A stretch of DNA of 64,000 nt from positions 1-64,000 of the forward strand of contig NZ_VUNS01000027.1 in the NCBI RefSeq assembly GCF_009695545.1. The letters are read 5' to 3'. The position numbers and the translations under genes were made by a program. The notes beneath the pieces were generated by a model. The model ran no database searches. It saw only the letters and a program-made list of their open reading frames with translations, and was not told where the DNA came from. Source of the DNA: Victivallis lenta. Lineage in GTDB: Bacteria > Verrucomicrobiota > Lentisphaeria > Victivallales > Victivallaceae. How positions within the stretch are numbered: the stretch's first letter is position 1; the number at the start of each line of letters is the position of its first letter. Positions 1 to 64,000 of the stretch are shown here, piece after piece.

Positions 1-163
1 GTGCTCGTCTCAAGAGACCATGCCCGACACTGCGTGTCGTGCTCGTCTCAAGAGACCATGCCCGACACTGCGTGTCGTGCTCGTCTCAAGAGACCATGCC
101 CGACACTGCGTGTCGTGCTCGTCTCAAAAGACCATGCCCGACACTGTGTGTCGTGCTCGTCTC
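1..163. repeat. 38-bp tandem repeat array, four full units plus a partial one
   Basis: Units begin at 1, 39, 77 and 115, and an 11-base remnant starts at 153. Units 1-3 are identical; unit 4 has two substitutions (G to A in the first palindrome, C to T in the second loop). Each unit holds two small inverted repeats: GTCTCAAGAGAC, and CGACACTGCGTGTCG with a 3-base loop. The period is not a multiple of three and there are no spacers, so it is neither a coding repeat nor a CRISPR. The array probably continues left of the window. Confidence 0.95.
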
Positions 164-232
164 CGGTGTTCCGTGCGGCTCCGCCGTACTTGCACCTTCG
201 AGAAAGGCATTGTTAATATTTTGATGATATTA

Positions 233-298
233 TTATACCGGAGATACGCTTTTTCCGGAATGGCCGAAACGGACAAAAACATATCTTTTCCGGTATAA
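233..298. promoter_or_regulatory. Inverted repeat TTATACCGG / CCGGTATAA upstream of araC-type gene
   Basis: The 9-bp arms lie at 233-241 and 290-298 and match perfectly, with 48 bases between them. They sit 54-119 bases ahead of the AraC-type start codon in an AT-rich stretch. Paired half-sites of this kind could serve the regulator itself, but this is inference. The rest of 164-351 shows no gene. Confidence 0.3.
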
Positions 299-351
299 CG
301 GCCTTGACTTCTCCGCTTTGCGGGTTATGTTCCGGAAAAGGAGGCGAAATC

Positions 352-1188
352 ATGCCGCTTTCCCATTTCGAAGAGCTCGGACTGCTTTCGCTCTGCGGGC
401 AGGTCGATTTGAAATTCGTCAATTTTTTTTACGGAACGAACCCCGGATCCTGGAAAAGCCGTTTCCCGTACAACCGGCTCCTGTTCATTCTCGAGTCGGA
501 TGGCGCGAGCACCTTCGGGGACGGCATCCGCAGCTGCCGCGCGGAACGCGGCAGCTGGTTTCTGCTTCCGCCGTTTCAGGAGATCACGCACGACCACAAT
601 GAGACGATGCTCCATTTGTCGATCCACTTCCGGCTGACGGTCTGCGGCGGCTTTGAGCTGCTTTCCGGCAGACATGCGTTTTTCTGCGGCCGGGACCCGG
701 TGCTCGTCAACGGCGTCATTTCGGAAATCCGGGAAAAGGATGCGCTGCGGCTGGCTTCCGGATTGTGCGCCTGGTGCTGGACGGTTCTTCACCGGGTCAT
801 GCCGCAGGTCTCCTCTTCCGCGGTTCCGGCGCTGTATGCGAATCCGGCCTATGCGGAATTGTTTGATTTTTTCTGGAAACACGCCACGGCCGCGACGCGG
901 GTCGGCGACATGGCCGCTTTTCTCAGGATGGCCCCGGAGTCGTTCGTCAAGAAATTCACCCGCGACACCGGAATCTCGCCCGGAAAATTCCTCAACCGCA
1001 TCGTGGCCGCCCATGCGATGACCATGCTCTCCGGAGACCGGCGCTCGATCAAGGAGATCGCCGCCGCGCTCGAATTCTGCAACGAATTTTATTTCTCGCG
1101 TTTTTTCCGGCGCGAAAGCGGCATGTCGCCGCGGGAATTCCGGAAACGTTTTCTTCCGGCCGCGTTTCCGGAATTCCCGCGGCCGTGA
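352..1188 (+). CDS. AraC family transcriptional regulator
   Basis: A 278-residue DNA-binding regulator. The last ~100 residues form the double helix-turn-helix of the AraC family: the first HTH covers the stretch around 'MAPESFVKKFTRDTG', and the second ends in the usual 'FYFSRFFRRESGMSPREFRKR'-type signature. The N-terminal ~170 residues resemble the cupin-like sugar-sensing half of these proteins ('RGSWFLLPPFQEITHD'). The ATG at 352 is chosen because AAGGAGG lies 8 bases ahead; a longer reading from 304 lacks such a site. It stands alone, convergent with the permease operon, so its target is unknown. AraC proteins of this architecture usually respond to a carbohydrate. Confidence 0.9.
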   Translation: MPLSHFEELGLLSLCGQVDLKFVNFFYGTNPGSWKSRFPYNRLLFILESDGASTFGDGIRSCRAERGSWFLLPPFQEITHDHNETMLHLSIHFRLTVCGGFELLSGRHAFFCGRDPVLVNGVISEIREKDALRLASGLCAWCWTVLHRVMPQVSSSAVPALYANPAYAELFDFFWKHATAATRVGDMAAFLRMAPESFVKKFTRDTGISPGKFLNRIVAAHAMTMLSGDRRSIKEIAAALEFCNEFYFSRFFRRESGMSPREFRKRFLPAAFPEFPRP

Positions 1189-1301
1189 AGGTTTCCGGCG
1201 GAGCGTGAGGCGGGTGCTCGCGTTCCGCGGAGGAGGCCTGCGGCAGAATTCAGAAGGGGGCATCGCTCCCCGGCGGCCGGCGTGTCTGTTCCGTATTCAA
1301 T

Positions 1302-1335
1302 AAAAAAACCTTCCCGGCGGGAAACGCCGGGAAGG
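1302..1335 (-). terminator. Intrinsic terminator of the permease operon
   Basis: An 11-bp perfect GC-rich stem (1309-1319 with 1325-1335) with a 5-base loop. On the minus strand it is followed by seven T residues (complement of 1302-1308). It sits 20 bases after the permease stop codon. Confidence 0.9.
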
Positions 1336-1354
1336 CCGGGCAGGCGGAACCGTA

Positions 1355-2875
1355 TTACGCGGTGCAGGTCACATAATAGCGGGCAAGGATATAAGCCGAT
1401 GCCAGCACCATGCTGCCGAGCGTCACCGGGACGCCGTATTTCAGGAAATCCATGAATCCGACCTGATGCCCGTTCTTCTCGGCGATGCCGACGGTGACCA
1501 GGTTCGCCGCCGCGCCGACCAGCGATGCGTTGCCGCCGAGACAGACCGCCAGCGCCAGCCCCCACCAGAGCAGATTCCGGCACTCCATGCTGTGGTTGAA
1601 GGCCGGAGTGCTGCTGATGAAGGCGGCCACGACCGTCACCATCGCGGCGGTGAACGACACGTTGTTCATCACGGCCGCGGCGAGGGCGCTGACCCACATG
1701 ATGACCAGCACCACGACCGGCACCGGCCAGCCGTCCATCAGCGACATGAGGCCGCCGATCTTTTCCATGAGTCCGCAGTATTCCGCGCCGCAGACGAGAA
1801 TGAAGAGCGCCATGAAGAAGAAGAGCGTACTCCACTCGATCTTTTCGAGCGCATGATCCACATCGACCTTGCAGATGAGGAGCGCGAGCGTCGCTCCGGC
1901 CATGGCGACCACGCAGGGCTGGAGCCCCAGCGCGCCGTGGACCAGAAAGCCGAAGATCGTCAGCACCATGACGATTCCGCCGCGGCGCAGGTTGCTCCAG
2001 TCGGTGATCGCCGCGCGTTCGTCGAGCTCCATGATGAGCGCGCGCTTTTCGACGGTCACATGCATGCGCTTCGAGTAATAAACCCAGAGGCAGATGCAGT
2101 AGATGGCCATCACGACGATGATGAACGGAGCGAGGTTGATGAGGAAGTCCGCGAAGTTCAGCCCCGCGATCGACCCGATGATCAGGTTCGGCGGGTCGCC
2201 GATCAGCGTTGCGGTTCCGCCGATGTTCGAGGCCATGGTTTCGGCCATCAGGAACGGAATCGGCGGTACGCCGAGCTCGTTGCAGACCAGCAGCGTGACC
2301 GGCGCGACGAGCAGGATCGTCGTCACGTTGTCGAGGAAGGCCGACAGGAACGCCGTCGCCAGGACCAGCAGGATCATCGTGCGGATCGGCAGCCCCCTGG
2401 CCACCTTTGCGCAGCGGATCGCGACGTACTGAAAGAGCCCGGTCCCTGAGAGCAGGTTCACGAGCAGCATCATGCCGGCCAGCGTGAACACCACGTCGAA
2501 GTTCGAATAGCGCGAAAACGTGTCGAGTTTGTCGTAGAGCTCGGCGTTGCGCACCATCGCCTTGCGGCCGGTCACGGCCGACATGGCCTGTTCGGTCTGT
2601 GCCAGCGCATCGGCGCGCTCCTCCTGAAGCAGCGCCCGGCCGGCGTCGGTTTCGGCGGGGATGCCGTTTTCCGCGGCCACGCTTTCAGCGGCCGGAGCCG
2701 GTTCCGCGGAGCTGTGGCCCGGTCCCGGCAGGATGACGAGCAGCATCAGCATGGCGCCGAGCAGGGCGGCGACGGTTTTGTGAACTTTCTCCGAGGCGAT
2801 GAGGACGTAGGTTCCGACGAACACGACCGTCCCGATCCAAAAAATAAGAGTCGAGTATTCCATGATATGCCGCAT
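1355..2875 (-). CDS. ArsB/NhaD-type ion permease (SLC13/IT superfamily)
   Basis: A 506-residue inner-membrane transporter with about eleven hydrophobic segments. The family hallmark 'GGTATLIGDPPNLIIG' lies near residue 220, and a matching second-half motif, 'LGGNASLVGAAANLV', lies near residue 460. These mark the ion-transporter group that includes NhaD Na+/H+ antiporters and ArsB. An unusual hydrophilic Ala/Glu-rich insert occupies about residues 50-115, between the first two membrane segments and the rest. The start codon directly follows the TAA of the upstream EIIA-CBS gene, without a clear Shine-Dalgarno, so translation is probably coupled. An alternative ATG lies 12 bases downstream. 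The transported ion cannot be read from the sequence; Na+/H+ exchange is the likeliest role. Confidence 0.85.
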   Translation of the reverse strand: MRHIMEYSTLIFWIGTVVFVGTYVLIASEKVHKTVAALLGAMLMLLVILPGPGHSSAEPAPAAESVAAENGIPAETDAGRALLQEERADALAQTEQAMSAVTGRKAMVRNAELYDKLDTFSRYSNFDVVFTLAGMMLLVNLLSGTGLFQYVAIRCAKVARGLPIRTMILLVLATAFLSAFLDNVTTILLVAPVTLLVCNELGVPPIPFLMAETMASNIGGTATLIGDPPNLIIGSIAGLNFADFLINLAPFIIVVMAIYCICLWVYYSKRMHVTVEKRALIMELDERAAITDWSNLRRGGIVMVLTIFGFLVHGALGLQPCVVAMAGATLALLICKVDVDHALEKIEWSTLFFFMALFILVCGAEYCGLMEKIGGLMSLMDGWPVPVVVLVIMWVSALAAAVMNNVSFTAAMVTVVAAFISSTPAFNHSMECRNLLWWGLALAVCLGGNASLVGAAANLVTVGIAEKNGHQVGFMDFLKYGVPVTLGSMVLASAYILARYYVTCTA

Positions 2876-3784
2876 TTACCCGCGAAGGACTTTTTTAACG
2901 ATGTGTTTGACCATGATTTCTCCGACATATTTGCGGTTCGCATCGACGACGAAGCAGGTGCGGACGCCTTTTTTCACCATTTTGACGGTGAACTGGATCA
3001 GCGGAGTCTCCGGGTGGGCCGTGAGCGACGGGTTGCGCATGTAATCGCGCACCACGTGCTGATTCTCCTCCTGGAAAATCCGGTTGAACGGCTCGAAGCT
3101 GGTCAGGAAGTCGAGATTGTCCATCCGGAAGATGTATTCGGGGATGAAGCTTTTCAGGATGTCCATCGCGGTCAGCTCGCCGACCAGCCGGTCGTTTTCG
3201 TCGAGCACCGGAATCGTCGTATGATCGTCGCGGCTGAAGAGGTCCAGCGCGGCCGAGAGCGTGTCGTTCTCGCGCAGATAGCTCCCGCAGGAGATCATGA
3301 CATCCTCGGCGACGAGGTTGCTGCGGACGGTCACGTTGGCCTTGCGCAGCGTCTCCATGAACTCGGACGCGTTTTTCGCTCCGCAGAGCTTTTCGAGGTT
3401 GTCGCCGGCGGCGAGGTAGCGCATCATGGCGGCGAGCGACTTCAGGTAGAGATCGCTGGTGTCCGGCGAGATGAGCGACATGAGGACCAGTTTGCACGGG
3501 GCGACGTCGGCCTCCTTGAAATGGACCGGCTTCGGGAGCACCCCGACGATGATGTAAAGGTCATCGAATTCCGGATCACGCAGGTGCGGCATCGCACACC
3601 CCTCGTACGGGATCTGCAATGTGTCCTCGCGTTCGATCATGCCGGAGACGATCTTGTCGACGTCGAGCGGGATATCGAGAACCGCCTGCGCCTTTTTCAG
3701 CATTTCCGCATAGATTCCGGAACGGCTGACGCCGCTGACGTTCGTAAAGATCAGCTCTTCATTCAGAATGGATACCAGCTTCAT
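2876..3784 (-). CDS. PTS EIIA (PtsN-like) domain fused to two CBS domains
   Basis: A 302-residue cytoplasmic protein. Residues 1-150 are a PTS EIIA type-2 (fructose/nitrogen) domain; the phosphorylatable histidine is His67 in 'EGCAMPHLRD'. Residues ~155-300 hold a pair of CBS motifs ('VAEDVMISCG...', 'VVRDYMRNPS...') that normally bind adenosine nucleotides. The gene abuts the permease gene with no gap. The protein is therefore likely to control that permease according to phosphorelay state and nucleotide level. No EIIB or EIIC is nearby, so sugar transport is unlikely. Confidence 0.85.
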   Translation of the reverse strand: MKLVSILNEELIFTNVSGVSRSGIYAEMLKKAQAVLDIPLDVDKIVSGMIEREDTLQIPYEGCAMPHLRDPEFDDLYIIVGVLPKPVHFKEADVAPCKLVLMSLISPDTSDLYLKSLAAMMRYLAAGDNLEKLCGAKNASEFMETLRKANVTVRSNLVAEDVMISCGSYLRENDTLSAALDLFSRDDHTTIPVLDENDRLVGELTAMDILKSFIPEYIFRMDNLDFLTSFEPFNRIFQEENQHVVRDYMRNPSLTAHPETPLIQFTVKMVKKGVRTCFVVDANRKYVGEIMVKHIVKKVLRG

Positions 3785-3816
3785 CTTTGAGCACCTTCCA
3801 CGATTAAAGGTTGAAA

Positions 3817-3834
3817 GGGGGGACGGTGCCCCCC
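3817..3834 (-). terminator. Weak hairpin after icd
   Basis: A GGGGGG / CCCCCC stem with a 6-base loop lies between icd and the EIIA-CBS gene. Only three T residues follow it on the minus strand, so it may be attenuating rather than terminating. Confidence 0.4.
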
Positions 3835-3841
3835 TCGATAA

Positions 3842-5092
3842 TTACATGCGTTCCACCACTGCTTCGGCGAAGCCCGAGCAGCCGACTTCGGTCGCGCCGT
3901 CCATGAGGCGCGCAAAGTCGTAGGTGACGACGCGGTCGGTGATCGCCCGCTCGATGCCGCGGCTGACCAGGTCGGCCGCTTCGGTCCAGCCGAGATGCCG
4001 CAGGAGCATTTCGCCGGAGAGCGCGAGCGAGCTCGGATTGACCTTGTCGAGCCCGGCGTATTTGGGCGCGGTGCCGTGGGTTGCTTCGAAGAGCGCGTGC
4101 CCGGTCGTATAGTTGATGTTCGCTCCGGGGGCGATGCCGATGCCGCCGACGCAGGCCGCGAGGGCGTCCGACACATAGTCGCCGTTCAGATTCATCGTCG
4201 CGATGACGTCGTATTCGTCGGGACGGGTCAGGATCTGCTGCAGGAATGCGTCGCAGATGCAGTCCTTGACGAGGATCTGCCCTTCCGGCGCCTTCCAGTC
4301 GCAGTCGGCGGCGACGGCCGCCCTGCCGGCGTATTCGCGCCGGACGAGGTCGTATCCCCAGTTCTTGAAGCCTCCCTCGGTGAACTTCATGATGTTGCCC
4401 TTGTGGACGAGGGTCACGCTGCGGCGGTTGTTCGCGATCGCGTAATCCAGCGCGGCGCGGATCAGCCGCTCGCTGCCTTCGACCGACACCGGCTTGATGC
4501 CGATGCTCGAGCTTTCGGGGAAGCGGATTTTTTTGACGCCCATCTCGTTCTGAAGGAATTCGATGACTTTCTTCACCTCGGGCGTTCCGGCGTTCCACTC
4601 GATGCCGGCGTAGATGTCTTCGGTATTTTCGCGAAAGACGACCATGTCGGTCTTCTCCGGATGCTTCACGGGGGATGGGACGCCGTTGAAGTAGCGGACC
4701 GGGCGGAGGCAGACGTAGAGGTCGAGCTCCTGCCGCAGAGCGACGTTCAGCGAACGGATTCCGCCGCCGACCGGCGTGGTCAGCGGTCCCTTGATGGCGA
4801 TCAGGTATTCGCGGATCGCATCGACGGTTTCGCCGGGAAGCCAGAGCTCTTCACCGTAAACCCGGTTGGCTTTTTCACCGGCGAACAGCTCCATCCAGGC
4901 GATCTGCCGCCTGCCGCCGTAGGCCTTTTCGACCGCGCGGTTCCAGATCCGCATCGAGGCGGCGGTGATGTCGGGACCGATGCCGTCGCCCTCGATGAAG
5001 CCGATGATCGGACGATCCGGAACCTGAAGCTTTCCCGACGCATCGGCGGTCACGCGCTCGCCTGCCGGAACCTTGATCATTTTATATGCCAT
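3842..5092 (-). CDS. icd: NADP-dependent isocitrate dehydrogenase
   Basis: Oxidative decarboxylation of isocitrate to 2-oxoglutarate in the TCA cycle. The protein has 416 residues, the usual size of the E. coli-type enzyme. '[11 protein letters not shown]' carries the substrate-binding serine (Ser114, equivalent to the phosphorylated Ser113 of E. coli), followed by 'CLRPVRYF'. The C-terminal '[20 protein letters not shown]' has the Lys-Tyr pair that selects NADP. The ATG at 5092 follows AGGAGA by 5 bases; an open frame continues further upstream but has no initiation site and overlaps the divergent gene. A good promoter lies at 5139-5167. Confidence 0.97.
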
Positions 5093-5138
5093 GTATGTCT
5101 CCTGGTTGACTGTTTTTTTGCAGATAACGACACTGCAT

Positions 5139-5167
5139 ACTATACAGCCGGAGCCGTCCGTCTGCAA
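5139..5167 (-). promoter_or_regulatory. Sigma70-type promoter for icd
   Basis: Read on the minus strand: TTGCAG, 17 bases, TATAGT, located 47 bases upstream of the icd start codon. Confidence 0.7.
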
Positions 5168-5218
5168 GCAGGGGGCGTTACGAATCTCCGAACTTTTAAC
5201 CGGATTCGAAATCCGCGC

Positions 5219-5247
5219 TTGCAATTTATCCTCCGTTGCGGTATGAT
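5219..5247 (+). promoter_or_regulatory. Sigma70-type promoter for the surface-repeat gene
   Basis: TTGCAA (5219-5224), 17 bases, TATGAT (5242-5247), about 45 bases before the ATG at 5292. It is divergent from the icd promoter. Confidence 0.7.
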
Positions 5248-5291
5248 ATGAGAAATGAACCAGAAACACCTGTTCCGGAGGAGTGACGCTT

Positions 5292-6080
5292 ATGAAATTT
5301 CGCAATTGGTTCCTGTCGTTCGCCGTACTGGCCGGGCTGGCCGCAACTGCGGCGGAAGCCGTCCCGGAGCCGGAAAAGACGCCGGCAGCCGAAGCGGGGG
5401 CAAGCGCGCCGGCGCTCGAGCTGCCGCCGCGGATCGGGCTCTTCATGAAGAGCAGCGACCCGGACGACGGTACGCACGGGACGGTCGGCGTCAGCCTGAC
5501 CGGGGTTCCGGCGGGACAATATTTCGGCGGCCTCCAGCTCGGCTTTTTCGGTGAAAATTTTGAATTCCACAACTCTTACGGCATCTGGGCCGGGTGGTAC
5601 GGGGAGATGCAGCGGCAGAAGGGGCTGCAGTTCGCCTTCACAAACGTCGCATGGAAATATGCGACTGGCCAGTTCGCGCTGGGCGGGAACTTCGCGGAGC
5701 TCTGCGAGGGCGTGCAGGCGGCGGGGTTGGTCAACAGCGCGCCGGAGCTGGCCGGAACGCAACTGGCCGGTTTCGGAAACATGGCCGGAACGGCGAACGG
5801 GTTTCAGTTGGCCGCGCTGTTGAATCAGGCCGAATACGGCAGCGGCGTGCAGCTGGCATTGTTCAACGTGACGGGCGCTGCGCCGGAGGACCCGATGCGG
5901 GAGCCGGCGGGGCAGCGTCCCGGCTTCGTCGTTCAGGTCGGGCTGGAGAATTACAGCGTCGACCGGAAGGTGTTCCAGCTCGGATTGTACAACATCAAAA
6001 CCGAGCCGGGGTTCCAGATCGGGCTGCTGAACCGTTCCACGACGGGCTGGATCAGCTGGCTTCCGTTCATCAACTGGTAG
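5292..6080 (+). CDS. Exported G-x-Q-L repeat protein (LA_2272-like surface repeat family)
   Basis: A 262-residue protein with a typical signal peptide ending near 'AATAAEA'. The mature part repeats an eight-residue pattern G-x-Q-(L/F/I)-x-x-x-N at least six times ('GLQFAFTN', 'GFQLAALLN', 'GVQLALFN', 'VFQLGLYN', 'GFQIGLLN'), as in surface-repeat proteins of the LA_2272 type. Such proteins are thought to be beta-rich and to sit in the outer membrane or periplasm; their function is not known. The ATG at 5292 is preferred because GGAGGA lies about 10 bases upstream; a GTG at 5283 is too close to that site. The gene is monocistronic. Confidence 0.75.
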
Positions 6081-6322
6081 GATGAAGCGGCAGTCCGCCG
6101 CCCTGTTCCGGCGGGATAGCTCTCCCTGCTCCCGGGCTGCGGGCTGGGGCGTTCTGCTCAGGAGAGGAGTAAAAACTCCCGGGGCATACTGCGAGCCTTG
6201 CAGCGTTCCGCTGCGGAGGGGGGGGGGAGCAGCCGAAACGCGGAGTCCCGCGCCCTTGAAAATTCCGCCGGAGCCGGGTCGCTCGGAACTCCGGGCCGCT
6301 GCGGTTTTCCGGGCCGGGAGGC

Positions 6323-6568
6323 TTATTCCGTCCGGGCCGGATGTTTGTTCAGGCTTCGTGCGCCGAGCCCGGCGAATACGGCGGCGAGCCCCCAGAGCAG
6401 GACCGCCGCCCACAGCGCCTTCTCGTATGCCAGCACGCCGCAAAGCGCCCAGACCGCGCCGCGCGCAAAGAATTTGACCGGCGGCCTGCCGCGGCCGACG
6501 GTGTTGGAGAGGATCAGGCCCGCTGCGATCAGCACGACGAGCAGAATGTCGAATTGTTCCCGGTTCAA
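6323..6568 (-). CDS. Small two-helix membrane protein
   Basis: An 81-residue hypothetical protein with two or three hydrophobic segments ('ILLVVLIAAGLIL', 'ALWAAVLLWGLAAVFAGLGA') and basic residues between them. The start is a TTG at 6568, preceded by AAAAGGAG at 7-base spacing. It lies 27 bases downstream of the mutarotase-like gene on the same strand and is probably co-transcribed. No family is recognised. The stretch 6081-6322 shows no supported gene. Confidence 0.6.
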   Translation of the reverse strand: MNREQFDILLVVLIAAGLILSNTVGRGRPPVKFFARGAVWALCGVLAYEKALWAAVLLWGLAAVFAGLGARSLNKHPARTE

Positions 6569-6595
6569 AGCTGGACTCCTTTTCGCAATTCACCG

Positions 6596-7498
6596 TCAGG
6601 CGTTCAACTGAGCGGCGATTTCCGCTTCGTCGCCGGTCGGGGTGAAGCCGGTGATGGTCCAGCTTTCATCCTGGCAGGCGCAGGCGCCGGGCTCGACGGG
6701 GGCGAGCGGCCCGAGCGATTCGATTTCGAGAAAACCGGGCATCGTGAAGAATTCGGCGTTGCAGCCGCCGTCCGGATAGACGGCGCCGGGTTCGTACCCG
6801 AAGCGTTTCCGGAAAAGTTCGCCGCCGAGCGCGTAGGCGGCCCAGCCCGCTTTGACCAGCGCGCCGAATTTCTGCTTCGAACCGTAACGGTCATCCTGCC
6901 GCATCCGGATGAAACGGTCGCCCCAGGTGAAGCGCGGGTCGGCCATTTTCGTGAACTGCCACAGCACGAGCGGGCGCGCATAGTCGAACGACTCCCCGGC
7001 CTCTTTGCCGTGCGGAACATACGGTTCCTGCGGCACGATCAGTTCTCCGCCCGGCGCCATGACCGTAAGACACCAGGGAGAAAATGCGGCCGCCCACGGA
7101 TTCCCGTTGTAAATCCGGTGATGCAGCCGGACCTCCGTGCCGGTCGCGGCCAGCTCGATATCGATCTCCTTGCGGAGTCCGGTCGTCGCTTCTTCGGCAC
7201 AGGAGAGGCGCAGGATTTTCCCGTCCCACGCATATTCGACCGGTTCAGTATCCGGATAGTAGGTGCGCGGCCAGACTTCGGGCGCGTGCCAGAGGCGGTG
7301 GCCTCCATAACTCCGCCATTCGTCCTGCCGGACATCGGCCATTTCGTCATCGAAATTCTTCATGAAGTTCGCGCCGCCGCTGCGGCGGTAGGCGAGAATG
7401 CGCGGCCCGAGCCCCGTCGATATGACAAGCTCGGCGTCGCCGTTGGCGAGCCGCAGACAGTGATCCCACCCCCGGTAGCTGATTGTTTCGAGTTCCAT
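6596..7498 (-). CDS. Galactose mutarotase-like (DUF4380-type) protein
   Basis: A 300-residue cytoplasmic protein without a signal peptide. 'LVISTGLGPRILAY', 'GGANFMKNF' and 'YGGHRLWHAPEVWPRTYYPD' match the DUF4380 group, whose fold is the beta-sandwich of aldose 1-epimerases. A role in handling a sugar released by neighbouring hydrolases is plausible, but the substrate is unknown. The start at 7498 follows GGGAGGAAAT; an open frame continues to 7558 but lacks a site. It is divergent from the GH5 gene and has its own promoter at 7523-7551. Confidence 0.7.
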   Translation of the reverse strand: MELETISYRGWDHCLRLANGDAELVISTGLGPRILAYRRSGGANFMKNFDDEMADVRQDEWRSYGGHRLWHAPEVWPRTYYPDTEPVEYAWDGKILRLSCAEEATTGLRKEIDIELAATGTEVRLHHRIYNGNPWAAAFSPWCLTVMAPGGELIVPQEPYVPHGKEAGESFDYARPLVLWQFTKMADPRFTWGDRFIRMRQDDRYGSKQKFGALVKAGWAAYALGGELFRKRFGYEPGAVYPDGGCNAEFFTMPGFLEIESLGPLAPVEPGACACQDESWTITGFTPTGDEAEIAAQLNA

Positions 7499-7522
7499 CC
7501 TGATTTCCTCCCGATATTTTCT

Positions 7523-7551
7523 ATTGTACACGCTGCGAACCGAAAAAGCAA
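7523..7551 (-). promoter_or_regulatory. Promoter of the mutarotase-like gene
   Basis: Minus strand: TTGCTT, 17 bases, TACAAT, about 25 bases before the ATG at 7498. Confidence 0.6.
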
Positions 7552-7645
7552 CCCGCAAAGTCAGCGGAAATCAAAGAACTTTGCAGGTTGCCGGGGAAAG
7601 TGACGGCTTTCACATTTTCCGTGTCAAAACTGCCGTCCCGGCGGG

Positions 7646-7673
7646 TTGAAACCGCACGGCCGCACCGTATGTT
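7646..7673 (+). promoter_or_regulatory. Possible promoter of the GH5 gene
   Basis: TTGAAA (7646-7651), 16 bases, TATGTT (7668-7673), about 42 bases ahead of the ATG at 7716. Confidence 0.5.
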
Positions 7674-7715
7674 AAAAGCGGAACGGAAAAACAGGCAAAC
7701 GGAAAGGAACGGATC

Positions 7716-8816
7716 ATGGCGGATTTCAGCGGCTTCTCCCACGGAATGGGCATCGGCGGATGGCTCACGAACTACAAACGGTTCAACGTCCTGCCGGACG
7801 AGTGGAAGACCCGGTTGTCGCCGGGTGACTTCGAGCATTTCGCGACTTACATCACGCGGCGCGACATCGATTACATCGCGTCTCTCGGCATGGATCATAT
7901 CCGCCTCGGCTTCGACCAGGTCGTCCTCGAAGCCGGGCCCGGCGAGTATCGCGGGGAGATCTGGGAGCACATCGACCGGTTCTGCGACTGGTGCCGGGCG
8001 GCCGGCGTCAATATCGTCCTGAATCTGCATAAGGCGGTCGGGAACTACTGCGATATCCCGTCCGCAGTCACGCTGATGGAGAGCCCGGAGCTGCAGGAGC
8101 GCTTCATCGCCGTCTGGGTCGCGTTCGAAAAACGTTACTCCGGGCGCCCGGAGATCGTGTTCGAACTGCTGAACGAGGTGAACGAGACGCGGGAGTCGGA
8201 TATCGAAAACTGGAACCGTCTCGCCGCCCGGACGATCCGGGCGATCCGGGAGCTGAATCCGTCGCGCCGCATCGTGATCGGCGGAACCTGCGCCAACAGC
8301 TGCGACCGGCTGCGGTTCCTGCCGGAATTCGATGACAACGTCATCTACACCTGGCATTTCTATTTCCCGTACGAATTCACGCATCAGCAGGGCGTCCTGC
8401 AGTCGGCCCCGCTCTGTTACAACCGGAGGATGCCGTATCCGGGCGACATTGAAATCTACCGCGACTTCAGGCGTTTCGTGTACCGGGATGAGAATCCGTA
8501 TCCGGACGACGGCCGCATGGATTCAAATGTCCTGCGGCGTGCGATGGCCCCCGCCTTCGAATACCAGGCAGCCCATCCCGGCCGGACGGTCTGGTGCGGG
8601 GAGTTCGGCACCATTCGCCACTGTCCGCTGGAATGGCGGGAAAATTATATGCGGGATGTGATCTCGCTGCTGCTTGAGCACCGCACTCCCTACTGCGTCT
8701 GGAACTACCTCTCGACACCGAACGACGGCAACCGGTTCAGCCTGGTCGACGACGACCGCCGGGAAATTCTGAGCCCCCGCCTCGCCGCCGTCATCCGGGG
8801 AGAGATTACCGCCTGA
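7716..8816 (+). CDS. Glycoside hydrolase family 5-like enzyme, intracellular
   Basis: A 366-residue TIM-barrel hydrolase of clan GH-A. The acid/base glutamate is Glu154 in 'FELLNEVNE' and the nucleophile is Glu296 in 'VWCGEFGT'; 'DHIRLGFD', 'NLHKA' and the 'YTWHFY' histidine complete the usual GH5 active site. There is no signal peptide, so it acts in the cytoplasm, probably on an imported oligosaccharide. Specificity (beta-glucan, mannan or other) cannot be assigned. It is divergent from the mutarotase-like gene and convergent with the NhaC gene. Confidence 0.88.
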   Translation: MADFSGFSHGMGIGGWLTNYKRFNVLPDEWKTRLSPGDFEHFATYITRRDIDYIASLGMDHIRLGFDQVVLEAGPGEYRGEIWEHIDRFCDWCRAAGVNIVLNLHKAVGNYCDIPSAVTLMESPELQERFIAVWVAFEKRYSGRPEIVFELLNEVNETRESDIENWNRLAARTIRAIRELNPSRRIVIGGTCANSCDRLRFLPEFDDNVIYTWHFYFPYEFTHQQGVLQSAPLCYNRRMPYPGDIEIYRDFRRFVYRDENPYPDDGRMDSNVLRRAMAPAFEYQAAHPGRTVWCGEFGTIRHCPLEWRENYMRDVISLLLEHRTPYCVWNYLSTPNDGNRFSLVDDDRREILSPRLAAVIRGEITA

Positions 8817-8832
8817 CCGGGAATCGCCCCCG

Positions 8833-10167
8833 TCAGCGGACGGACCGGCTGCGGGCCGGGCGTCCGAGAAAGACGGAAACAAGGAGAAAGACGCCGAGCA
8901 GATACGGGTAACCGAGGTATCGGATGACTTCGAGCGGAGAGACGGCCAGCCCCGTCGCGCCCGCCGCGCCGATGGCGGTCAGGATCTGGGCGCCGTACGG
9001 CAGCATGCCCTGTACGATGCAGCTGGCGCTGTCGAGGATGCTGGCGCTGCGTGCGGCCGGGATGCCGTACCGTTTCGAAATATCGCGGGCGATGGGGCCG
9101 GTGATGACGATCGCAACCGTATTGTTGGCGGTGAAACAGTTTACGACGCCGACCAGGAGGAAGATGCCGAATTCGCCTCCGCGCCGCCCCCGGATGTGCG
9201 TCTCGATGGTTTTGAGCAGATAGGCGATGCCGCCGTTGTAGCGGATGACCTTCAGGAGTCCGCCGGCCAGCAGCGCGACGATCAGCGTTTCGGACATCGA
9301 AAGGGTGCCGGAACCGAGTGCGCCGAGGAATCCCCACAGGTCGAAACTCCCGTTGGCCATGCCGATGACCCCGGCGAAGGCGGTTCCGAGAATCAGGACG
9401 GCCATGACGTTGAGTCCGCAGAGCGCGAGGACCAGTACGCTGATATACGGCAGCATGGCGAAAAACGCTCCCCAGCCGGCGCTGCCGACCGCACGGTCCG
9501 GGTGGACCGCCGGACTCAGGAGCAGGTAGAGCAGCACGGTAGCGGCCGCCGCGGGAATCGCGATTTTCAGGTTCGCCTGGAATTTCCGGTGCATTTCGAC
9601 GCCCTGGGTCCGGGTCGCCGCGATGGTGGTGTCGGAGATCATCGAGAGGTTGTCTCCGAACATTGCGCCGCCGACGATCGCGCCGAGGCAGAAACCGGGC
9701 GGGACGGCGAGGGTTTCGGAGAGCCCCGCCCCGATCGAGCCGAGCGCGGCGATCGTGCCGACCGACGTGCCGACCGCGAGCGAGATGAAGCAGGCCACGA
9801 CGAAAAGCCCGGCCAGCAGCAGGTTCGGCGGGATGACCGCAAGCGCGAGCTGGACGGACGAATCGACCGCCCCCATCGCCCGTGCGGTCGAGGCAAAGGC
9901 TCCGGCCAGAATGAAAATGAGGCACATGGTCATGATGTCCGCATCCCCCATGCCGTGCGCGAAGAGTTCGATCTTGCTTTTGAGCGACGCCCGGCGGTTC
10001 AGCAGCAGCGCCGTCGCCGAGGCGACCAGGAACGCGACCGGCATCGGAACCTTGTAGAAATCGTTCGACCAGATCGAGAGTCCGAGATAGAAAATGAGGA
10101 ACACGCCGAACGGAATCAATGCCCGGGCGTGAGGTGCGCGCGTATGAGAAAAATCCGTGATATCCAT
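8833..10167 (-). CDS. NhaC-family Na+/H+ antiporter
   Basis: A 444-residue integral membrane protein with about twelve hydrophobic segments. 'FGDNLSMISDTTIAATRTQG' is the NhaC-family signature. It would exchange Na+ for H+, or a Na+-coupled organic acid, across the inner membrane. The ATG at 10167 is the first with a fitting N-terminus; the preceding SD (AGGA, 12 bases away) is weak. It has its own promoter at 10214-10242, although it lies directly downstream of the carbohydrate operon. Confidence 0.88.
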   Translation of the reverse strand: MDITDFSHTRAPHARALIPFGVFLIFYLGLSIWSNDFYKVPMPVAFLVASATALLLNRRASLKSKIELFAHGMGDADIMTMCLIFILAGAFASTARAMGAVDSSVQLALAVIPPNLLLAGLFVVACFISLAVGTSVGTIAALGSIGAGLSETLAVPPGFCLGAIVGGAMFGDNLSMISDTTIAATRTQGVEMHRKFQANLKIAIPAAAATVLLYLLLSPAVHPDRAVGSAGWGAFFAMLPYISVLVLALCGLNVMAVLILGTAFAGVIGMANGSFDLWGFLGALGSGTLSMSETLIVALLAGGLLKVIRYNGGIAYLLKTIETHIRGRRGGEFGIFLLVGVVNCFTANNTVAIVITGPIARDISKRYGIPAARSASILDSASCIVQGMLPYGAQILTAIGAAGATGLAVSPLEVIRYLGYPYLLGVFLLVSVFLGRPARSRSVR

Positions 10168-10213
10168 TCCGAAGAGTCCATCCTGACGGTGTTGGTTGAT
10201 TCGACAGCGGCAG

Positions 10214-10242
10214 AATATACCACAGGTCCGGACAAAATACAA
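10214..10242 (-). promoter_or_regulatory. Promoter of the NhaC gene
   Basis: Minus strand: TTGTAT, 17 bases, TATATT, ending 46 bases before the ATG at 10167. Confidence 0.65.
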
Positions 10243-10259
10243 TGAACGGCCGCTCCGCT

Positions 10260-13200
10260 TTACGGCTCGAATCGGAAGCCGTCGATGTAAATCCTGACCG
10301 GAGTCGCGCCGCTGTTGTAGAGGAACAGCTCTCCGCGCAGGTTTTCCGGTGCGATGCCGGACGCTTTCATTTTGAAATCCCGTTCGAGTTCGAGCCGGAC
10401 GCGCTTCCAGGTTTTCGTTTCGCCGTCGATCGGCAGAACGGCGGCGGCCTCGCGGGTCCAGTCGCGGTCCGGCAGGACGAGCCGGAGCATGCCCGGCGTT
10501 TCCGATTTGACGAGAAAGCTCACGGCGCGGAACCCGTTCTCCCGGATCGCCTGCCGGTCGAACCGGAAGAAGGCGGCGGACGTTTTTCCGCCGGAAGCCG
10601 CGGCGAGATCAAGACAGGCGGAGGCCGGACCGTCCGCGACGTTTTCGGGTTCGTCGACGCTCCAGATGACGGCATGTCCGGAGCCGTCGCCGGTGACCTC
10701 CCATCCTGCCGCGTCGTCCTTTTCCCTTCCGGCCGCGGGCGCGATTCCGGCGGCCGGAATTTCCCCGGCGTTCCGGGCGAGCAGATCGAGCAGGATCACC
10801 ATTGCGGTGGTCTCCCAATCCGCGGTGCCGGCCCCGAGCGACTGCGCCGAACAGCCCGGCATCGAAAGGGTCCGCAGCAGCATGCGTTCGAGGTCGGCGC
10901 GGTCATACGGGGACTTCAGGCCGGCGTTTCCCGCAATCCGGCTGTACAGGTACGGGGCCCGTTCGCGGTAAGCCGCCTCCCGGAATTTCGCCTCGAACTC
11001 GCGCAGCGGTCCGGCCAGCGCCTCGTTCGAGCGGTAGAAGGCCAGCAGCTCGGCCGGAACGCCCTTGCTCGTGCTGTAAAAGTCCTTGCCGTCAAAGAAG
11101 TGCTTCAGGAGTCCGGGGGTGACGGCCGTCGGCCAGAGCGAGGGCCACCCTTCGCCGTAGCCCTGTGCGACGCCGAGCGGCAGATAGCGCCCTTTTCCGC
11201 TTTCGGCCTGACCGGCTCCGGCCATTTCGTGAATGACCGGTTCGAGATGCGCCGGAACCGGGAAATTCAGCGAGTTGTAGAAGTCGCTCATCAGCAGCCG
11301 GGCCCCGGTCGATGCGCCGGCTTTGGCGGCCATATAACGGCCGAAGTCGGCCTCGTCCGTCCTCCCGAGGGACTCCTTGATCCGGACCATTCCGGCACAG
11401 CCGGACAGTTCGGCGTTCAGCATGTCGATGTTGTTGCCCATGCCCCATTCGACCGCGCTCGACCCCATCCACGCCCAGTCGTGCGAAACCAGGAGATTGC
11501 TCATGAAGAGGTCGATGTACGGTTCGTTCGACGCGAAGAATACCGGGTCGCCCATGATGCGGCTGTAAAGGCCGAGCGTCTGGAGGAAGATGCCGGCCGT
11601 CTCATTCATGTCGTGGAACATCCAGTAGCCGTCGTTGAAGCGGACCGGGGCGATGAACGCCATCAGGTACCAGGCGCCGGTGAACGGCTCCTGCCGGTAA
11701 CGCAGGAAGGTCTTGTACTGGAAGAATTCGATGTCGCGCCGGATATTCCGGGCGATCTTCGCGTTGAGCCGGGCGCGGGTGTCGCCGTATCCCCTGACGC
11801 CGTCGAGATACGGCTTGAACATGAGGTTGCCGGCCACGCCGCCGAGCGTGCGGTGCAGGTCGATGTAGTTCCATTCCGCCGCTTCGGGGCCGGGTTTCAT
11901 GGAGGTCGCTTCGCGCAGTTCGCGTTCCGGGTAGACCGTTTTTTCCCGGCGTTCCACAATGCCGTAGTCGGAGGGGATATAGGAGAGCCCCGGCTCCGCT
12001 AGGTGTTCGGTGATCCGTTCGAACAGCACTTTGTTCACCGGCAGTTCGAGGTGCGGATCGGCAGCCGTCACCGGCAGCGGATAATCGACTTCCGGAATCG
12101 CGAGCGTGTATTCGGAACGTTTGCCGGAAACTCCGTGCAGCGGCCCCTGAAAAGTCGCGTAGTCGAGGTCGGCGGTTCCGTCGGCGAACTTCACGTTGCC
12201 GGACTTCGCATAGAGCGGCAGCAGCGGCGGAACCGGAGCGACGTATTCGGGCTCGACGCCCCAGTCGTTCGGAATGACCAGATAGTCGAAGTCGTTGCGG
12301 ATCAAGACGGTGCCGTTCTTCTTGTCGAGCTTGTAGCGTTCGATGCAGCCGACTGTCCGCGCGGCCTGAATCCGGCTCCAGCGGGCGCAGCGGGCGGCGA
12401 TGTCCGCCGGGAGCGCCTGTTCCCAGCCGGCGGTTTCGGCGGGCGTGTAGTGCTTGATGCCGGCCAGCGGCATGACGGCGAGATCGACGCCGCGTTTCGC
12501 GAAATCGATTTCAAGGTATTTGCCGTTCATCCGGGCAGCGGAGATTTTACGGCTGAAGGTGAAGAGCAGCGGCCACGCATCGTATTTGTCCGTCCGCTTC
12601 CAGACCAGGAACCAGTTGGAGGAGAGTCCCTTGAGATCAACCATCGCGCCCGGTTCCAGCGAAATCGCGCGGGTCCCGCCTTTGACCGGATAGGCCAGCG
12701 TCGCCGGCATCGGGCTCTCGATCGAAACTTTATCCGCATCGGGGTTGCGCAGCAGGACGCCGGGCGTGCCGAGCCCCCAGACGATTTCGGTGCCCTGTCC
12801 CCAGCGGCCGCCGGTCCCGAGCATGGATTTGCCGAGCCAGCCGGTTTCAAGCGCCGCGAGTTTGCCCGGCGTGTGGCTGCCGGAGAAGCTCACGCCGAAG
12901 GAGTCCCGATCGACGTCCCACATCCGGAAGGTCTGGTCGGGCTGGAGGCCGATCGCGTTGATCCGGTCGTCGTTCAGCCAGCCGAAACGCCCGAAGTTGT
13001 TGCGGCTGATCCCTTCGCGGAAGCCGCCGGCGTCGGGCGCGGCGGCGCGGAACCGCTCCGGCGGAGTGGGGTCGACTTGAATGCCGAGGCCGTACGGATA
13101 GATCATGCGGTCGTAGCCAGCGCCCGGTTTCAGGCCGCCGGCATAGGCGACCACCCGCCCTTTACCGAACGGCTTTACGGCGATTTCGGGAGAGCCGTCT

Positions 13201-13961
13201 CCGGCCGCTTTCAGCAGTTCCGCCCCGTCGGCGAGTTCGGCATTCAACAGATAGACGAGAGAACCGTCCGCACTTTTTTTCGGGCTCTGAGGATAGAGGT
13301 CCGCACGGTTCAGCTTCAGCGGGTTCAGTTCGTCGAGCCGGGAATGGTTGACGCCGAAGAAAAGCGCGGTTCCGCCGCTTTGCACAAAGCGTTTGAGCTC
13401 CCCCAGGGTCTTTTCCGGCAGGGGCGTGAAGCTGGAGACGACCACGCAGTCCGGCCTGCCCTGTTCCGGGAAATCGCGGAGCGGTTCGATGAGCTGCCCC
13501 CGGCCGTTCAGCCAGAAGGCGAATCCTTCCGGCGTGACGCAGTCGAGCAGATAGACGACCCGGCGGGCGAATTCGCCGCCCCGGACGTAAAATTTCATCC
13601 GGAAAAAGTCATTCCCCGCTTCCCCTCCGGCAATGCGGACCGCAAGCGTGTGCCAGCCGGGCTTGAGCTGTGCGGACTGCTCCGGCGTCAGGAGCCGGAA
13701 AACGGCGAGGCAGCCCCGGCGTTCGAAACCGGCGGCTTCTCCCTCCGCAACCGTGTTTCCGGCGAGATCGTCGATACGGAATTCGATGCCGTTCCGCAAT
13801 TCCGCTTCGTCTCCTTTTTCCAGGGCGTAGGTGAAAAACAGCGATTCCGACGGGGTCAGGAAGTGATCGTTCTTTTCGAACAGGAAGCCGTCCGGCACCG
13901 GAGCGGCGACGGCGGTCCGGACGAGGAGCAGGGCGAAAAACAGAGAGAGCAGTCTGTTCAT
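10260..13961 (-). CDS. Large secreted multidomain protein, probably carbohydrate-active
   Basis: A 1233-residue protein with a clear signal peptide ('LLSLFFALLLVRTAVA'). Residues ~20-130 look like a beta-sandwich. Residues ~130-300 resemble a class-I glutamine amidotransferase-like fold ('FVQSGGTALFFG', 'PFGKGRVVAYAGG'). A long helical region (about 650-1050) has the Trp/Tyr/His-rich look of an alpha-toroid. The last ~110 residues form a beta-sandwich ('VLPDRDW', 'LRGELFLYN') that reappears in the GH2 protein at 37199-41308. No catalytic motif is recognised. The ATG at 13961 follows AAAGGA by 7 bases. It is the last gene of the heparinase-GntR-pseudopilin operon, 27 bases after the pseudopilin gene. 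Confidence 0.7.
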   Translation of the reverse strand: MNRLLSLFFALLLVRTAVAAPVPDGFLFEKNDHFLTPSESLFFTYALEKGDEAELRNGIEFRIDDLAGNTVAEGEAAGFERRGCLAVFRLLTPEQSAQLKPGWHTLAVRIAGGEAGNDFFRMKFYVRGGEFARRVVYLLDCVTPEGFAFWLNGRGQLIEPLRDFPEQGRPDCVVVSSFTPLPEKTLGELKRFVQSGGTALFFGVNHSRLDELNPLKLNRADLYPQSPKKSADGSLVYLLNAELADGAELLKAAGDGSPEIAVKPFGKGRVVAYAGGLKPGAGYDRMIYPYGLGIQVDPTPPERFRAAAPDAGGFREGISRNNFGRFGWLNDDRINAIGLQPDQTFRMWDVDRDSFGVSFSGSHTPGKLAALETGWLGKSMLGTGGRWGQGTEIVWGLGTPGVLLRNPDADKVSIESPMPATLAYPVKGGTRAISLEPGAMVDLKGLSSNWFLVWKRTDKYDAWPLLFTFSRKISAARMNGKYLEIDFAKRGVDLAVMPLAGIKHYTPAETAGWEQALPADIAARCARWSRIQAARTVGCIERYKLDKKNGTVLIRNDFDYLVIPNDWGVEPEYVAPVPPLLPLYAKSGNVKFADGTADLDYATFQGPLHGVSGKRSEYTLAIPEVDYPLPVTAADPHLELPVNKVLFERITEHLAEPGLSYIPSDYGIVERREKTVYPERELREATSMKPGPEAAEWNYIDLHRTLGGVAGNLMFKPYLDGVRGYGDTRARLNAKIARNIRRDIEFFQYKTFLRYRQEPFTGAWYLMAFIAPVRFNDGYWMFHDMNETAGIFLQTLGLYSRIMGDPVFFASNEPYIDLFMSNLLVSHDWAWMGSSAVEWGMGNNIDMLNAELSGCAGMVRIKESLGRTDEADFGRYMAAKAGASTGARLLMSDFYNSLNFPVPAHLEPVIHEMAGAGQAESGKGRYLPLGVAQGYGEGWPSLWPTAVTPGLLKHFFDGKDFYSTSKGVPAELLAFYRSNEALAGPLREFEAKFREAAYRERAPYLYSRIAGNAGLKSPYDRADLERMLLRTLSMPGCSAQSLGAGTADWETTAMVILLDLLARNAGEIPAAGIAPAAGREKDDAAGWEVTGDGSGHAVIWSVDEPENVADGPASACLDLAAASGGKTSAAFFRFDRQAIRENGFRAVSFLVKSETPGMLRLVLPDRDWTREAAAVLPIDGETKTWKRVRLELERDFKMKASGIAPENLRGELFLYNSGATPVRIYIDGFRFEP

Positions 13962-13988
13962 GAATATTCCTTTTTGCCGCATATGGTT

Positions 13989-14657
13989 TTACTCATGTTC
14001 CGCCTTGTTCGCGCGCCAGTGCCGCCGCCACAATGCGCAGCCCCAGTTTTCGCTGTCGCCGACCGTGAAGCTGATGTTGCCGACATTGCCGCCGAGGAAA
14101 AGGCAGGTTCCTTTCGGGCCGTGCGTCCACTGTTCGGGGCGCTCGCCGGAAGCTTTCTGGAAACAGTACTGGATCGACGCCGTCCCGGTGTAGATGACCA
14201 TGCCTTCATACGGCTGGTCGATGAGTGAAATCAGGTTCGAGGGGGAGTTCCCGGTGCGCAAATATGCCCCGTTGAGGCAGCTTGCGTCGGCGTCGGACCA
14301 CAGGTAGCCATTGCAGCGGTAACTCTTCGGAGTCCTGTTGAAAGCGAGCGCCTCGGCGGTACGCGGAATGGTGTCGCTCGGGCAGTTGAACAGTTTGGTC
14401 CCCTGTCCGCTGTAGGGAATATAGCCGCCGTACAGCAGTTCGCACTCCCAGCTGGGCTCCCACCGGGGCAGGCGGTCGCGGTTGCTGTCGGCATACATCT
14501 GGATCTGCAGTCCGAGCTGTTTCAGATTGCCTTTGCAGTTGCTTTCCTTGGCGGCTTCACGCGCCCGGTTGAGGGCCGGCAGCAGCATCGAAGCGAGGAT
14601 GGCGATGATTGCAATCACGACCAGCAGTTCGATCAGAGTGAAGTTACGGCGTCTCAT
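13989..14657 (-). CDS. Pseudopilin-like protein, degenerate H-X9-DG type
   Basis: A 222-residue protein. The N-terminus '[20 protein letters not shown]' is a class III prepilin leader with a Phe methylation site and Glu at +5, so it should be cleaved by a PilD-type peptidase and assembled into a type II/IV pseudopilus. '[14 protein letters not shown]' follows, typical of the Planctomycetes/Lentisphaerae group. The C-terminal H-X9-DG motif appears as His then nine residues then Gly-Gly ('[14 protein letters not shown]'). Start at 14657 with AAGGAG upstream. The ATG overlaps the stop of the GntR gene by 4 bases, showing operon structure. Confidence 0.88.
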
Positions 14658-15892
14658 CTTTCTTTCTCCTTGCGTAAAGTTTGGGGGATGGCATTGATTG
14701 ATCCGTTTTCCGTTTTTCCCGGATAAAGTACGAGGGCATTCAGCGGCGCGGCGGGTTCGGTATTGTCGGCGGCGAGGCGGAAGCGGCGGCCGATCCTGAG
14801 CCGTTTGCGGAGCGTCGGCCGCTGTCCGCTTTGCTCCCAGCGCAGGAGCAGCCGCGCCGCTTCGGTGAAGAGACGGTGGTAGTCCTGTTCCCATTCCATG
14901 ATCCGCGCCTGAAAGTATGCGGCGGAGTGCTGTTCGATCCGGGTGTAGTTCATGGTGCCGAGGCGGATCTGCGGATGGCGGGCGTGAACGCCCGACGCGA
15001 CCATGATATACTCCACCAGGATCGTGAAAGGGGAAAAAAGGGTGTCGAAATTTCCGGAGACGAGTTTCTCTTCCAGAAAGCCGGCCAGCTGCTTTTGCAG
15101 CCGGCAGTCCGGCTTCTCCCGGTCCGCGAACATCCGGACCACGGGGAGGGCGATGATTTCCATCGAATCGGCCCGGCCGGATTCCCGTGCCGCTTCGATC
15201 ATGCCGTCCGTCAGCTCCCGGATGCTCTGATTGACCTTTTCGTCGAGGACGGCCAGCAGGCGCCCGGTATTGCATTTGCGGAACAGATACCCGGCGATTT
15301 CCCGCCCCGCGCGCCGGTAGTCGAAAAGAATCCCGGGCAGCTGCGCCCGTTCCAGAGTCTGATCGAGCTGGACGACGGGGATATGGCGCGCCGCCTCCTC
15401 GAAAAACGGGCCGTTGAGCCGGATGTCGGCCGGAGAGAGCAGCAGCCCCTGAATTCCGTTGTGGAGCATGTTCTCCGCGATCTCCCGTTCCCGTCCGGAG
15501 TCGCCGCCTGACGAGCGGACGAGCACGAAGCTGTTGAGCCCCATGCCTTCAAACGCCCGCCCGGCCAGGTACGGCATCAGGCGCCCGAAGGCGTTGTCGT
15601 CGGAGTAGGGGTGGATGAATCCGTATTTGTGAATCACCTTCTCCGCCCGCGCGTCGGGCGCCAGCTCCACCCGGCGGCCCTGCTGGGTACGGACGAGGTC
15701 GTCGCGACGCAGCTCCCGGAATGCCCGCTGGACCACGCTCATGCTGACGCCGAACTCCTCGCAGAGCGCGCGGTAACTGGCAGGGCCGTCTCCGGAATTC
15801 AGTTTCCCGGTTGCGATCCGCCGTTCGAGTTCCCGGGCCAGCTGGCGGTAGAGCGGCTCCCGTACTCCCGTGATGATTTTACTGATCGGCAT
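14654..15892 (-). CDS. GntR-type regulator with sugar-binding-protein-like effector domain
   Basis: About 412 residues. The N-terminal ~75 residues are a GntR winged helix ('[22 protein letters not shown]', followed by '[19 protein letters not shown]'). The rest resembles the LacI/GalR periplasmic-binding fold ('[16 protein letters not shown]', 'VDEKVNQS...'). Such hybrids (AraR-like) bind a sugar effector. The start is uncertain: the ATG at 15892 gives a 14-base overlap with the heparinase gene, and an in-frame ATG at 15922 would overlap by 44 bases; neither has a strong SD. It probably controls the operon in which it sits. Confidence 0.82.
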
Positions 15893-17858
15893 ATTCGTAT
15901 CTGATCCCTGATTTGAGTTCATTCCGATGACTGGCGGAAATGCGTTCGAGCCGGAACCGGCTCTCCACCCGGCCGCCGGCCGGAACCGGCAGCTTGTAGC
16001 GCACCAGCGTGATTCCGGGATTGGGCGAGTCGTAATCGCGCTGCAGCTCGGAGGCCGGGAAAAAACTCCAGGCGCCTTCCGGCGGCTCGGCGGAGATTGT
16101 GAAAGTCCTGCCGGTTCCGTCCGCCAGCGTCAGGCGCGCCCCGGCGACGGATTGCACCTTCAACGGCGTCGTCAGCTGCCAGCAGTAGACGGCGCCGGGT
16201 TTCGCGCCGGACACATGGTCGCGGATCTCGACCGCGCCGTCCGGGAAGAGCGTGCCGGTACGCAGGAAGCTGCGCACCTGCCCCGCATACGGCGCGGAGA
16301 GGTCGAAGGCGGCTGTCACGCAGCCGCCCTCTTCGATGAGTCCGGCTGCGGCCCCGCGGCCGTCCGCGTCCGGTTCGGCGCAGTCGAACCGGGCGATGTT
16401 GTGGGCGTCGGCGCCTAGGCGGAACACCTTCCAGCGTTCGCCTCTCCGTCCCCGGTCCCAGAGCTTGATGCCGCGGGCTTCGAGGCGCGTGTAATGGTCG
16501 GAGCCGAGATCGACCGCCACCGGAATCCCGTCGATCTCAACGACGAATTCGCCGGAATCCATATGGCCGTGACTGCCGGAGGGGCGGCCCCCCTTCATGG
16601 CGAGCGCCGATGCGGTTCCGCTCCAGTCCGTCCGCATGACCGCGACCGGCACCGGCGCGCGGTCGGTACTGAAATAAACGGTGCTCCCGCCGGTGGCGGC
16701 CTGTTCCGGCAGCCGGGCCAGCAGCGGAAGCATCGGCGCGGCCAGCCGCTGATCGGCGGGATGGTGCTTCTGCGGCCGGGCTGCCGTGTAGTCCGCCAGG
16801 AAATTCCTCATATAGCGGTCGAACAGCCCGGACTTGCCGCGCCGCACCATCAGGTAGACGTTGGCGTAGTTGAGACCGACCCGGCTTTCACGACCGGTAT
16901 CGGAGCAGGCGAATTTATGGCCGGAGGGCAGAATGCATGCGCGCACGAACTCCCCGCTTTCCTCCAGCCCCGGATAGTCGGCCAGCCCGAAGCCGGTTCC
17001 GAACGCATTTTCGAGCATCTCGATCAGCAGGGTGTTGTAGTTGGTGCCGTAAGCCCAGTAGCCGACGCCCTCCGGGTAGGCGCCGTTGCCGCGGTAGGAG
17101 GCGGCCATCACTTTGGGCATGGCCGCGACCGCCCGGCGGATCACCTGCCGCGCCAGCTGCGGGTCGCGTTCATAGACGGCCAGCGCGCCGGCGGCGAGGC
17201 CGCCGTGGCAGACCTGCGTCCAGTTGTAATCGCCGGCGACCCAGGATTGCTTGAACGTCTTGTCGAACGAGGGCTTGAGCCCCTTTTCGAGAATGGCGGA
17301 TGCAATCGTGTCGCGCTCCTCCGGCGGAAGCGTGTCGTGGAGCCAGTCATAACCGAGCGCGAGCGCGAAGGTCATTTCGGCGACGTCCAGAAAATGGGCC
17401 GGATTCCAGTCGTCGTATGCGCAGACCGCCAGCATTTCGGCTCGGGCGCGTTCCGCGAATCTGCGTTCTCCGGTGAGGCGGAAAGCTGTAGCCAGCAGCC
17501 CGATCCGCCGCACCTCGGCCTGCGATGTTTTCAGCAGCCGCCGCCCGATCATCCGGCGGGGGAGGGGAGGCATGGCAAGCAGCTGTTCCGCATCGTGAAG
17601 CATCCGGTTTCCGAACCGCCTTCCCCAGTAACTGTCGCGGTAGGCGGAAGTCAGCGTGTCGAAGTTTCCCGGCAGGAACAGCCGCGGGTGCTCCTGCCGG
17701 AGAGCTGCGAAATGGCGGTCGGTCACCGGAAGCGCCTCGAACTCCTCCGCCGGGGCCGCCGCAAAAACGGCGGCGGAAAAGCATACGGAGGAAAAGCATA
17801 CGGAGGAAAAGACGGCGAAATGTTTCCGCAGCATGTTCGCACAGGATCGGACCGACAT
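15879..17858 (-). CDS. Heparinase II/III-family polysaccharide lyase-like protein
   Basis: A 659-residue exported protein. The N-terminus is a long signal sequence that contains a 15-bp in-frame duplication ('SVCFS' twice). Residues ~60-370 are the alpha-toroid ('DWNPAHFLDVAEMTFALALGYDWL', split over residues near 180), and residues ~400-650 the beta-sheet domain with the family motif 'GSHGHMDSGEFVVEIDG'. Members cleave uronate-containing glycans by beta-elimination; the exact substrate is unknown. The ATG at 17858 follows AAGGAG by 8 bases. It is the first gene of the minus-strand operon and has a strong promoter at 17920-17948. Confidence 0.85.
   Translation of the reverse strand: MSVRSCANMLRKHFAVFSSVCFSSVCFSAAVFAAAPAEEFEALPVTDRHFAALRQEHPRLFLPGNFDTLTSAYRDSYWGRRFGNRMLHDAEQLLAMPPLPRRMIGRRLLKTSQAEVRRIGLLATAFRLTGERRFAERARAEMLAVCAYDDWNPAHFLDVAEMTFALALGYDWLHDTLPPEERDTIASAILEKGLKPSFDKTFKQSWVAGDYNWTQVCHGGLAAGALAVYERDPQLARQVIRRAVAAMPKVMAASYRGNGAYPEGVGYWAYGTNYNTLLIEMLENAFGTGFGLADYPGLEESGEFVRACILPSGHKFACSDTGRESRVGLNYANVYLMVRRGKSGLFDRYMRNFLADYTAARPQKHHPADQRLAAPMLPLLARLPEQAATGGSTVYFSTDRAPVPVAVMRTDWSGTASALAMKGGRPSGSHGHMDSGEFVVEIDGIPVAVDLGSDHYTRLEARGIKLWDRGRRGERWKVFRLGADAHNIARFDCAEPDADGRGAAAGLIEEGGCVTAAFDLSAPYAGQVRSFLRTGTLFPDGAVEIRDHVSGAKPGAVYCWQLTTPLKVQSVAGARLTLADGTGRTFTISAEPPEGAWSFFPASELQRDYDSPNPGITLVRYKLPVPAGGRVESRFRLERISASHRNELKSGIRYEYADQ
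17775..17810 (-). repeat. 15-bp tandem duplication inside a signal-peptide region
   Basis: GGAAAAGCATACGGA occurs at 17775-17789 and 17790-17804, and its first six bases recur at 17805. It is in frame and doubles five residues of the hydrophobic core of the heparinase signal peptide. Confidence 0.9.
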
Positions 17859-17919
17859 TCTGATTCTCCTTAGATGAAAGGCGGAAGACCGCACCGGTAA
17901 ACTGTATCGCTGTATTAAT

Positions 17920-17948
17920 ATTATGATCGATTTTGAATGAAATGTCAA
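17920..17948 (-). promoter_or_regulatory. Promoter of the heparinase operon
   Basis: Minus strand: TTGACA, 17 bases, CATAAT, followed by an AT-rich start region. The same -10 (CATAAT at 17-base spacing) is used by the two sugar promoters at 44506 and 45718. The remaining sequence to the ligA stop (17949-18116) shows nothing clear. Confidence 0.75.
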
Positions 17949-18116
17949 TAGCTCTCCCGCAAAAAAATCGTCATTATGGCGGGAGGCGTCCGGTTCCGGG
18001 CGGGGCAAAGCGGGAAAAATTCGGGAAACGTTCGGTCTGCCGACGAAAAAATAGGGAGAAAGGCCGCCGAAGAATCCCGGCATTCCCCCACGATGGATAT
18101 TGCGCTGCAGGAGCCG

Positions 18117-20006
18117 CTACAGCCCCAGTTCAAGCTGGCCTTCGGGCGGTTCCTCCGGCTCCGGGGCGGCAGCGCCCTCGAGTTCGCGCAGGAAGCCGTC
18201 GAGGGAGACGATGCGGATTCCGAGTTTCGCGGCCTTTTTAAGCTTGCTGCTCGTGTCGTTCACATCCGCGGCGACCAGCAGCGAGAGGTGCGAATTCACA
18301 TCGTCCGCTGCGGCGTAGCCGTGCGCTTCGGCGAGTTTTTCGTAGTAACTGCGCTTCTCGGGCATTTTGCCGGTGAAGCAGACGGTCGGGCGCTCTTCCG
18401 GCTCCGGCGCAGCGTGAATGAGCTTTACTGCTCCGAGCAGTTCGTCGAGATACTCCGACTGGGCGGCCAGCTCGCGGACCAGTGCCTGGGCGCGTTCCGG
18501 GCCGATCCCCGGAATCGCGCTGAGCTCTTCCACATTCATCTTCCGCAGCCCCGCGAAGTCGGTATGCGCGAAGATCACCTTCGCGACGTTCGCGCCGATG
18601 TTCGGGATGTTCAGCGCCGCGAGCAGCTGGTAGTCGTTGACCACGCGCGCTTTCTGAATCTCTTCGATCAGGTTTGCGGCGGATTTTGCCGCGAATCCTT
18701 CGAGCTTCAGGATATCCATGACCTTGAGTTCGAACAGGTCGGCGAGATGCTTCACGCCGGAGTTCTCCATGAGTTTGCGCAGCGTCGGTTCTCCGAGCCG
18801 TTCGATGCCGAGGTTGCGGACCGCGGCCGCGAGGCGCTGCAGCTCGGTTTCGAAGCAGTCCGGATTCGGGCAGCAGAGCTCGGGGCCGCGCCGCACGAGC
18901 CCGGTTCCGCAGCACGGGCAGTTTTCGATGAGCGGCGAACGGCGCTCCGCGCCGGGCTCGGAGCTGACGATGTACGGAATCACGTCGCCGGCCCGTTCGA
19001 CCGTGACCGTGTCGCCGATTTCGATGCCGAGTTCGAGGATGTTCTGCACGTTGTGCAGCGTCGCGCGTTTGATCGTCGTCCCGGAGATTTCAACCGGTTC
19101 GAGATGCGCCACCGGGGTCAGGCAGTTCTTGCCGAAGCTCCATTCGACATCGAGCAGCTTCGTGGTGCGCCGGATGTTCGTGAATTTGTAGGCGATCTGT
19201 CCGCGCGGATGATGCGCCGTGCTGCCGAGCGAGGCTTCGTAGGCGGTGTCGGCGAGCTTCAGCACCACGCCGTCCTGCGGGTACGGCAGCGCCGCGAGCT
19301 CGGCAAGCAGCCCCTCCCACCGGTCCGCGAGTTCCGAAAGCCTGACCCGGAAGGAGACCATGTTGTAATCGACCAGCGTGATTTTCGCCTTCTGTGCGAT
19401 CATCTCGTCGATCTCCTTGAGCCCCATGATGCCGGCCACCGCGTTGCGGGAATTCTTGTAGGTGCCTCCGCCTTTTTTGTAAATATGGCTGTAAAGATTG
19501 CGGAAGTCGTCGTCGCGGATCACGAGTTCGCCGCGCACCGGCCGGTCGAGCGGCCCCCGGTAACCGGCCGTCTCAAGCTCGATGAGCGGCAGCTTGGCCG
19601 TGATGTTCTCCCCGAGTTCGCCGTCGCCGCGGGTCGAAAGAATCCGGCCGTCGTAACCGGCGGAAATGCCGTCGTACTTCGGCTCGACCAGCAGCGGTTC
19701 ATCCGGAGTACGCGCGTATTTGTCCGCCCATTTCAGAACCTCTTCGAGCGAGTACGCCTTGTCGAGCGACAGCATCGGATTTCTGTGGCGCACCTTGCCG
19801 CTGCCGGCGACCGCCGGGGCATAGACCCGGGTGAGGAGCTCATTCCCGGGGTCGAGTCCGGCGAGCGCCCGCATGAGTTCGTCGTAGCGCGCATCCGGAA
19901 TCTCTGGCTCCCCGAGTTCCCAGTAGCGGCGGTTATGATATTCGATCAGTGCAACGAGCTCGGGCAGCGTCAGCTTTCCGGCATCGAAATTCCGCGTATC
20001 CATCAT
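18117..20006 (-). CDS. ligA: NAD-dependent DNA ligase (divergent LigA)
   Basis: Seals nicks during replication and repair. A 629-residue protein with the whole LigA layout: Ia domain ('YHNRRYWELGEPEIPDARYD'), adenylation domain with Lys110 in 'EPKYDG', OB fold, a four-Cys zinc finger ('CPCCGTG', 'CCPNPDC'), helix-hairpin-helix repeats ('IPNIGANVA', 'IPGIGPERA') and a C-terminal BRCT domain. It is some 40 residues shorter than the common enzyme, and the nucleotide motif reads KYDG where K(L/I)DG is usual, so it may be a second, specialised ligase if another ligA exists. Start at 20006 after AAAGGAA. Confidence 0.85.
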   Translation of the reverse strand: MMDTRNFDAGKLTLPELVALIEYHNRRYWELGEPEIPDARYDELMRALAGLDPGNELLTRVYAPAVAGSGKVRHRNPMLSLDKAYSLEEVLKWADKYARTPDEPLLVEPKYDGISAGYDGRILSTRGDGELGENITAKLPLIELETAGYRGPLDRPVRGELVIRDDDFRNLYSHIYKKGGGTYKNSRNAVAGIMGLKEIDEMIAQKAKITLVDYNMVSFRVRLSELADRWEGLLAELAALPYPQDGVVLKLADTAYEASLGSTAHHPRGQIAYKFTNIRRTTKLLDVEWSFGKNCLTPVAHLEPVEISGTTIKRATLHNVQNILELGIEIGDTVTVERAGDVIPYIVSSEPGAERRSPLIENCPCCGTGLVRRGPELCCPNPDCFETELQRLAAAVRNLGIERLGEPTLRKLMENSGVKHLADLFELKVMDILKLEGFAAKSAANLIEEIQKARVVNDYQLLAALNIPNIGANVAKVIFAHTDFAGLRKMNVEELSAIPGIGPERAQALVRELAAQSEYLDELLGAVKLIHAAPEPEERPTVCFTGKMPEKRSYYEKLAEAHGYAAADDVNSHLSLLVAADVNDTSSKLKKAAKLGIRIVSLDGFLRELEGAAAPEPEEPPEGQLELGL

Positions 20007-20056
20007 GAACGGTTCCTTTTTTTCAAAAAATCATGAGTCCCAATATAACCATGATA

Positions 20057-20084
20057 TTGCAATTTTTCAAGGGTGTTGTATAGT
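20057..20084 (+). promoter_or_regulatory. Promoter of asd
   Basis: TTGCAA (20057-20062), 16 bases, TATAGT (20079-20084), 39 bases ahead of the ATG. Confidence 0.65.
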
Positions 20085-20123
20085 AATAAGATGTATGTGT
20101 CAATTCCCAAAGGAGGAAACAGT

Positions 20124-21128
20124 ATGGCGAACGGATTCAATGTTGCGGTCGCGGGTGCGACCGGTGCGGTCGGCGTCGAAATGGTCAAGACGCTCGAAAA
20201 GCGGAATTTCCCGGTGAAGAACCTCAAACTTCTGGCTTCCGCCCGTTCCGCCGGCAAGACGATGAAGTTCAAGGGCGAGGACGTGGTCATCGAGGAGATG
20301 ACGCACGACTCGTTCAAGGGCGTCGACATCGCGCTGTTCAGCGCGGGCGGCGACATCTCCCGCGAGTACCGGCCGTTCGTGGTCGAATCCGGCGCGGTCA
20401 TGATCGACAACTCGAGCGCGTTCCGCATGGACGACGACGTTCCGCTCGTTGTTCCCGAAGTCAACGCCGAGGATATCAAACTGCACAAGGGCGTGATTGC
20501 GAATCCGAACTGCACGACGGCGATCATGCTCGTCGCGGTCGCTCCGCTGCACCGTGCGAAGGGGCTCAGGCGCATCGTCGCGGCGACCTATCAGGCCGCC
20601 AGCGGCGCCGGCGCGAAAGGGATGCACGAGCTGATCGTGCAGGCCCGCGAGGTGCTCGACGGCAAGGCGGTCAATCCGGTTGCGTTCGCGCACCAGATCG
20701 CGTTCAACCTGATTCCGCACATCGATGCGTTCAAGGAGAACGGCTACACGAAGGAAGAGCTGAAGATGCTGAACGAGTCGCGCAAGATGCTGCACCTGCC
20801 GGAACTGCTGGTCTCCTGCACCTGCGTGCGGATTCCGGTGCTGCGCGCGCATTCCGAGGCGCTGAACCTTGAGTTCGAGAACGATATTACGCCGGAAGAG
20901 GCGCGCGCGATCATCGAGGCGGCTCCGGGCGTGCAGCTCGTGGACGACCCGGCCGACAAGCGCTATCCGATGCCGCTTGACGCGACCGAGAAGTACGATG
21001 TCCTCTGCGGACGCATCCGGCAGGACATCTCGCGCAACGACAAGCGCGGCCTCGACATTTTCGTGTCGGGTGATCAGGTGTTGAAGGGCGCCGCGCTGAA
21101 CGCGGTCCAGATCGCCGAACTTCTGTAA
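20124..21128 (+). CDS. asd: Aspartate-semialdehyde dehydrogenase
   Basis: Converts aspartyl phosphate to aspartate semialdehyde, the branch point to lysine/diaminopimelate, threonine and methionine. The protein has 334 residues. 'VAVAGATGAVGVEM' is the NADPH-binding glycine motif, and Cys130 in 'NPNCTTAIM' is the catalytic thiol. 'RIPVLRAHSEAL' carries the active-site histidine. The ATG at 20124 has AAAGGAGG 7 bases upstream. Monocistronic, with its own terminator. Confidence 0.97.
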   Translation: MANGFNVAVAGATGAVGVEMVKTLEKRNFPVKNLKLLASARSAGKTMKFKGEDVVIEEMTHDSFKGVDIALFSAGGDISREYRPFVVESGAVMIDNSSAFRMDDDVPLVVPEVNAEDIKLHKGVIANPNCTTAIMLVAVAPLHRAKGLRRIVAATYQAASGAGAKGMHELIVQAREVLDGKAVNPVAFAHQIAFNLIPHIDAFKENGYTKEELKMLNESRKMLHLPELLVSCTCVRIPVLRAHSEALNLEFENDITPEEARAIIEAAPGVQLVDDPADKRYPMPLDATEKYDVLCGRIRQDISRNDKRGLDIFVSGDQVLKGAALNAVQIAELL

Positions 21129-21144
21129 TAAGAAGCAGAGACGG

Positions 21145-21183
21145 AAACGGCGGAGGGCGCAGAGACGCTTTCCGCCGTTTTTT
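21145..21183 (+). terminator. Terminator of asd
   Basis: A 10-bp stem AAACGGCGGA / TCCGCCGTTT with a 16-base loop, followed by further T residues. Confidence 0.8.
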
Positions 21184-21210
21184 CGTATTCCGGCAGCGGG
21201 AGAATATATG

Positions 21211-21244
21211 AAAACACCCGTGAAACAGAAGTCTCACGGGTGTT
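21211..21244 (-). terminator. Terminator of the small basic protein gene
   Basis: An 11-bp perfect stem (21213-21223 with 21234-21244). On the minus strand the stem is followed by TTTT. It is convergent with the asd terminator. Confidence 0.75.
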
Positions 21245-21272
21245 CTGACGCTGCCGTCTGCCGGTCGAAACG

Positions 21273-21383
21273 TTATTTCTTCTTGGCCGCGGCGTTGATT
21301 GCGGCGCGAACCTTCTCTTTGCAACGTTCGATGTAGGCTTTCCGTCTGCGGCGTTTCTGGATCTTGTTAAGCTGCTGTCCCAT
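21273..21383 (-). CDS. 36-residue Lys/Arg-rich small basic protein
   Basis: The product begins 'MGQQLNKIQKRRRRKAYIER' and ends in 'AAAKKK'; 15 of 36 residues are Lys or Arg. CAGGAG lies 5 bases before the ATG, a promoter lies at 21430-21457, and a terminator follows, so it is a complete transcription unit. The composition and size suggest a nucleic-acid or ribosome-bound peptide, like the small basic proteins of related phyla, but no family is assigned. Confidence 0.75.
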   Translation of the reverse strand: MGQQLNKIQKRRRRKAYIERCKEKVRAAINAAAKKK

Positions 21384-21429
21384 TTCAACTCCTGAATAAT
21401 AAAGGGTTTCACTGTATTACGTCCTGCTA

Positions 21430-21457
21430 AATATAGTGCCTCAAGTGCAAAATTCAA
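21430..21457 (-). promoter_or_regulatory. Promoter of the small basic protein gene
   Basis: Minus strand: TTGAAT, 16 bases, TATATT, about 47 bases before the ATG at 21383. Confidence 0.55.
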
Positions 21458-21559
21458 ATAAATCTTGCGTTTTTCATTTCATTTTCCCGGAAAATGGTCT
21501 ATTTTATAGGGTAAACCGAAGTTGTACTGCGATCCTTTCGATGAAGGAGGAAGAAAGAT

Positions 21560-24500
21560 ATGAGCAAGTTTCCGGGGATTCTGTTTGCCGTGCTTCTGTT
21601 CGCGGCCTCGGTGCTGTACGGAGCGGTGACGCCGGAACAGCTGAAGGCGCAGTCCGCGCCGGTCACGGCGGAGAAGTATCCGAATGCGGACAGTGTGCTT
21701 CTGTTCGACTTTCAGAGCTCCGTCTACCAGGCGGACGGGACCGCGGTGGAGACGGACGACTTCTACCAGAAGGTGCTGACCGAAACCGGGCGGCGCGACA
21801 TGCGCGAGCTGACCTTCCGGTTCAATACGACTTACGAGGCGCTCGAGGTTCCTGTGCTCGAGGTGATCAAGCCGGACGGCAAGGTCGTGAAGATCGACGT
21901 CAGGGCCAACGGCCGCGTCGCGGTCGAGCCCTCCCAGATGGGGGCGAACATCTACGATCCGGCCAACAAGCTGCTGGCGGTGACGGTCCCGGAGCTGGAA
22001 ATCGGCGACATCATCCATGTCGTTTCGAAGGAGACGGTCAGGAAACCGCGGATTCCGGGCGTCTGGAGCAACATCTACGTTCTGCAGGCCGATGTGCCGT
22101 TCCTGCATTACGAAGTGAAGATCGACGGTCCCGAGTCGCATCCGCTGCAGGCGATCCGGCTCAAGGACGAGGTGAAGGGAAGCGTTAAATTCGCCGAAAC
22201 GAAAAAGGACGGGCGCATCCTTTACACCTGGACGGCCGAAAACGTTCCGCAGGTCGTCCCCGAGCCGGACATGCCGCCGCTCTACATGTGCGTGCAGCGG
22301 CTGCTGGTCAGCACGGCGAAAGACTGGCCCGAAATCTCGCAGTGGTACTACGGCGTCTGCCGCCCGCGGCTCGACGCGGTCACGCCGGAGATCAGGGCGA
22401 AGGTCGAGGAGCTGACGAAGGATGCCAAGACCCCCGATGCAAAGATCATGGCCCTCTTCCAGTTCGTTTCGCAGCAGATCCGCTACATGGGCATCACCGC
22501 CGAAACCGAGGCGCCCGGCTATGAGCCGCACGATGTGTCGCTGACCTTCAACCAGCGTTACGGCGTCTGCCGCGACAAGGCGGCGCTGCTGGTCTCGATG
22601 CTCGAACTGGCAGGACTCAAGGCGTACCCGGTGCTCTTCATGGCCGGATATCCGAAGGACGACGAGGTTCCGAACAACTATTTCAACCATGCGATCGTCG
22701 CGGTCGAGGATACGCCGGGGCATTATATCCTGATGGACCCGACTTACGAGACCACCGCCGAGCTGCTGCCGTCGACCATGGCCAACATGAGCTATCTCGT
22801 GGCCAGGCCGCAGGGGGATGTCCTGCGCCGTTCGCCTCTGGTGCCGACCGCGAACAACCTGCTCCGGATCAAAACCGAGGCGGCCATCGCGCCGGACGGG
22901 ACGCTGCAGGGACGCAGCGTGATTGATTTCCTCGGCGTCAACGACCAGATTTACCGCGATGCGTTTTCGCGCTGGCCGCTCGACTACCGCCGCCAGTTCT
23001 TCGCTGGCCGCCTGAAGCGGGCGATGGCGGGCGCCGAGCTTGAGACGCTGAAGATTTTCCCCGAAAACGTCCGCGACATGAGCCGGCCCCTCGCAGTGGA
23101 GATGACCTATCGGGTCGATGACTGCCTGCCGTCCGGCACGCCGGCGTATCTGCTTGAACTGCCGTGCTTCGGCACCGAATTCGGTGCGGCGAACTTCGTG
23201 CTCGGCTCGGTCGGGCTCAGGGAGCGCAGGTTTCCGATGCAGCTGTTTTCAACCTGCGGCGTGTCGGAGCAGTTCAAGCTGACGCTGCCCCCGACCTGCC
23301 GGATTCTCTCGCTGCCGCCGAAGGTCACGATCAATGCGCCCGGCATCATGAACTTCAACCGTGTGCTGAAGAGCGAAGGCTCCTCGCTGGTCGGCGACAA
23401 CTACTTTTCGATCGACACGGTCGAGCTTTCGCCGGACGGATACGGCGAGCTGAAGAAGGCTCTGGCGGAGATCGACGCCGTCGAACGGCAGCTGCCGGTG
23501 GCCGGTCCGGATTACGGCGGCGCGGCCGAAACGAAGGTCGCCGAAGCGTTTCCGGCGGCCGATTCGATTCTTCTCGACGCATCGGTGGAGGTCAGGCTCA
23601 AGGACGCATCGACCTGGACCCGGACCGACCGGAGCGTGCGCAAAATCCTGAATTATGCCGGCGTCAAAGATTATTCAGAGCTCAAAATCGCCTACAATCC
23701 GGTCTGGGAAAGCGTTGAAGTCAAGGCCACGGTGACCGCTCCGGACGGGACGGAGAAGGAGCTTTCCCCGGCCGAGATCAACGTCATGGACGCAGCCTGG
23801 GTTGCGGCCGCGCCGCGTTATCCGGCCGGCAAGCTGCTGGTGGCGAGCTTCCCCGGTGTGGTTCCGGGCTCGGTCGTCGACTCGACGGTGACGCGGAGCT
23901 GCAAAAACCAGTCTTTCTTCTCTCTGGCTGTGGTTTTCGCGGGAGATTTCCCGATTGTCGAAAAGAGCTTTTCGGTCGAATATCCGAAGGGGATGAGCTT
24001 CAAGCACTCGGCGACGCCGGACGGCGTGATCTTCCGCGAAGTGCTCGACAGCGACCGCGTCCGTTACTCCTGGAGTGCCGCGGATGTGCCGCAGCTGCCG
24101 TCCGAACCGGGCCGCCCGCCGCTCTGGATGTTCGCCCCGACTGTCGTGGTCTCCAGCGGTGACTACGCGGCGTTCGGCCGGAAGCTTTCGGCCGCGCTGA
24201 CGGAGAAGACCCGGAATGCGCCGAAAGCCGCCGAGCTCGCCCGCAAACTCGCGCCGGAAACCATGCGGATCGATGAGCGGATCAACGCGATCCGCACCTG
24301 GGTCGCCCGGCATATACGGCCTGCCGGTCCGGCGCTGAATGAACTGCCGTGGTCGGCCTTCACGCCCGCCGACGTCACGCTGCAGTCCGGTTACGGCGAT
24401 TCGGCGGACCGGGCGATCCTGCTCGGCGCGATGTTGAAGGCGGCCGGCGTCGACTACCGTTTCGTCGCGGCGACCGAGCTGGGCTACGCGGCTGCGGCGA

Positions 24501-25339
24501 CCCGCCCGCTCATGCGTGCGCCGCAGAACATCTTCACCAAGGTGCTGGTCTATCTGCCGGGTTTCGACAGCCATCTGAACGATACCGGCGAATACGCGTC
24601 GCTCGGATCGACCGCGTCGGAGGAGGCGATCGGGCTGTCGCTCGACACGGGGCGGCTCATGACCATCCGTCCGCGCCGGAAAGGGGAGAGCGCCACAAGC
24701 TGCGCCTACCGCATCCGGCTCCGCGCCGACGGTTCCGCGCAGATCGAGGCGAGCTGCAGCTATTTCGGGTTGCCCTACCAGTCGATGCACCGGAAATTCA
24801 AGGAGATGACTCCAGCGGAGAGCGACCAGTTCTTCGAATCGCTGGCCGCCGGAATTTCACAGGAGGCGCAGTACAAGGGCAAACCGGTCGCCGCATTCGA
24901 CGGTTATCCGGGCAAGCTCTATTTCACGCTCGAGGTGCCGCACTTTGCGATGGTGTCGGGCGATTATCTGCAGTTCTCGCTGCCGGGCTTTTCGGCGCTG
25001 TCGAATATGGTCAAGACCGCTTCGTCGACCCGTCGGACGCCGCTCTGGCGGAACGGCCCGGCGAAAACCGTGCTCGAATACCGGATCGAGATGCCGGGGA
25101 ACTTCGTCCCGGTCGGTCTCGGGCCGGAGCGGTTCGAGCTCGGCCGCCCCGGGACCGCCGCCTTCTACCGCCATGTGGAGGAGGCGTCCGGAACGATCAG
25201 CCTCGAATACGGCCTGACGCTGCCGGTCGAATCGGTGCCGCCGGTCGACTACGGCAGGCTGGTCGAACTCCAGAGGGAGCTTTCGAAGCTCTCCTCGTCG
25301 CGGATCATCCTCAAACAACAGCAGGGAGTCAAACCATGA
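21560..25339 (+). CDS. Exported double DUF3857-transglutaminase-like protein
   Basis: A 1259-residue protein with a signal peptide ('GILFAVLLFAASVLYGA'). It is an internal duplication. The first half (about 20-650) has a DUF3857 domain and a transglutaminase-like core with Cys337 ('YGVCRDKAALL'), His ('FNHAIVAV') and Asp ('LMDPTYE'). The second half repeats both domains from about residue 660, but the aligned cysteine is Ser948 ('YGDSADRAILL'). Papain-fold members act as proteases or amide transferases in the periplasm. The substrate is unknown. AGGAGGAAG precedes the ATG. It overlaps the MBL gene by 4 bases. Confidence 0.85.
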   Translation: MSKFPGILFAVLLFAASVLYGAVTPEQLKAQSAPVTAEKYPNADSVLLFDFQSSVYQADGTAVETDDFYQKVLTETGRRDMRELTFRFNTTYEALEVPVLEVIKPDGKVVKIDVRANGRVAVEPSQMGANIYDPANKLLAVTVPELEIGDIIHVVSKETVRKPRIPGVWSNIYVLQADVPFLHYEVKIDGPESHPLQAIRLKDEVKGSVKFAETKKDGRILYTWTAENVPQVVPEPDMPPLYMCVQRLLVSTAKDWPEISQWYYGVCRPRLDAVTPEIRAKVEELTKDAKTPDAKIMALFQFVSQQIRYMGITAETEAPGYEPHDVSLTFNQRYGVCRDKAALLVSMLELAGLKAYPVLFMAGYPKDDEVPNNYFNHAIVAVEDTPGHYILMDPTYETTAELLPSTMANMSYLVARPQGDVLRRSPLVPTANNLLRIKTEAAIAPDGTLQGRSVIDFLGVNDQIYRDAFSRWPLDYRRQFFAGRLKRAMAGAELETLKIFPENVRDMSRPLAVEMTYRVDDCLPSGTPAYLLELPCFGTEFGAANFVLGSVGLRERRFPMQLFSTCGVSEQFKLTLPPTCRILSLPPKVTINAPGIMNFNRVLKSEGSSLVGDNYFSIDTVELSPDGYGELKKALAEIDAVERQLPVAGPDYGGAAETKVAEAFPAADSILLDASVEVRLKDASTWTRTDRSVRKILNYAGVKDYSELKIAYNPVWESVEVKATVTAPDGTEKELSPAEINVMDAAWVAAAPRYPAGKLLVASFPGVVPGSVVDSTVTRSCKNQSFFSLAVVFAGDFPIVEKSFSVEYPKGMSFKHSATPDGVIFREVLDSDRVRYSWSAADVPQLPSEPGRPPLWMFAPTVVVSSGDYAAFGRKLSAALTEKTRNAPKAAELARKLAPETMRIDERINAIRTWVARHIRPAGPALNELPWSAFTPADVTLQSGYGDSADRAILLGAMLKAAGVDYRFVAATELGYAAAATRPLMRAPQNIFTKVLVYLPGFDSHLNDTGEYASLGSTASEEAIGLSLDTGRLMTIRPRRKGESATSCAYRIRLRADGSAQIEASCSYFGLPYQSMHRKFKEMTPAESDQFFESLAAGISQEAQYKGKPVAAFDGYPGKLYFTLEVPHFAMVSGDYLQFSLPGFSALSNMVKTASSTRRTPLWRNGPAKTVLEYRIEMPGNFVPVGLGPERFELGRPGTAAFYRHVEEASGTISLEYGLTLPVESVPPVDYGRLVELQRELSKLSSSRIILKQQQGVKP

Positions 25340-25965
25340 AGATCGCCACAGTCCCGACCGGACTGCTTGAAACCAACTGTTACCTGGTCCGGCCGGACGA
25401 CAGCCGGACGCTCTATGTCATCGACCCCGGCGCCGACGCCCGCGACATTGCGGACCGGGCGGCGGAATTCGATTACGACCGCGTCGCGGTCCTGCTGACC
25501 CATGCGCATGTGGACCATATCTCGGGGCTCGGGGAGCTCTGCCGGCTGCTGCGGCCGGCTTATGTTTACCTGCGCGGTCCGGACCAGGCGTTCTATGCGA
25601 GCCCGGAAAATTCCCTGCCGCCCTATCTGCCCGCCGCGAAGGATCTGCCGGCGGTGACCGGCAGCACGGAAGATTCCGATTTCAAAGTCATCCCGCTGCC
25701 GGGGCATACGCCGGGCGGCAGCGGTTTCCTGTTCCGGGGCGACCCTCCGGCGCTGTTCGTCGGGGATACGATCTTCGCCGGCAGCGTCGGCAGGACCGAT
25801 CTTCCCGGCGGCGATACCGCGACTCTGCTCGATTCGATCCGCACGCAGCTGCTGACGCTGCCGGACGAGGTCGAACTCTATCCGGGCCACGGTCCGGCGA
25901 CCACGGTCGGGCGGGAACGCAAAAACAATCCATACATACGGAATTCAAATTATGACCAATGGTGA
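25336..25965 (+). CDS. Metallo-beta-lactamase fold hydrolase (glyoxalase II-like)
   Basis: A 209-residue cytoplasmic protein. 'LTHAHVDHISG' is the metal-binding HxHxDH motif, 'LPGHTPGGSGF' supplies the next His, 'FVGDTIF' the bridging Asp and 'YPGHGPAT' the last His. It belongs to the short glyoxalase II-like thioesterase group. The start codon sits in an ATGA overlap with the upstream stop. Its 3' end overlaps pyrK by 14 bases. The link with pyrimidine synthesis is positional only. Confidence 0.85.
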   Translation: MKIATVPTGLLETNCYLVRPDDSRTLYVIDPGADARDIADRAAEFDYDRVAVLLTHAHVDHISGLGELCRLLRPAYVYLRGPDQAFYASPENSLPPYLPAAKDLPAVTGSTEDSDFKVIPLPGHTPGGSGFLFRGDPPALFVGDTIFAGSVGRTDLPGGDTATLLDSIRTQLLTLPDEVELYPGHGPATTVGRERKNNPYIRNSNYDQW

Positions 25966-26728
25966 AATCATTGAAAACCGGCGGTTGAAGGGGGACTACT
26001 TTCTGGTCCGCTTCTTCGCGCCGGAAATCAGCCGCAAGGCGCGGGCAGGGCAGTTCGTGCATGTCCGGATCAACCGCCACGGCGACCGCATTCTGCGCCG
26101 TCCGTTCAGCATCCACAACTGCGAGGGGGACGTTCTCAGCGTGGTCTACAAGGTCGTCGGCCACGGGACGCGGGAGCTTTCGGAGCTCGCGCCGGAAGCG
26201 GTCTGCGACCTCATGGGGCCGCTCGGCGTCGCTTTTACGGACCCGGCTCCGGGCGTCACTCCGGTGCTGGTCGCCGGCGGTTACGGCGCCGCGGCGACCT
26301 ATCTGCTGACGAAGCAGGCTCCGCAGCGCGGCATTTTCCTGCTCGGCGCGCGCGGCGAGGCGGACATCCTGCTGACCGACGAGTACCGGAAAGCCGGCTA
26401 TGACGTCCGTGTCGCGACCAACGACGGTTCGCTCGGCTATCGCGGTTTCGTGACCGGGCTTGTGGAACAGCTGCTCGACGAGCAGCCGGACGGGAATTTT
26501 TTCTTCTACGGCTGCGGGCCGCACCCGATGCTGATGGCGCTTGCGAAGCTGTTGCGGGAGAAGCGGCAGCCGGGCGAGCTCTCGATCGATCATCTGATGT
26601 GCTGCGGGGTCGGTGCCTGCTTCGCCTGCGTGGTGAAGATCAAGGCCGACACCCCGGAAGGCTGGACCTACGCGCGGGCCTGTGTCGACGGCCCCGTATT
26701 CAATCTCGACTCGGTATATGTGGAGTAA
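25952..26728 (+). CDS. pyrK: Dihydroorotate dehydrogenase electron transfer subunit
   Basis: A 258-residue FAD/[2Fe-2S] flavoprotein that passes electrons from PyrD to NAD+. It has a ferredoxin-reductase-type N-terminal FAD barrel ('RRPFSIHNCEGD'), a nucleotide-binding centre ('PVLVAGGYGAAATYLL') and C-terminal cluster ligands ('MCCGVGACFACVVKI', then 'CVDGPVF'). pyrD follows after 3 bases, so the PyrK2-PyrD2 complex is encoded as a unit. Confidence 0.93.
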   Translation: MTNGEIIENRRLKGDYFLVRFFAPEISRKARAGQFVHVRINRHGDRILRRPFSIHNCEGDVLSVVYKVVGHGTRELSELAPEAVCDLMGPLGVAFTDPAPGVTPVLVAGGYGAAATYLLTKQAPQRGIFLLGARGEADILLTDEYRKAGYDVRVATNDGSLGYRGFVTGLVEQLLDEQPDGNFFFYGCGPHPMLMALAKLLREKRQPGELSIDHLMCCGVGACFACVVKIKADTPEGWTYARACVDGPVFNLDSVYVE

Positions 26729-26731
26729 ACG

Positions 26732-27649
26732 ATGGCGGATCTGACCTGTAATCTCGGTAAACTCACGCTGAAGAATCCGGTGATGACCGCATCGGGAACC
26801 TTCGGTTACGGCTATGAATATCACCGGTACTACGATATTTCGCAGCTCGGCGCGGTGGTCGTCAAGGGCATCCGCATGGAGCCGTCTCCGGGGAATCCGA
26901 CTCCGCGCGTGGCCGAAGTGACCGGCGGCATGCTCAATGCGATCGGCCTGCAGGGGCCCGGCGTCGAGAAATTCCTGCACGGCGAGCACTATCTGCCCTT
27001 TCTCCGCAGCGTCCATGCGACGACGGTGGTGAATATCTGGGGCAAGACGATTCAGGAATACGGCGAGGTCGCCGCGCGGCTTGACGCCGAGAGCGACGGG
27101 ATCGCCGCGCTGGAAATCAACATCTCCTGCCCGAACGTGAAAGCAGGCGGCGTCGCTTTCGGCACGGATCTCAAGCTGGCGCACGAGGTCGTTTCGCTGG
27201 TCCGTGCGCAGACGAAGCTGCCGCTGATGACGAAGCTCAGCCCGAATGTGACCTGCATTGCGGATTTCGCGCGGGCGGCGGTCGATGCCGGCAGCGACAT
27301 GATTTCGCTGATCAATACGATCCCGGGCATGTCGATCGATATCGAGACGCGGCGGCCGCGCATCGCGAACCGGACCGGCGGATTTTCGGGACCGGCGCTG
27401 AAGCCGATCGCCGTGCGGATGGTTTATGACGTCGCACATGCCGTGAAGGTCCCGGTGATCGGCATGGGCGGAATCATGACCGGCGACGATGCCGTGGAGT
27501 TTCTGCTGGCCGGTGCGAGCGCGGTGGCGGTCGGAACCGCGAATTTCGTCGACCCCTGCGCGGCGCCGAAGGTGATCGAAGGAATCAATGCGTATCTGGA
27601 CCGGCACGGCGTCAAATCCGTGTCGGAGATCGTCGGCGCGCTCCGGTAA
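26732..27649 (+). CDS. pyrD: Dihydroorotate dehydrogenase, class 1B catalytic subunit
   Basis: Oxidises dihydroorotate to orotate in pyrimidine synthesis. The protein has 305 residues. 'ASGTFGYG', 'NIWGKT', and Cys133 in 'EINISCPNVK' (class 1B uses Cys as base, class 2 Ser) identify it; 'PVIGMGGIMTGDDAVEFLLAGA' covers the phosphate site in two parts. The preceding pyrK confirms class 1B. The unit ends at a very strong hairpin. Confidence 0.96.
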   Translation: MADLTCNLGKLTLKNPVMTASGTFGYGYEYHRYYDISQLGAVVVKGIRMEPSPGNPTPRVAEVTGGMLNAIGLQGPGVEKFLHGEHYLPFLRSVHATTVVNIWGKTIQEYGEVAARLDAESDGIAALEINISCPNVKAGGVAFGTDLKLAHEVVSLVRAQTKLPLMTKLSPNVTCIADFARAAVDAGSDMISLINTIPGMSIDIETRRPRIANRTGGFSGPALKPIAVRMVYDVAHAVKVPVIGMGGIMTGDDAVEFLLAGASAVAVGTANFVDPCAAPKVIEGINAYLDRHGVKSVSEIVGALR

Positions 27650-27656
27650 AATATCT

Positions 27657-27707
27657 GCATTGCGGGGGGCGGAGGAGACATTTCGTCTCCTCCGCCCCCC
27701 GCAATGC
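27657..27707. terminator. 23-bp perfect hairpin between convergent genes
   Basis: The arms 27657-27679 and 27685-27707 are perfectly complementary with a 5-base loop. Neither side has a good T-tract; on the minus strand ATATTTTA follows. It separates pyrD from the convergent small membrane protein gene and probably stops both transcripts. Confidence 0.8.
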
Positions 27708-27724
27708 CGTAATGGAGAAAAAGA

Positions 27725-28069
27725 TCAGAAATCCCCGTAGTAGATCCGGCGGAACGCGGGACCGAGCAGGATGCCGGCGACGACGATCAGCATGATGACG
27801 GAGAAGGTCCGGATCAGCATCGACAGCCAGAGCATCCGGTGCTTTTCGTCCGCGAGCCAGAGGCGCAGCGCATCATAAACAAGAAGCGCCATCATGACGG
27901 CCGGCAGCCCGTAGAACACTCCGAGGTGCCAGCCGGCAAGTTCCGGGTTGATGTCGTGCAGTTTCAGGAGCCCGCTTGCACAGACCGCCAGCCAGAGAAT
28001 CCACACGAAAAAGTGCAGACCGTCCGACAGGATTGCGGCGATCTTGAAAAACTTGATCAGCGTGCTCAT
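27725..28069 (-). CDS. Small membrane protein with three helices
   Basis: A 114-residue hypothetical protein with three hydrophobic segments ('FFVWILWLAVCASGLL', 'VFYGLPAVMMALLVY', 'VIMLIVVAGILLG'). It lies 8 bases downstream of the glutamine synthetase gene on the same strand, so it is probably co-transcribed with it. No family is recognised. Confidence 0.65.
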   Translation of the reverse strand: MSTLIKFFKIAAILSDGLHFFVWILWLAVCASGLLKLHDINPELAGWHLGVFYGLPAVMMALLVYDALRLWLADEKHRMLWLSMLIRTFSVIMLIVVAGILLGPAFRRIYYGDF

Positions 28070-28077
28070 GACGGCCT

Positions 28078-30225
28078 TCAGTAAATGAAGAGCATTTCGC
28101 GGTATTTCGGGAGCGGCCAGAGTTCATCGTCAACCAGTTTTTCCAGCCGGTCGACGACCTGCCGCAGCGCGGCCTGCGCATCGCGGATCTCCTCCGGCTC
28201 ATAAGTCGGCAGCGCCTTTTCGAGCCGCGTTTCGCAGGCGGTCATCTCGGCGATCAGCCGGCCGATCCGCTCGGCTTCGGCCTGCTGCTCCTCGCGTCCG
28301 GCCTGGATTCCGGTCTCCTGCAGCAGTTTCAGGCTCCGGGCGACGCGCTGCAGATGCTCGGAGGCGGCCGGATGGATCAGCGTCCGGGCCATGGTCAACG
28401 AGAGTTCTCCCTCGATCCGGGTGCGGGCGCAGTACTCTTCGAAATAGACCTCATGCCGCGACAGAAGCTCCGCCCGCGTAAAGACGCCGTAGCGCTCGAA
28501 CATCGAAATGTTCTTCTCGGTGATGAGCGCAGCGAGCGCTTCGGGGACCGTCCGCAGGATCGGCAGCCCGCGCCGCTCGGCTTCGGCTACCCACTCCTTG
28601 CAGTAGTTGTCGCCGTTGAAGATGATCCGCTTGTGAGCCTTCACAATCCGGCGCAGCAGGGACTGGAGCGTCGCCTTGAACTCCTCCTTCGGCACTTTTT
28701 CGAGCGCCGAGAGGATGTCGTCGAGCGATTCGGCCACGATCGTGTTCAGAATCACGTTCGGGCCGGCGCAGGACTGGCTCGAACCCGGCGCGCGGAACTC
28801 GAACTTGTTGCCGGTATACGCGAACGGGCTGGTCCGGTTGCGGTCGGTCGCGTCCTGCGGCAGCGGCGGGAGCGTATCGACGAAAAGCTGCATCGCCTTC
28901 CCCTTCCGGACCTCGCCGGGCGTGCCGGATTCGAGTTCGTCGATGAGCCGGGTCAGCTCGTCGCCGAGGTAGATCGAGATGACCGACGGCGGCGCCTCGT
29001 TCGCACCGAGCCGGTAGCTGTTTCCGCTCGAAGCGGTCGCCATGCGGAGCAGCTCGCCGTGCCGGTCCACCGCCTGAATCACCGCACAGATTGCGGTCAG
29101 GAAGAGGGCGCCTCCTTCCGGGCTCCTGCCGGGAGAGAGGAAATTCATCTTCGTCGTGCCGAACGACCAGTTGTTGTGCTTGCCGGAGCCGTTGACGCCG
29201 TCGAACGGCTTCTCGTGCATGAGGCAGACGAAGCCGTGGCGGTCCGCGGTCTGGCGCAGGACGTCCATGGTCAGCATGTTGTGGTCGCTGGCCAGGTTCA
29301 GCTCCTCGAAGACCGCCGCGATTTCGAACTGGGCCGGGGCGACTTCGTTGTGCCGGGTCTTGGCCGGGATTCCGAGCCGCCAGAGCGTCTGGTCGACTTC
29401 GGTCATGAAAGCGAGAATCCGCGCCTTGATCGTGCCGTAATAGTGGTCGTCGAGCTGCTGGTGCTTCGGCGGCGGCGCGCCGAACAGGGTGCGTCCGGTC
29501 TGGATCAGGTCCGGCCGGGCCAGATAGAAGTTCCGGTCGATCAGGAAATACTCCTGCTCCACGCCGAGCGTGATTTCGGGAGAGCCGGCATCCTTTACGC
29601 CGAAGATGTCGAGCATGCGGCGGATCTGGTCCGAAAGCGCCCGGATCGACCGCAGAAGCGGCGTTTTCTTATCCAGCGCTTCGCCGGTGTAGCTGCAGAA
29701 TGCGGTCGGGATGCAGAGAGTCGCTCCCGCCGGGGAGCGGCGCAGGAACGCCGGGCTGGTCGGGTCCCACGCCGTGTAGCCGCGCGCCTCGAAGGTCGAA
29801 CGCAGTCCGCCGGACGGGAAGCTCGAGGCGTCGGATTCCCCGACCACGAGATTTTTCGCCGAAAACTTCATCGTGACGCCGCCGGCATGGTCCGGTTCGA
29901 GAAACGCATCGTGTTTCTCGGCGGTCCCGCCGGTCAGCGGCTGAAACCAGTGCGTGTAGTGGCTCGCACCCTTGCCGAGCGCCCACGCCTTCATGGCGCC
30001 GGCCACGTCGCCGGCGATATCCGGGTCCAGCGGCGCGCGGTCGCGGACCGTCTCAAGCAGCTTCTCGTAAGCCTGGGGCGGCAGGAATTCCTTCATCGAG
30101 GGGAGGTTGAACACATCTTCCCCGAAAAGCTCCTGCGCGCTTTCCGATACGATCCGGTCGGTGACGCACGCGGCGGCCGACGCCGTCACGTTCTGTATCG
30201 CCTGCCGTCTGGCCTTGTCGCTCAT
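28078..30225 (-). CDS. glnN: Glutamine synthetase type III
   Basis: ATP-dependent synthesis of glutamine from glutamate and ammonia. At 715 residues it has the size of the GSIII (GlnN) class, not of the ~470-residue GSI. Family signatures are 'LGVEQEYFLIDR', 'RHNEVAPAQFE', 'FDGVNGSGKHNNWSF' and 'EFRAPGSSQSCAGPN'. The ATG at 30225 has AGGAG 10 bases ahead; an upstream extension would run through the promoter. The promoter lies at 30268-30296. Confidence 0.96.
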   Translation of the reverse strand: MSDKARRQAIQNVTASAAACVTDRIVSESAQELFGEDVFNLPSMKEFLPPQAYEKLLETVRDRAPLDPDIAGDVAGAMKAWALGKGASHYTHWFQPLTGGTAEKHDAFLEPDHAGGVTMKFSAKNLVVGESDASSFPSGGLRSTFEARGYTAWDPTSPAFLRRSPAGATLCIPTAFCSYTGEALDKKTPLLRSIRALSDQIRRMLDIFGVKDAGSPEITLGVEQEYFLIDRNFYLARPDLIQTGRTLFGAPPPKHQQLDDHYYGTIKARILAFMTEVDQTLWRLGIPAKTRHNEVAPAQFEIAAVFEELNLASDHNMLTMDVLRQTADRHGFVCLMHEKPFDGVNGSGKHNNWSFGTTKMNFLSPGRSPEGGALFLTAICAVIQAVDRHGELLRMATASSGNSYRLGANEAPPSVISIYLGDELTRLIDELESGTPGEVRKGKAMQLFVDTLPPLPQDATDRNRTSPFAYTGNKFEFRAPGSSQSCAGPNVILNTIVAESLDDILSALEKVPKEEFKATLQSLLRRIVKAHKRIIFNGDNYCKEWVAEAERRGLPILRTVPEALAALITEKNISMFERYGVFTRAELLSRHEVYFEEYCARTRIEGELSLTMARTLIHPAASEHLQRVARSLKLLQETGIQAGREEQQAEAERIGRLIAEMTACETRLEKALPTYEPEEIRDAQAALRQVVDRLEKLVDDELWPLPKYREMLFIY

Positions 30226-30267
30226 ACTAAGGTGACTCCTGCTTGAAAATAAAAAACAACGCTGGAG

Positions 30268-30296
30268 AATATAGCCCCAAATCCGTTGAAAATCAA
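30268..30296 (-). promoter_or_regulatory. Promoter of glnN
   Basis: Minus strand: TTGATT, 17 bases, TATATT, 43 bases before the ATG. Its -35 overlaps the last codons of the upstream DUF2752 gene. Confidence 0.65.
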
Positions 30297-30679
30297 GGCC
30301 GCGCGGCAAACCAGACGCAAAGATATGCGCCGAGCAGAAGCGACAGGAGCAGAATGTGCGCACCGAGATCCCACCACATCAGCCGGGCCGGCAGGCGGCG
30401 GCGCAGAAGCAGGACGCTCCGCCAGACAAGTTCAAACAGCAGAAACATTGCAAGCAGCGGAGTGACGGGATTCCGGAAATCGAAATTTCCGTGCCAGAGC
30501 CGCGCAAGGTCGCCGGTCGTCCCGCAGAACGGACACGGCTGCCCGGTCATCCGCAGATAGCTGCAGCGCCAGATTTGCGGCAGCAAAAACCGCATTGCCC
30601 GTGCAAAAACAGGCAATGCGGCCATGTAGCAGACGAAGCCGAAAACGGTCCAGTTGAAAATGCGGTACCGTTTATCCAT
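30293..30679 (-). CDS. DUF2752 membrane protein
   Basis: A 128-residue protein with three or four membrane segments. The signature 'CPFCGTTGDLARLWHGNF' near residue 49 identifies the DUF2752 family, whose function is unknown. It follows the DUF4190 gene by 15 bases. Confidence 0.8.
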   Translation of the reverse strand: MDKRYRIFNWTVFGFVCYMAALPVFARAMRFLLPQIWRCSYLRMTGQPCPFCGTTGDLARLWHGNFDFRNPVTPLLAMFLLFELVWRSVLLLRRRLPARLMWWDLGAHILLLSLLLGAYLCVWFAARP

Positions 30680-30694
30680 GGGGAAACGGCCGGC

Positions 30695-31090
30695 TCAGTC
30701 CCGGCCGGCCGGAGCCTGAACCTGAACCTCGACCTCTTCGGTCGAAACGACAACGCCGTTCTGGTCCTGATCCGCTTTTTTCTCGGCCTCTTCGAGCTGT
30801 CTCTTGAATTCCTGCGAAAAAGCTTCCTTGAACTCGGGATCGGACATGAGAGAGGCCGTTTGAGCAGCAAATACGATGCTCCAGAGAATCACAATCAGCA
30901 GTGCCACCGCGTTCAGCACGGTGCCGGCGATGCCCATCCCCTTCGGCTCTCCGCGTTTTCCTTTGACGATGATGTCGGCGATGCCGAGGCCGAGGCCGAC
31001 CAGACACGGAATGAGCGCCAGTATTCCGCAAAACGGAATCCACGCGATCACCAGCCCGACAATTCCCAGAATCAATGCGGCAATACCCAT
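30695..31090 (-). CDS. DUF4190-type two-helix membrane protein
   Basis: A 131-residue protein. 'MGIAALILGIVGLVIAWIP' and 'GMGIAGTVLNAVALLIVIL' are the two glycine-rich membrane hairpins of DUF4190 proteins. A charged C-terminal tail of ~50 residues follows. GAAGGAG precedes the ATG. It is probably co-transcribed with the DUF2752 gene. The 232 bases upstream (31091-31322) show no gene. Confidence 0.7.
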   Translation of the reverse strand: MGIAALILGIVGLVIAWIPFCGILALIPCLVGLGLGIADIIVKGKRGEPKGMGIAGTVLNAVALLIVILWSIVFAAQTASLMSDPEFKEAFSQEFKRQLEEAEKKADQDQNGVVVSTEEVEVQVQAPAGRD

Positions 31091-31322
31091 TCCAATTTCT
31101 CCTTCTTTTCTCTGCGTGCTCCAAAATTACCGGCGGCAGGGTCTGCCGGAGCTTTCCGGCAGCTGTCAAAATATAATGCCATGTCTGAATTGTACAAGCC
31201 CGAACCGGAGGTCCGGTCCCGGAAAATCGGTATTTTTCTGCAAAAAATCACCGAATCGCAGTTTTTTACGCCTCCCGGACGTGTAAATTCCGGGAAAGTC
31301 ATATTGGTACAAATTCTCTGCT

Positions 31323-32021
31323 TCAGCGCGGAACCAGCGTTGCGGGCAGCGAAGTCGCGTTGCCCGGCTTCTGCGTTGCGGGCAGCGAGGTCGCGTTGTC
31401 GGGCTGGCGGGTCGGCGGCAGCGAAGTCGCATTGTCGGGGCGGCGGGACGGCGGCAGCGAGGTCGCGTTGGCCGGTTTCTCGATCTGCGACGGCGCCGAC
31501 CCCGCGTTCGACGGGCGTTCGGGCTTCTTCGGCGCGGGCGGCGGCTCCGGCTTTTCGGCCGGCGGAGCCGCCGGCGGGGCGACGGGGCGGGGTTCCGGCG
31601 TTTTTACAGGCGGCGGCTCGGGTTTCTTTTCCGGCGGCGGCTCGGGTTTCTTCTCCGGCGGCGGAACCGCGGGCGGTTCTTCCGTTTCGACCGGTGTTTT
31701 CACGGGGGGCGGTTCCGGCTCTTCTTCCGGCGGAGCCGGAGTCTCCGGCTTCTCTTTTCCGGGCGGAGGGAAACCGGGTTCCGGCGCACGGCGCACCGCA
31801 TCCGCACTCGAAAACAACGCGGCAGCCAGTGCCGACAGACTGACCAGCACGGCGGCCGCCGCCAGCCGGACCGGTTTCTTCCGGCGGCGGCACCGGAGCA
31901 GCTCCGCACTTCCGAGCCCGGTTCCGAGCAGGGCCGGGACGATCGCAGCCGTGGCGCAATCCGGAATGCACATGACGATCCACCCGGCGATGCCGAGCAA
32001 CAACGCAGCAAATCCCATCAT
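31323..32021 (-). CDS. Membrane protein with long Pro/Glu-rich and NATSLP-repeat tail
   Basis: A 232-residue protein. Residues 1-72 hold DUF4190-like membrane segments ('GFAALLLGIAGWIVMCIPDC', 'AAAAVLVSLSALAAALF'). Residues 78-180 are a Pro/Glu/Lys-rich stretch, probably extended. The final 48 residues are four 12-residue repeats beginning 'NATSLP'. The tail may span part of the periplasm; this is inference. It precedes the DUF4190 gene on the same strand. Confidence 0.65.
   Translation of the reverse strand: MMGFAALLLGIAGWIVMCIPDCATAAIVPALLGTGLGSAELLRCRRRKKPVRLAAAAVLVSLSALAAALFSSADAVRRAPEPGFPPPGKEKPETPAPPEEEPEPPPVKTPVETEEPPAVPPPEKKPEPPPEKKPEPPPVKTPEPRPVAPPAAPPAEKPEPPPAPKKPERPSNAGSAPSQIEKPANATSLPPSRRPDNATSLPPTRQPDNATSLPATQKPGNATSLPATLVPR
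31326..31469 (-). repeat. 36-bp coding repeat, four copies (NATSLP)
   Basis: Four in-frame 12-codon units encode NATSLPPSRRPD, NATSLPPTRQPD, NATSLPATQKPG and NATSLPATLVPR, at the C-terminus of the Pro-rich membrane protein. Confidence 0.9.
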
Positions 32022-32040
32022 CTTTCCTCCGTTTCAACAA

Positions 32041-32988
32041 CTATTTCGAGGGCGTCCCGGCGGGAGGCGTCCAGATCACCCGGTGCGGAACCACCCGGAC
32101 CGCCCGCGCCGTTCCTTCCTCCAGGCCGACGCGGCGGCAGAGCGTCCGCATCGATGCATCATTCGTTTCGTCCGGAACGGCGTCGATCCGCACCGCTTCC
32201 TCCAGCTCCGGCAGGCGGTTCAGCTTCGCGGCGAACGGTTCGTACAGCGGATTGCCCGGCTGCCGGTCGAAGACGAGCAGCGCGACCCGGTACGGCTTTT
32301 TCCGCCATTCCTCTTGCACAAGCGCCAGCGCCGCTCCGGGATTCTCCGCCGTATTGCCGCCCGCCGTCACCCGGAACGGCTCCGGCGCATAGTCGATGCG
32401 CAGCACCTGTTCCGGTTTGAACGGCTCCACGAACAGATCCTCGGTCTGCAGCCGGTTCCGCATCTTTTCCCAGTCGACCGCCCGCAGGAGCTCCGGCAGG
32501 TTGTCGTAAATATCGGCGTGGTGGCCGTACTTTTCCTCCCGCATCTCCGCGATCGCCGTTTCGACCTCCTGCCCGTTGAAGACGATGCGGAACGCGGCGA
32601 CGACGGTTCCGGTGCGGTCCGAGCCGTGCCAGCAGTGAATCAGCAGCGGCTTCGGCTTGTCCCGGATGATCCGGAGCGCGTTGTAGACATGTTCTTCGGT
32701 CATGCTCCCGGCGTTGCACGGCACGGCGCACTCCTCAAGTTTCAGATCCTTCAGCATCCGCCGGTCGGTGTGGAAATTCCGCAGATTCAGAACGGTTCGG
32801 AAACCGCGTTTTTCGAGCGCCTCGAACTCCCGGCGCCCCGGCTGGGCGCTGCGGCAGATGCGGTTCGCAGGATCGACCTCATGAAAATTGCGCGGGAGTT
32901 CGCCGTTCCCGGCCAGCACCGTTGCGGTCGGGATCGCCGAAAACACGATGAAAAACAGCTTTTTGACCCATTTCCGCATGTCGCTCAC
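32041..32988 (-). CDS. Exported dual-specificity/tyrosine phosphatase-like protein
   Basis: A 315-residue protein. 'LLIHCWHGSDRTGTVV' is the Cys-based phosphatase loop HCX5R (His118-Arg125), and 'RICRSAQPGRREFEALEKRG' is the N-terminal motif of the bacterial DSP-like group. A signal sequence ('KKLFFIVFSAIPTATVLAG') places it in the periplasm. The start is GTG at 32988 because AGGAGG lies 7 bases upstream; an ATG at 32979 is a poorer candidate. The C-terminal ~110 residues are unassigned. Substrates could be phosphorylated proteins, sugars or inositol phosphates. Confidence 0.82.
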   Translation of the reverse strand: MSDMRKWVKKLFFIVFSAIPTATVLAGNGELPRNFHEVDPANRICRSAQPGRREFEALEKRGFRTVLNLRNFHTDRRMLKDLKLEECAVPCNAGSMTEEHVYNALRIIRDKPKPLLIHCWHGSDRTGTVVAAFRIVFNGQEVETAIAEMREEKYGHHADIYDNLPELLRAVDWEKMRNRLQTEDLFVEPFKPEQVLRIDYAPEPFRVTAGGNTAENPGAALALVQEEWRKKPYRVALLVFDRQPGNPLYEPFAAKLNRLPELEEAVRIDAVPDETNDASMRTLCRRVGLEEGTARAVRVVPHRVIWTPPAGTPSK

Positions 32989-33098
32989 TCTGTCGCCTCC
33001 TGTGCTAAAAAATAAAAGACCGCCCGCTTTCGATTCCGCATTCCACGCGGCGGGCCGCCGGAAGAGGCTTCCGTGCGCGGCCGCCGGAATCACAAATT

Positions 33099-34985
33099 TC
33101 ATTTTTCGCCCCACGGAATAAAGAAGATGTGCCCGGACTTCCGACCGTCATTGTTCTCGTAGCTGAACACCCGGTAGAGGAAACTCCAGCGGCAGCGGCC
33201 GGGCGACTCCTTGACGCTGATGAAGGGCGGATACAGATATTCGCTCGAATCGCCGTCGTGCTTTTCGCGGCAGAGGAAGCCGAGAAGCCGGAAGTCGCTC
33301 TTGTCCGCATATTTCCGAATGATGACGGCGCCCATCCCGAACTGCCCCCGATATTCGTCGCCGAATTGTTCGTACCACGAAGTCAGGCCGCAGAGCGTCC
33401 GGTGTTCGAGGAAATCGACTTCGGTGCAGAAGCGCTCGGCCAGGAGCCTGCGCCACGCCGTAAAATCCTCTTTTTTTTCCGGCAGGGACAGGGCGATTTG
33501 CAGTTTTTCCCCGCATTCCGCGATTCTCTTTTTCCCGTTTTGCAGCGATTCACGTAGTTCGGCCTTTCGCGCTTCCGTGAAATTTCTGCCGTTGTCAAGC
33601 TGAATGAGGTTCCGCTCCATGTCGTCAAGTGCGCAGCGCAATTGGTCGAGCGTCGCGGAATCGGCGCCGGGGCGCCACACCCGCGATGTGCCGGTCTCAT
33701 GAAATGCGAGGAGGGTTCCGACGTACGTTTTCCGGTTCTCCAGGGTCACATTCCTCCACTCCCTGCCGTCTCCGAAGCTTTTGCCGAACGGCGTGTAGCG
33801 GTCATCCGGCAAAGCCTGCGGCCTGTCCCTGTGTTCGTCGTCCGTGATCTGAAGAACCGGCGAGGGGAGAGCTTCGCCTCTGCCGTAGTTCACCAGCGGC
33901 CAGAACCGCCAGTTCAGGTGCCCGCCGTATTTTTCGCAGCCGGCGAGGCCGCCCGCCGCCCACCAGTTCATGTTCTCCTGCCCGGACCGGTTCAGCATGA
34001 AAAGCACCAGCCCGAGATTGAATTCGGTCCGGTCCGCGTCGGACTCATACCAGTACAGCGGGAAAAATCCATGCTTCCGGCTTTTTTCTCCGGAACCCCA
34101 CCAGACCGGACCTGCCTGCCGCGTCCCGTTTGCATAAAGACCGAACAACGGGAAAAAGCCGCCGCCCGGCTGTTTTTTCCGCCACCAGACCGGACCGATT
34201 ATCCGGTAGTCCTGCGAGATTTTCACCAGCGGAAAAACGCCCCAGCTCTGATTTCCGTAATTCCACCAGACCGGACCGGCGGCGTGAAAGCGGTTGATGT
34301 TCCACACCAGCGGAAAAAATCCCCAGTTTCCGCTGCCGCAATTCCACCATGCCGGGCCGATCATATTGAAGTTGTCAACTTTCCACTGTACCGGGAAGAG
34401 GCCGAAATTTCCGCTGTCGTAATCCCACCAGGCCGGACCGGCCAGATTGAAATCGTCCGACAGCCAGAGCACGGGAAAAAGACCGCCGGAATCGTGCGTG
34501 CGCCAGACCGGGCCGGCAAACCAGTTATCCGGTTTCCAATAGTATATGAGAGGAAACATGCCAAGATAAGTGAACTTTTCCCCGTCATGCTCCCAGAAAA
34601 ACGGGCCGACAGTATGGAACTTTCCGCTGTGAAACAGCGGAAACACGCCGCAACGGCCCTCTCCCCAGTAGGCGGTCAGCGCCCAGCCGCCGGAATGGTC
34701 CCAGCCGGAGAGCGGCCAGAGGATCGCGGCGGCGTCCCGGTCATGGTGGAAGAACGGACGCACCGCGAAGCCGCGGCTGTCCAGGTCGAACAGCGGCCAG
34801 AGCACCGAAGTGAAGTCTCCGCTATGATAGTAGAGCGGCCAGAGGTTGACCGTGCTGCCGTCGAAGCGGACCTCGATCTTCCGGCCGGCGGGGGAGTTCC
34901 GCAGCGCCCGGTCTCCGCTCACGCAGCCCATGCACGACAGCAGCAGGAGGGCTCCCGCGGCCAACAACCCGATCGATCTCTTCAT
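33099..34985 (-). CDS. Lipoprotein with Trp-rich ~27-residue repeats
   Basis: A 628-residue protein with a lipoprotein-type leader ('LLAAGALLLLSCMGCVS'; Cys18 or Cys21). Residues ~127-310 carry repeats of about 27 residues, GP(A/V)WW-x6-G-x-(F/W)-G-x-FPL-x-W, starting near 127, 158, 183, 210, 237, 264 and 292; related shorter units ('LWPLYYHSGDF') begin at 45. A predicted coiled coil lies near 430-490. Such WW/FPL repeats suggest a beta-propeller or beta-solenoid at the cell surface. No function is known. AAAGGG lies before the ATG. Confidence 0.75.
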   Translation of the reverse strand: MKRSIGLLAAGALLLLSCMGCVSGDRALRNSPAGRKIEVRFDGSTVNLWPLYYHSGDFTSVLWPLFDLDSRGFAVRPFFHHDRDAAAILWPLSGWDHSGGWALTAYWGEGRCGVFPLFHSGKFHTVGPFFWEHDGEKFTYLGMFPLIYYWKPDNWFAGPVWRTHDSGGLFPVLWLSDDFNLAGPAWWDYDSGNFGLFPVQWKVDNFNMIGPAWWNCGSGNWGFFPLVWNINRFHAAGPVWWNYGNQSWGVFPLVKISQDYRIIGPVWWRKKQPGGGFFPLFGLYANGTRQAGPVWWGSGEKSRKHGFFPLYWYESDADRTEFNLGLVLFMLNRSGQENMNWWAAGGLAGCEKYGGHLNWRFWPLVNYGRGEALPSPVLQITDDEHRDRPQALPDDRYTPFGKSFGDGREWRNVTLENRKTYVGTLLAFHETGTSRVWRPGADSATLDQLRCALDDMERNLIQLDNGRNFTEARKAELRESLQNGKKRIAECGEKLQIALSLPEKKEDFTAWRRLLAERFCTEVDFLEHRTLCGLTSWYEQFGDEYRGQFGMGAVIIRKYADKSDFRLLGFLCREKHDGDSSEYLYPPFISVKESPGRCRWSFLYRVFSYENNDGRKSGHIFFIPWGEK

Positions 34986-35115
34986 ACCTGTCCCTTTCCG
35001 ACCTCAGATGCCGACGGTTAACAATAGCACGCCTCCACCGGTTTCTCCACCGGAATTGGACGAAAAGCCGCCCGATTTCTTATTTTTTTTCTTTCCGGCG
35101 ATGGGGTCGATACGC

Positions 35116-35131
35116 AGGAAACCTGTTTCTG
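35116..35131. promoter_or_regulatory. LacI-type operator copy 1
   Basis: AGGAAACCTGTTTCTG shares both half-sites (GGAAAC / GTTTC) with the better copy at 35217. It lies 49-64 bases upstream of the -35 box, a position that suits repression by looping. Confidence 0.5.
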
Positions 35132-35179
35132 GAATGGGTTACGACAATTTTTATTTTTCAATTTTTTTCTGTTCCGCTG

Positions 35180-35208
35180 TTGACATTTCAAGGAAAGTTT
35201 GGTATAAT
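35180..35208 (+). promoter_or_regulatory. Consensus sigma70 promoter of the LacI-pseudopilin-GH2 unit
   Basis: TTGACA (35180-35185), 17 bases, TATAAT (35203-35208): a perfect match to both consensus hexamers, so strong control by a repressor is expected. Confidence 0.9.
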
Positions 35209-35216
35209 ATAATTGC

Positions 35217-35232
35217 AGGAAACAAGTTTCCT
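35217..35232. promoter_or_regulatory. LacI-type operator copy 2
   Basis: AGGAAACAAGTTTCCT has 7-bp perfect half-sites around a 2-base centre. It starts 9 bases after the -10 box, so it covers the transcription start. Autoregulation by the adjacent LacI protein is the simplest reading. Confidence 0.7.
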
Positions 35233-35264
35233 CCGAGTTTCACCATAAAGGACGGCATTGAACC

Positions 35265-36302
35265 ATGATTTCGAAGAAGAGTACAATCCGCGATGTTTCG
35301 CAGCTGGCCGGCGTGTCGATCAGCACCGTCTCGCGCGTACTGAACAACCGGGAGAAGGCGCGGACGATTCCTGCCGAGGTCCGCAAGCGCGTCCTTGCCT
35401 GCGCCGAGCAGCTGAACTATGTGCCGAACGCGAATGCGCGCCGGGTCTTCACCCATCGCGCCGGAATCATCGGGCTTCTCGTGCCGTCGCATACCCGGAT
35501 GAACATGCACATCTTCGAGGACGGCCACCTGACCCGGCTGATCAGCGGCGTTGAGGCCGGCATCGAAAACAGCGACTTCCGGCTGCTGCTGATCTTCAAC
35601 GACAAGCGTTTCATGGACGACCGCGAATACATGTCGCTCATCCAGTCGCAGAACATCGACGGGCTGCTGGTGTGGGGCGCCCAGCCGAGCGAAACCTTCT
35701 GGCAGGAGCCGGTCGAGGCCGGGCTGCCGATCGTGTTCGCCGTCACCGTTCCGGGGCCGCTTGAACAGTACAACTACACCATCAACGCGACCCGGGCCGG
35801 AACCCGCAAGGCGCTGGAGCTTCTCGCGTCGCACGGACACCGCCGCATCCTGCAGCTGCATGAGACGCGCAATGCGTTTCTCGAGCGGCAGATGGATGCG
35901 GAAATCGCGGAATTCCTGCGGGAGAGGCCCGGCATCACGATCGACGTGCAGGACATCCGGAGTTCCGGCGATGAGATCGCCGTGCCGCTGTTCCGGCGGC
36001 CGGGAGCTCCCACTGCGGTGCTCGCCTACAACTACTCCATGGGAGTTGAGGCGTACGGGCGGCTGGCGGAAGCCGGGATCAGGGTCCCGGATGAGATCGA
36101 AATCGTCTCCTGTTACAGTTATCAGAGCAGGAAAAGCTGGGTGTCCACCGTCGTGGTGGACGATTATGAGATCGGCCGCACGGCCGTGAAGAACCTGCAG
36201 AAGCTGATCGAATCGCCCGACCGCAGGCTTCAGGCGGAGATTCCATTTTCTTTTTTTTTCGGCCAGACCACCCGGAATGCCGCTGACGTACCGACCCCGT
36301 AA
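35265..36302 (+). CDS. LacI family transcriptional regulator
   Basis: A 345-residue repressor-type protein. Residues 7-55 are the LacI HTH and hinge ('[22 protein letters not shown]'-type helix pair), followed by '[20 protein letters not shown]' and a periplasmic-binding-protein-like sensor domain. It sits directly upstream of a pseudopilin gene and a GH2 gene on the same strand, and behind a consensus promoter with two matching operators. It is therefore likely to regulate its own locus in response to a sugar. The SD (AAAGGA) is 14 bases from the ATG. Confidence 0.93.
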
Positions 36303-36409
36303 CGCATCGGAGAAAAACAGCGCGGGAGCGTGACGGAATCCCCCGTCCCGCAACCGCTTCAAAGACCGTATTGTGCCCGGACATCCGAATCAAAAGAAAG
36401 GAACGGATC

Positions 36410-37141
36410 ATGAGAAAACACACTTTCACCCTGATCGAACTGCTGGTCGTCATTGCGATCATCGCCATTCTCGCCGCCATGCTGCTGCCCGCGCTGAACC
36501 AGGCGCGCGAACGGGCCCGCAATGCGAACTGCATGAACAACCTGAAGCAGTGGGGACAGGCCGGAATGCTTTACGCTTCGGACTACAACGATACGGTCGT
36601 CCCGTCAATCGCCCCGACCGACCAGAGCGACACCCCCAAATGGAAGAAGCCGAATTACTGGACCGCGCTGCTCGCTCCCTACATCAACGGCAGGCAGCCC
36701 AGACTGGGCGAAGATACATTCGAGGATATGAATGAACTCAAGGTCGCAATCTGCCCGTCCCTGCCGACCCGGTTCGGCTACGGCCACAACAGCTGGTATC
36801 TGAGCATCAAAGCCACGGCAAACGCCGCGGTCGGAGCCGACAACAACAACAAATACGTCAAGTACGGCAGATTCGGCAAGGCCTCCTCTGTCGTGTTTCT
36901 CGCCGACAACCAGCTCGACTGCACGAAGGATTACGACTACAACGCCAAACCCGAGAACTGGAGCCCGCTCCTTGTCTGCGGGAGTATGGGATTCGCAAAC
37001 TGGTGGCCGACGCTCGATTTCCGTCACAGCATGACCGCCAACATCGTCTGGCTCGATGGCCACGTCGCTCCGATGCACAAGAATACCGGCATCATCAATG
37101 GGACCGACTGCGACAAGCTCTACTGGGGCAAACTGGACTGA
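36410..37141 (+). CDS. Pseudopilin-like protein with intact H-X9-DG motif
   Basis: A 243-residue protein. '[20 protein letters not shown]' is a class III prepilin leader and helix, and '[20 protein letters not shown]' continues the group-specific pattern. The C-terminal motif is complete: His, nine residues, then Asp-Gly ('[13 protein letters not shown]'), the H-X9-DG processing-associated domain. AAAGGAACGG precedes the ATG at 36410; a longer frame from 36371 has no such site. It lies between a LacI gene and a secreted GH2 gene. Confidence 0.92.
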
Positions 37142-37198
37142 AGCGGCTCCGCCGCGCAGCTTTCCGGCCATCTCACTCATAACTTGCAGGGAGTATCC

Positions 37199-40100
37199 AT
37201 GAATATCAGACAGATCCTGCCCGCTCTCGCGGGAATCGCCGTACTCTGCGGCCCGGTCCGTGCGGACATCGCTCCGTATCTTCCCCCGCCGCATGACTTC
37301 AGGCGGGCCGAAACCGTCAAGCCCGATCAAATTGAATTCAAGCTCGGCGGCGAGACCGTCAGGCCGGCCGATTTCGTCCGCAGCCGTTCCCTGAACGGCG
37401 AGTGGCGTTTCTCCGGCGTGACCAACTCCGCGACGCCGTTCCCGGCGGACGCCGATCTGAACACCGGCTTCATGAAGCCGGAATTCGACGCCTCCGGCTG
37501 GAGCACGATCAAGGTTCCGCTCGACTGGTTTGTGAAGTATCCGCAGGCCCGCAAGGAGTCCGAGCCGTATACGAAGGGCCTCTACCGCACCGAATTCGAG
37601 CTGACTCCCGCCGAGCTTGAGAACCGCCGGGTCATCCTGAAATTCGACTGCGTCGGCTACGATGCGAAGGTGTTCCTGAACGGGAAGGAGATCGGCAGCC
37701 ACCACGGCGATTTCACGCCGTTCGAAATCGACGCGACCGATGCCGCGAAGCCGGGCCGGAATGTCCTCGCGCTCCGCGTCTTCTCCGACTTCGGCCCCTC
37801 CTTCGGACGCAGGGAGAAGGCGGTCCACGCCTACGGCGCCCAGTGGTGGATCGGCAACATCAAGGGCGGCATCTGGCAGAATGTCACGCTCTCGCTCGAA
37901 CCGGCGCTGCGCATCCGGAAGCTCTTCGTCACGCCGGATCTTGCGAAGGGCGGCATCGAGGTCGACTACACGATCGTGAACCACACCGGCAGAACCTTCG
38001 CGGGTACGCTTGAGGGCGTCGTCACCGACGCGATGAAGGCCGCCGCCAACACGCCGGCCGGAACCGCCTCCGCCGGGATCGCCCTGAAGCCCGGCGTCAA
38101 TACCGGGCGCCTGACGCTGAAGCTCGAGAATCCGCAGAAGTGGTCGGTCGAGCGCCCGTACCTCTATTTCCTGACCCTTGCGCTGCGCGGACCGGACCGG
38201 ACCGTCTCCGCTGCGAGCACCCGCTTCGGTTATCGTGAATTCCACGCGAAAAACGGAAAATTCTACCTGAACGGCGAGGAGATCTATCTGTTCGGCGAAA
38301 ACATTCCGTCCTGCAGCTACGGCGGCTTCAACCGTTCCGCCGAGGAGGAGGAGAAGCTGCTGACCGGCTTCATCCTCGGCTGCCGCAATCTCGGTTACGT
38401 CATTTTGCGCAACGCGCATATGCCGATCGTCCCGGCCGCGCTTGAGATCGCCGACGAGTGCGGCATGATGATCTTCAACGAGTGGGCCTGGAGCTTCACG
38501 ACCCACCTCGACGTTCCGGAATTCGAAAAGCACAACATTCCGGAGCTGCGGGAATTCGTGGAGGCGACTTACAACCATCCGTCGGTCGCCATGTGGTCGC
38601 TCGGCAACGAGGTTGTCCACTCGAACCGGCCCGAAATCGCGCGGCAGATGGATCTTCAGGTCGAAACCGTCCGCGCCATGGACCGCCAGAAGCGGCCGAT
38701 CAGCACATTTTCCGGACAGGCCGGCTGGGGCTCCTACGGCCGGACGAAGCTCGATACCGACGTCTACGACCTGCACACCTATGTCGCCCTTTCGCGCCCG
38801 TGGACCGAGCGCGACAAGGAGGCTGATTTCATCTATAAGGGACTGCTCGAAATCTTCGGCGGCAAAAACGGCCGGCTCGAAAAACCGCTGATCGCCTGGG
38901 AAAACGTCGGTTTCTCGTGGGGCTTCCACGACGCTTCGAACAAGAATGCGAATTTCAAGCGCAACGACATCGATGAATATATGAAGTATGTGAACCGGGA
39001 ATACAATTGGGGTCAGCCGTGCGGAATCGGCTTCACCGGCTGCATGAGCCTCGCCGAAGCGGTCGACCCAGCCGTGCGGCAGGATGTCCCGATGTCGCGC
39101 TACGGACGGCGCATCTTCGAGCTTTACCGGCTCGACCGCCGCTTCACCGGTTTTGCGCCGTGGTTCAGCGACCCGACGCTCAAGACCGCAACGCTCTGGA
39201 ACCAGCCGGTCCTGCCGACGCTGCGCAATCCGGCCGGCCTTCCGCCGCGCAACCTCTTTTCGGGCGGAACGACCGCCTGGAACCTGGAGATCGTCAACAA
39301 TTCGAACCGCGCATACCGCAGCCTGACCCTTGAGGTCGCCCTCGCCGGGCCCGACGGCAAAACCGTTCCGGTCGCCTCTCTTCCGGCCGGAGAGCTTCCG
39401 GCCCAGCGGAACGCGAAACGCGAAGTCCAACTGACCATGCCCGAAACCGGAACCGGCTTTTACCAGCTCCGGCTCACATTGCTCGACAACGGCAAAGAGC
39501 TGGCCCGCAACTATTACGATCTCTATATCGACACTCCGGCATTGAGGAGCGAAAAGATCGAAGCGGTCCGCCCCGTACTGGTTTATGACACCGGCGCGCC
39601 GAAAAACGTCGCCCGGCTCGCGGAGCAGCTGAAGGCGTTCGGCATGCCGTACACCGTCGTGCGCGACCTTAAAACGCTGAAGGCCCCGGCAACCCTCGTC
39701 ATCCCGCCGGAAACCGAGACGCCGCAGCGTCTCGCGCTCAGGAACGATCCGAACCTTTCGGCGTTCCTGAATGCGGGCGGGGTCGTGCTCCTTCTCGAGC
39801 AGAAGAACCTGTCGAGCGAGTTGCCGCTGGGGCTGCAGCTGGTCGCCGACGAGAAGAGCTTCTGCGACCCGGTGATTCTGACCCATCCGGTTTTCGAAGG
39901 GCTTTCCGCCCGGAATTTCGACACCTGGAACAATCCGGATTTCGGCTATGTCGTTTCGGGTTGTTTCCTGCCGTTCACCGAAAATGCGCTCGCCGCCAAG
40001 GGGCCGAATCTCGGCAGCCGGAACGTCGGCATGGCGCTGCTCGAAGGCACAGTCGGCAAAGGGCGTCTGATCGTGTCGCAGCTGAATGCGTTCGCGGCCG

Positions 40101-41308
40101 CGCCGCAGGACAGCTCGGCCGCGCGTTACCTGCGCAATCTGTTCCGCTATGCGGCCGGAACCGCCGAGCTCCGGAAGGAGGCGCGGCCGATGGTCTCCTC
40201 CGCCGACACCGGCTACAAGGTCAATCCCGCCCGGCTTGAACCGGTCGATCTCGCCCCGTATGCGAACCGCGGTTTCTCCGACGAATTCGACAATGACGGC
40301 AAGGGCGGCTGGTTCGACCAGGGGGAGAACGACTTCCGCATGATGCCGACCGGCGCGGTCGAAGCGGCCGGCGTTGCCTTCCGCATCATCGACCCGGCGG
40401 AAAACAATGATAAATCCTGCCTCGTGCTGGCCGGGACCGATCGTCCGAAATTCCCGCTTTCGATCAGGGGAATCAAGGTGAACCGGAAGTTCTCGCGGCT
40501 CTATTTCCTGCACACCGCCGCCTGGGGAGGCGCGGCCGACGCCGGACGTTACCGGATCAATTACGCCGACGGCAGATCAGTCGACCTGCCGCTGGTCGGC
40601 AACCGGAACATCGGCGACTGGTGGAATGCGTCGCCGCTGCCCGAAGCGCTGGTCGGCATCTACCGCAAGAATCCGGCAGGCAACAATATCGGCACGTATA
40701 TCGCCGAGTGGGAGAATCCGCGGCCCGGAACGGAAATCGCCTCGATCGATTTCCTTTCACCGCTCTTCCGCGAACGGAACGACATCGACTACCTGCCCTC
40801 CAAAACGGCGGTTCCGGCCCTGATCGCCGTAACCGGGGAGACGGCTCATCCGGCTCCGGTCGACATGACCGGACGGAACTTCGTGAACTGCAACCCGGCG
40901 AAGGAGGTCGGATCCACCGTGTCCGGAACCGTCAGAAAGGTCCGCGACGGCTGGAATATCGCGTTCAAGGCTTCGCCGGAGGGCGAGGTCCCTGCCGCCT
41001 TCTTCGTCTATTCGCCGGAGGGAATGTCCGGCCGGTACGATTACCTGGTGCTCCGCATTAGGAGCAGCCGTGACGGGAATGTGGAAGTCGTCCTGCCGCA
41101 GAAAGATTGGAAGGGACGCTACACCGGCGTCATTACGCTGCCCGGCGACGGGAAGTTCCACACCTACCGCCTCCGGTTCGGCAAGGAGCTCCGGCGGTCC
41201 GGAACCTTCCCCCTTTCCGATCTGCGCAACGAGCTTTTCTTCTTCTACCGCGGCAACCGCGAACGCCCGGCGCTCGATTTCACGGTCGGAAGCGCCACAC
41301 TCGAATAA
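37199..41308 (+). CDS. Secreted multidomain GH2 glycoside hydrolase
   Basis: A 1369-residue exported enzyme (signal peptide 'ILPALAGIAVLCGPVRA'). Residues ~60-400 contain the GH2 sugar-binding and immunoglobulin-like domains ('SLNGEWRF', 'GGIWQNV'), followed by the TIM barrel. The acid/base is Glu471 ('SLGNEV') and the likely nucleophile Glu568 ('AWENVGF'), 97 residues apart as in GH2. A glutamine-amidotransferase-like region follows (about 795-960), and the last ~110 residues match the C-terminus of the 1233-residue protein at 10260-13961. Beta-galactosidase-like activity is possible; the sugar is unknown. GGGAG precedes the ATG. Confidence 0.88.
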   Translation: MNIRQILPALAGIAVLCGPVRADIAPYLPPPHDFRRAETVKPDQIEFKLGGETVRPADFVRSRSLNGEWRFSGVTNSATPFPADADLNTGFMKPEFDASGWSTIKVPLDWFVKYPQARKESEPYTKGLYRTEFELTPAELENRRVILKFDCVGYDAKVFLNGKEIGSHHGDFTPFEIDATDAAKPGRNVLALRVFSDFGPSFGRREKAVHAYGAQWWIGNIKGGIWQNVTLSLEPALRIRKLFVTPDLAKGGIEVDYTIVNHTGRTFAGTLEGVVTDAMKAAANTPAGTASAGIALKPGVNTGRLTLKLENPQKWSVERPYLYFLTLALRGPDRTVSAASTRFGYREFHAKNGKFYLNGEEIYLFGENIPSCSYGGFNRSAEEEEKLLTGFILGCRNLGYVILRNAHMPIVPAALEIADECGMMIFNEWAWSFTTHLDVPEFEKHNIPELREFVEATYNHPSVAMWSLGNEVVHSNRPEIARQMDLQVETVRAMDRQKRPISTFSGQAGWGSYGRTKLDTDVYDLHTYVALSRPWTERDKEADFIYKGLLEIFGGKNGRLEKPLIAWENVGFSWGFHDASNKNANFKRNDIDEYMKYVNREYNWGQPCGIGFTGCMSLAEAVDPAVRQDVPMSRYGRRIFELYRLDRRFTGFAPWFSDPTLKTATLWNQPVLPTLRNPAGLPPRNLFSGGTTAWNLEIVNNSNRAYRSLTLEVALAGPDGKTVPVASLPAGELPAQRNAKREVQLTMPETGTGFYQLRLTLLDNGKELARNYYDLYIDTPALRSEKIEAVRPVLVYDTGAPKNVARLAEQLKAFGMPYTVVRDLKTLKAPATLVIPPETETPQRLALRNDPNLSAFLNAGGVVLLLEQKNLSSELPLGLQLVADEKSFCDPVILTHPVFEGLSARNFDTWNNPDFGYVVSGCFLPFTENALAAKGPNLGSRNVGMALLEGTVGKGRLIVSQLNAFAAAPQDSSAARYLRNLFRYAAGTAELRKEARPMVSSADTGYKVNPARLEPVDLAPYANRGFSDEFDNDGKGGWFDQGENDFRMMPTGAVEAAGVAFRIIDPAENNDKSCLVLAGTDRPKFPLSIRGIKVNRKFSRLYFLHTAAWGGAADAGRYRINYADGRSVDLPLVGNRNIGDWWNASPLPEALVGIYRKNPAGNNIGTYIAEWENPRPGTEIASIDFLSPLFRERNDIDYLPSKTAVPALIAVTGETAHPAPVDMTGRNFVNCNPAKEVGSTVSGTVRKVRDGWNIAFKASPEGEVPAAFFVYSPEGMSGRYDYLVLRIRSSRDGNVEVVLPQKDWKGRYTGVITLPGDGKFHTYRLRFGKELRRSGTFPLSDLRNELFFFYRGNRERPALDFTVGSATLE

Positions 41309-41315
41309 GCAGTCT

Positions 41316-41337
41316 TCGGCCGCTTCGAAGCGGCCGA
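41316..41337. terminator. 22-bp perfect palindrome after the GH2 gene
   Basis: Self-complementary without a loop (half-site TCGGCCGCTTC), 8 bases after the stop codon. It has no T-tract and may protect the 3' end or work with the hairpin at 41351. Confidence 0.5.
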
Positions 41338-41350
41338 TTCGTAGAGACAC

Positions 41351-41391
41351 AAAAAATCCGCGTTTTCTCTTCTTTCGGAGAAACGCGGATT
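41351..41391. terminator. Bidirectional terminator
   Basis: A 14-bp stem with one bulge (41355-41369 with 41378-41391). On the minus strand, T6 follows the stem, serving the pilin/panD unit. On the plus strand, TTTT lies six bases after the stem. Confidence 0.8.
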
Positions 41392-41410
41392 CTTCCGTTT
41401 TCGCAGCCGG

Positions 41411-41662
41411 TCAGTTGTTGGTGTTGTAGTCCAGCCCGGTTTTATCGAGTTCCCGCACGATTTCGATGCTCGACTTGTCGCTCGAATCGTCGGCTTCGCC
41501 GCCGAGCGTGACCGTTACGCCGGTCACCATCGAGCGCAGGCGGTCGCTGAAGTTGGCCAGCACGAACAACGCCGCCAGCGCCACCACCACGATCAGAATG
41601 ACGTATTCCAGTACCGCCTGCCCGCGCTGCCGCCGACGTTTTCCGCTGCGTACGATGCCCAT
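41411..41662 (-). CDS. Flp/type IVb pilin-like small protein
   Basis: An 83-residue protein. A basic N-terminus is followed by 'GQAVLEYVILIVVVALAALFV', the Flp/TadE-type leader with Glu in the conserved place. It could be cleaved by a TadV-type peptidase and form or associate with a Flp pilus. The ATG at 41662 has GGGAGG 5 bases upstream. It follows a second, shorter Flp-like gene by 32 bases. No tad machinery gene is in view. Confidence 0.75.
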   Translation of the reverse strand: MGIVRSGKRRRQRGQAVLEYVILIVVVALAALFVLANFSDRLRSMVTGVTVTLGGEADDSSDKSSIEIVRELDKTGLDYNTNN

Positions 41663-41694
41663 TTCAGCCTCCCTCAATTGTTTCAACCCTATTC

Positions 41695-41853
41695 TTACGG
41701 AACTTCCGCGCTCACGAGCTCGATCATCCGCGATCCCTGTCTCGAAAATGCTCCGGCCAGCAGCAGAAGCGACAAAGCGAAGACGGTGAGCAGCACAAGC
41801 ATGATGACATACTCCGTCACCACCTGCCCGCTCTCCCGTTTCCGACGACGCAT
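41695..41853 (-). CDS. Very short Flp/type IVb pilin-like protein
   Basis: Only 52 residues: 'RRRKRESGQVVTEYVIMLVL' then 'LTVFALSLLLLAGAFSRQGS'. It has the same layout as the downstream pilin (basic leader, GQ-x-V-x-EYV, hydrophobic helix). GGAGGG lies 6 bases before the ATG at 41853. It sits 20 bases after panD on the same strand. Confidence 0.75.
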   Translation of the reverse strand: MRRRKRESGQVVTEYVIMLVLLTVFALSLLLLAGAFSRQGSRMIELVSAEVP

Positions 41854-41873
41854 CCGGCGGCCCTCCGGCAAGG

Positions 41874-42245
41874 TTACTTCACCGCCGCGCCTTTGCGCAG
41901 GATGATCTCATTCTTCTCATTCAGCACGATCACGGCCGGAGCCACCCGGCGCGCCTCTTCCTCCGACATGACCGAGAAAGCCATGACCGTGATCACATCG
42001 CCGATATTGCCGAGATGCGCGGCCGGCCCGTTCAGGCAGAAGGTCCGTTCCCCCGGAACGCCCGGAATCGCATACGTTTCAAGCCGCGACGCATTCGTGC
42101 GGTTCACCACCAGAATCTTCTCGTAGGGCAGAATTCCCGCTTCGGCGAGCAGCTCCGGGTCGATTTCGAGGCTGCCCTCGTAATCGAGCTCGCAGGCCGT
42201 CAGCCGCGCAAAGTGAATTTTGCCGCTCAACATGATTTTCTGCAT
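41874..42245 (-). CDS. panD: Aspartate 1-decarboxylase
   Basis: Makes beta-alanine for pantothenate and CoA synthesis. A 123-residue pro-enzyme. Gly24-Ser25 in 'DYEGSLEID' is the self-cleavage site that yields the pyruvoyl group. 'ILVVNRTNASRLETY' and 'GDVITVMAF' are the other family blocks. The two Flp-like pilin genes directly downstream are unrelated in function but are probably co-transcribed. Confidence 0.95.
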   Translation of the reverse strand: MQKIMLSGKIHFARLTACELDYEGSLEIDPELLAEAGILPYEKILVVNRTNASRLETYAIPGVPGERTFCLNGPAAHLGNIGDVITVMAFSVMSEEEARRVAPAVIVLNEKNEIILRKGAAVK

Positions 42246-42446
42246 AACAACAACCGAATTCCTATTCCTCAGTCATAAGGTACCCGGCTATTAATATACC
42301 ACATTTCCGGAAATAATCATCATCCGGCGGTGAATATTTCCGGGGATTTTCGCAAATCACCGGAAATACGGCTTTAAAAAAGAGCATTTCACATGTAAAT
42401 TAAACACGCGAAATACATTTGTCAACCTTTGGAACGATAAAGAATC

Positions 42447-43739
42447 ATGAAAAAAATCGAAGCTTATCTGGAGTGCGTCCGCTGCCACAAGCACTACGAC
42501 CTGTCTCAGGTCCGCTACAACTGCGAGTGCGGCGGTATTCTCGATCTCGTCCGCGACCTTTCGCAGGTCGACGGCGGTGAACTCAAGGCCCTGTGGGAGA
42601 GCCGCTGGGGGCAGAAGCGCGGCGCCGCGAGTTCCGGCGTCTGGCGCTACAAGGAGCTGATTTTCGACCTGCCCGACGAGCAGATCGTCACCCGGCAGGA
42701 GGGCAACACCCGGCTTTACGATGCGGGCAAGGCCGGCGTCTATGCCGGACTCAGGCACTTCCAGCTCAAGCACGAAGGGGAAAATCCGACCGGCAGCTTC
42801 AAGGACCGCGGCATGACCTGCGGCACCACGGCGGCGAAATTCTACAACGCGAAGACCGTCGCCTGCGCCAGCACCGGCAACACGAGCGCGTCGATGGCGA
42901 GCTATGCGGCCGTCTCCGGCATGGAGTCGGTCATCTTCATCCCGGAGGGGAAGATCGCTTACGGAAAGCTTGCGCAGGCGCTGGCCTACGGCGGCAGAAC
43001 GCTGCAGATCCGCGGCAATTTCGACGATGCGATGGCGCTTGTGCAGGAGGTCTGCCGCGAGCTCAACATCTACCTCCTGAACTCGATCAACCCGTTCCGC
43101 ATCGAGGGGCAGAAGGCGATCGGTTTTGAAATTCTCCAGCAGCTCGACTGGCAGGTGCCTGACTGGTTTGTGATTCCGGGCGGCAACCTCGGCAACAACA
43201 CCGCGCTGTCGAAGGGAATGAAGGAGCTCTACGATCTCGGCATCATCGACAAGATTCCGCGCATCGCGGTCATCCAGGCGGCCGGCTCGGCGCCGCTTTA
43301 CCGGATGTGGAAGAACCACACGCCGTACCAGGCGGTCAAGGATCCCGAGACGATCGCCACCGCGATCAAGATCGGCAACCCGGTTTCGTGGGAGAAATCG
43401 CTGCGCGGCCTCGAGTGGTGCAACGGCGTCGTCGAAGCGGTCACCGAGCAGGAGATCATGGATGCGAAGGCGATGGTCGACGCGGCCGGAATCGGCGCGG
43501 AGCCGGCCAGCTGCTGCTCGGTCGCCGGCGCGAAGAAGCTGCAGGAAGCCGGCGTCATCGACCCCGAAGCCCATGTGGTCGGCATCCTGACCGGCAATGT
43601 GCTGAAGGACCCGGATGCGGTGATCGGCTACCATAAGGACGAGCTGTTCGACCACTACGGCATCCGCGGCACCTATGCGAACAAACCCCAGGTCATCGAC
43701 GCGACGGTCGAGGCGGTCAGAAAGGCGCTCGGCCGCTGA
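42447..43739 (+). CDS. thrC: Threonine synthase
   Basis: PLP enzyme converting O-phosphohomoserine to threonine. The protein has 430 residues. An N-terminal zinc ribbon ('CVRCHKHYDLSQVRYNCECG') precedes the fold-type II core; Lys119 in 'ENPTGSFKDRGMT' binds PLP and 'GGNLGNNTAL' binds its phosphate. With asd at 20124 it covers part of the aspartate pathway. It is divergent from panD across a 201-base region in which I find no firm promoter. Confidence 0.92.
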   Translation: MKKIEAYLECVRCHKHYDLSQVRYNCECGGILDLVRDLSQVDGGELKALWESRWGQKRGAASSGVWRYKELIFDLPDEQIVTRQEGNTRLYDAGKAGVYAGLRHFQLKHEGENPTGSFKDRGMTCGTTAAKFYNAKTVACASTGNTSASMASYAAVSGMESVIFIPEGKIAYGKLAQALAYGGRTLQIRGNFDDAMALVQEVCRELNIYLLNSINPFRIEGQKAIGFEILQQLDWQVPDWFVIPGGNLGNNTALSKGMKELYDLGIIDKIPRIAVIQAAGSAPLYRMWKNHTPYQAVKDPETIATAIKIGNPVSWEKSLRGLEWCNGVVEAVTEQEIMDAKAMVDAAGIGAEPASCCSVAGAKKLQEAGVIDPEAHVVGILTGNVLKDPDAVIGYHKDELFDHYGIRGTYANKPQVIDATVEAVRKALGR

Positions 43740-43780
43740 CCGTCCGCGAGACGGCGCCGCAACTCCGGGAGGCAGACGCG

Positions 43781-44398
43781 ATGGAATGGACGAAGATTCT
43801 CGAGAACACCGTCTATCTGCTCGCGCTGCTGAATCCCGCGAGCAAGGTGCTGTTTCTCTCCACTTATGAGCCGTCGCTGACCTCGAAGCAGGTCTTCGAG
43901 CTCTCGTGGAAGTCGTCGCTCGCGGCGCTTGGAATTCTCGTCTCCTTTGCGATCATCGGGCAGTTCGTGCTGAAGGATATTTTCCGGATCGACATGTATT
44001 CGCTGAAGATCACCGGCGGCTTCGTGCTGTTCTTCGTCGGCTGGACCGCCGTCAATCAGGGCCGTTTTTTTCAGAAGCGCGAGCATGACATGCGCGAAGA
44101 CTTCAACGAGCTTTCGATCGTGCCGCTGGCCGCGCCGCTGATCGCGGGGCCCGGCACGATCACGGTGGCCATCTCATTCGCCGCCGAATACGGTCACGCG
44201 GCCTGCATCACGGCCCTCACGCTGGCGCTGGCGCTGAACTTCGTCTTCATGCTGTTTTCGCTGCCGGTCGGCCGGCTGCTGCGTTTCCTGCACCTGGTCG
44301 GGCCGCTGATCCGCATTACCGGGCTGATCGTCGCCGCGGTCGCAATTCAGATCATCCTCTCCGGCGCCTCCGAATGGCTGAAATCCGCCGGATTCTGA
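43781..44398 (+). CDS. MarC family membrane protein
   Basis: A 205-residue protein with six hydrophobic segments. 'LNPASKVLFLSTY' and 'VPLAAPLIAGPGTITVA' are typical of the MarC/UPF0056 family, whose function is unknown despite its old link with antibiotic resistance. GGGAGG precedes the ATG. It starts 41 bases after thrC and may be in the same transcript. Confidence 0.88.
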   Translation: MEWTKILENTVYLLALLNPASKVLFLSTYEPSLTSKQVFELSWKSSLAALGILVSFAIIGQFVLKDIFRIDMYSLKITGGFVLFFVGWTAVNQGRFFQKREHDMREDFNELSIVPLAAPLIAGPGTITVAISFAAEYGHAACITALTLALALNFVFMLFSLPVGRLLRFLHLVGPLIRITGLIVAAVAIQIILSGASEWLKSAGF

Positions 44399-44433
44399 CG
44401 TTTCCCCGATACGCCCGGCCGTTTCGCAAATGC

Positions 44434-44454
44434 TGTTTCCCGGAGGCGGAAACA
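44434..44454 (+). terminator. Hairpin after the MarC gene
   Basis: TGTTTCC / GGAAACA, 7-bp stem with a 7-base loop, 35 bases past the stop codon; no T-tract. Confidence 0.35.
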
Positions 44455-44505
44455 CTGTTCGCGGTTCCGGAGCGGATGATTTTCCGGATTTTTCACAGGG
44501 GGCTC

Positions 44506-44557
44506 TTGACTTCGGCGTGGAAATTCGTCATAATTAATATTGTTAAAACCTTTAAAC
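44506..44557 (+). promoter_or_regulatory. Promoter and LacI-type operator of the DUF4434 gene
   Basis: TTGACT (44506-44511), 17 bases, CATAAT (44529-44534), then GTTAAAACCTTTAAAC at 44542-44557 as probable operator. The block from 44501 to 44557 is almost the same as 45713-45769 in front of the LacI gene; 44527-44549 and 45739-45761 are identical. Confidence 0.75.
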
Positions 44558-44596
44558 CAGCCGAGGGCACTTGGCGAAAGCAGGAGGAAATAACGA

Positions 44597-45661
44597 ATGA
44601 GGGTTCGGAAAGCGGTCGATCCTCTCAGACGCCTGATCAGCGGAAGCTTTGTGCAGCTGGATCACTGGGACGACCGGGAGGGGAGCCGCTTTCAGCAGGA
44701 ACTCCGCGCGCTTTCGCCGGATCACTGGCGCCAAATGCTGCAGGATATGGCGGGCATCGGCATCGACACTCTGGTTTTTCAGCAGGGAATTGATGCGCGC
44801 AACGGCATGGATGACATCCGCGCCTATTATCCCTCCGGGCACTGGCGGGTTCCGGACTGGATGCGCGGCAAGCCTCTGCTCTACTCCGAAATCGTCGACG
44901 AGGCGGAACGCCTGGGAATGACTGTGATTCACGGCATTTACGCCATGCACTGGCCGGACCCTTATCGGTACGCCGACCGGGCGATCGAGCTTGCCGGCAT
45001 CGTCGTCCGGGAGCTTTACGAGCTTTATGGACACCGCCGGGGATTCGGCGGCTGGTATTGGACCTACGAGTATCCGCCGGGCAGCGTCTCCGGCCGCGAC
45101 TGCCTGTGCAAACTGGTGCCGTCCGTCCGCGCCGTCGCCGATTGTCCCTTCATGATCGCGCCCTGCGCCGACCGCGGCATCTGTGCGAGCGTATTACAGG
45201 ATATCGACGTCGACATCATCGCTTATCAGGATACCGTCGGACTGGGAGTGGAACCCGATATTTTCGGCCGCTACGCGCGGGCGGACCGGCTGCGCAGTCT
45301 GGAACGCCTGCTGTTCCTTTACGAAATGCTGCGGTTCAGCCATGACGGGTGGCAGTCTCCGGAGTGCCCGGAGCCGGACTACTGGAATTACTACACCCGG
45401 AAACGCGGGCGTACCGCACTCTGGAACGATGTGGAGATCTGGGAGTTCGACCACCGCCGGGAATTGATTCCAGCCGAGTTGTCCCGCATCACCGCCCAGC
45501 TCGACCTGACGGCGCCGTATGTCGACAAGCAGATCATCTACCAGTATCCCGGCCTGATGCACCACCCCGGCCACCCGGTTCCGGTCGGCGGGGAGCGCGC
45601 CCGCACCCTTTATGAAACTTACGCAGTCTACCGCGAGGCCGTGCTGGCGGGCCGCAAATGA
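44597..45661 (+). CDS. DUF4434 TIM-barrel protein (glycosidase-like)
   Basis: A 354-residue cytoplasmic protein. 'LISGSFVQLDHWDD' and 'GIGIDTLVFQQGID' match the DUF4434 family, which has a glycoside-hydrolase-like (alpha/beta)8 barrel; 'IYAMHWPDPY', 'GGWYWTYEYPPG' and 'DIIAYQDTVGLGV' form the conserved core, with acidic residues at the ends of strands. Activity is unproven. AGGAGG lies 9 bases before the ATG. It shares a near-identical promoter/operator with the downstream LacI gene, so the two should respond together. Confidence 0.78.
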   Translation: MRVRKAVDPLRRLISGSFVQLDHWDDREGSRFQQELRALSPDHWRQMLQDMAGIGIDTLVFQQGIDARNGMDDIRAYYPSGHWRVPDWMRGKPLLYSEIVDEAERLGMTVIHGIYAMHWPDPYRYADRAIELAGIVVRELYELYGHRRGFGGWYWTYEYPPGSVSGRDCLCKLVPSVRAVADCPFMIAPCADRGICASVLQDIDVDIIAYQDTVGLGVEPDIFGRYARADRLRSLERLLFLYEMLRFSHDGWQSPECPEPDYWNYYTRKRGRTALWNDVEIWEFDHRRELIPAELSRITAQLDLTAPYVDKQIIYQYPGLMHHPGHPVPVGGERARTLYETYAVYREAVLAGRK

Positions 45662-45717
45662 TTCGGGCCGGATTTCCGGGAGGCGGAGATTTTTTCGATT
45701 TTTTTCCTGCAAGGCTC

Positions 45718-45769
45718 TTGACTTCAGCGAAATGATTTGTCATAATTAATATTGTTAAAACGTTTAGAG
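45718..45769 (+). promoter_or_regulatory. Promoter and operator of the second LacI unit
   Basis: TTGACT (45718-45723), 17 bases, CATAAT (45741-45746), then GTTAAAACGTTTAGAG at 45754-45769 with the palindromic core AAACGTTT. A further related site, AAACCTTTAAA, lies at 45838-45848 in the leader. Confidence 0.75.
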
Positions 45770-45815
45770 CCTGTACGGACCCGGCGTCCGCTCTTTCAGG
45801 GCGCAGTTGTTGAGA

Positions 45816-45833
45816 GCTTATCAGCCGATAAGC
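45816..45833 (+). promoter_or_regulatory. Leader hairpin of the second LacI gene
   Basis: GCTTATC, 4-base loop, GATAAGC: a perfect 7-bp stem in the transcribed leader, 28 bases before the start codon. Confidence 0.4.
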
Positions 45834-45861
45834 ACTGAAACCTTTAAATCGGTGATGCAGA

Positions 45862-46869
45862 ATGGCAAAAGGCGGAGTGACGATTACGGAGCTGGCGTTG
45901 CGGGCGGGAGTTTCCGCGGCGACGGTATCAATTGTGCTGAACCGCAAACCGCTGGCGCGGCGGGTCCCGGAACACACCCAGTTGCGGATTCGGGAGCTCG
46001 CCGAGCAGCTCTCCTACCGGCCGAGCCACTTTGCGCAGGCGATGAAGAAGCGCTCGACCGGAATCTACGGCTTTGTCTGCGGTGACGTCGGTACGCCGTT
46101 TTACGCGGAGCTGACCGAATGCCTGATGCGCGAGGCGGACCTGCGCGGCTGCCGGCTGATGACCATGCCGACCGAATGGGATGTCGGCCGCGAAATCCGC
46201 ACGCTCGAAACCCTGCTGACCCGCATGGTCGACGGCGTGGTCATGTGCTCGCAGGCGTTTGAAAAGTGTTCGGAGGAGACCGAACGGATCAAGCGGGCCT
46301 ACGGCGGCATCCTGCCGCTGGTCACGGTCAACGCCGAATCCGAGGGGGTGAGCTCGGTCATTTATGACTTCCGCCCCGGTATGCGCGATTTACTCGAATA
46401 CTTTGCCGGCTGCGGCATCCGGCAGCTGGTCATGCTCGACGACCCGGCCTTTCCGCGCAAGCGGGCGGCATGCATGGAGTTCGCGCCGCAGTTCGGGATC
46501 GGTCTCGAACTGGTCGATTTCTCGTTCGGCAGTATGGAGTCGCTTGATGCGGCGGTCGGCCGGATTCTCGACAAGCGGCCCGAGGCGGTGCTGGGGACGT
46601 CGGACTTCGTCACGATGCGTTTCTGTGCGGCCGCCGGGGAGCGCGGACTGCGCATTCCGGACGACGTTTCGGTCGCCACGATCGACTGTTCGAAAATGTC
46701 CGGCTTTTACAACCCGTCGCTGACCGGAATCCGGATCGACCCGGCTGAATTCACCGGGCAGGTATTCGACGAGCTTGAGCGGAAAATAGCCGGCGCCCCT
46801 GAACTCCGTTCCATCGTCGTTCCGGGCCGCCTGATGGTCCGCCGCAGTGTCAAAACGGTTTCCCGCTAG
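45862..46869 (+). CDS. LacI family transcriptional regulator (second)
   Basis: A 335-residue protein. The HTH covers about residues 6-30 ('VTITELALRAGVSAATVSIV'), and the sensor domain begins near 'GIYGFVCGDVGTPFYAEL'. The start codon has only a weak SD (GGTGAT). Operator-like sites of the AAAC(C/G)TTTA type stand in front of this gene and of the DUF4434 gene, so it probably represses both, plus the pseudopilin and hexosaminidase-like genes downstream. Confidence 0.92.
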   Translation: MAKGGVTITELALRAGVSAATVSIVLNRKPLARRVPEHTQLRIRELAEQLSYRPSHFAQAMKKRSTGIYGFVCGDVGTPFYAELTECLMREADLRGCRLMTMPTEWDVGREIRTLETLLTRMVDGVVMCSQAFEKCSEETERIKRAYGGILPLVTVNAESEGVSSVIYDFRPGMRDLLEYFAGCGIRQLVMLDDPAFPRKRAACMEFAPQFGIGLELVDFSFGSMESLDAAVGRILDKRPEAVLGTSDFVTMRFCAAAGERGLRIPDDVSVATIDCSKMSGFYNPSLTGIRIDPAEFTGQVFDELERKIAGAPELRSIVVPGRLMVRRSVKTVSR

Positions 46870-46908
46870 ATCGTCAATCCATATTTTCAGAAAGGAAAGG
46901 AGCTACTG

Positions 46909-47571
46909 ATGCGCACATCCAGATTCACCCTGATTGAATTGCTGGTTGTCATTGCGATCATCGCGATTCTCGCCTCGATGCTGCTGCCCGCGCTGCAGCA
47001 GGCGCGCGAACGGGCCCGCACTGCCGGATGCGTGAGCAACATGCGTCAGACCGGCCTCGGCATGGCGCAGTACATCGCCGACAACAACGACTGGAGTCTT
47101 CGCTGCTGGATGTTCGGCGACGGCTACGAAGGCGCGGCCTGGGGCGGCGTAAGCTGGGACAATTATTTGAACACCCTCAAGTACGTACCGTCCGCCGCCA
47201 CGACCTGCACGAAGATCCGGACTCCGCTCTACGACAGTGCTCCGGCACGCGGCTATTACATTTTTCAGAGCTTCGACCATGCCGGCGGCGCCGGTTACAG
47301 CGCCTATGAGCAGGGACGCGGCAAGAGCAGCCGCTGGGTCAATCCGTCGGTCAAGGTCGGCATGGCGGACGGCGCCGGGCAGAATCTGGGAACCAACTGG
47401 TGCAACTGGTATATCTGGCAGTACCGGAACCATTCCGAGACGATCGACATGCGCCACGTCAATTATTCGAATATCCTCTACCTTGACTGGCATGTCGGCA
47501 AGGTTCATATCGGCGAACATGCGAACGGCAGTCACGACAAGCGCAGCTTCGACGTGTTCTGGAGGGAGTGA
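46909..47571 (+). CDS. Pseudopilin-like protein, H-X9-DW variant
   Basis: A 220-residue protein. '[20 protein letters not shown]' is the prepilin leader and helix, and '[20 protein letters not shown]' the group-specific continuation. The C-terminal motif is His, nine residues, Asp-Trp ('[16 protein letters not shown]'), so the usual Gly has changed to Trp. AAAGGAAAGGAG lies upstream. It sits 39 bases after the LacI gene and 3 bases before the next CDS. Confidence 0.9.
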
Positions 47572-47574
47572 ACG

Positions 47575-50169
47575 ATGAAGAAGCTGATGATCTGTGCCAT
47601 GCTGTCTGCACTTGCCTTTACCGTCGCCGCTGCCGGGTTCGACCGTTTCCGCACAATCTATCCGTTTCCGCGCCGGGCGGTTTACGGCGAGAAGAACTTT
47701 CCGCTGCCGGAGGGAGTGGTTCTGTACGTTGACGATGCGTTTTCCCGGGAGAAATTCTCCCGGTTCGCGGCCGACCTGTCGGAACGGCTCACCGTGCGTT
47801 TCGGCGCGCCGTTCCGGATTTCGGCCGGCGGGGGAGCCGGCGCGCCGGTCCGGATTCTCTCTGACCGGGCGCTGACGCCGGAGCTGAAACGCCGGCTCGA
47901 ATCCGGCGGTTTCCGGCTCGACCGGCTGCCGCCGGGCGAACGGCGGCTCCAGAGCTATCTGCTCCGTACGCTTGAAGGCGGAAGCGCGCCGGAATTCATC
48001 ATCGTGTCGCCCGGAGAACAGGGCGCCGCCTACGCGTTCGCCGCGCTGACCCAGCTGATCCGGCATGAAAACGGCATCTGGACGATCCGCGGCGCGGATG
48101 TGCTCGACTGGCCCGGCTTCGAAATGCGCATGGGATCGGCCGCACAGGTCGGCGGACGCGACGCCCCGCGGAAGCGGCAGGAGGACTCTTTCGTCCTGAA
48201 CGGCCTCCTTCTGCGGTACAATTATGGGAAATCCGGGTATCCGGGCGACACGGCCTGCCATACCTTCGCGCGCGACCGTTATCTGAAGCTCTGTTCCGGT
48301 TACTGGAACCGGCCGAAGGGGGAGCCGCCGCTGAAGCCGTGGAACTGGTCCGACCCGAAGGTGAATCAGGAGTATGTGCGCCTCGCGCTCGAATACGCCT
48401 CAAAGCCCGGCGTCGGCGGCTACTTCTGGCACGATGTGACCGATGCGGGCTGGTGGTACAGCTATATCGACCACTTCTGGTCGAAACGCGACGGGCTCGA
48501 CCGGAAGAATTATCCGGACGATCCGTCGCCGGCGCGTCCCGACGCGATCCGGTTCAAGGCGATGTTCGAAGCGCTTTCGCGGCAATGTCCCGGCGTAGAT
48601 GTGATCTGGACCGTCCCGGTTTACTACGACGAGCCGCAAAACGACGGCCTGAAGGATGTGAAAAATTTCCGCGAATACCTGAAGCTGATGGGAACGACCG
48701 TTCCGGTGGAGCTCAAAAAACGTTTTTACGTCATGCTCGAAGAACGCTCTCCCGAAACCGTCGACGCCTACCGGCACTATCTCGGCGGCCTCAAGATGTG
48801 CCAGTACCGCTATACGACGCTCTGGGCCGGGAGCACCTGGGATCTGAACTTCACCGAGGCGAAGCGGCATGACGGCCGCACGGAAGGATATTTCTACGAG
48901 GCGTCGGACCTGATCGGACTCATGGCGGCGCAGTATCTGTGGAATCCCGATTTGCCGACCGATGAAAAATGGATCGTCGAAAATATTGCGCCGCGCGCGG
49001 CTTACGAGCTTTACGGCCCGGCGTGGCGCGAGATTACGGAATACTTCCGGCTCAATCTGAACGTCAAAACCATCGGGAAGGAGACGAATGCCGGAATCCT
49101 TTCGGCGCGGCTGGCCGACGCGGAGAAAGCCGCGAAGCTGCTTGATGCGGCACTGGCGAAGCTGCCGGACTCCTGGCTCTATGCGCGTTACCTCGCCGGA
49201 GAACAGCGGAAACGCATTGGCGAATACCGCAAACTGGTCGAAAAGGGGCTCGAAAAGAGCCGGCAGTCGATTCCGCTCGCCGGGGCGAAATTCACTTCCA
49301 GCGTGCGCGGTATCGGCGACCTGAAGAAAGCGGCTCTTTCGGGCGGCAAAGCCGCGTGGAGTTCGGGGCGTGTTTCCGGCCCGCACCGGGTCGAAATCGA
49401 ATTGCCGGGCTGCTACAGCCTGAACCGGGCCGTCGTGAAAATTCCCGGCGACGGCGGCTATGCGTGGCGGAACGCGGAGATCGCGGCCGAGGTGCACGGC
49501 AACTGGAAGACGCTCGCTCCGGTCAGGGGGGAGCATGAACTGCTGGCGGAATTCGATGACGTGCGGACCAGCCGGGTGCGGCTCGTTTTCCGTGACGGCT
49601 GGGAGTGGGCGAAAAATGTACGTCCCGACATGATTCTCTCGGGCATTTACCTCTACGGCTCCGAAGTGAAGCCCGATCCGCCCGGCGTCGCCCGGCTTGA
49701 CGGGCTCTGGTATTTCCGGCTCGACAAAGATCGCCGGGGGATGGGGGAGCGCTGGTTCGAGCGGACGCGGTTCCCCTCGGACGAATGGTTCCGCATTGCG
49801 GTTCCGTCGCACTTCGAGTCGAGCGGCCTGCCCGGCGCCGCGAACTATGACGGTCAGGTCTGGTATGCGCTTTCGTTCGACACGCCGAAGGGGTGGGGCG
49901 GCAAAGCCGTGCGGCTCCGGTTCGAGGCGGTGGACGATGAAGCCGAAGTCTGGCTGAACGGAAAACGGCTCGGGCTCCACACGAAAGAGGGCGACGCCGA
50001 TACGACCTGGTGGGAGGAGCCGTTCAGCTTCGACGCAACCGCCGCCCTGAAGCCGGAGGGCGCGAACACGCTCGTCGTCCGGGTCGATGACTTCACGCTC
50101 GACGGCGGCATCTGGAAGTCTGTGCTGCTGCACATCGGCGACGGCCCCGGCCTTTACAGCGGAAAGTGA
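47575..50169 (+). CDS. Exported beta-hexosaminidase-like multidomain protein
   Basis: An 864-residue protein with a signal peptide ('LMICAMLSALAFTVAAA'). The N-terminal domain ('GEQGAAYAFAALTQLIRHEN', then 'DVLDWPGFEMRMG') is like the GH20b/GH84 domain before the hexosaminidase barrel. A TIM-barrel-like region follows ('GGYFWHDVTDAGWW', 'DVIWTVPVYYDE'); the standard GH20 Asp-Glu pair is not obvious. Residues ~580-690 look like a discoidin-type sandwich, and the last ~150 residues are a GH2-type sugar-binding jelly roll ('EVWLNGKRLGLHT', 'DGGIWKSVLLHI'). Specificity is unknown. GGAGGGAG precedes the ATG. Confidence 0.72.
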   Translation: MKKLMICAMLSALAFTVAAAGFDRFRTIYPFPRRAVYGEKNFPLPEGVVLYVDDAFSREKFSRFAADLSERLTVRFGAPFRISAGGGAGAPVRILSDRALTPELKRRLESGGFRLDRLPPGERRLQSYLLRTLEGGSAPEFIIVSPGEQGAAYAFAALTQLIRHENGIWTIRGADVLDWPGFEMRMGSAAQVGGRDAPRKRQEDSFVLNGLLLRYNYGKSGYPGDTACHTFARDRYLKLCSGYWNRPKGEPPLKPWNWSDPKVNQEYVRLALEYASKPGVGGYFWHDVTDAGWWYSYIDHFWSKRDGLDRKNYPDDPSPARPDAIRFKAMFEALSRQCPGVDVIWTVPVYYDEPQNDGLKDVKNFREYLKLMGTTVPVELKKRFYVMLEERSPETVDAYRHYLGGLKMCQYRYTTLWAGSTWDLNFTEAKRHDGRTEGYFYEASDLIGLMAAQYLWNPDLPTDEKWIVENIAPRAAYELYGPAWREITEYFRLNLNVKTIGKETNAGILSARLADAEKAAKLLDAALAKLPDSWLYARYLAGEQRKRIGEYRKLVEKGLEKSRQSIPLAGAKFTSSVRGIGDLKKAALSGGKAAWSSGRVSGPHRVEIELPGCYSLNRAVVKIPGDGGYAWRNAEIAAEVHGNWKTLAPVRGEHELLAEFDDVRTSRVRLVFRDGWEWAKNVRPDMILSGIYLYGSEVKPDPPGVARLDGLWYFRLDKDRRGMGERWFERTRFPSDEWFRIAVPSHFESSGLPGAANYDGQVWYALSFDTPKGWGGKAVRLRFEAVDDEAEVWLNGKRLGLHTKEGDADTTWWEEPFSFDATAALKPEGANTLVVRVDDFTLDGGIWKSVLLHIGDGPGLYSGK

Positions 50170-50181
50170 CGGCGGAGAAAC

Positions 50182-50226
50182 CGGGACCGGCGGTATTCAA
50201 CCTGGAAACCGCCGGTCCCGTTGTTT
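50182..50226 (+). terminator. Terminator of the LacI-pseudopilin-hexosaminidase unit
   Basis: A 13-bp perfect stem (50182-50194 with 50208-50220), then TTGTTTTT. Confidence 0.85.
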
Positions 50227-50340
50227 TTCCTGCGCGGCGGGACGTTCTTCCTGCCGGATTTTTCCGGGGGACGAAGATCAAAATATGGGGGTAACCCGTT
50301 CGCAATCGAGTTTTTATCGATAAATCTGCGCGTCCCCGTC

Positions 50341-50369
50341 TTGAAAAGTCCGCGATCGGGTGTTATATT
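50341..50369 (+). promoter_or_regulatory. Promoter of rpmF-plsX-fabH
   Basis: TTGAAA (50341-50346), 17 bases, TATATT (50364-50369), 65 bases before rpmF. Confidence 0.7.
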
Positions 50370-50434
50370 CTACACCTTGTATGGATTCAAACTTGGAATG
50401 AATAAACGGAAATCAACGTCAAGGAGTTGTTAAA

Positions 50435-50614
50435 ATGGCTGTTCCGAAAAGAAAAACGTCCCGCATGAAGCGCCGTCAGCGCAAGGCCGCGAACCGTTAC
50501 GAAGGCGTCCAGGCGACCTTCTGCACCAACTGCTCCGCGCCGTCCACTCCGCACCGGGTCTGCCCGTCCTGCGGCTACTACAACGGCAAGCAGGTCCTGA
50601 ACGTCGAAGCGTAA
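50435..50614 (+). CDS. rpmF: Ribosomal protein bL32
   Basis: 59 residues beginning 'MAVPKRKTSRMKRRQRKA'. Four cysteines in two CxxC pairs ('CTNC', 'CPSC') form the zinc ribbon, so this is the zinc-containing version. AAGGAG lies 8 bases ahead of the ATG. It is followed by plsX and fabH, the widespread rpmF-plsX-fabH order. Confidence 0.97.
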   Translation: MAVPKRKTSRMKRRQRKAANRYEGVQATFCTNCSAPSTPHRVCPSCGYYNGKQVLNVEA

Positions 50615-50647
50615 GTCTCACCCGAAAGGCGGGAGCGTTCCAGAGAG

Positions 50648-51697
50648 ATGAAGATTGCGGTTGACGCCATGGGAGCCGACTACGGCCCGGGTCCGGTGAT
50701 CGAGGGCGTGGTCATGGCGCTCAGTGATTACCCCGAGTACGAATTCGTCCTGGTCGGCCACTCGGCGAAGCTGCCGTTTTATCTCGAAAAATACGGCATC
50801 GCCGGGCATCCCCGCATTTCGATCGTTCACGCCGAGACGGTGTGCGAGATGTCGGAGCCTTCGACGATCGCGCTCCGCGCCAAGAAGGATTCTTCGATTA
50901 CGACCTGCGCCCGGCTGCTGAAGGCGAAGGAGGTCGATGCCATGGTCACGCCGGGGCATACCGGCGCGACCGTCGCCGCGACCAAAGTGCTGGTCCGGAC
51001 GCTGCCCGGCATCGACCGCCCGGCGCTGGCCGCCAGCCTTCCGCTTAAAAGAGGCGGCCGCTTCATTCTGATGGATGCCGGCGCCAATACCGAGTGTACG
51101 CCGGTCAACATCGTGCAGTTCGCCATCATGGGCGAGGTCTACGCCCAGTATCTTTTCCAGCTTGAAACGCCGCGGGTCAGTCTGCTCTCCGTCGGCGGCG
51201 AGGACATCAAGGGGAACGATCTGACCAAGGAGTCGTTCAAACTGCTCGAACAGCGCGAACAACTGAATTTCGTCGGCAACGTCGAAGCCGACGTCATCTT
51301 CGAGGATGTGGCGGACGTGCTGGTGACGGACGGATTTTCCGGCAACGTCATGCTGAAGGGTATCGAGGGACTCGCCCGTTCGACCATGTACTGGCTGAAG
51401 CGGGTGCTGTCGAAGAATGCGCTCCGGCTTGCCGGGGCGATGCTGGCCAAGAACGCCTTCATCGAACTGAGGTCGCTCGGCGATGCGGACGATATCGGCG
51501 GCGCTCCGCTGCTCGGAATTAACGGAATCTGCATCATCGGCCACGGTTCCTCAAGCCCGCGGGCCGTCCGCAGCGCGATCCGGGTGGCCGGCGAATGCGT
51601 CACCTTCGGCCTCAATGAACGGATCACCGCCCGGCTCAACGCCACCGGAAGCAATACCGCAGAACTGGAACACGAATTGGCTGACGCGAAGAAGTAA
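50648..51697 (+). CDS. plsX: Phosphate acyltransferase
   Basis: Makes acyl-phosphate from acyl-ACP for phospholipid synthesis. The protein has 349 residues; 'IAVDAMGADYGPGPVIEGVV' is the N-terminal family signature, and 'TPGHTGATVAATKVLVRTLP' and 'DAGANTECTP' are further conserved blocks. It acts at the inner face of the membrane. It sits 33 bases after rpmF and 63 bases before fabH. Confidence 0.96.
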   Translation: MKIAVDAMGADYGPGPVIEGVVMALSDYPEYEFVLVGHSAKLPFYLEKYGIAGHPRISIVHAETVCEMSEPSTIALRAKKDSSITTCARLLKAKEVDAMVTPGHTGATVAATKVLVRTLPGIDRPALAASLPLKRGGRFILMDAGANTECTPVNIVQFAIMGEVYAQYLFQLETPRVSLLSVGGEDIKGNDLTKESFKLLEQREQLNFVGNVEADVIFEDVADVLVTDGFSGNVMLKGIEGLARSTMYWLKRVLSKNALRLAGAMLAKNAFIELRSLGDADDIGGAPLLGINGICIIGHGSSSPRAVRSAIRVAGECVTFGLNERITARLNATGSNTAELEHELADAKK

Positions 51698-51760
51698 AGG
51701 CCGCCGCAGGGTCGGGCCGGCCGGCAGGGAAATCAACATTCACGCCTCAGAAGGAGTTAC

Positions 51761-52750
51761 ATGAGCATCAGAATAGCAGGTACCGGATCGTATGTTCCGG
51801 AACGGATTTTGAGCAATGCGGATCTCGAGAAAATGGTCGAGACCAACGACGAATGGATCCGTACCCGTACCGGGATTGAGGAGCGGCGCATCGCTTCTCC
51901 CGAACAGGCGACGAGCGACCTTGCGTATGAAGCATGTCTGAAGGCGCTCGATATGGCCGGAATCAAAGGGGAAGAGGTCGATGCGATCATCGTCGGAACG
52001 ATCACGCCGGATTATGTCTTCCCGAGCACCGGGTGCATTCTGCAGGACCGGCTCGGCGCGAAGGGTGCGTTCTGCTTCGATCTCGAGGCCGCCTGCTCCG
52101 GTCTTCTTTTCTCGCTTGAAGTCGCTTATTCGCTCATGAAGACGCATCCGAAAAAGTATCGGCACGTCCTCGTCTGCGGCGCGGAAAAGCTGTCGTGCAT
52201 CACCGACTGGACCAACCGCAACACCTGTGTGCTGTTCGGCGACGGCGCCGGCGCCGTTCTGCTTGAAAATACGGAAGACGAAGGAGCCGATTGCGTTGTG
52301 GCCAGCGATCTTCACACCGACGGCGGGTACGGCGACATCCTCAAAATGCCGGCCGGCGGCAGCCGCAGGCCGGCCTCCGTCGAGTCGGTCGGGGCGCATG
52401 ACCACTTTATTCATATGGAAGGCAAAGAGGTCTTCAAACTGGCCGTCAATGCGATGGTCGGAGCCGGGAAAAACGTGCTCGAAGAGGCCGGAATCACTCC
52501 GGATGAGGTCAAGCTCGTCATTCCGCACCAGGCGAACAGCCGGATTATCCTCGCCGTCGCTCCCCGCCTCGGCGTTCCGGATGAACGTGTCTTCATGAAT
52601 ATCAGCCGTTACGGCAACACCTCGGCCGCGTCGATCGGGCTCTGTCTTGATGAAGCGTTTCGCGCCGGCCGCATCGCCAAAGGCGACTATGTGCTGCTGA
52701 CCGCTTTCGGCGGCGGCCTGACCTGGGGAGCCATGCTGCTCAGGTTCTGA
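51761..52750 (+). CDS. fabH: Beta-ketoacyl-ACP synthase III
   Basis: Condenses acetyl-CoA with malonyl-ACP to start fatty-acid synthesis. The protein has 329 residues. The catalytic triad is Cys112 ('LEAACSG'), His256 ('PHQAN') and Asn286 ('YGNTSAAS'). 'NDEWIRTRTGIEERRI' is the usual N-terminal signature. AAGGAG precedes the ATG. It is the last gene of the rpmF unit. Confidence 0.97.
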   Translation: MSIRIAGTGSYVPERILSNADLEKMVETNDEWIRTRTGIEERRIASPEQATSDLAYEACLKALDMAGIKGEEVDAIIVGTITPDYVFPSTGCILQDRLGAKGAFCFDLEAACSGLLFSLEVAYSLMKTHPKKYRHVLVCGAEKLSCITDWTNRNTCVLFGDGAGAVLLENTEDEGADCVVASDLHTDGGYGDILKMPAGGSRRPASVESVGAHDHFIHMEGKEVFKLAVNAMVGAGKNVLEEAGITPDEVKLVIPHQANSRIILAVAPRLGVPDERVFMNISRYGNTSAASIGLCLDEAFRAGRIAKGDYVLLTAFGGGLTWGAMLLRF

Positions 52751-52860
52751 CCGTGCCGCGGTTTCGTTCCCCCCTTCGCAAAAACGGGGACGGGGAGTTC
52801 GGTCCGGCCGGAATCGCATGTGACGGTTGAATGCGGCCTGATGATGGGACGCCTCTGGAA

Positions 52861-52890
52861 TGCGCACTCCTTCCGGGGGCGCGTTTTTTT
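52861..52890 (+). terminator. Terminator after fabH
   Basis: An 8-bp stem with one bulged A (52862-52870 with 52875-52882), followed by G and seven T residues. Confidence 0.75.
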
Positions 52891-52977
52891 GCATCCCCTC
52901 AGTGTTTCCGGCCGTCCTGCGTTCCCGCAAAAAAAGTTTCGTTTTTCACTTGTAATATCGCGCAAACGCTTTAAATT

Positions 52978-52995
52978 GTTAAATGAACCTTTAAC
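52978..52995 (+). promoter_or_regulatory. Inverted repeat GTTAAA-N6-TTTAAC ahead of mcsA
   Basis: A perfect 6-bp inverted repeat just upstream of the mcsA ribosome binding site (GAGGAGG). It is not the CtsR box known from Firmicutes mcsAB. It could be an operator or a leader hairpin. Confidence 0.45.
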
Positions 52996-53018
52996 AGTTC
53001 AGTGAGGAGGTTACCGAT

Positions 53019-53573
53019 ATGTTGTGCGATGTCTGCAAGAAGAATGAGGCAACCATTCATATAAAAGAAATGCATGGCGGGGAGACCCATACGGCCAATC
53101 TGTGTGCCGCCTGTGCTTCGGAAAAAGAAAAGAACGGCGAATTGAGCGCTCTCGGTTTCAATCTCGCCGAAATGCTCTGCAATCTCGGCAAGATCTCGTC
53201 GTCGGCCAAACCGCCGCAGGAGGCTCCGGCCGGGGCTGCGACTGTCTGCCCGAAATGCGGCTGGACGATCGACAAGGTCCGGAATTTCGGCGGCCGGCTC
53301 GGCTGTCCGCACTGCTACACGACGTTTGCGCCGATGCTGGCGGAGGCGATCAAAAACGTCCATCGCGGTTCGGTTCATCTCGGCAAGCGTCCGCAGTCCG
53401 TTCCGCAGGACGGCCGTGCCGCGCTGGAAGCCGAGCTCGACAACCGGCGGCATGAACTCGACGCCCTCGTCAAGCGCGAGGAATATGAGGAGGCCGCCGT
53501 CTGCCGCGACCGGATCAATCAGCTCAAGACGCAGCTCGAGGGGCTGGCAACCGGCGAGGTGGGCAATGACTGA
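53019..53573 (+). CDS. mcsA: McsA-type arginine-kinase activator, zinc-finger/UVR protein
   Basis: A 184-residue protein. Four CxxC pairs ('CDVCKKN', 'CAACASE', 'CPKCGWT', 'CPHCYTTF') bind zinc. The C-terminus holds a UvrB/UvrC (UVR) motif ('LDALVKREEYEEAAVCRDRI'). McsA activates the protein arginine kinase McsB, marking proteins for Clp degradation. GAGGAGG lies 9 bases before the ATG. Its end overlaps mcsB by 8 bases. Confidence 0.92.
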   Translation: MLCDVCKKNEATIHIKEMHGGETHTANLCAACASEKEKNGELSALGFNLAEMLCNLGKISSSAKPPQEAPAGAATVCPKCGWTIDKVRNFGGRLGCPHCYTTFAPMLAEAIKNVHRGSVHLGKRPQSVPQDGRAALEAELDNRRHELDALVKREEYEEAAVCRDRINQLKTQLEGLATGEVGND

Positions 53574-54627
53574 CGACATCAACCGGCTGCTTGCGAACCG
53601 GGTCAGCTTTCTCGCCGACGCCGGGCCGGATGAGGATATCGCGATCAGTTCGCGCATCCGGCTGGCCCGCAATCTGGCCGGCCACCGTTTTCCGGTGGCC
53701 GCCGACTCCGGCGAGCTGCATAAGATCTGCGATGAGGTGTCCGGTGCGGCGGCGGAGTCCGGGGCTCTCGGCTGCCCGGAATGCTTTTCATTCGATCCGG
53801 AGAAGATGGACGGACTCGACCGCGAGCTTCTGCTCGAACGCCGCCTGGCCAGCCGTGACTTCCTGAACCGGCCGACTGGAACGCGCCTGCTCGTCAAGGA
53901 CGACGAATCGCGCTCGGTCATGATCAATGAGGAGGATCATCTCCGCATTCAGACCATGCTGCCCGGTTTCCAGCTCGGTGCGGTCTGGGCGCAGATCGAC
54001 GAACTTGACAATAAGCTTGCCGCCCGTCTCGATTATGCGTTCGATGACCGGCTCGGTTTTCTGACCTGCTGTCCGACTAATGTCGGTACCGGCATGCGCG
54101 CGTCGGTCATGCTGCACCTGCCGGGGCTTGTGCTGACCGGGCAGATTGCGCCGACTATTCAGGGGATCAACAAACTGAATCTGGCCGTGCGCGGCATCGG
54201 CGGGGAGGGGACCGGCAATCAGGGCAATCTCTTTCAGGTATCGAACCAGAGCACGCTCGGCGAGAGTGAAGCGCAGATTCTCGAACGGCTCAATACGGTG
54301 ATCGGCCAACTGATCGCGCACGAGAAGAATGCGCGGCAGCTTCTGCTGCAGCGCGACCAGTTTTCGCTGCTCGATCATGTCGGGCGTTCATACGGAACGC
54401 TGCGGCACAGCTACAAACTGAGTGGGGAAGAGGCGGTCAATTGTCTCTCCGGCGTCCGGGTAGGGGTCGATCTCGGCATGTTTTCGGCGCTCGACATCCA
54501 TACGGTCAATGAACTTTTCATCGGGATCGGCGCTGCGCATCTGCAGAAGGCCGCGGGGCGTGTCCTGAATGCGGCGGAGCGGGATGTCTGTCGCGCGGCG
54601 CTCTGCCGGGAAAAGCTGAAGCTCTGA
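53566..54627 (+). CDS. mcsB: Protein-arginine kinase McsB
   Basis: Phosphorylates arginines in damaged proteins, targeting them to ClpCP. The protein has 353 residues with the phosphagen-kinase catalytic fold: 'AISSRIRLARNLAGHRFP', 'LLVKDDESRSVMINEEDHL' and 'GFLTCCPTNVGTGMRASVML' (with the nucleophile-region Cys). The start at 53566 gives an 8-base overlap with mcsA, indicating coupling. No ctsR or clpC is adjacent, unlike in Firmicutes. Confidence 0.95.
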   Translation: MTDDINRLLANRVSFLADAGPDEDIAISSRIRLARNLAGHRFPVAADSGELHKICDEVSGAAAESGALGCPECFSFDPEKMDGLDRELLLERRLASRDFLNRPTGTRLLVKDDESRSVMINEEDHLRIQTMLPGFQLGAVWAQIDELDNKLAARLDYAFDDRLGFLTCCPTNVGTGMRASVMLHLPGLVLTGQIAPTIQGINKLNLAVRGIGGEGTGNQGNLFQVSNQSTLGESEAQILERLNTVIGQLIAHEKNARQLLLQRDQFSLLDHVGRSYGTLRHSYKLSGEEAVNCLSGVRVGVDLGMFSALDIHTVNELFIGIGAAHLQKAAGRVLNAAERDVCRAALCREKLKL

Positions 54628-54790
54628 TCCCCGCATCGCTGTTTCGGCCCTGTTCGTTTCATGCGTTGCGGAAAAGAAAGTCTGGTCCGGATGGACCGGA
54701 AATGATCGTTTTCTTGCACGAGCGGCTTGATTTTCCGGTTTTTTATGGTAACTTTTCCGAACAAGGAATCAGGCAGAAGGGCAAGCGGCG

Positions 54791-55873
54791 ATGAATCGGG
54801 TCGGCGGCAAGAACGATACGTTCCGGGAACATATTCTTTCGGAGATTGCAATCGGGGTTTACCGGGGCGGGCAGCGGCTGCCTGCCGAGCGTGAGCTCGG
54901 GGAGCGCTACCGGGTCAGCCGCAACACGATCCGCCGCGCGCTGTCGGATCTCGAAACGCTCGGGATTCTCGAACGGCGGCCGCCGGTCGGCACTTTTGTG
55001 ACGGCGGATGCACTCGAAAAGGCGGCTTCCCGCCGGGGCCGCGCCGAATTCGACGTGACGTTCATCATTGCGCCGGATCAGGCTGCGAATCCGCAGCTTC
55101 AGCAGTTGTTCAACTCGTGCCGCCGGCATTTGCCGGAAAAGGTCGGCGTGTCGGTGCTGTTCAGCGATCTCGACGGCGAATTTCCGGAGCCGGGTTACGC
55201 GCCGGACGTCGCGGTGGTGTTCGGCAACTATACGGATGAGCAGCTCGCCGCCGTCAGAGCCGGCGCGAAGGAGCTGGTCCTGCTCGGCCATACGCATCCG
55301 ACCTGTAAATTCATCGACAGCGACAACTACGCCGGTGGCCGGCTGATGGCCGGACACGCGCTGGAGAACGGCCACCGCCACCTGGCTGTGCTCGGTCCGC
55401 GCGGTGCGGATGACGCCAGCGATTTCGCCCGGCGGCTGGCCGGAATCTGCGATGCGGTTTCGGAGGCCGGCGCGCAGCTTCAGGTCTGCCGCATGAGCCT
55501 GGACGAAGTCCGGAACATGGGGCCGAGCTGCGACCGGGCGCTCGGTGAATTTCTGCGGCGCGACCCGGAGCTCTCTCTGGTCATGGCGCTCTACGATCAG
55601 CTTGCGTTGAGTGTGATCGATTTTTGCCACCGCCGCCGCCTCCGGGTGCCGGACGATATGAGCGTGATCGGTTATGACGACCAGTGCTATGTCGAGTTCC
55701 TGAAGCCGCCGCTGACGACGGTCAAGGGATTCGGCGAAGCGATCGGGGCCCGGCTCGCCCGTTTCGTCCGCGCGGTGATGGAGGGGGACGCCGACGGGCT
55801 CGAACTGCGCGAGATGATTCCGCCGCTCCTGATCACCCGCGGAACCGTTTCCGCACGCGGAAACACAAGATAA
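54791..55873 (+). CDS. GntR-type HTH with LacI-like effector domain
   Basis: A 360-residue regulator. Residues ~10-75 are a GntR winged helix ('GGQRLPAERELGERYRVSRN', then 'TIRRALSDLETLGILERRPP'). The remainder is a LacI/GalR sensor fold ('HLAVLGPRGADDASDF', 'VPDDMSVIGYDDQCYVEFL'). It stands alone between mcsB and a tRNA gene, so its regulon is not local. No metabolic gene is next to it. Confidence 0.87.
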   Translation: MNRVGGKNDTFREHILSEIAIGVYRGGQRLPAERELGERYRVSRNTIRRALSDLETLGILERRPPVGTFVTADALEKAASRRGRAEFDVTFIIAPDQAANPQLQQLFNSCRRHLPEKVGVSVLFSDLDGEFPEPGYAPDVAVVFGNYTDEQLAAVRAGAKELVLLGHTHPTCKFIDSDNYAGGRLMAGHALENGHRHLAVLGPRGADDASDFARRLAGICDAVSEAGAQLQVCRMSLDEVRNMGPSCDRALGEFLRRDPELSLVMALYDQLALSVIDFCHRRRLRVPDDMSVIGYDDQCYVEFLKPPLTTVKGFGEAIGARLARFVRAVMEGDADGLELREMIPPLLITRGTVSARGNTR

Positions 55874-55896
55874 CGGTAAAAAATCCTGTTGCGCCC

Positions 55897-55924
55897 TTGA
55901 CAAACCCGGCTTCGGGATTATATT
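55897..55924 (+). promoter_or_regulatory. Promoter of tRNA-Val
   Basis: TTGACA (55897-55902), 16 bases, TATATT (55919-55924), ending 22 bases before the tRNA. A GC-rich discriminator is absent. Confidence 0.75.
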
Positions 55925-55946
55925 AAAAAACGTACCGATTCAGATC

Positions 55947-56023
55947 GGGCGGTTAGCTCAGTTGGTTAGAGCGCTGCTTTCACACGGCAGAGGTCACGTG
56001 TTCGAGTCACGTACCGCCCACCA
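55947..56023 (+). tRNA. tRNA-Val (anticodon CAC), CCA encoded
   Basis: A 77-base cloverleaf. Acceptor GGGCGGT pairs with ACCGCCC, and the T-arm is ACGTG-TTCGAGT-CACGT. The anticodon loop TTCACAC gives CAC, which reads the valine codon GUG. The discriminator A is followed by a genomic CCA. It marks the boundary between ordinary chromosome and the AT-richer island. Confidence 0.95.
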
Positions 56024-56038
56024 TTTTCAAAATTCTCC

Positions 56039-56065
56039 ACCGACCGGTCTTCTGGTCGGTTTTTT
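56039..56065 (+). terminator. Terminator of tRNA-Val
   Basis: ACCGACC / GGTCGGT, 7-bp stem with an 8-base loop, followed by six T residues. Confidence 0.8.
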
Positions 56066-56561
56066 CGTTTCGGGGGTAAATTTGAGCTCAACTCGCGTTT
56101 TGCCCGAAAGCGGAGAATCTCCTCTTTTCTCTTATGAAGGTGTGTTTCAGACCCTCTCCCGGTAAATTCTCCGGGGGAGTAAAAGACCGGTCTTTTGGTC
56201 TGGAGAGCATTTTTTGGAGGAAACACACGTCGAGAAGCTCGACCTTTGATCGTCAATTTTTCTCTGCTATACATTCATTTTGTAATCTTTTATTAAGGTA
56301 ACATGTTTGTACTCAACTGATAATGCAAAAATAAACTTGCAAAGGACATGTGTTCAAAAAATCAAGAGGTCGACCCCTTATTCGCGCAATTCATAACAAA
56401 AGACTTTTTGATTCAGAGAATTTTTCGAGTTTTGCGAAATTCGCTTTTCAGAACAAACGACCTGACGACAACATTCGGACAACATTAATCCTGTCGAAGA
56501 ATATTCAACTTTTATGCTATTCTAATTCCGGTCAGCAATCAAAAAATAGAAATTCCCCCTA

Positions 56562-56590
56562 TTGTAAACCAATCATTTATGGTATATATT
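56562..56590 (+). promoter_or_regulatory. Promoter of the island operon
   Basis: TTGTAA (56562-56567), 17 bases, TATATT (56585-56590), 47 bases before the RdgC-like start codon. Confidence 0.6.
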
Positions 56591-56637
56591 CACCGTATCA
56601 GTTTGCTATAAGACATGAAATACAGGAGGAGAAAATC

Positions 56638-57735
56638 ATGCCTTTTGAAATTGGGACTTTTTCCGTTACGTTATTTGCACTCCCGCAGGATTTGCCGGAG
56701 AACTATATAGATTTGCTGAACGCCAATCGTGCCGGCTGCATAGATTTGGTGAAAGATGAGCCGGAGATTGGCTGGGCGTCAGGACGTTGTCTGCTGGATT
56801 CAAAAATAGAGCAGAGCACCGTGCTATGGAACAATCTGATTTACATCAGTCTGCGCAAAGCAGAGCGCAAGATACCATCTTCTATGCTCAAGGCATGGTG
56901 CCAGCAGGCTGAACTGGTCTGGATGCGCAGCAACGGACGTAGCAACGTGCCGTCGAAGCAGAAGAAGCAAATCAAGGCGGAGGTGATTGAAAAGAATCAG
57001 GTGTCGGTACCTCCAACGCTTTCCTCTATTCCGGCCGTCATAGACAGAACAAATCACATGCTCTATCTCGGGGCATCCTCCTCCGCACAAATAGACCTTT
57101 TTATCGAATATTTTATCAAAACATTCCAGTTTGAACCGGTACAGATTAATCCCGACTATTACAGTGAAATGGAGTTCGGAAAGCATGCCGATGAACTTCC
57201 TGTGATTGAATTCTCTGTCCGGGCGGATGGCGAAACTGTTCCCGGACGTGATTTTCTGACATGGCTGTGGTATTTTTCCGAACAGGAAACCGGAGGTATG
57301 CTGGAGGTTCCAGAAGTCGGGGAATGTACCTTTACGATCGAGGGTCCTTTGACATTTGCGCTGGCAGGCGAAGCCGATGGAGCAGCGGAAAACACCCTCA
57401 AGAACGGGAACAGTCCTTTACGGGCGGCTGAAGCAAAAGCTGCACTTTCAGTTGGCAAAAAGCTCAAGAAGGCGAAATTCTATCTGGAGCACGAGGAAAA
57501 AGTCTGGCAGGGAATGTTTGATGCGGACACTTTTTCCTTTGGTGGAATGAAACTCCCTGAAGGCGAAGAAATGGAACCGGACGACCGTCTGGAGGAACGC
57601 ATGGAGCACATGAATACATTCCGTCTGGTGCTTGCGGCATTCTTCAAAAAGTTCGTAGAAACGCTTCTTTCCTCAGACTGGGAGTCCGAAGAAAGGAAAA
57701 TCCGGGAATGGGTTGTGGAACGTGATGAGAGATAA
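56638..57735 (+). CDS. RdgC-like recombination-associated protein
   Basis: A 365-residue protein. Blocks such as 'GWASGRCLLDS', 'RKIPSSMLKAWC' and 'IPAVIDRTNHMLYLGASSSA' followed by 'FFIKTF'-like residues resemble RdgC, a ring-shaped DNA-binding protein that modulates RecA. 'GRDFLTWLWYFSEQETGG' and the C-terminal half resemble longer RdgC relatives of phages and deltaproteobacteria. The ATG at 56638 has CAGGAGGAG 6 bases upstream. It is the first of six co-directional island genes. The assignment rests on motif memory, not on a search. Confidence 0.6.
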   Translation: MPFEIGTFSVTLFALPQDLPENYIDLLNANRAGCIDLVKDEPEIGWASGRCLLDSKIEQSTVLWNNLIYISLRKAERKIPSSMLKAWCQQAELVWMRSNGRSNVPSKQKKQIKAEVIEKNQVSVPPTLSSIPAVIDRTNHMLYLGASSSAQIDLFIEYFIKTFQFEPVQINPDYYSEMEFGKHADELPVIEFSVRADGETVPGRDFLTWLWYFSEQETGGMLEVPEVGECTFTIEGPLTFALAGEADGAAENTLKNGNSPLRAAEAKAALSVGKKLKKAKFYLEHEEKVWQGMFDADTFSFGGMKLPEGEEMEPDDRLEERMEHMNTFRLVLAAFFKKFVETLLSSDWESEERKIREWVVERDER

Positions 57736-57767
57736 CTCTGCATCAAGCAAATAAGAAACCTTGAATT

Positions 57768-58340
57768 ATGAAACACGAAAAGCAGAAGATACTTGCGGCA
57801 TTCGACCTGGAGACATCGGGGCTTGACCCGGCTGTTCATGATATTATTGAAATAGCCATTGTACCTCTGAATCCAGATTTCAAACGGTCGGATCTGCCGG
57901 AATTCACAGCCCGGATAAAAGCCGTCCATCCAGAGAATGCCGATCCTGAATCCCTGAAAATCAGCGGGCTCAACCCGTTTGAAGGCGAAGATATCCAAAA
58001 GGTTGCCACGGATATAACCAAGTGGATGTCGGATAATCATATTGAACGCATCGAGGCTGTGGGGCATAATCTCAGGTTTGACCTGGATTTCTTCCAGATA
58101 AAGTTTCCGTCACTTTTCCGCATATTTTCCAGTCATTTTCACGACAGTATGCAACTTGCCATTATTATCAATGATATTTCTTTACTGCAAACTGGGAAGA
58201 AACTTTTTCCGAGTGTCAGTTTGCGGAACCTGAAACTTCAGCTTGGGATGGAAGATCCGGTTCAGCACCGGGCCATGGATGACGCTCTTGACGCTGCTGA
58301 ACTTTATCGTCGTCTGCAGACAAAGCTGATCATTAACTGA
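57768..58340 (+). CDS. DnaQ-like 3'-5' exonuclease (DEDDh)
   Basis: A 190-residue protein. Exo I is 'FDLETSGLD' (Asp13, Glu15), Exo II 'GHNLRFDLDF' (Asp105), Exo III 'HRAMDDALDAAELY' (His167, Asp172), so all five catalytic residues are present. Single-domain enzymes of this type degrade or proofread single-stranded DNA or RNA. It follows the RdgC-like gene by 32 bases. The base composition is AT-richer than in the chromosomal genes. Confidence 0.88.
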   Translation: MKHEKQKILAAFDLETSGLDPAVHDIIEIAIVPLNPDFKRSDLPEFTARIKAVHPENADPESLKISGLNPFEGEDIQKVATDITKWMSDNHIERIEAVGHNLRFDLDFFQIKFPSLFRIFSSHFHDSMQLAIIINDISLLQTGKKLFPSVSLRNLKLQLGMEDPVQHRAMDDALDAAELYRRLQTKLIIN

Positions 58341-58354
58341 CAGGAACGATTTTT

Positions 58355-58897
58355 ATGCCGAACATTCAAAAAATCTTGAACGAAGAAATCCGCCGTTTGG
58401 CTCGCAGAGAAATCAGGAACGAGCTTGTAAATCTGAAGGAGCAGCTTGCGTTGATGCGAAAAACCATTACGGAACAAAACCGCAGAATCAAGGCGTTGGA
58501 GGACGTGGTTCCCGCGCCTGCGAAGCCGGTGCGGTCACCCGTAAATCCTTCGACTGCAGCAAAGCCGGTACGTGTTACGGCAGGTCGGATCAAAAAGCTG
58601 CGAATGGAGCTTTGCCTTTCCCAAAGGAAATTTGCCATTTTGCTGGGCGTCAACCCTAACTCGGTTTACTATTGGGAGTCCGGAAAAATCGAGCCGAAAG
58701 AGACCCAGAAACGCAAAATTGCGGCAATCCGTGATGCAGGGAAACGCGAGTTGGCGAAATTGATGGCGGAAAAGAATATTGTGATAAAATTGAAAGCTCC
58801 GGGAAAGCCGGGAGAAACAGTAAATGAGCAAAAAAAGCAAAGCGGAAAAGCGAAAAGCCAAACTCAGGGCGAGAAAACAGCAGATCGCCCTCAGTGA
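58355..58897 (+). CDS. XRE-type HTH protein with coiled-coil N-terminus
   Basis: A 180-residue protein. Residues 1-50 are charged and helical ('IRRLARREIRNELVNLKEQL'), probably a coiled coil. Residues ~77-125 are an HTH ('LRMELCLSQRKFAILLGVNP', then 'NSVYYWESGKIEPKETQKRK'). A basic tail follows. It starts 14 bases after the exonuclease gene. The last 74 bases overlap the next gene in another frame. Likely a DNA-binding regulator of the element. Confidence 0.72.
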   Translation: MPNIQKILNEEIRRLARREIRNELVNLKEQLALMRKTITEQNRRIKALEDVVPAPAKPVRSPVNPSTAAKPVRVTAGRIKKLRMELCLSQRKFAILLGVNPNSVYYWESGKIEPKETQKRKIAAIRDAGKRELAKLMAEKNIVIKLKAPGKPGETVNEQKKQSGKAKSQTQGEKTADRPQ

Positions 58898-59504
58898 ACA
58901 GAGTCTTTCCACACGTCTTTCCTGTGCGTTGGAGAAACTATGCGAACCGGTCATGCCGGAATACATAGACGATTCCAACGGACCGGATCTTGTTGGTCGT
59001 CGGATTGTCTGGCGGATGGGACAGATTGCCTGGAACATCGTGGTTACCGGGCGCAGAGAGTCTATATCGGAGGCGTTTCAGCGCACTCAGTTGGATGTGG
59101 AACAGCAAAAAACTGTTCAAAATGAGATCATCGGTTTGGCCAAACGAAAATATGCCGAATTTCCGAACCTGCGTACTGCCATCCGGGATTTTTCTGTATT
59201 GCGTGTCGGCGGTGTTCCCCACATCAAAGCACGTCCGGGCGATACATTTCCGGAAATACCGTTTCCCGAGTTTGGCGAGCCTGAAAGCGAGCCTGAGACG
59301 GGTTCAGATGTCACGCCGGATATCGTTCGTACTCTGCGCAAAAGGATGAAATTGACGCAGATTCAGTTTGGTGAGATCTTTGGCATGACGTCGAAAAAAG
59401 TTTCCGCTTGGGAACATGGCAAAGCAGAACCGACCGAGGAACAAAAACAAAAAATTCAAGCTTTGCTGAAAGAAAATAATGAGCAAGAACGGGAAACATG
59501 CTAA
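58824..59504 (+). CDS. HTH protein with unknown N-terminal domain
   Basis: A 226-residue protein. The N-terminal 25 residues are Lys/Arg-rich, the middle is an unassigned helical domain ('RIVWRMGQIAWNIVVTGRRE'), and residues ~168-215 are an XRE HTH ('LRKRMKLTQIQFGEIFGMTS', then 'KKVSAWEHGKAEPTEEQKQK') similar to that of the preceding protein. It begins inside the previous gene and its 3' end overlaps the next gene by 26 bases. GGGAG lies 9 bases before the ATG. Confidence 0.7.
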   Translation: MSKKSKAEKRKAKLRARKQQIALSEQSLSTRLSCALEKLCEPVMPEYIDDSNGPDLVGRRIVWRMGQIAWNIVVTGRRESISEAFQRTQLDVEQQKTVQNEIIGLAKRKYAEFPNLRTAIRDFSVLRVGGVPHIKARPGDTFPEIPFPEFGEPESEPETGSDVTPDIVRTLRKRMKLTQIQFGEIFGMTSKKVSAWEHGKAEPTEEQKQKIQALLKENNEQERETC

Positions 59505-59880
59505 TAATATACCGCGTTGCAAACGTATGGCACGGGAACAGAGGCTGCAGTCGGCCAAATCAACAGGCTTTCTCTCAAAGCATATTGCGAAAGATATGGT
59601 CAGGCATTATGCCCGCTGGTATGGCGTTGATCTGTTGTGTGCGATTGCTGAATTGCGTCAACTGGGACTCGAAGTATCTCCTGAACGGGAAAAAGCTGTC
59701 AAAACCACTCTACGGAATCGCCTGGAACAGAAACGGAAAAGTCAGGAAGAATCATTCAGTGCGAATATCTCATGTGATTCCGATGAAACATTTGCATTCA
59801 TTGCCGGGTACACGTCTGGAGGAGCGCCATATGGGGTTACGTGGGGTGAAATGGAAGATGCTGATGGAGAAGTGAAATAA
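59479..59880 (+). CDS. Unknown island protein
   Basis: A 133-residue hypothetical protein. The N-terminus is basic, the middle helical ('MVRHYARWYGVDLLCAIAEL'), and the C-terminus reads 'FAFIAGYTSGGAPYGVTWGE'. No family is recognised. Support comes from the overlap with the upstream HTH gene, direct adjacency to the J-domain gene (next base is its ATG) and consistent composition. Confidence 0.6.
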   Translation: MSKNGKHANNIPRCKRMAREQRLQSAKSTGFLSKHIAKDMVRHYARWYGVDLLCAIAELRQLGLEVSPEREKAVKTTLRNRLEQKRKSQEESFSANISCDSDETFAFIAGYTSGGAPYGVTWGEMEDADGEVK

Positions 59881-61116
59881 ATGAGCAAAAAAAATCACAA
59901 GGGCAGGATAAGTTTAGAAAAAGAACTTGAGGACATCTTTTCAGAATTGTCTTTATGTTCGGGCTTGCCTGTAGAAAATATTGACAACGGGAAAACCGGA
60001 AGAAGTGGAAAAAAAAGAGGTCGGCCACCAAAAAATTCCTGTCGGGCATTGATCCCGTTGGACACTGCAAAAATCCGCCGGGGGTATCTGAAGGAATATA
60101 AGCGCCGGAAAAAAGTCCTTGAAAGGTTGGAGGAGCAACTTCAACGGTATGAAGAATCAGACGAGCCGGAGTACCGTAAATATCTTGCTCGCACGTTCGG
60201 TGCGGAACAAACCCTTTTACGCGAGCTGACGGAACAGATACATTTGTGTCAGAACCGATATGAAAAAATTCGCTTTCTAGCCCATGAATCCCATATGTCG
60301 AAGGAAAGGTATTGTTTTACCTTGCGTTCACAGCTTACCTCCGAACAGAATTTCTGGGAACTTCTGGAGATGGAATTGCAGAGATTCTTGGAGTCTGGCA
60401 GAAAAACACGAGAAGAAGAAAAACGGGAATATGAAAAGAGCGCCCGGGAACTTCGTTCCGCCGTCTTCGGTGTTGATGAGGACGAAGATATTGAAATGGA
60501 CGAAACATGTGAGGACGATGATGATTTTGAAAAAATCTTCCAAAAGCTCTTTGACAATCTTTTGGGAGATGACGATAACATTCCGGAGGAAGAATCGGAA
60601 GTCAGTGAACTGAAAAAACTGTATCGTGAGCTCTGCCTTCAATATCATCCGGACAGAATGGGAGCTCATGACGCTAAAACGCAACGCCTTTGGCATGAGA
60701 TACAGGACGCGTATGTGAATCGTGATCTTGAAGGGTTGCGCGCCATCCGTTCCGGAATCGAATTGGAATCTGGGGAAACGACTCTCAGCTGTTCTGAAAT
60801 CGACGAGATGCTCCTGGATATTGAGTGGAGTATTCAGGAGAAACGTTCTGAACTCCGTGCACAAAAAAAGACTCCGATTTGGGGATTCTCTTCATGGACG
60901 GAACAGAAGCGGAAACAGATAGCCAAAGAGATCAAGTCGGAATTCGATCAGAATGCCCAAATGACCAGGTTGCAGTTACAACGTTTGAAAACGGAATTAG
61001 AGCGTCTGCTTCAATGGAAGCCCAAGGAGAAAAAACGTCCAATTCCGCAGAAGAAAACGAATGCGCAGTTGCGTAATGAGAAGCTGGCTGACATCCCGGA
61101 TTTATTTGATTTGTAG
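59881..61116 (+). CDS. J-domain (DnaJ-like) protein of the island
   Basis: A 411-residue, highly charged protein. A J domain lies in the second half: 'LYRELCLQYHPDRMGAHDAK' with the diagnostic His-Pro-Asp at 256-258, followed by a helix ('RLWHEIQDAYVNRDLEGLRA'). Long coiled-coil-prone segments flank it on both sides (about 70-200 and 295-390), and an AT-hook-like 'KKRGRPPKN' lies near residue 44. J domains stimulate DnaK ATPase; phage ones often recruit host DnaK to replication complexes. No Gly/Phe or zinc region is present. It ends convergent with the KorB-like gene, 3 bases apart. Confidence 0.78.
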   Translation: MSKKNHKGRISLEKELEDIFSELSLCSGLPVENIDNGKTGRSGKKRGRPPKNSCRALIPLDTAKIRRGYLKEYKRRKKVLERLEEQLQRYEESDEPEYRKYLARTFGAEQTLLRELTEQIHLCQNRYEKIRFLAHESHMSKERYCFTLRSQLTSEQNFWELLEMELQRFLESGRKTREEEKREYEKSARELRSAVFGVDEDEDIEMDETCEDDDDFEKIFQKLFDNLLGDDDNIPEEESEVSELKKLYRELCLQYHPDRMGAHDAKTQRLWHEIQDAYVNRDLEGLRAIRSGIELESGETTLSCSEIDEMLLDIEWSIQEKRSELRAQKKTPIWGFSSWTEQKRKQIAKEIKSEFDQNAQMTRLQLQRLKTELERLLQWKPKEKKRPIPQKKTNAQLRNEKLADIPDLFDL

Positions 61117-61119
61117 ATG

Positions 61120-61506
61120 TCAGATTTCTTTCAAGAGAACTTTTTCCTGTTCCGCCCATGAGTCGGGAAGACTCCGGCGGCAACTATCCAAGGAAAGGTC
61201 AAGTTCACCGGAGAGGAGTTTATGGATGATCTTAGGGGAAAGGAGTGTCAGGCGAATCGTCCGGGAAATCAGCCCAGAATCAACTCTGACGGTTGCAGCC
61301 AGATCCTTGATGTTGGAAAATTTTCCTTCATCAATCATTTTCTGCCAGCGGAAAGCCCGGGCAAGAGCCAGCTGAATTGGAGTATATTCTACATGTTCAC
61401 TGTCGGGGGTAAAAATTCTCGTTCTGCCACCGGCGATTTTGAAAATCAACGGGATCGTCACCCGGACATTCCCGTTTTCCAGAACTTCAATCTGTTTCTT
61501 CTCCAT
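61120..61506 (-). CDS. KorB/ParB-like HTH protein linked to serine recombinase
   Basis: A 128-residue protein. 'LARAFRWQKMIDEGKFSNIK', then 'DLAATVRVDSGLISRTIRLT' and 'LLSPKIIHKLLSGE', form a KorB/ParB-type HTH as found in small proteins encoded beside serine recombinases of phage islands. It ends with 'LPDSWAEQEKVL'. Its start overlaps the recombinase 3' end by 20 bases, so the two are co-translated. It may act as a directionality factor or repressor; this is inference. Confidence 0.72.
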   Translation of the reverse strand: MEKKQIEVLENGNVRVTIPLIFKIAGGRTRIFTPDSEHVEYTPIQLALARAFRWQKMIDEGKFSNIKDLAATVRVDSGLISRTIRLTLLSPKIIHKLLSGELDLSLDSCRRSLPDSWAEQEKVLLKEI

Positions 61507-62776
61507 TCGCGATTTCCTCCATAAGAGTTTTGATACCTGAACTCTTGAATTCTACAGTGAGCTTGCCTTCGTGAACTTCGACCTTTTCCAGGAGGAGATG
61601 GAGAAGGCGGTTCATTTCACCGGGCGAGATCTCCTGCCAGAATGTTTCTTTGAACAGTTCTGCGATTTTCTCTGCGGGAAGATTCAACACTTGCGCCAGT
61701 TTTATCAGAATCGTCGGTGTCTGAAGCATTTTCATCACCTGTTCCCGAGTGATCCGCTCCACATCTCCTGCGGGGATCTGGCGCACCGGGCAAGTCGGAG
61801 TTGCCCGTTTGGAATCCTTTGCACAGAAATAATAGTAATACTGTTTTCTGCCTTTCCGCGCATAGGTTGGCATCATTGCGCAATCGCAGTGTCCGCAGCG
61901 TAAGATTCCTTTTAACGGAGCAATGATTTCAGTCCTGGGCATATGGGCTGGTGCGGGATCATTCACTCTGAGAATTTCCCGAGTCCGATCCCAGACGTCC
62001 TGGTCGATAATCGCTTCCTGTTCTCCATCACAAATGCTGTTTTTGTAGTTGACCTTACCAACGTAAGTATGGTTGCTCAGAATCCGATAAATATGCTGTC
62101 TGTTCCAAATTCTTCCCTGCTTGGTTCGAATCCCGTCTCTGTTGAGTTCCTGAGCAATCAGTGCCGGAGACTGAACCTCGATGAATCGCTGAAAGATTCT
62201 TTGGATGATCCGTGCTTCCTCCTCCACGATGATCAGCTTCTTGTTTTCCACACGGTATCCCATCGGAACGCGACCGCCGACCCATTTACCTTTCTTCCGG
62301 CTGGCGGACATCTTGTCGCGTACACGCTCGGTGATAACCTCCCGCTCATATTGCGCGAAGGTGATAAGAATGTTGAGCATCATTCGCCCGGCGCTGGTGG
62401 CGGTATTGATTTCCTGCGTCACCGCGACGAACTGTGTGCCCCATTCGTCAAATTTCTTGGAGAGGTCTGCAAAATCACAGATGGATCGGGAGAGTCGGTC
62501 GATCTTGTAAACCACGATGATGTCGACCAGCCCGGCTTCACAGTCGGCAAGGAGCTGCTGAAGCGCCGGGCGTTTCATATTGCCGCCGGAATATCCTCCG
62601 TCGTCATAACGAGTCGGGAGGCAGACCCATCCGTTGGCTTTCTGACTGGCGATATAGGCTTCGCCAGCCTCCCGTTGAGCATCCAGACTGTTGAATTCCT
62701 GATCCAGTCCTTCCTCAACGGACTTGCGTGTGTAAATCGCGCATCTCTTCTTTGGAATCGTCTGCATCACCATCAC
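61487..62776 (-). CDS. Serine recombinase (phage integrase type)
   Basis: A 429-residue site-specific recombinase. The resolvase domain is N-terminal: catalytic Ser19 in 'CAIYTRKSVEEG', Arg in 'IDRLSRSICDFADL', and 'QYEREVITERVRDKM'. A Recombinase domain follows ('GRVPMGYRV', 'IRTKQGRIWNRQHIYRIL'), then a zinc ribbon ('CGHCDCAMM', 'CAKD', 'CPVRQIP') and a C-terminal coiled coil. It should integrate and excise the element; it is on the short side for large serine integrases. The start is in an ATGA overlap with the DUF2924 gene. Confidence 0.92.
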   Translation of the reverse strand: MMVMQTIPKKRCAIYTRKSVEEGLDQEFNSLDAQREAGEAYIASQKANGWVCLPTRYDDGGYSGGNMKRPALQQLLADCEAGLVDIIVVYKIDRLSRSICDFADLSKKFDEWGTQFVAVTQEINTATSAGRMMLNILITFAQYEREVITERVRDKMSASRKKGKWVGGRVPMGYRVENKKLIIVEEEARIIQRIFQRFIEVQSPALIAQELNRDGIRTKQGRIWNRQHIYRILSNHTYVGKVNYKNSICDGEQEAIIDQDVWDRTREILRVNDPAPAHMPRTEIIAPLKGILRCGHCDCAMMPTYARKGRKQYYYYFCAKDSKRATPTCPVRQIPAGDVERITREQVMKMLQTPTILIKLAQVLNLPAEKIAELFKETFWQEISPGEMNRLLHLLLEKVEVHEGKLTVEFKSSGIKTLMEEIANGEETD

Positions 62777-63204
62777 TTCACCCCGAAAAAGAGTTTGCCG
62801 TTCCAGCGAGTCCCGGTAATTTCGCGGGCGATGGCGGAAAGCGATTGATAGACCGTTCCGTCATATTCGAATTTTCCATTCCCGAGAGCCGTCACTTCAT
62901 ATTTTTTACCTTTCCAGACCCTCTGGTAGCGAGTTCCGCACACATGGGAAACTCCATTTTTTCCATACCGGAGATTTGCCTGGGGATCGCCGTCTGCAAT
63001 CTGCTCAAGAAGTTGCCGGTCCGCTTCGGAGAGTCCGCCGTAATAAATCTCTTGAATCCGGTAGGCAAGACGGCGGCGCAGGTTTGCAATATTGGTCTGC
63101 CCCGGTTCAAAGCCAAAGAGTTCACAGAATTTTTCCCGAAGTTCTGCCTGATTCATCAGATCCAGCAACTCCAGCTGCCGTTTTACCTCAGATTCATTCA
63201 TCAT
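62773..63204 (-). CDS. DUF2924 protein
   Basis: A 143-residue protein. 'LRRRLAYRIQEIYYGGLSEA', 'GTRYQRVWKGKKYEVTALGN' and 'SLSAIAREITGTRWNGKLFF' are the conserved blocks of DUF2924, commonly encoded between a serine recombinase and phage terminase genes. Function is unknown; the C-terminal half looks like a small DNA-binding domain. The ATG at 63204 has AAGGGG upstream; an earlier start would pass into the previous gene. It overlaps neighbours on both sides by 4 bases. Confidence 0.82.
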   Translation of the reverse strand: MMNESEVKRQLELLDLMNQAELREKFCELFGFEPGQTNIANLRRRLAYRIQEIYYGGLSEADRQLLEQIADGDPQANLRYGKNGVSHVCGTRYQRVWKGKKYEVTALGNGKFEYDGTVYQSLSAIAREITGTRWNGKLFFGVK

Positions 63205-63344
63205 GCCGTAACCCCTTTGCTTTTCTCTATATACAAGCATTTATCCCTGCGTTTATCCAGTTCTTTTGCCTTGATTCTGCGAAGAACTGCGGCAATCAGA
63301 TCGATCGCCTGACGAATATTTTCGGGAAGTTCCCGTTTATCCAT
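63201..63344 (-). CDS. 47-residue phage-island protein
   Basis: A small helical protein ('ELPENIRQAIDLIAAVLRRI') with a basic end. The ATG at 63344 follows AGGAGACAG. It overlaps the terminase gene by 8 bases and DUF2924 by 4, so it is a real member of the operon. No family is recognised. Confidence 0.6.
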   Translation of the reverse strand: MDKRELPENIRQAIDLIAAVLRRIKAKELDKRRDKCLYIEKSKGVTA

Positions 63345-64000
63345 TTTTCTGTCTCCTGAGTTCGGAAAGTTTGAGTCTGCCATTCGGGGGAATCCCGCCA
63401 GGGCGTTTGTCGGAAAGGCGGATCATCGGCTTGCGGTCGAGCTTCGCGGGAAGCGTCTCGGGCAAAGATGCGCCGAGCATGGATCCGCAGACCGCACAGC
63501 CTGCGACACAGTCCAGAAAGTGGTTGTCGTGCGACTGAGGCTTGAGTTTCCACTCGTCGACCGTGCGGCCGCGCCCCTGTGTTTTGACGCGGTATTCAGC
63601 GGTCAGATGCTCTGCGAAGAGTTGATGAGCTCCGGGGATCCGTCCGTAGAGCGTGAGCGACCCCTTGTCGCCGACGGGAACCGCGAGCCGTGCGTGAATA
63701 AAACTCTTCCAGTAGTTTGTGTCGTAGATGACATGCCGGATCGCCCGTTTCCCGGCGACATTCGGAATCATCCAGTTGAATCCGAGCCGGTCGCCCTGCT
63801 GTTTGCGGTATTCGGTCATGGGTTTCGAGGAAGCGCCGACGTATCTGCCATGCGACGGCAGGATCACTCCGGCATGGGAACTCTGACGGCAGAACTGATA
63901 GACGACATCGGTTGACTGTCCCCAGTTTGCATCCACGAGAGCGCGCTCGATTTTCAGGACAGCCCCGTCCTCGCGCTCCCACTCGCGCCCGAGGCATTCA
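63337..64000 (-). CDS. Phage terminase large subunit, gpA type (C-terminal part)
   Basis: The last 221 codons of a gene whose frame stays open to the right edge, so the start lies outside. 'VDANWGQSTDVVYQFCRQS' is the nuclease-domain motif of gpA-like terminases, and 'LGFNWMIPNVAG', 'YGRIPGAHQLFAEHLTAEY' and 'SHDNHFLDCVAGCAVCGSML' continue the family pattern. It cuts and packages phage DNA. Its presence shows that the island is a prophage or a phage-derived element. This stretch is GC-richer than 56-61 kb. Confidence 0.85.
   Translation of the reverse strand, partial: ECLGREWEREDGAVLKIERALVDANWGQSTDVVYQFCRQSSHAGVILPSHGRYVGASSKPMTEYRKQQGDRLGFNWMIPNVAGKRAIRHVIYDTNYWKSFIHARLAVPVGDKGSLTLYGRIPGAHQLFAEHLTAEYRVKTQGRGRTVDEWKLKPQSHDNHFLDCVAGCAVCGSMLGASLPETLPAKLDRKPMIRLSDKRPGGIPPNGRLKLSELRRQKNG

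Follow-up and report, generated by a model that had tools for sequence, protein, structure and literature searches.

A six-gene operon as probable cargo of a tRNA-linked Victivallis lenta prophage, with a possible role in phage exclusion

Described systems closest to the locus

Variable prophage hotspots of 1-5 kb, some of them adjoining integrases, have been found elsewhere to hold anti-phage systems (Rousset et al. 2022, PMC9122126). The locus analysed here lies in a window of 64,000 nucleotides (positions 1 to 64,000 of Victivallis lenta contig NZ_VUNS01000027.1) and is like the hotspots of P2-like, P4-like and other elements in several respects: a variable locus of 1-5 kb stands between conserved phage genes, its turnover is high, and sister elements are empty or differently filled, in some cases near an integrase. 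It differs from them in its host phylum, in belonging to a tRNA-linked serine-recombinase phage and in carrying no recognised complete defence system.

Additional points of comparison are offered by single members of the block. The RexA protein of phage lambda has an RdgC fold, takes part in phage exclusion and binds DNA non-specifically (PMC11077077), and the first gene of the cassette encodes a member of the RdgC family; the cassette protein is, however, RdgC-like and not RexA-like in sequence, and an activity of the RexA type is putative here. The second protein has the intact catalytic residues of the DEDDh (DnaQ-like) exonucleases known from phages and defence loci and weakly matches phage DnaQ-like subunits and the DEDDh models of PADLOC, but it adjoins neither a polymerase nor CRISPR. 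The last protein, like described proteins in which the J-domain alone is recognisable, has a J-domain with an HPD motif; it differs from them by the remainder of its family, which matches nothing known, and by an AT-hook-like stretch in this member. PADLOC gave no system-level match for the block, only domain-level matches for the exonuclease and the helix-turn-helix proteins, and a literature search combining J-domain proteins with anti-phage defence gave no relevant paper among the ten listed.

The six-gene block and its prophage

The block consists of six open reading frames, all on the + strand, at positions 56638-61116, with intergenic distances, in gene order, of 32, 14, -74, -26 and 0 bases; this agrees with the preliminary description, which had reported six co-directional genes that overlap or lie at most 32 bases apart. 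The first gene (56638-57735) encodes an RdgC-like protein of 365 aa (Pfam PF04381, 1.2e-6; PHROG 724, 2.1e-9), and the second (57768-58340) a DEDDh 3'-5' exonuclease of 190 aa, named EXO (Pfam RNase_T, 2.5e-16), whose catalytic residues could be aligned. They are followed by two helix-turn-helix proteins, with Pfam HTH_3 E-values of 2.2e-5 and 4.2e-5: HTH1 (58355-58897), which combines a coiled-coil-like N-terminal part with an XRE helix-turn-helix (Pfam), and HTH2 (58824-59504), in which an uncharacterised N-domain of ~150 aa precedes an MqsA/XRE-like helix-turn-helix (Pfam, NCBIfam). The last two genes encode ORPH (59479-59880), to which family alignment and fold prediction assign a helical N-domain and a C-terminal motif, and JDP (59881-61116), a J-domain protein (Pfam DnaJ, 2.4e-6) that has an HPD motif as well as a GRP stretch resembling an AT-hook (E 0.16). 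HTH1 and HTH2 overlap by 74 bases, HTH2 and ORPH by 26, ORPH and JDP abut, and ATGAGCAA is the start of HTH2, ORPH and JDP alike. Overlapping co-directional genes are commonplace in bacteria. It is not the packing of the genes that exceeds chance, but the fact that, compared with near-identical sister prophages, the entire block forms a defined insertion.

The GC content of the cassette (46.6%) lies below that of window positions 1-55900 (61.9%), which were used as the chromosome, and below that of the recombinase gene (50.9%), so the block is AT-richer than the chromosome, as had been described. A promoter-like site on the + strand, TTGTAA-17-TATATT (56562-56590), is located inside the insert, 48 bases upstream of the RdgC gene, with only a 9/12 match to the consensus; promoter-like matches in the cassette region were not clearly above those in shuffled sequence. 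A direct repeat of GACAACATT on the + strand (two copies, spacing 11; 56467-56486) is a candidate operator.

The prophage has its integration site at its left end, at a tRNA-Val (CAC) gene on the + strand (55947-56023; ARAGORN), and this is followed by an attachment-side left end (56024-56463, no strand) which, as sequence comparison revealed, is common to sister prophages (~91-99% identical). On its other side the block converges on a unit of the - strand, in line with the earlier remark that it faces a serine recombinase: g7, a small protein adjoining the recombinase (61120-61506; PHROG 14161), a phage-type large serine recombinase or integrase (61487-62776; Pfam Resolvase, Recombinase and Zn ribbon; PHROG 95, 9e-111), a DUF2924 protein (62773-63240; Pfam PF11149, 1.8e-40) and a GpA-type terminase large subunit (63337-64000, running on to contig position 65691; Pfam, PHROG). 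Beyond the window, where gene calls were made with a simple script, the contig carries ParB-N/DNA-methylase-like and primase-like proteins, named by their sequence appearance, and the contig end (71167) falls inside the prophage.

The order tRNA-g7-recombinase recurs across many prophages. Near-identical prophage sequence adjoins tRNA-Pro (G000:C41, G002:C21), tRNA-Ala (G058:C24) and tRNA-Val (G053:C32), and related recombinase units adjoin tRNA-Pro (G058:C6), tmRNA (G031:C318) and further tRNAs. Of 137 genomes of the order, 19 have the ~440-bp left end on the 3' side of tRNA genes, at some sites without prophage genes; such lone left ends may well be scars of past insertions. In one genome (G003), the left end after tRNA-Val continues into the cassette leader for its first ~60 bases and then into host sequence.

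The comparison of junctions defined a cargo insert of 4,678 bp (56464-61141, no strand), which stands between the left end and the g7-recombinase unit in place of the ~174 bp of empty-slot prophages. The left junction reads ...AACAAACGACCT/GACGACAACATT... and the right junction ...CAAGAGAAC/TTTTTCCTG..., the slash marking the border, and the right-hand border of the insert is given as /TTTTCCTGTTCCGCCC in the feature list; no target duplication is visible at the junctions. In G058:C24, the left part of G000:C41 and G002:C21 the slot is empty, as ~440 bp from the tRNA and a further ~174 bp lead straight to the 3' end of g7, and G058:C65 gives partial support for the empty form with the same flanks. 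Other prophages hold different cargo between the same two conserved element sequences. A DUF3990 gene, an 82-aa gene and a DUF3791 gene occupy the interval in G087, G086 and G092; the right-hand copy in G000:C41 has a truncated T5orf172-ResIII helicase gene fused to the final 72 codons of JDP; and in G095 other DNA is followed by JDP from residue 146 onward at 99% DNA identity. No complete PADLOC system was seen in any slot examined, the contents of which include the truncated T5orf172/ResIII helicase and DUF3990/DUF3791, and a literature search found no paper on a DUF3990+DUF3791 pair. It is important to mention that these empty and filled forms are no census, as the genome assemblies are mostly fragmented and the repeated left end is a frequent site of contig breaks.

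The pieces of JDP in G000:C41 and G095 suggest that cargo bearing this gene was once present in several prophages and was shortened in some, and its truncation in sister prophages indicates that the cargo is not always kept intact. Moreover, in G053, which belongs to another taxonomic family, the left end and the RdgC gene are 94-95% identical to those of the window. As such pieces in G053, G095 and G003 show, the cargo DNA is mobile.

The preliminary description had considered a replication-takeover or recombination module, and the six genes could in that case be ordinary early-phage genes for recombination or replication. RdgC and DEDDh exonucleases do fall into PHROG classes of DNA metabolism, and relatives of EXO occur in other prophages of the order, but the block does not share the strand of the terminase, methylase and primase-like genes in the same prophage, its RdgC, EXO, HTH2, ORPH and JDP have no close relative in the 50,697 records of described phages, and near-identical prophages lack it. 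We therefore rejected a core early-phage module, and consider the wider early-gene reading very improbable. Because the same flanks are found in sister prophages, several of which have only ~174 bp between them, the block is best seen as accessory cargo at a variable slot: the six genes are very probably slot cargo of a temperate phage, flanked by the attachment end on the tRNA side and by the g7-integrase unit. This bears out the other suggestion of the preliminary description, a cassette carried by the element, since the slot is empty in sister prophages with conserved phage sequence on both sides. The block is best read as a new allele of the cargo at a hotspot of prophage diversity.

Distribution of the six families

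The RdgC match to Pfam reaches 28.5 bits, against a curated cut-off of 25, over residues 60-167 only, and the NCBIfam subfamily/equivalog cut-off for RdgC is missed (23.6 bits vs 324); by its sequence, the cassette protein is a distant relative and is not classed as an orthologue of E. coli RdgC. RdgC relatives are nearly universal in the order (58 of 61 sampled genomes), and the chromosomal copy often keeps a stable position next to a deoxyxylulose-synthase-like gene (so named from its appearance). In the tree, the cassette protein groups (support 98/94) with those of G027:C218 and the prophage contig G009:C47 and is separate from the own copy of G000, although its exact position is unsure because its row is long. 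A dN/dS of 0.12 for RdgC (window vs G053, 753 bases) indicates purifying selection. In EXO, the catalytic residues D13, E15, D105, H167 and D172 are invariant in the alignment, as expected of a DEDDh enzyme, and its closest relatives (45-50%) are found in prophages of the same order, several of them in a WYL-ATPase-HEAT-receiver-EXO set whose first four names are based on sequence appearance and weak PADLOC matches.

Of the 137 genomes of the order, 79 have HTH1 relatives, as a rule a single chromosomal copy, and the neighbourhoods of these relatives have no common context beyond a few genes and no defence context. ORPH, which the preliminary description had called an orphan, turned out to have relatives in Bacillota, Bacteroidota, Deltaproteobacteria, Acidobacteria and others, with a C-terminal motif, DSDETFAFIAGYTSGGxPYGxTW, kept across the family; it has no Pfam, PHROG, PADLOC or NCBIfam match, and among the matches listed its relatives have neither a common neighbourhood nor a defence context. 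The structure prediction proposed earlier for this protein gave a helical N-domain and no confident fold match: no Foldseek match fell below E 0.001, and the best hit of a second look, a FapR-type helix-turn-helix (Z 6.1), lies within the noise of the tool. The HPD motif of JDP (H256, P257, D258) is invariant in 8 homologues, which supports its assignment as a J-domain protein. The family measures 380-410 aa, the parts outside the J-domain match nothing known, and relatives occur in 20 of 137 genomes, one of them flanked by a type I restriction gene and a HipA-like gene.

The six-gene combination was not found elsewhere in the genomes of the order (137 searched, or 61 in the case of RdgC and ORPH), in 50,697 phage records (searched for RdgC, EXO, HTH2, ORPH and JDP) or in limited viral-contig scans. 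In the phage records, relatives of RdgC, HTH2, ORPH and JDP were absent and EXO had matches at 25-28% only; the viral-contig scans gave no match for EXO, JDP and RdgC and a single contig for ORPH, matched in the C-terminal motif only. The operon thus appears unique so far, and the earlier statement that no described system has this composition holds for the genomes, phage records and viral contigs searched. Homologous blocks that are simply the normal early genes of some described phage group, which had been named as the finding that would overturn the earlier view, were looked for in the 50,697 phage records and not found. As for the co-occurrence of the six families, the full set is found nowhere else, and a part of it recurs: the G009:C47 contig, which also bears a recombinase remnant and a tRNA-Met, is the only fetched locus outside the cassette and its copies with two of the families (RdgC and ORPH). 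A second element of the same genome (C97) has seven genes in common with C47 and carries JDP and another DEDDh exonuclease, and the contents of the two suggest that the families travel in similar elements.

Since the families recur separately, with RdgC and ORPH on G009:C47 as the sole pair on one contig, the set may not be one system. Host-derived genes could have gathered singly in a tolerated slot and be co-transcribed without a joint function, as would fit with families that separate across the order, with RdgC and HTH1 being near-core chromosomal genes and with a six-gene set that lacks a second copy. The tight packing of HTH1-HTH2-ORPH-JDP, the purifying selection on RdgC and the shared occurrences on the two G009 elements argue against such chance accretion, which we consider on balance unlikely, and which is the main rival to a protective role of the cargo.

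Possible role of the cargo

Three of the seven HTH2 loci lie beside BREX or restriction systems, namely BrxHI-PglZ-BrxA, a type I restriction-modification system with PDC-S19, and a type II restriction-modification system with Vsr and PD-Lambda-3_B. In G031:C192, a protein encoded immediately after BrxHI-PglZ-BrxA combines the HTH2 N-domain with a DNA-glycosylase domain; other HTH2 relatives (28-30% identity) adjoin ordinary oxidoreductase-like genes. The single-sequence structure model of HTH2 has a low confidence (53.9), and its C-terminal helix-turn-helix alone is confident. Among 44 neighbouring genes of the seven loci there are several strong defence matches, including BrxHI, PglZ, BrxA, type I R/S subunits and PD-Lambda-3_B, whereas 44 control genes gave two phage methyltransferases and one candidate protein. 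A multi-gene defence system was found at 3 of 7 HTH2 loci vs 0 of 12 control prophage loci (Fisher P 0.036), an enrichment that is suggestive only, because the controls are a small set, mostly of randomly sampled genes of sister-prophage loci and not nearest neighbours.

The HTH2 contexts, the fold likeness to RexA and the hotspot layout together make a host-protective or phage-excluding role the leading guess. A defence role, which had been raised earlier, is possible in view of the HTH2 relatives beside BREX and restriction clusters, yet no member matches a known system as a system, and we propose phage exclusion or defence only tentatively as the role of the block.

The resemblance to RexA also allows for a different role, in which the RdgC-like protein would act in a RexA-like manner on the lysis-lysogeny switch, with HTH1 and HTH2 as accessory repressors. 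RexA, which shares the RdgC fold, biases this switch in lambda (PMC11077077), and two XRE regulators stand here in one operon adjoining an integrase. On the other hand, a hydropathy scan revealed no RexB-like membrane partner in the block (highest 19-residue hydropathy 1.07), no block protein looking membrane-spanning like RexB, and the block cannot be the core switch because sister prophages do without it. Lysogeny control is accordingly rated as quite improbable.

Our overall reading, to which we give a probability of roughly 0.5, is that of a cargo operon of a tRNA-linked prophage, probably host-protective or phage-excluding. The cassette would have a promoter of its own, be expressed in the lysogen under the control of HTH1 and HTH2, and help the lysogen against competing DNA, e.g. 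rival phages. The RdgC/RexA-type DNA-encircling protein and the basic HTH and ORPH proteins may bind DNA, the DEDDh exonuclease may trim ends or single strands, and the J-protein may bring DnaK to remodel a DNA-protein complex. The most specific form of this idea, a new multi-gene phage-exclusion system in which an RdgC/RexA-type ring and a DEDDh exonuclease are combined with a dedicated J-domain co-chaperone that recruits host DnaK onto invading DNA complexes, is speculative and in itself unlikely.

In this understudied order, a defined slot that is empty in some prophages and filled in others gives a starting point in the search for new genes that protect lysogens. Should the cassette indeed exclude phages, it would link both RdgC-type DNA-binding rings and J-domain co-chaperones with phage defence, a combination that we did not find described in the searches made.

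The tRNA-side segment and g7

The segment of about 440 bp that forms the prophage left end in the window (56024-56463) lies on the 3' side of tRNA genes, among them those for Val, Pro, Ala and Arg, in 19 of the 137 genomes of the order (the window, L178, L184 and L186-L205). Its identity across taxonomic families reaches 99%, and some of the sites are without prophage genes. G003:C52 has two copies of g7, the small gene adjoining the serine recombinase (L064:1-2572 and L065). They share one orientation and are separated by about 26 kb with chromosomal-looking genes.

Other cargo in the prophage slot

In three genomes, the slot between the tRNA and g7 is occupied by DUF3990, an 82-aa gene and DUF3791 (L112:3460-4381, L113:985-1906 and L119:3594-4515), a layout that suggests a toxin-antitoxin-like unit. 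At L111:5396-10672, tRNA-Val and g7 flank MBOAT and AlgX-like genes, possibly surface-modification cargo. Adjoining a second prophage copy, a truncated T5orf172-ResIII helicase gene continues into the last 72 codons of the J-domain protein gene (L052:14807-15836).

Relatives of cassette proteins

The ORPH C-terminal motif, DSDETFAFIAGYTSGGxPYGxTW, occurs in an uncharacterised protein family of several phyla, in which it stands either alone or C-terminal to a helical domain (L124-L153). At L088:1127-7919, BrxHI-PglZ-BrxA genes are followed by a protein combining the HTH2 N-domain with a DNA-glycosylase domain.

WYL-regulator gene sets

Nine genes in one direction, headed by a WYL regulator (L082:778-8886), adjoin g7 of another prophage, which belongs to the same family as that of the window. 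A conserved prophage gene set (L004:10920-16440; also L075, L076, L078 and L080, and L081 in part) has a WYL-like regulator that faces an ATPase; genes for a HEAT-like and a receiver-domain protein and for a DEDDh exonuclease complete it. The ATPase has weak PADLOC matches (Ppl/AriA/PtuA-like), and the set looks like a candidate defence module.
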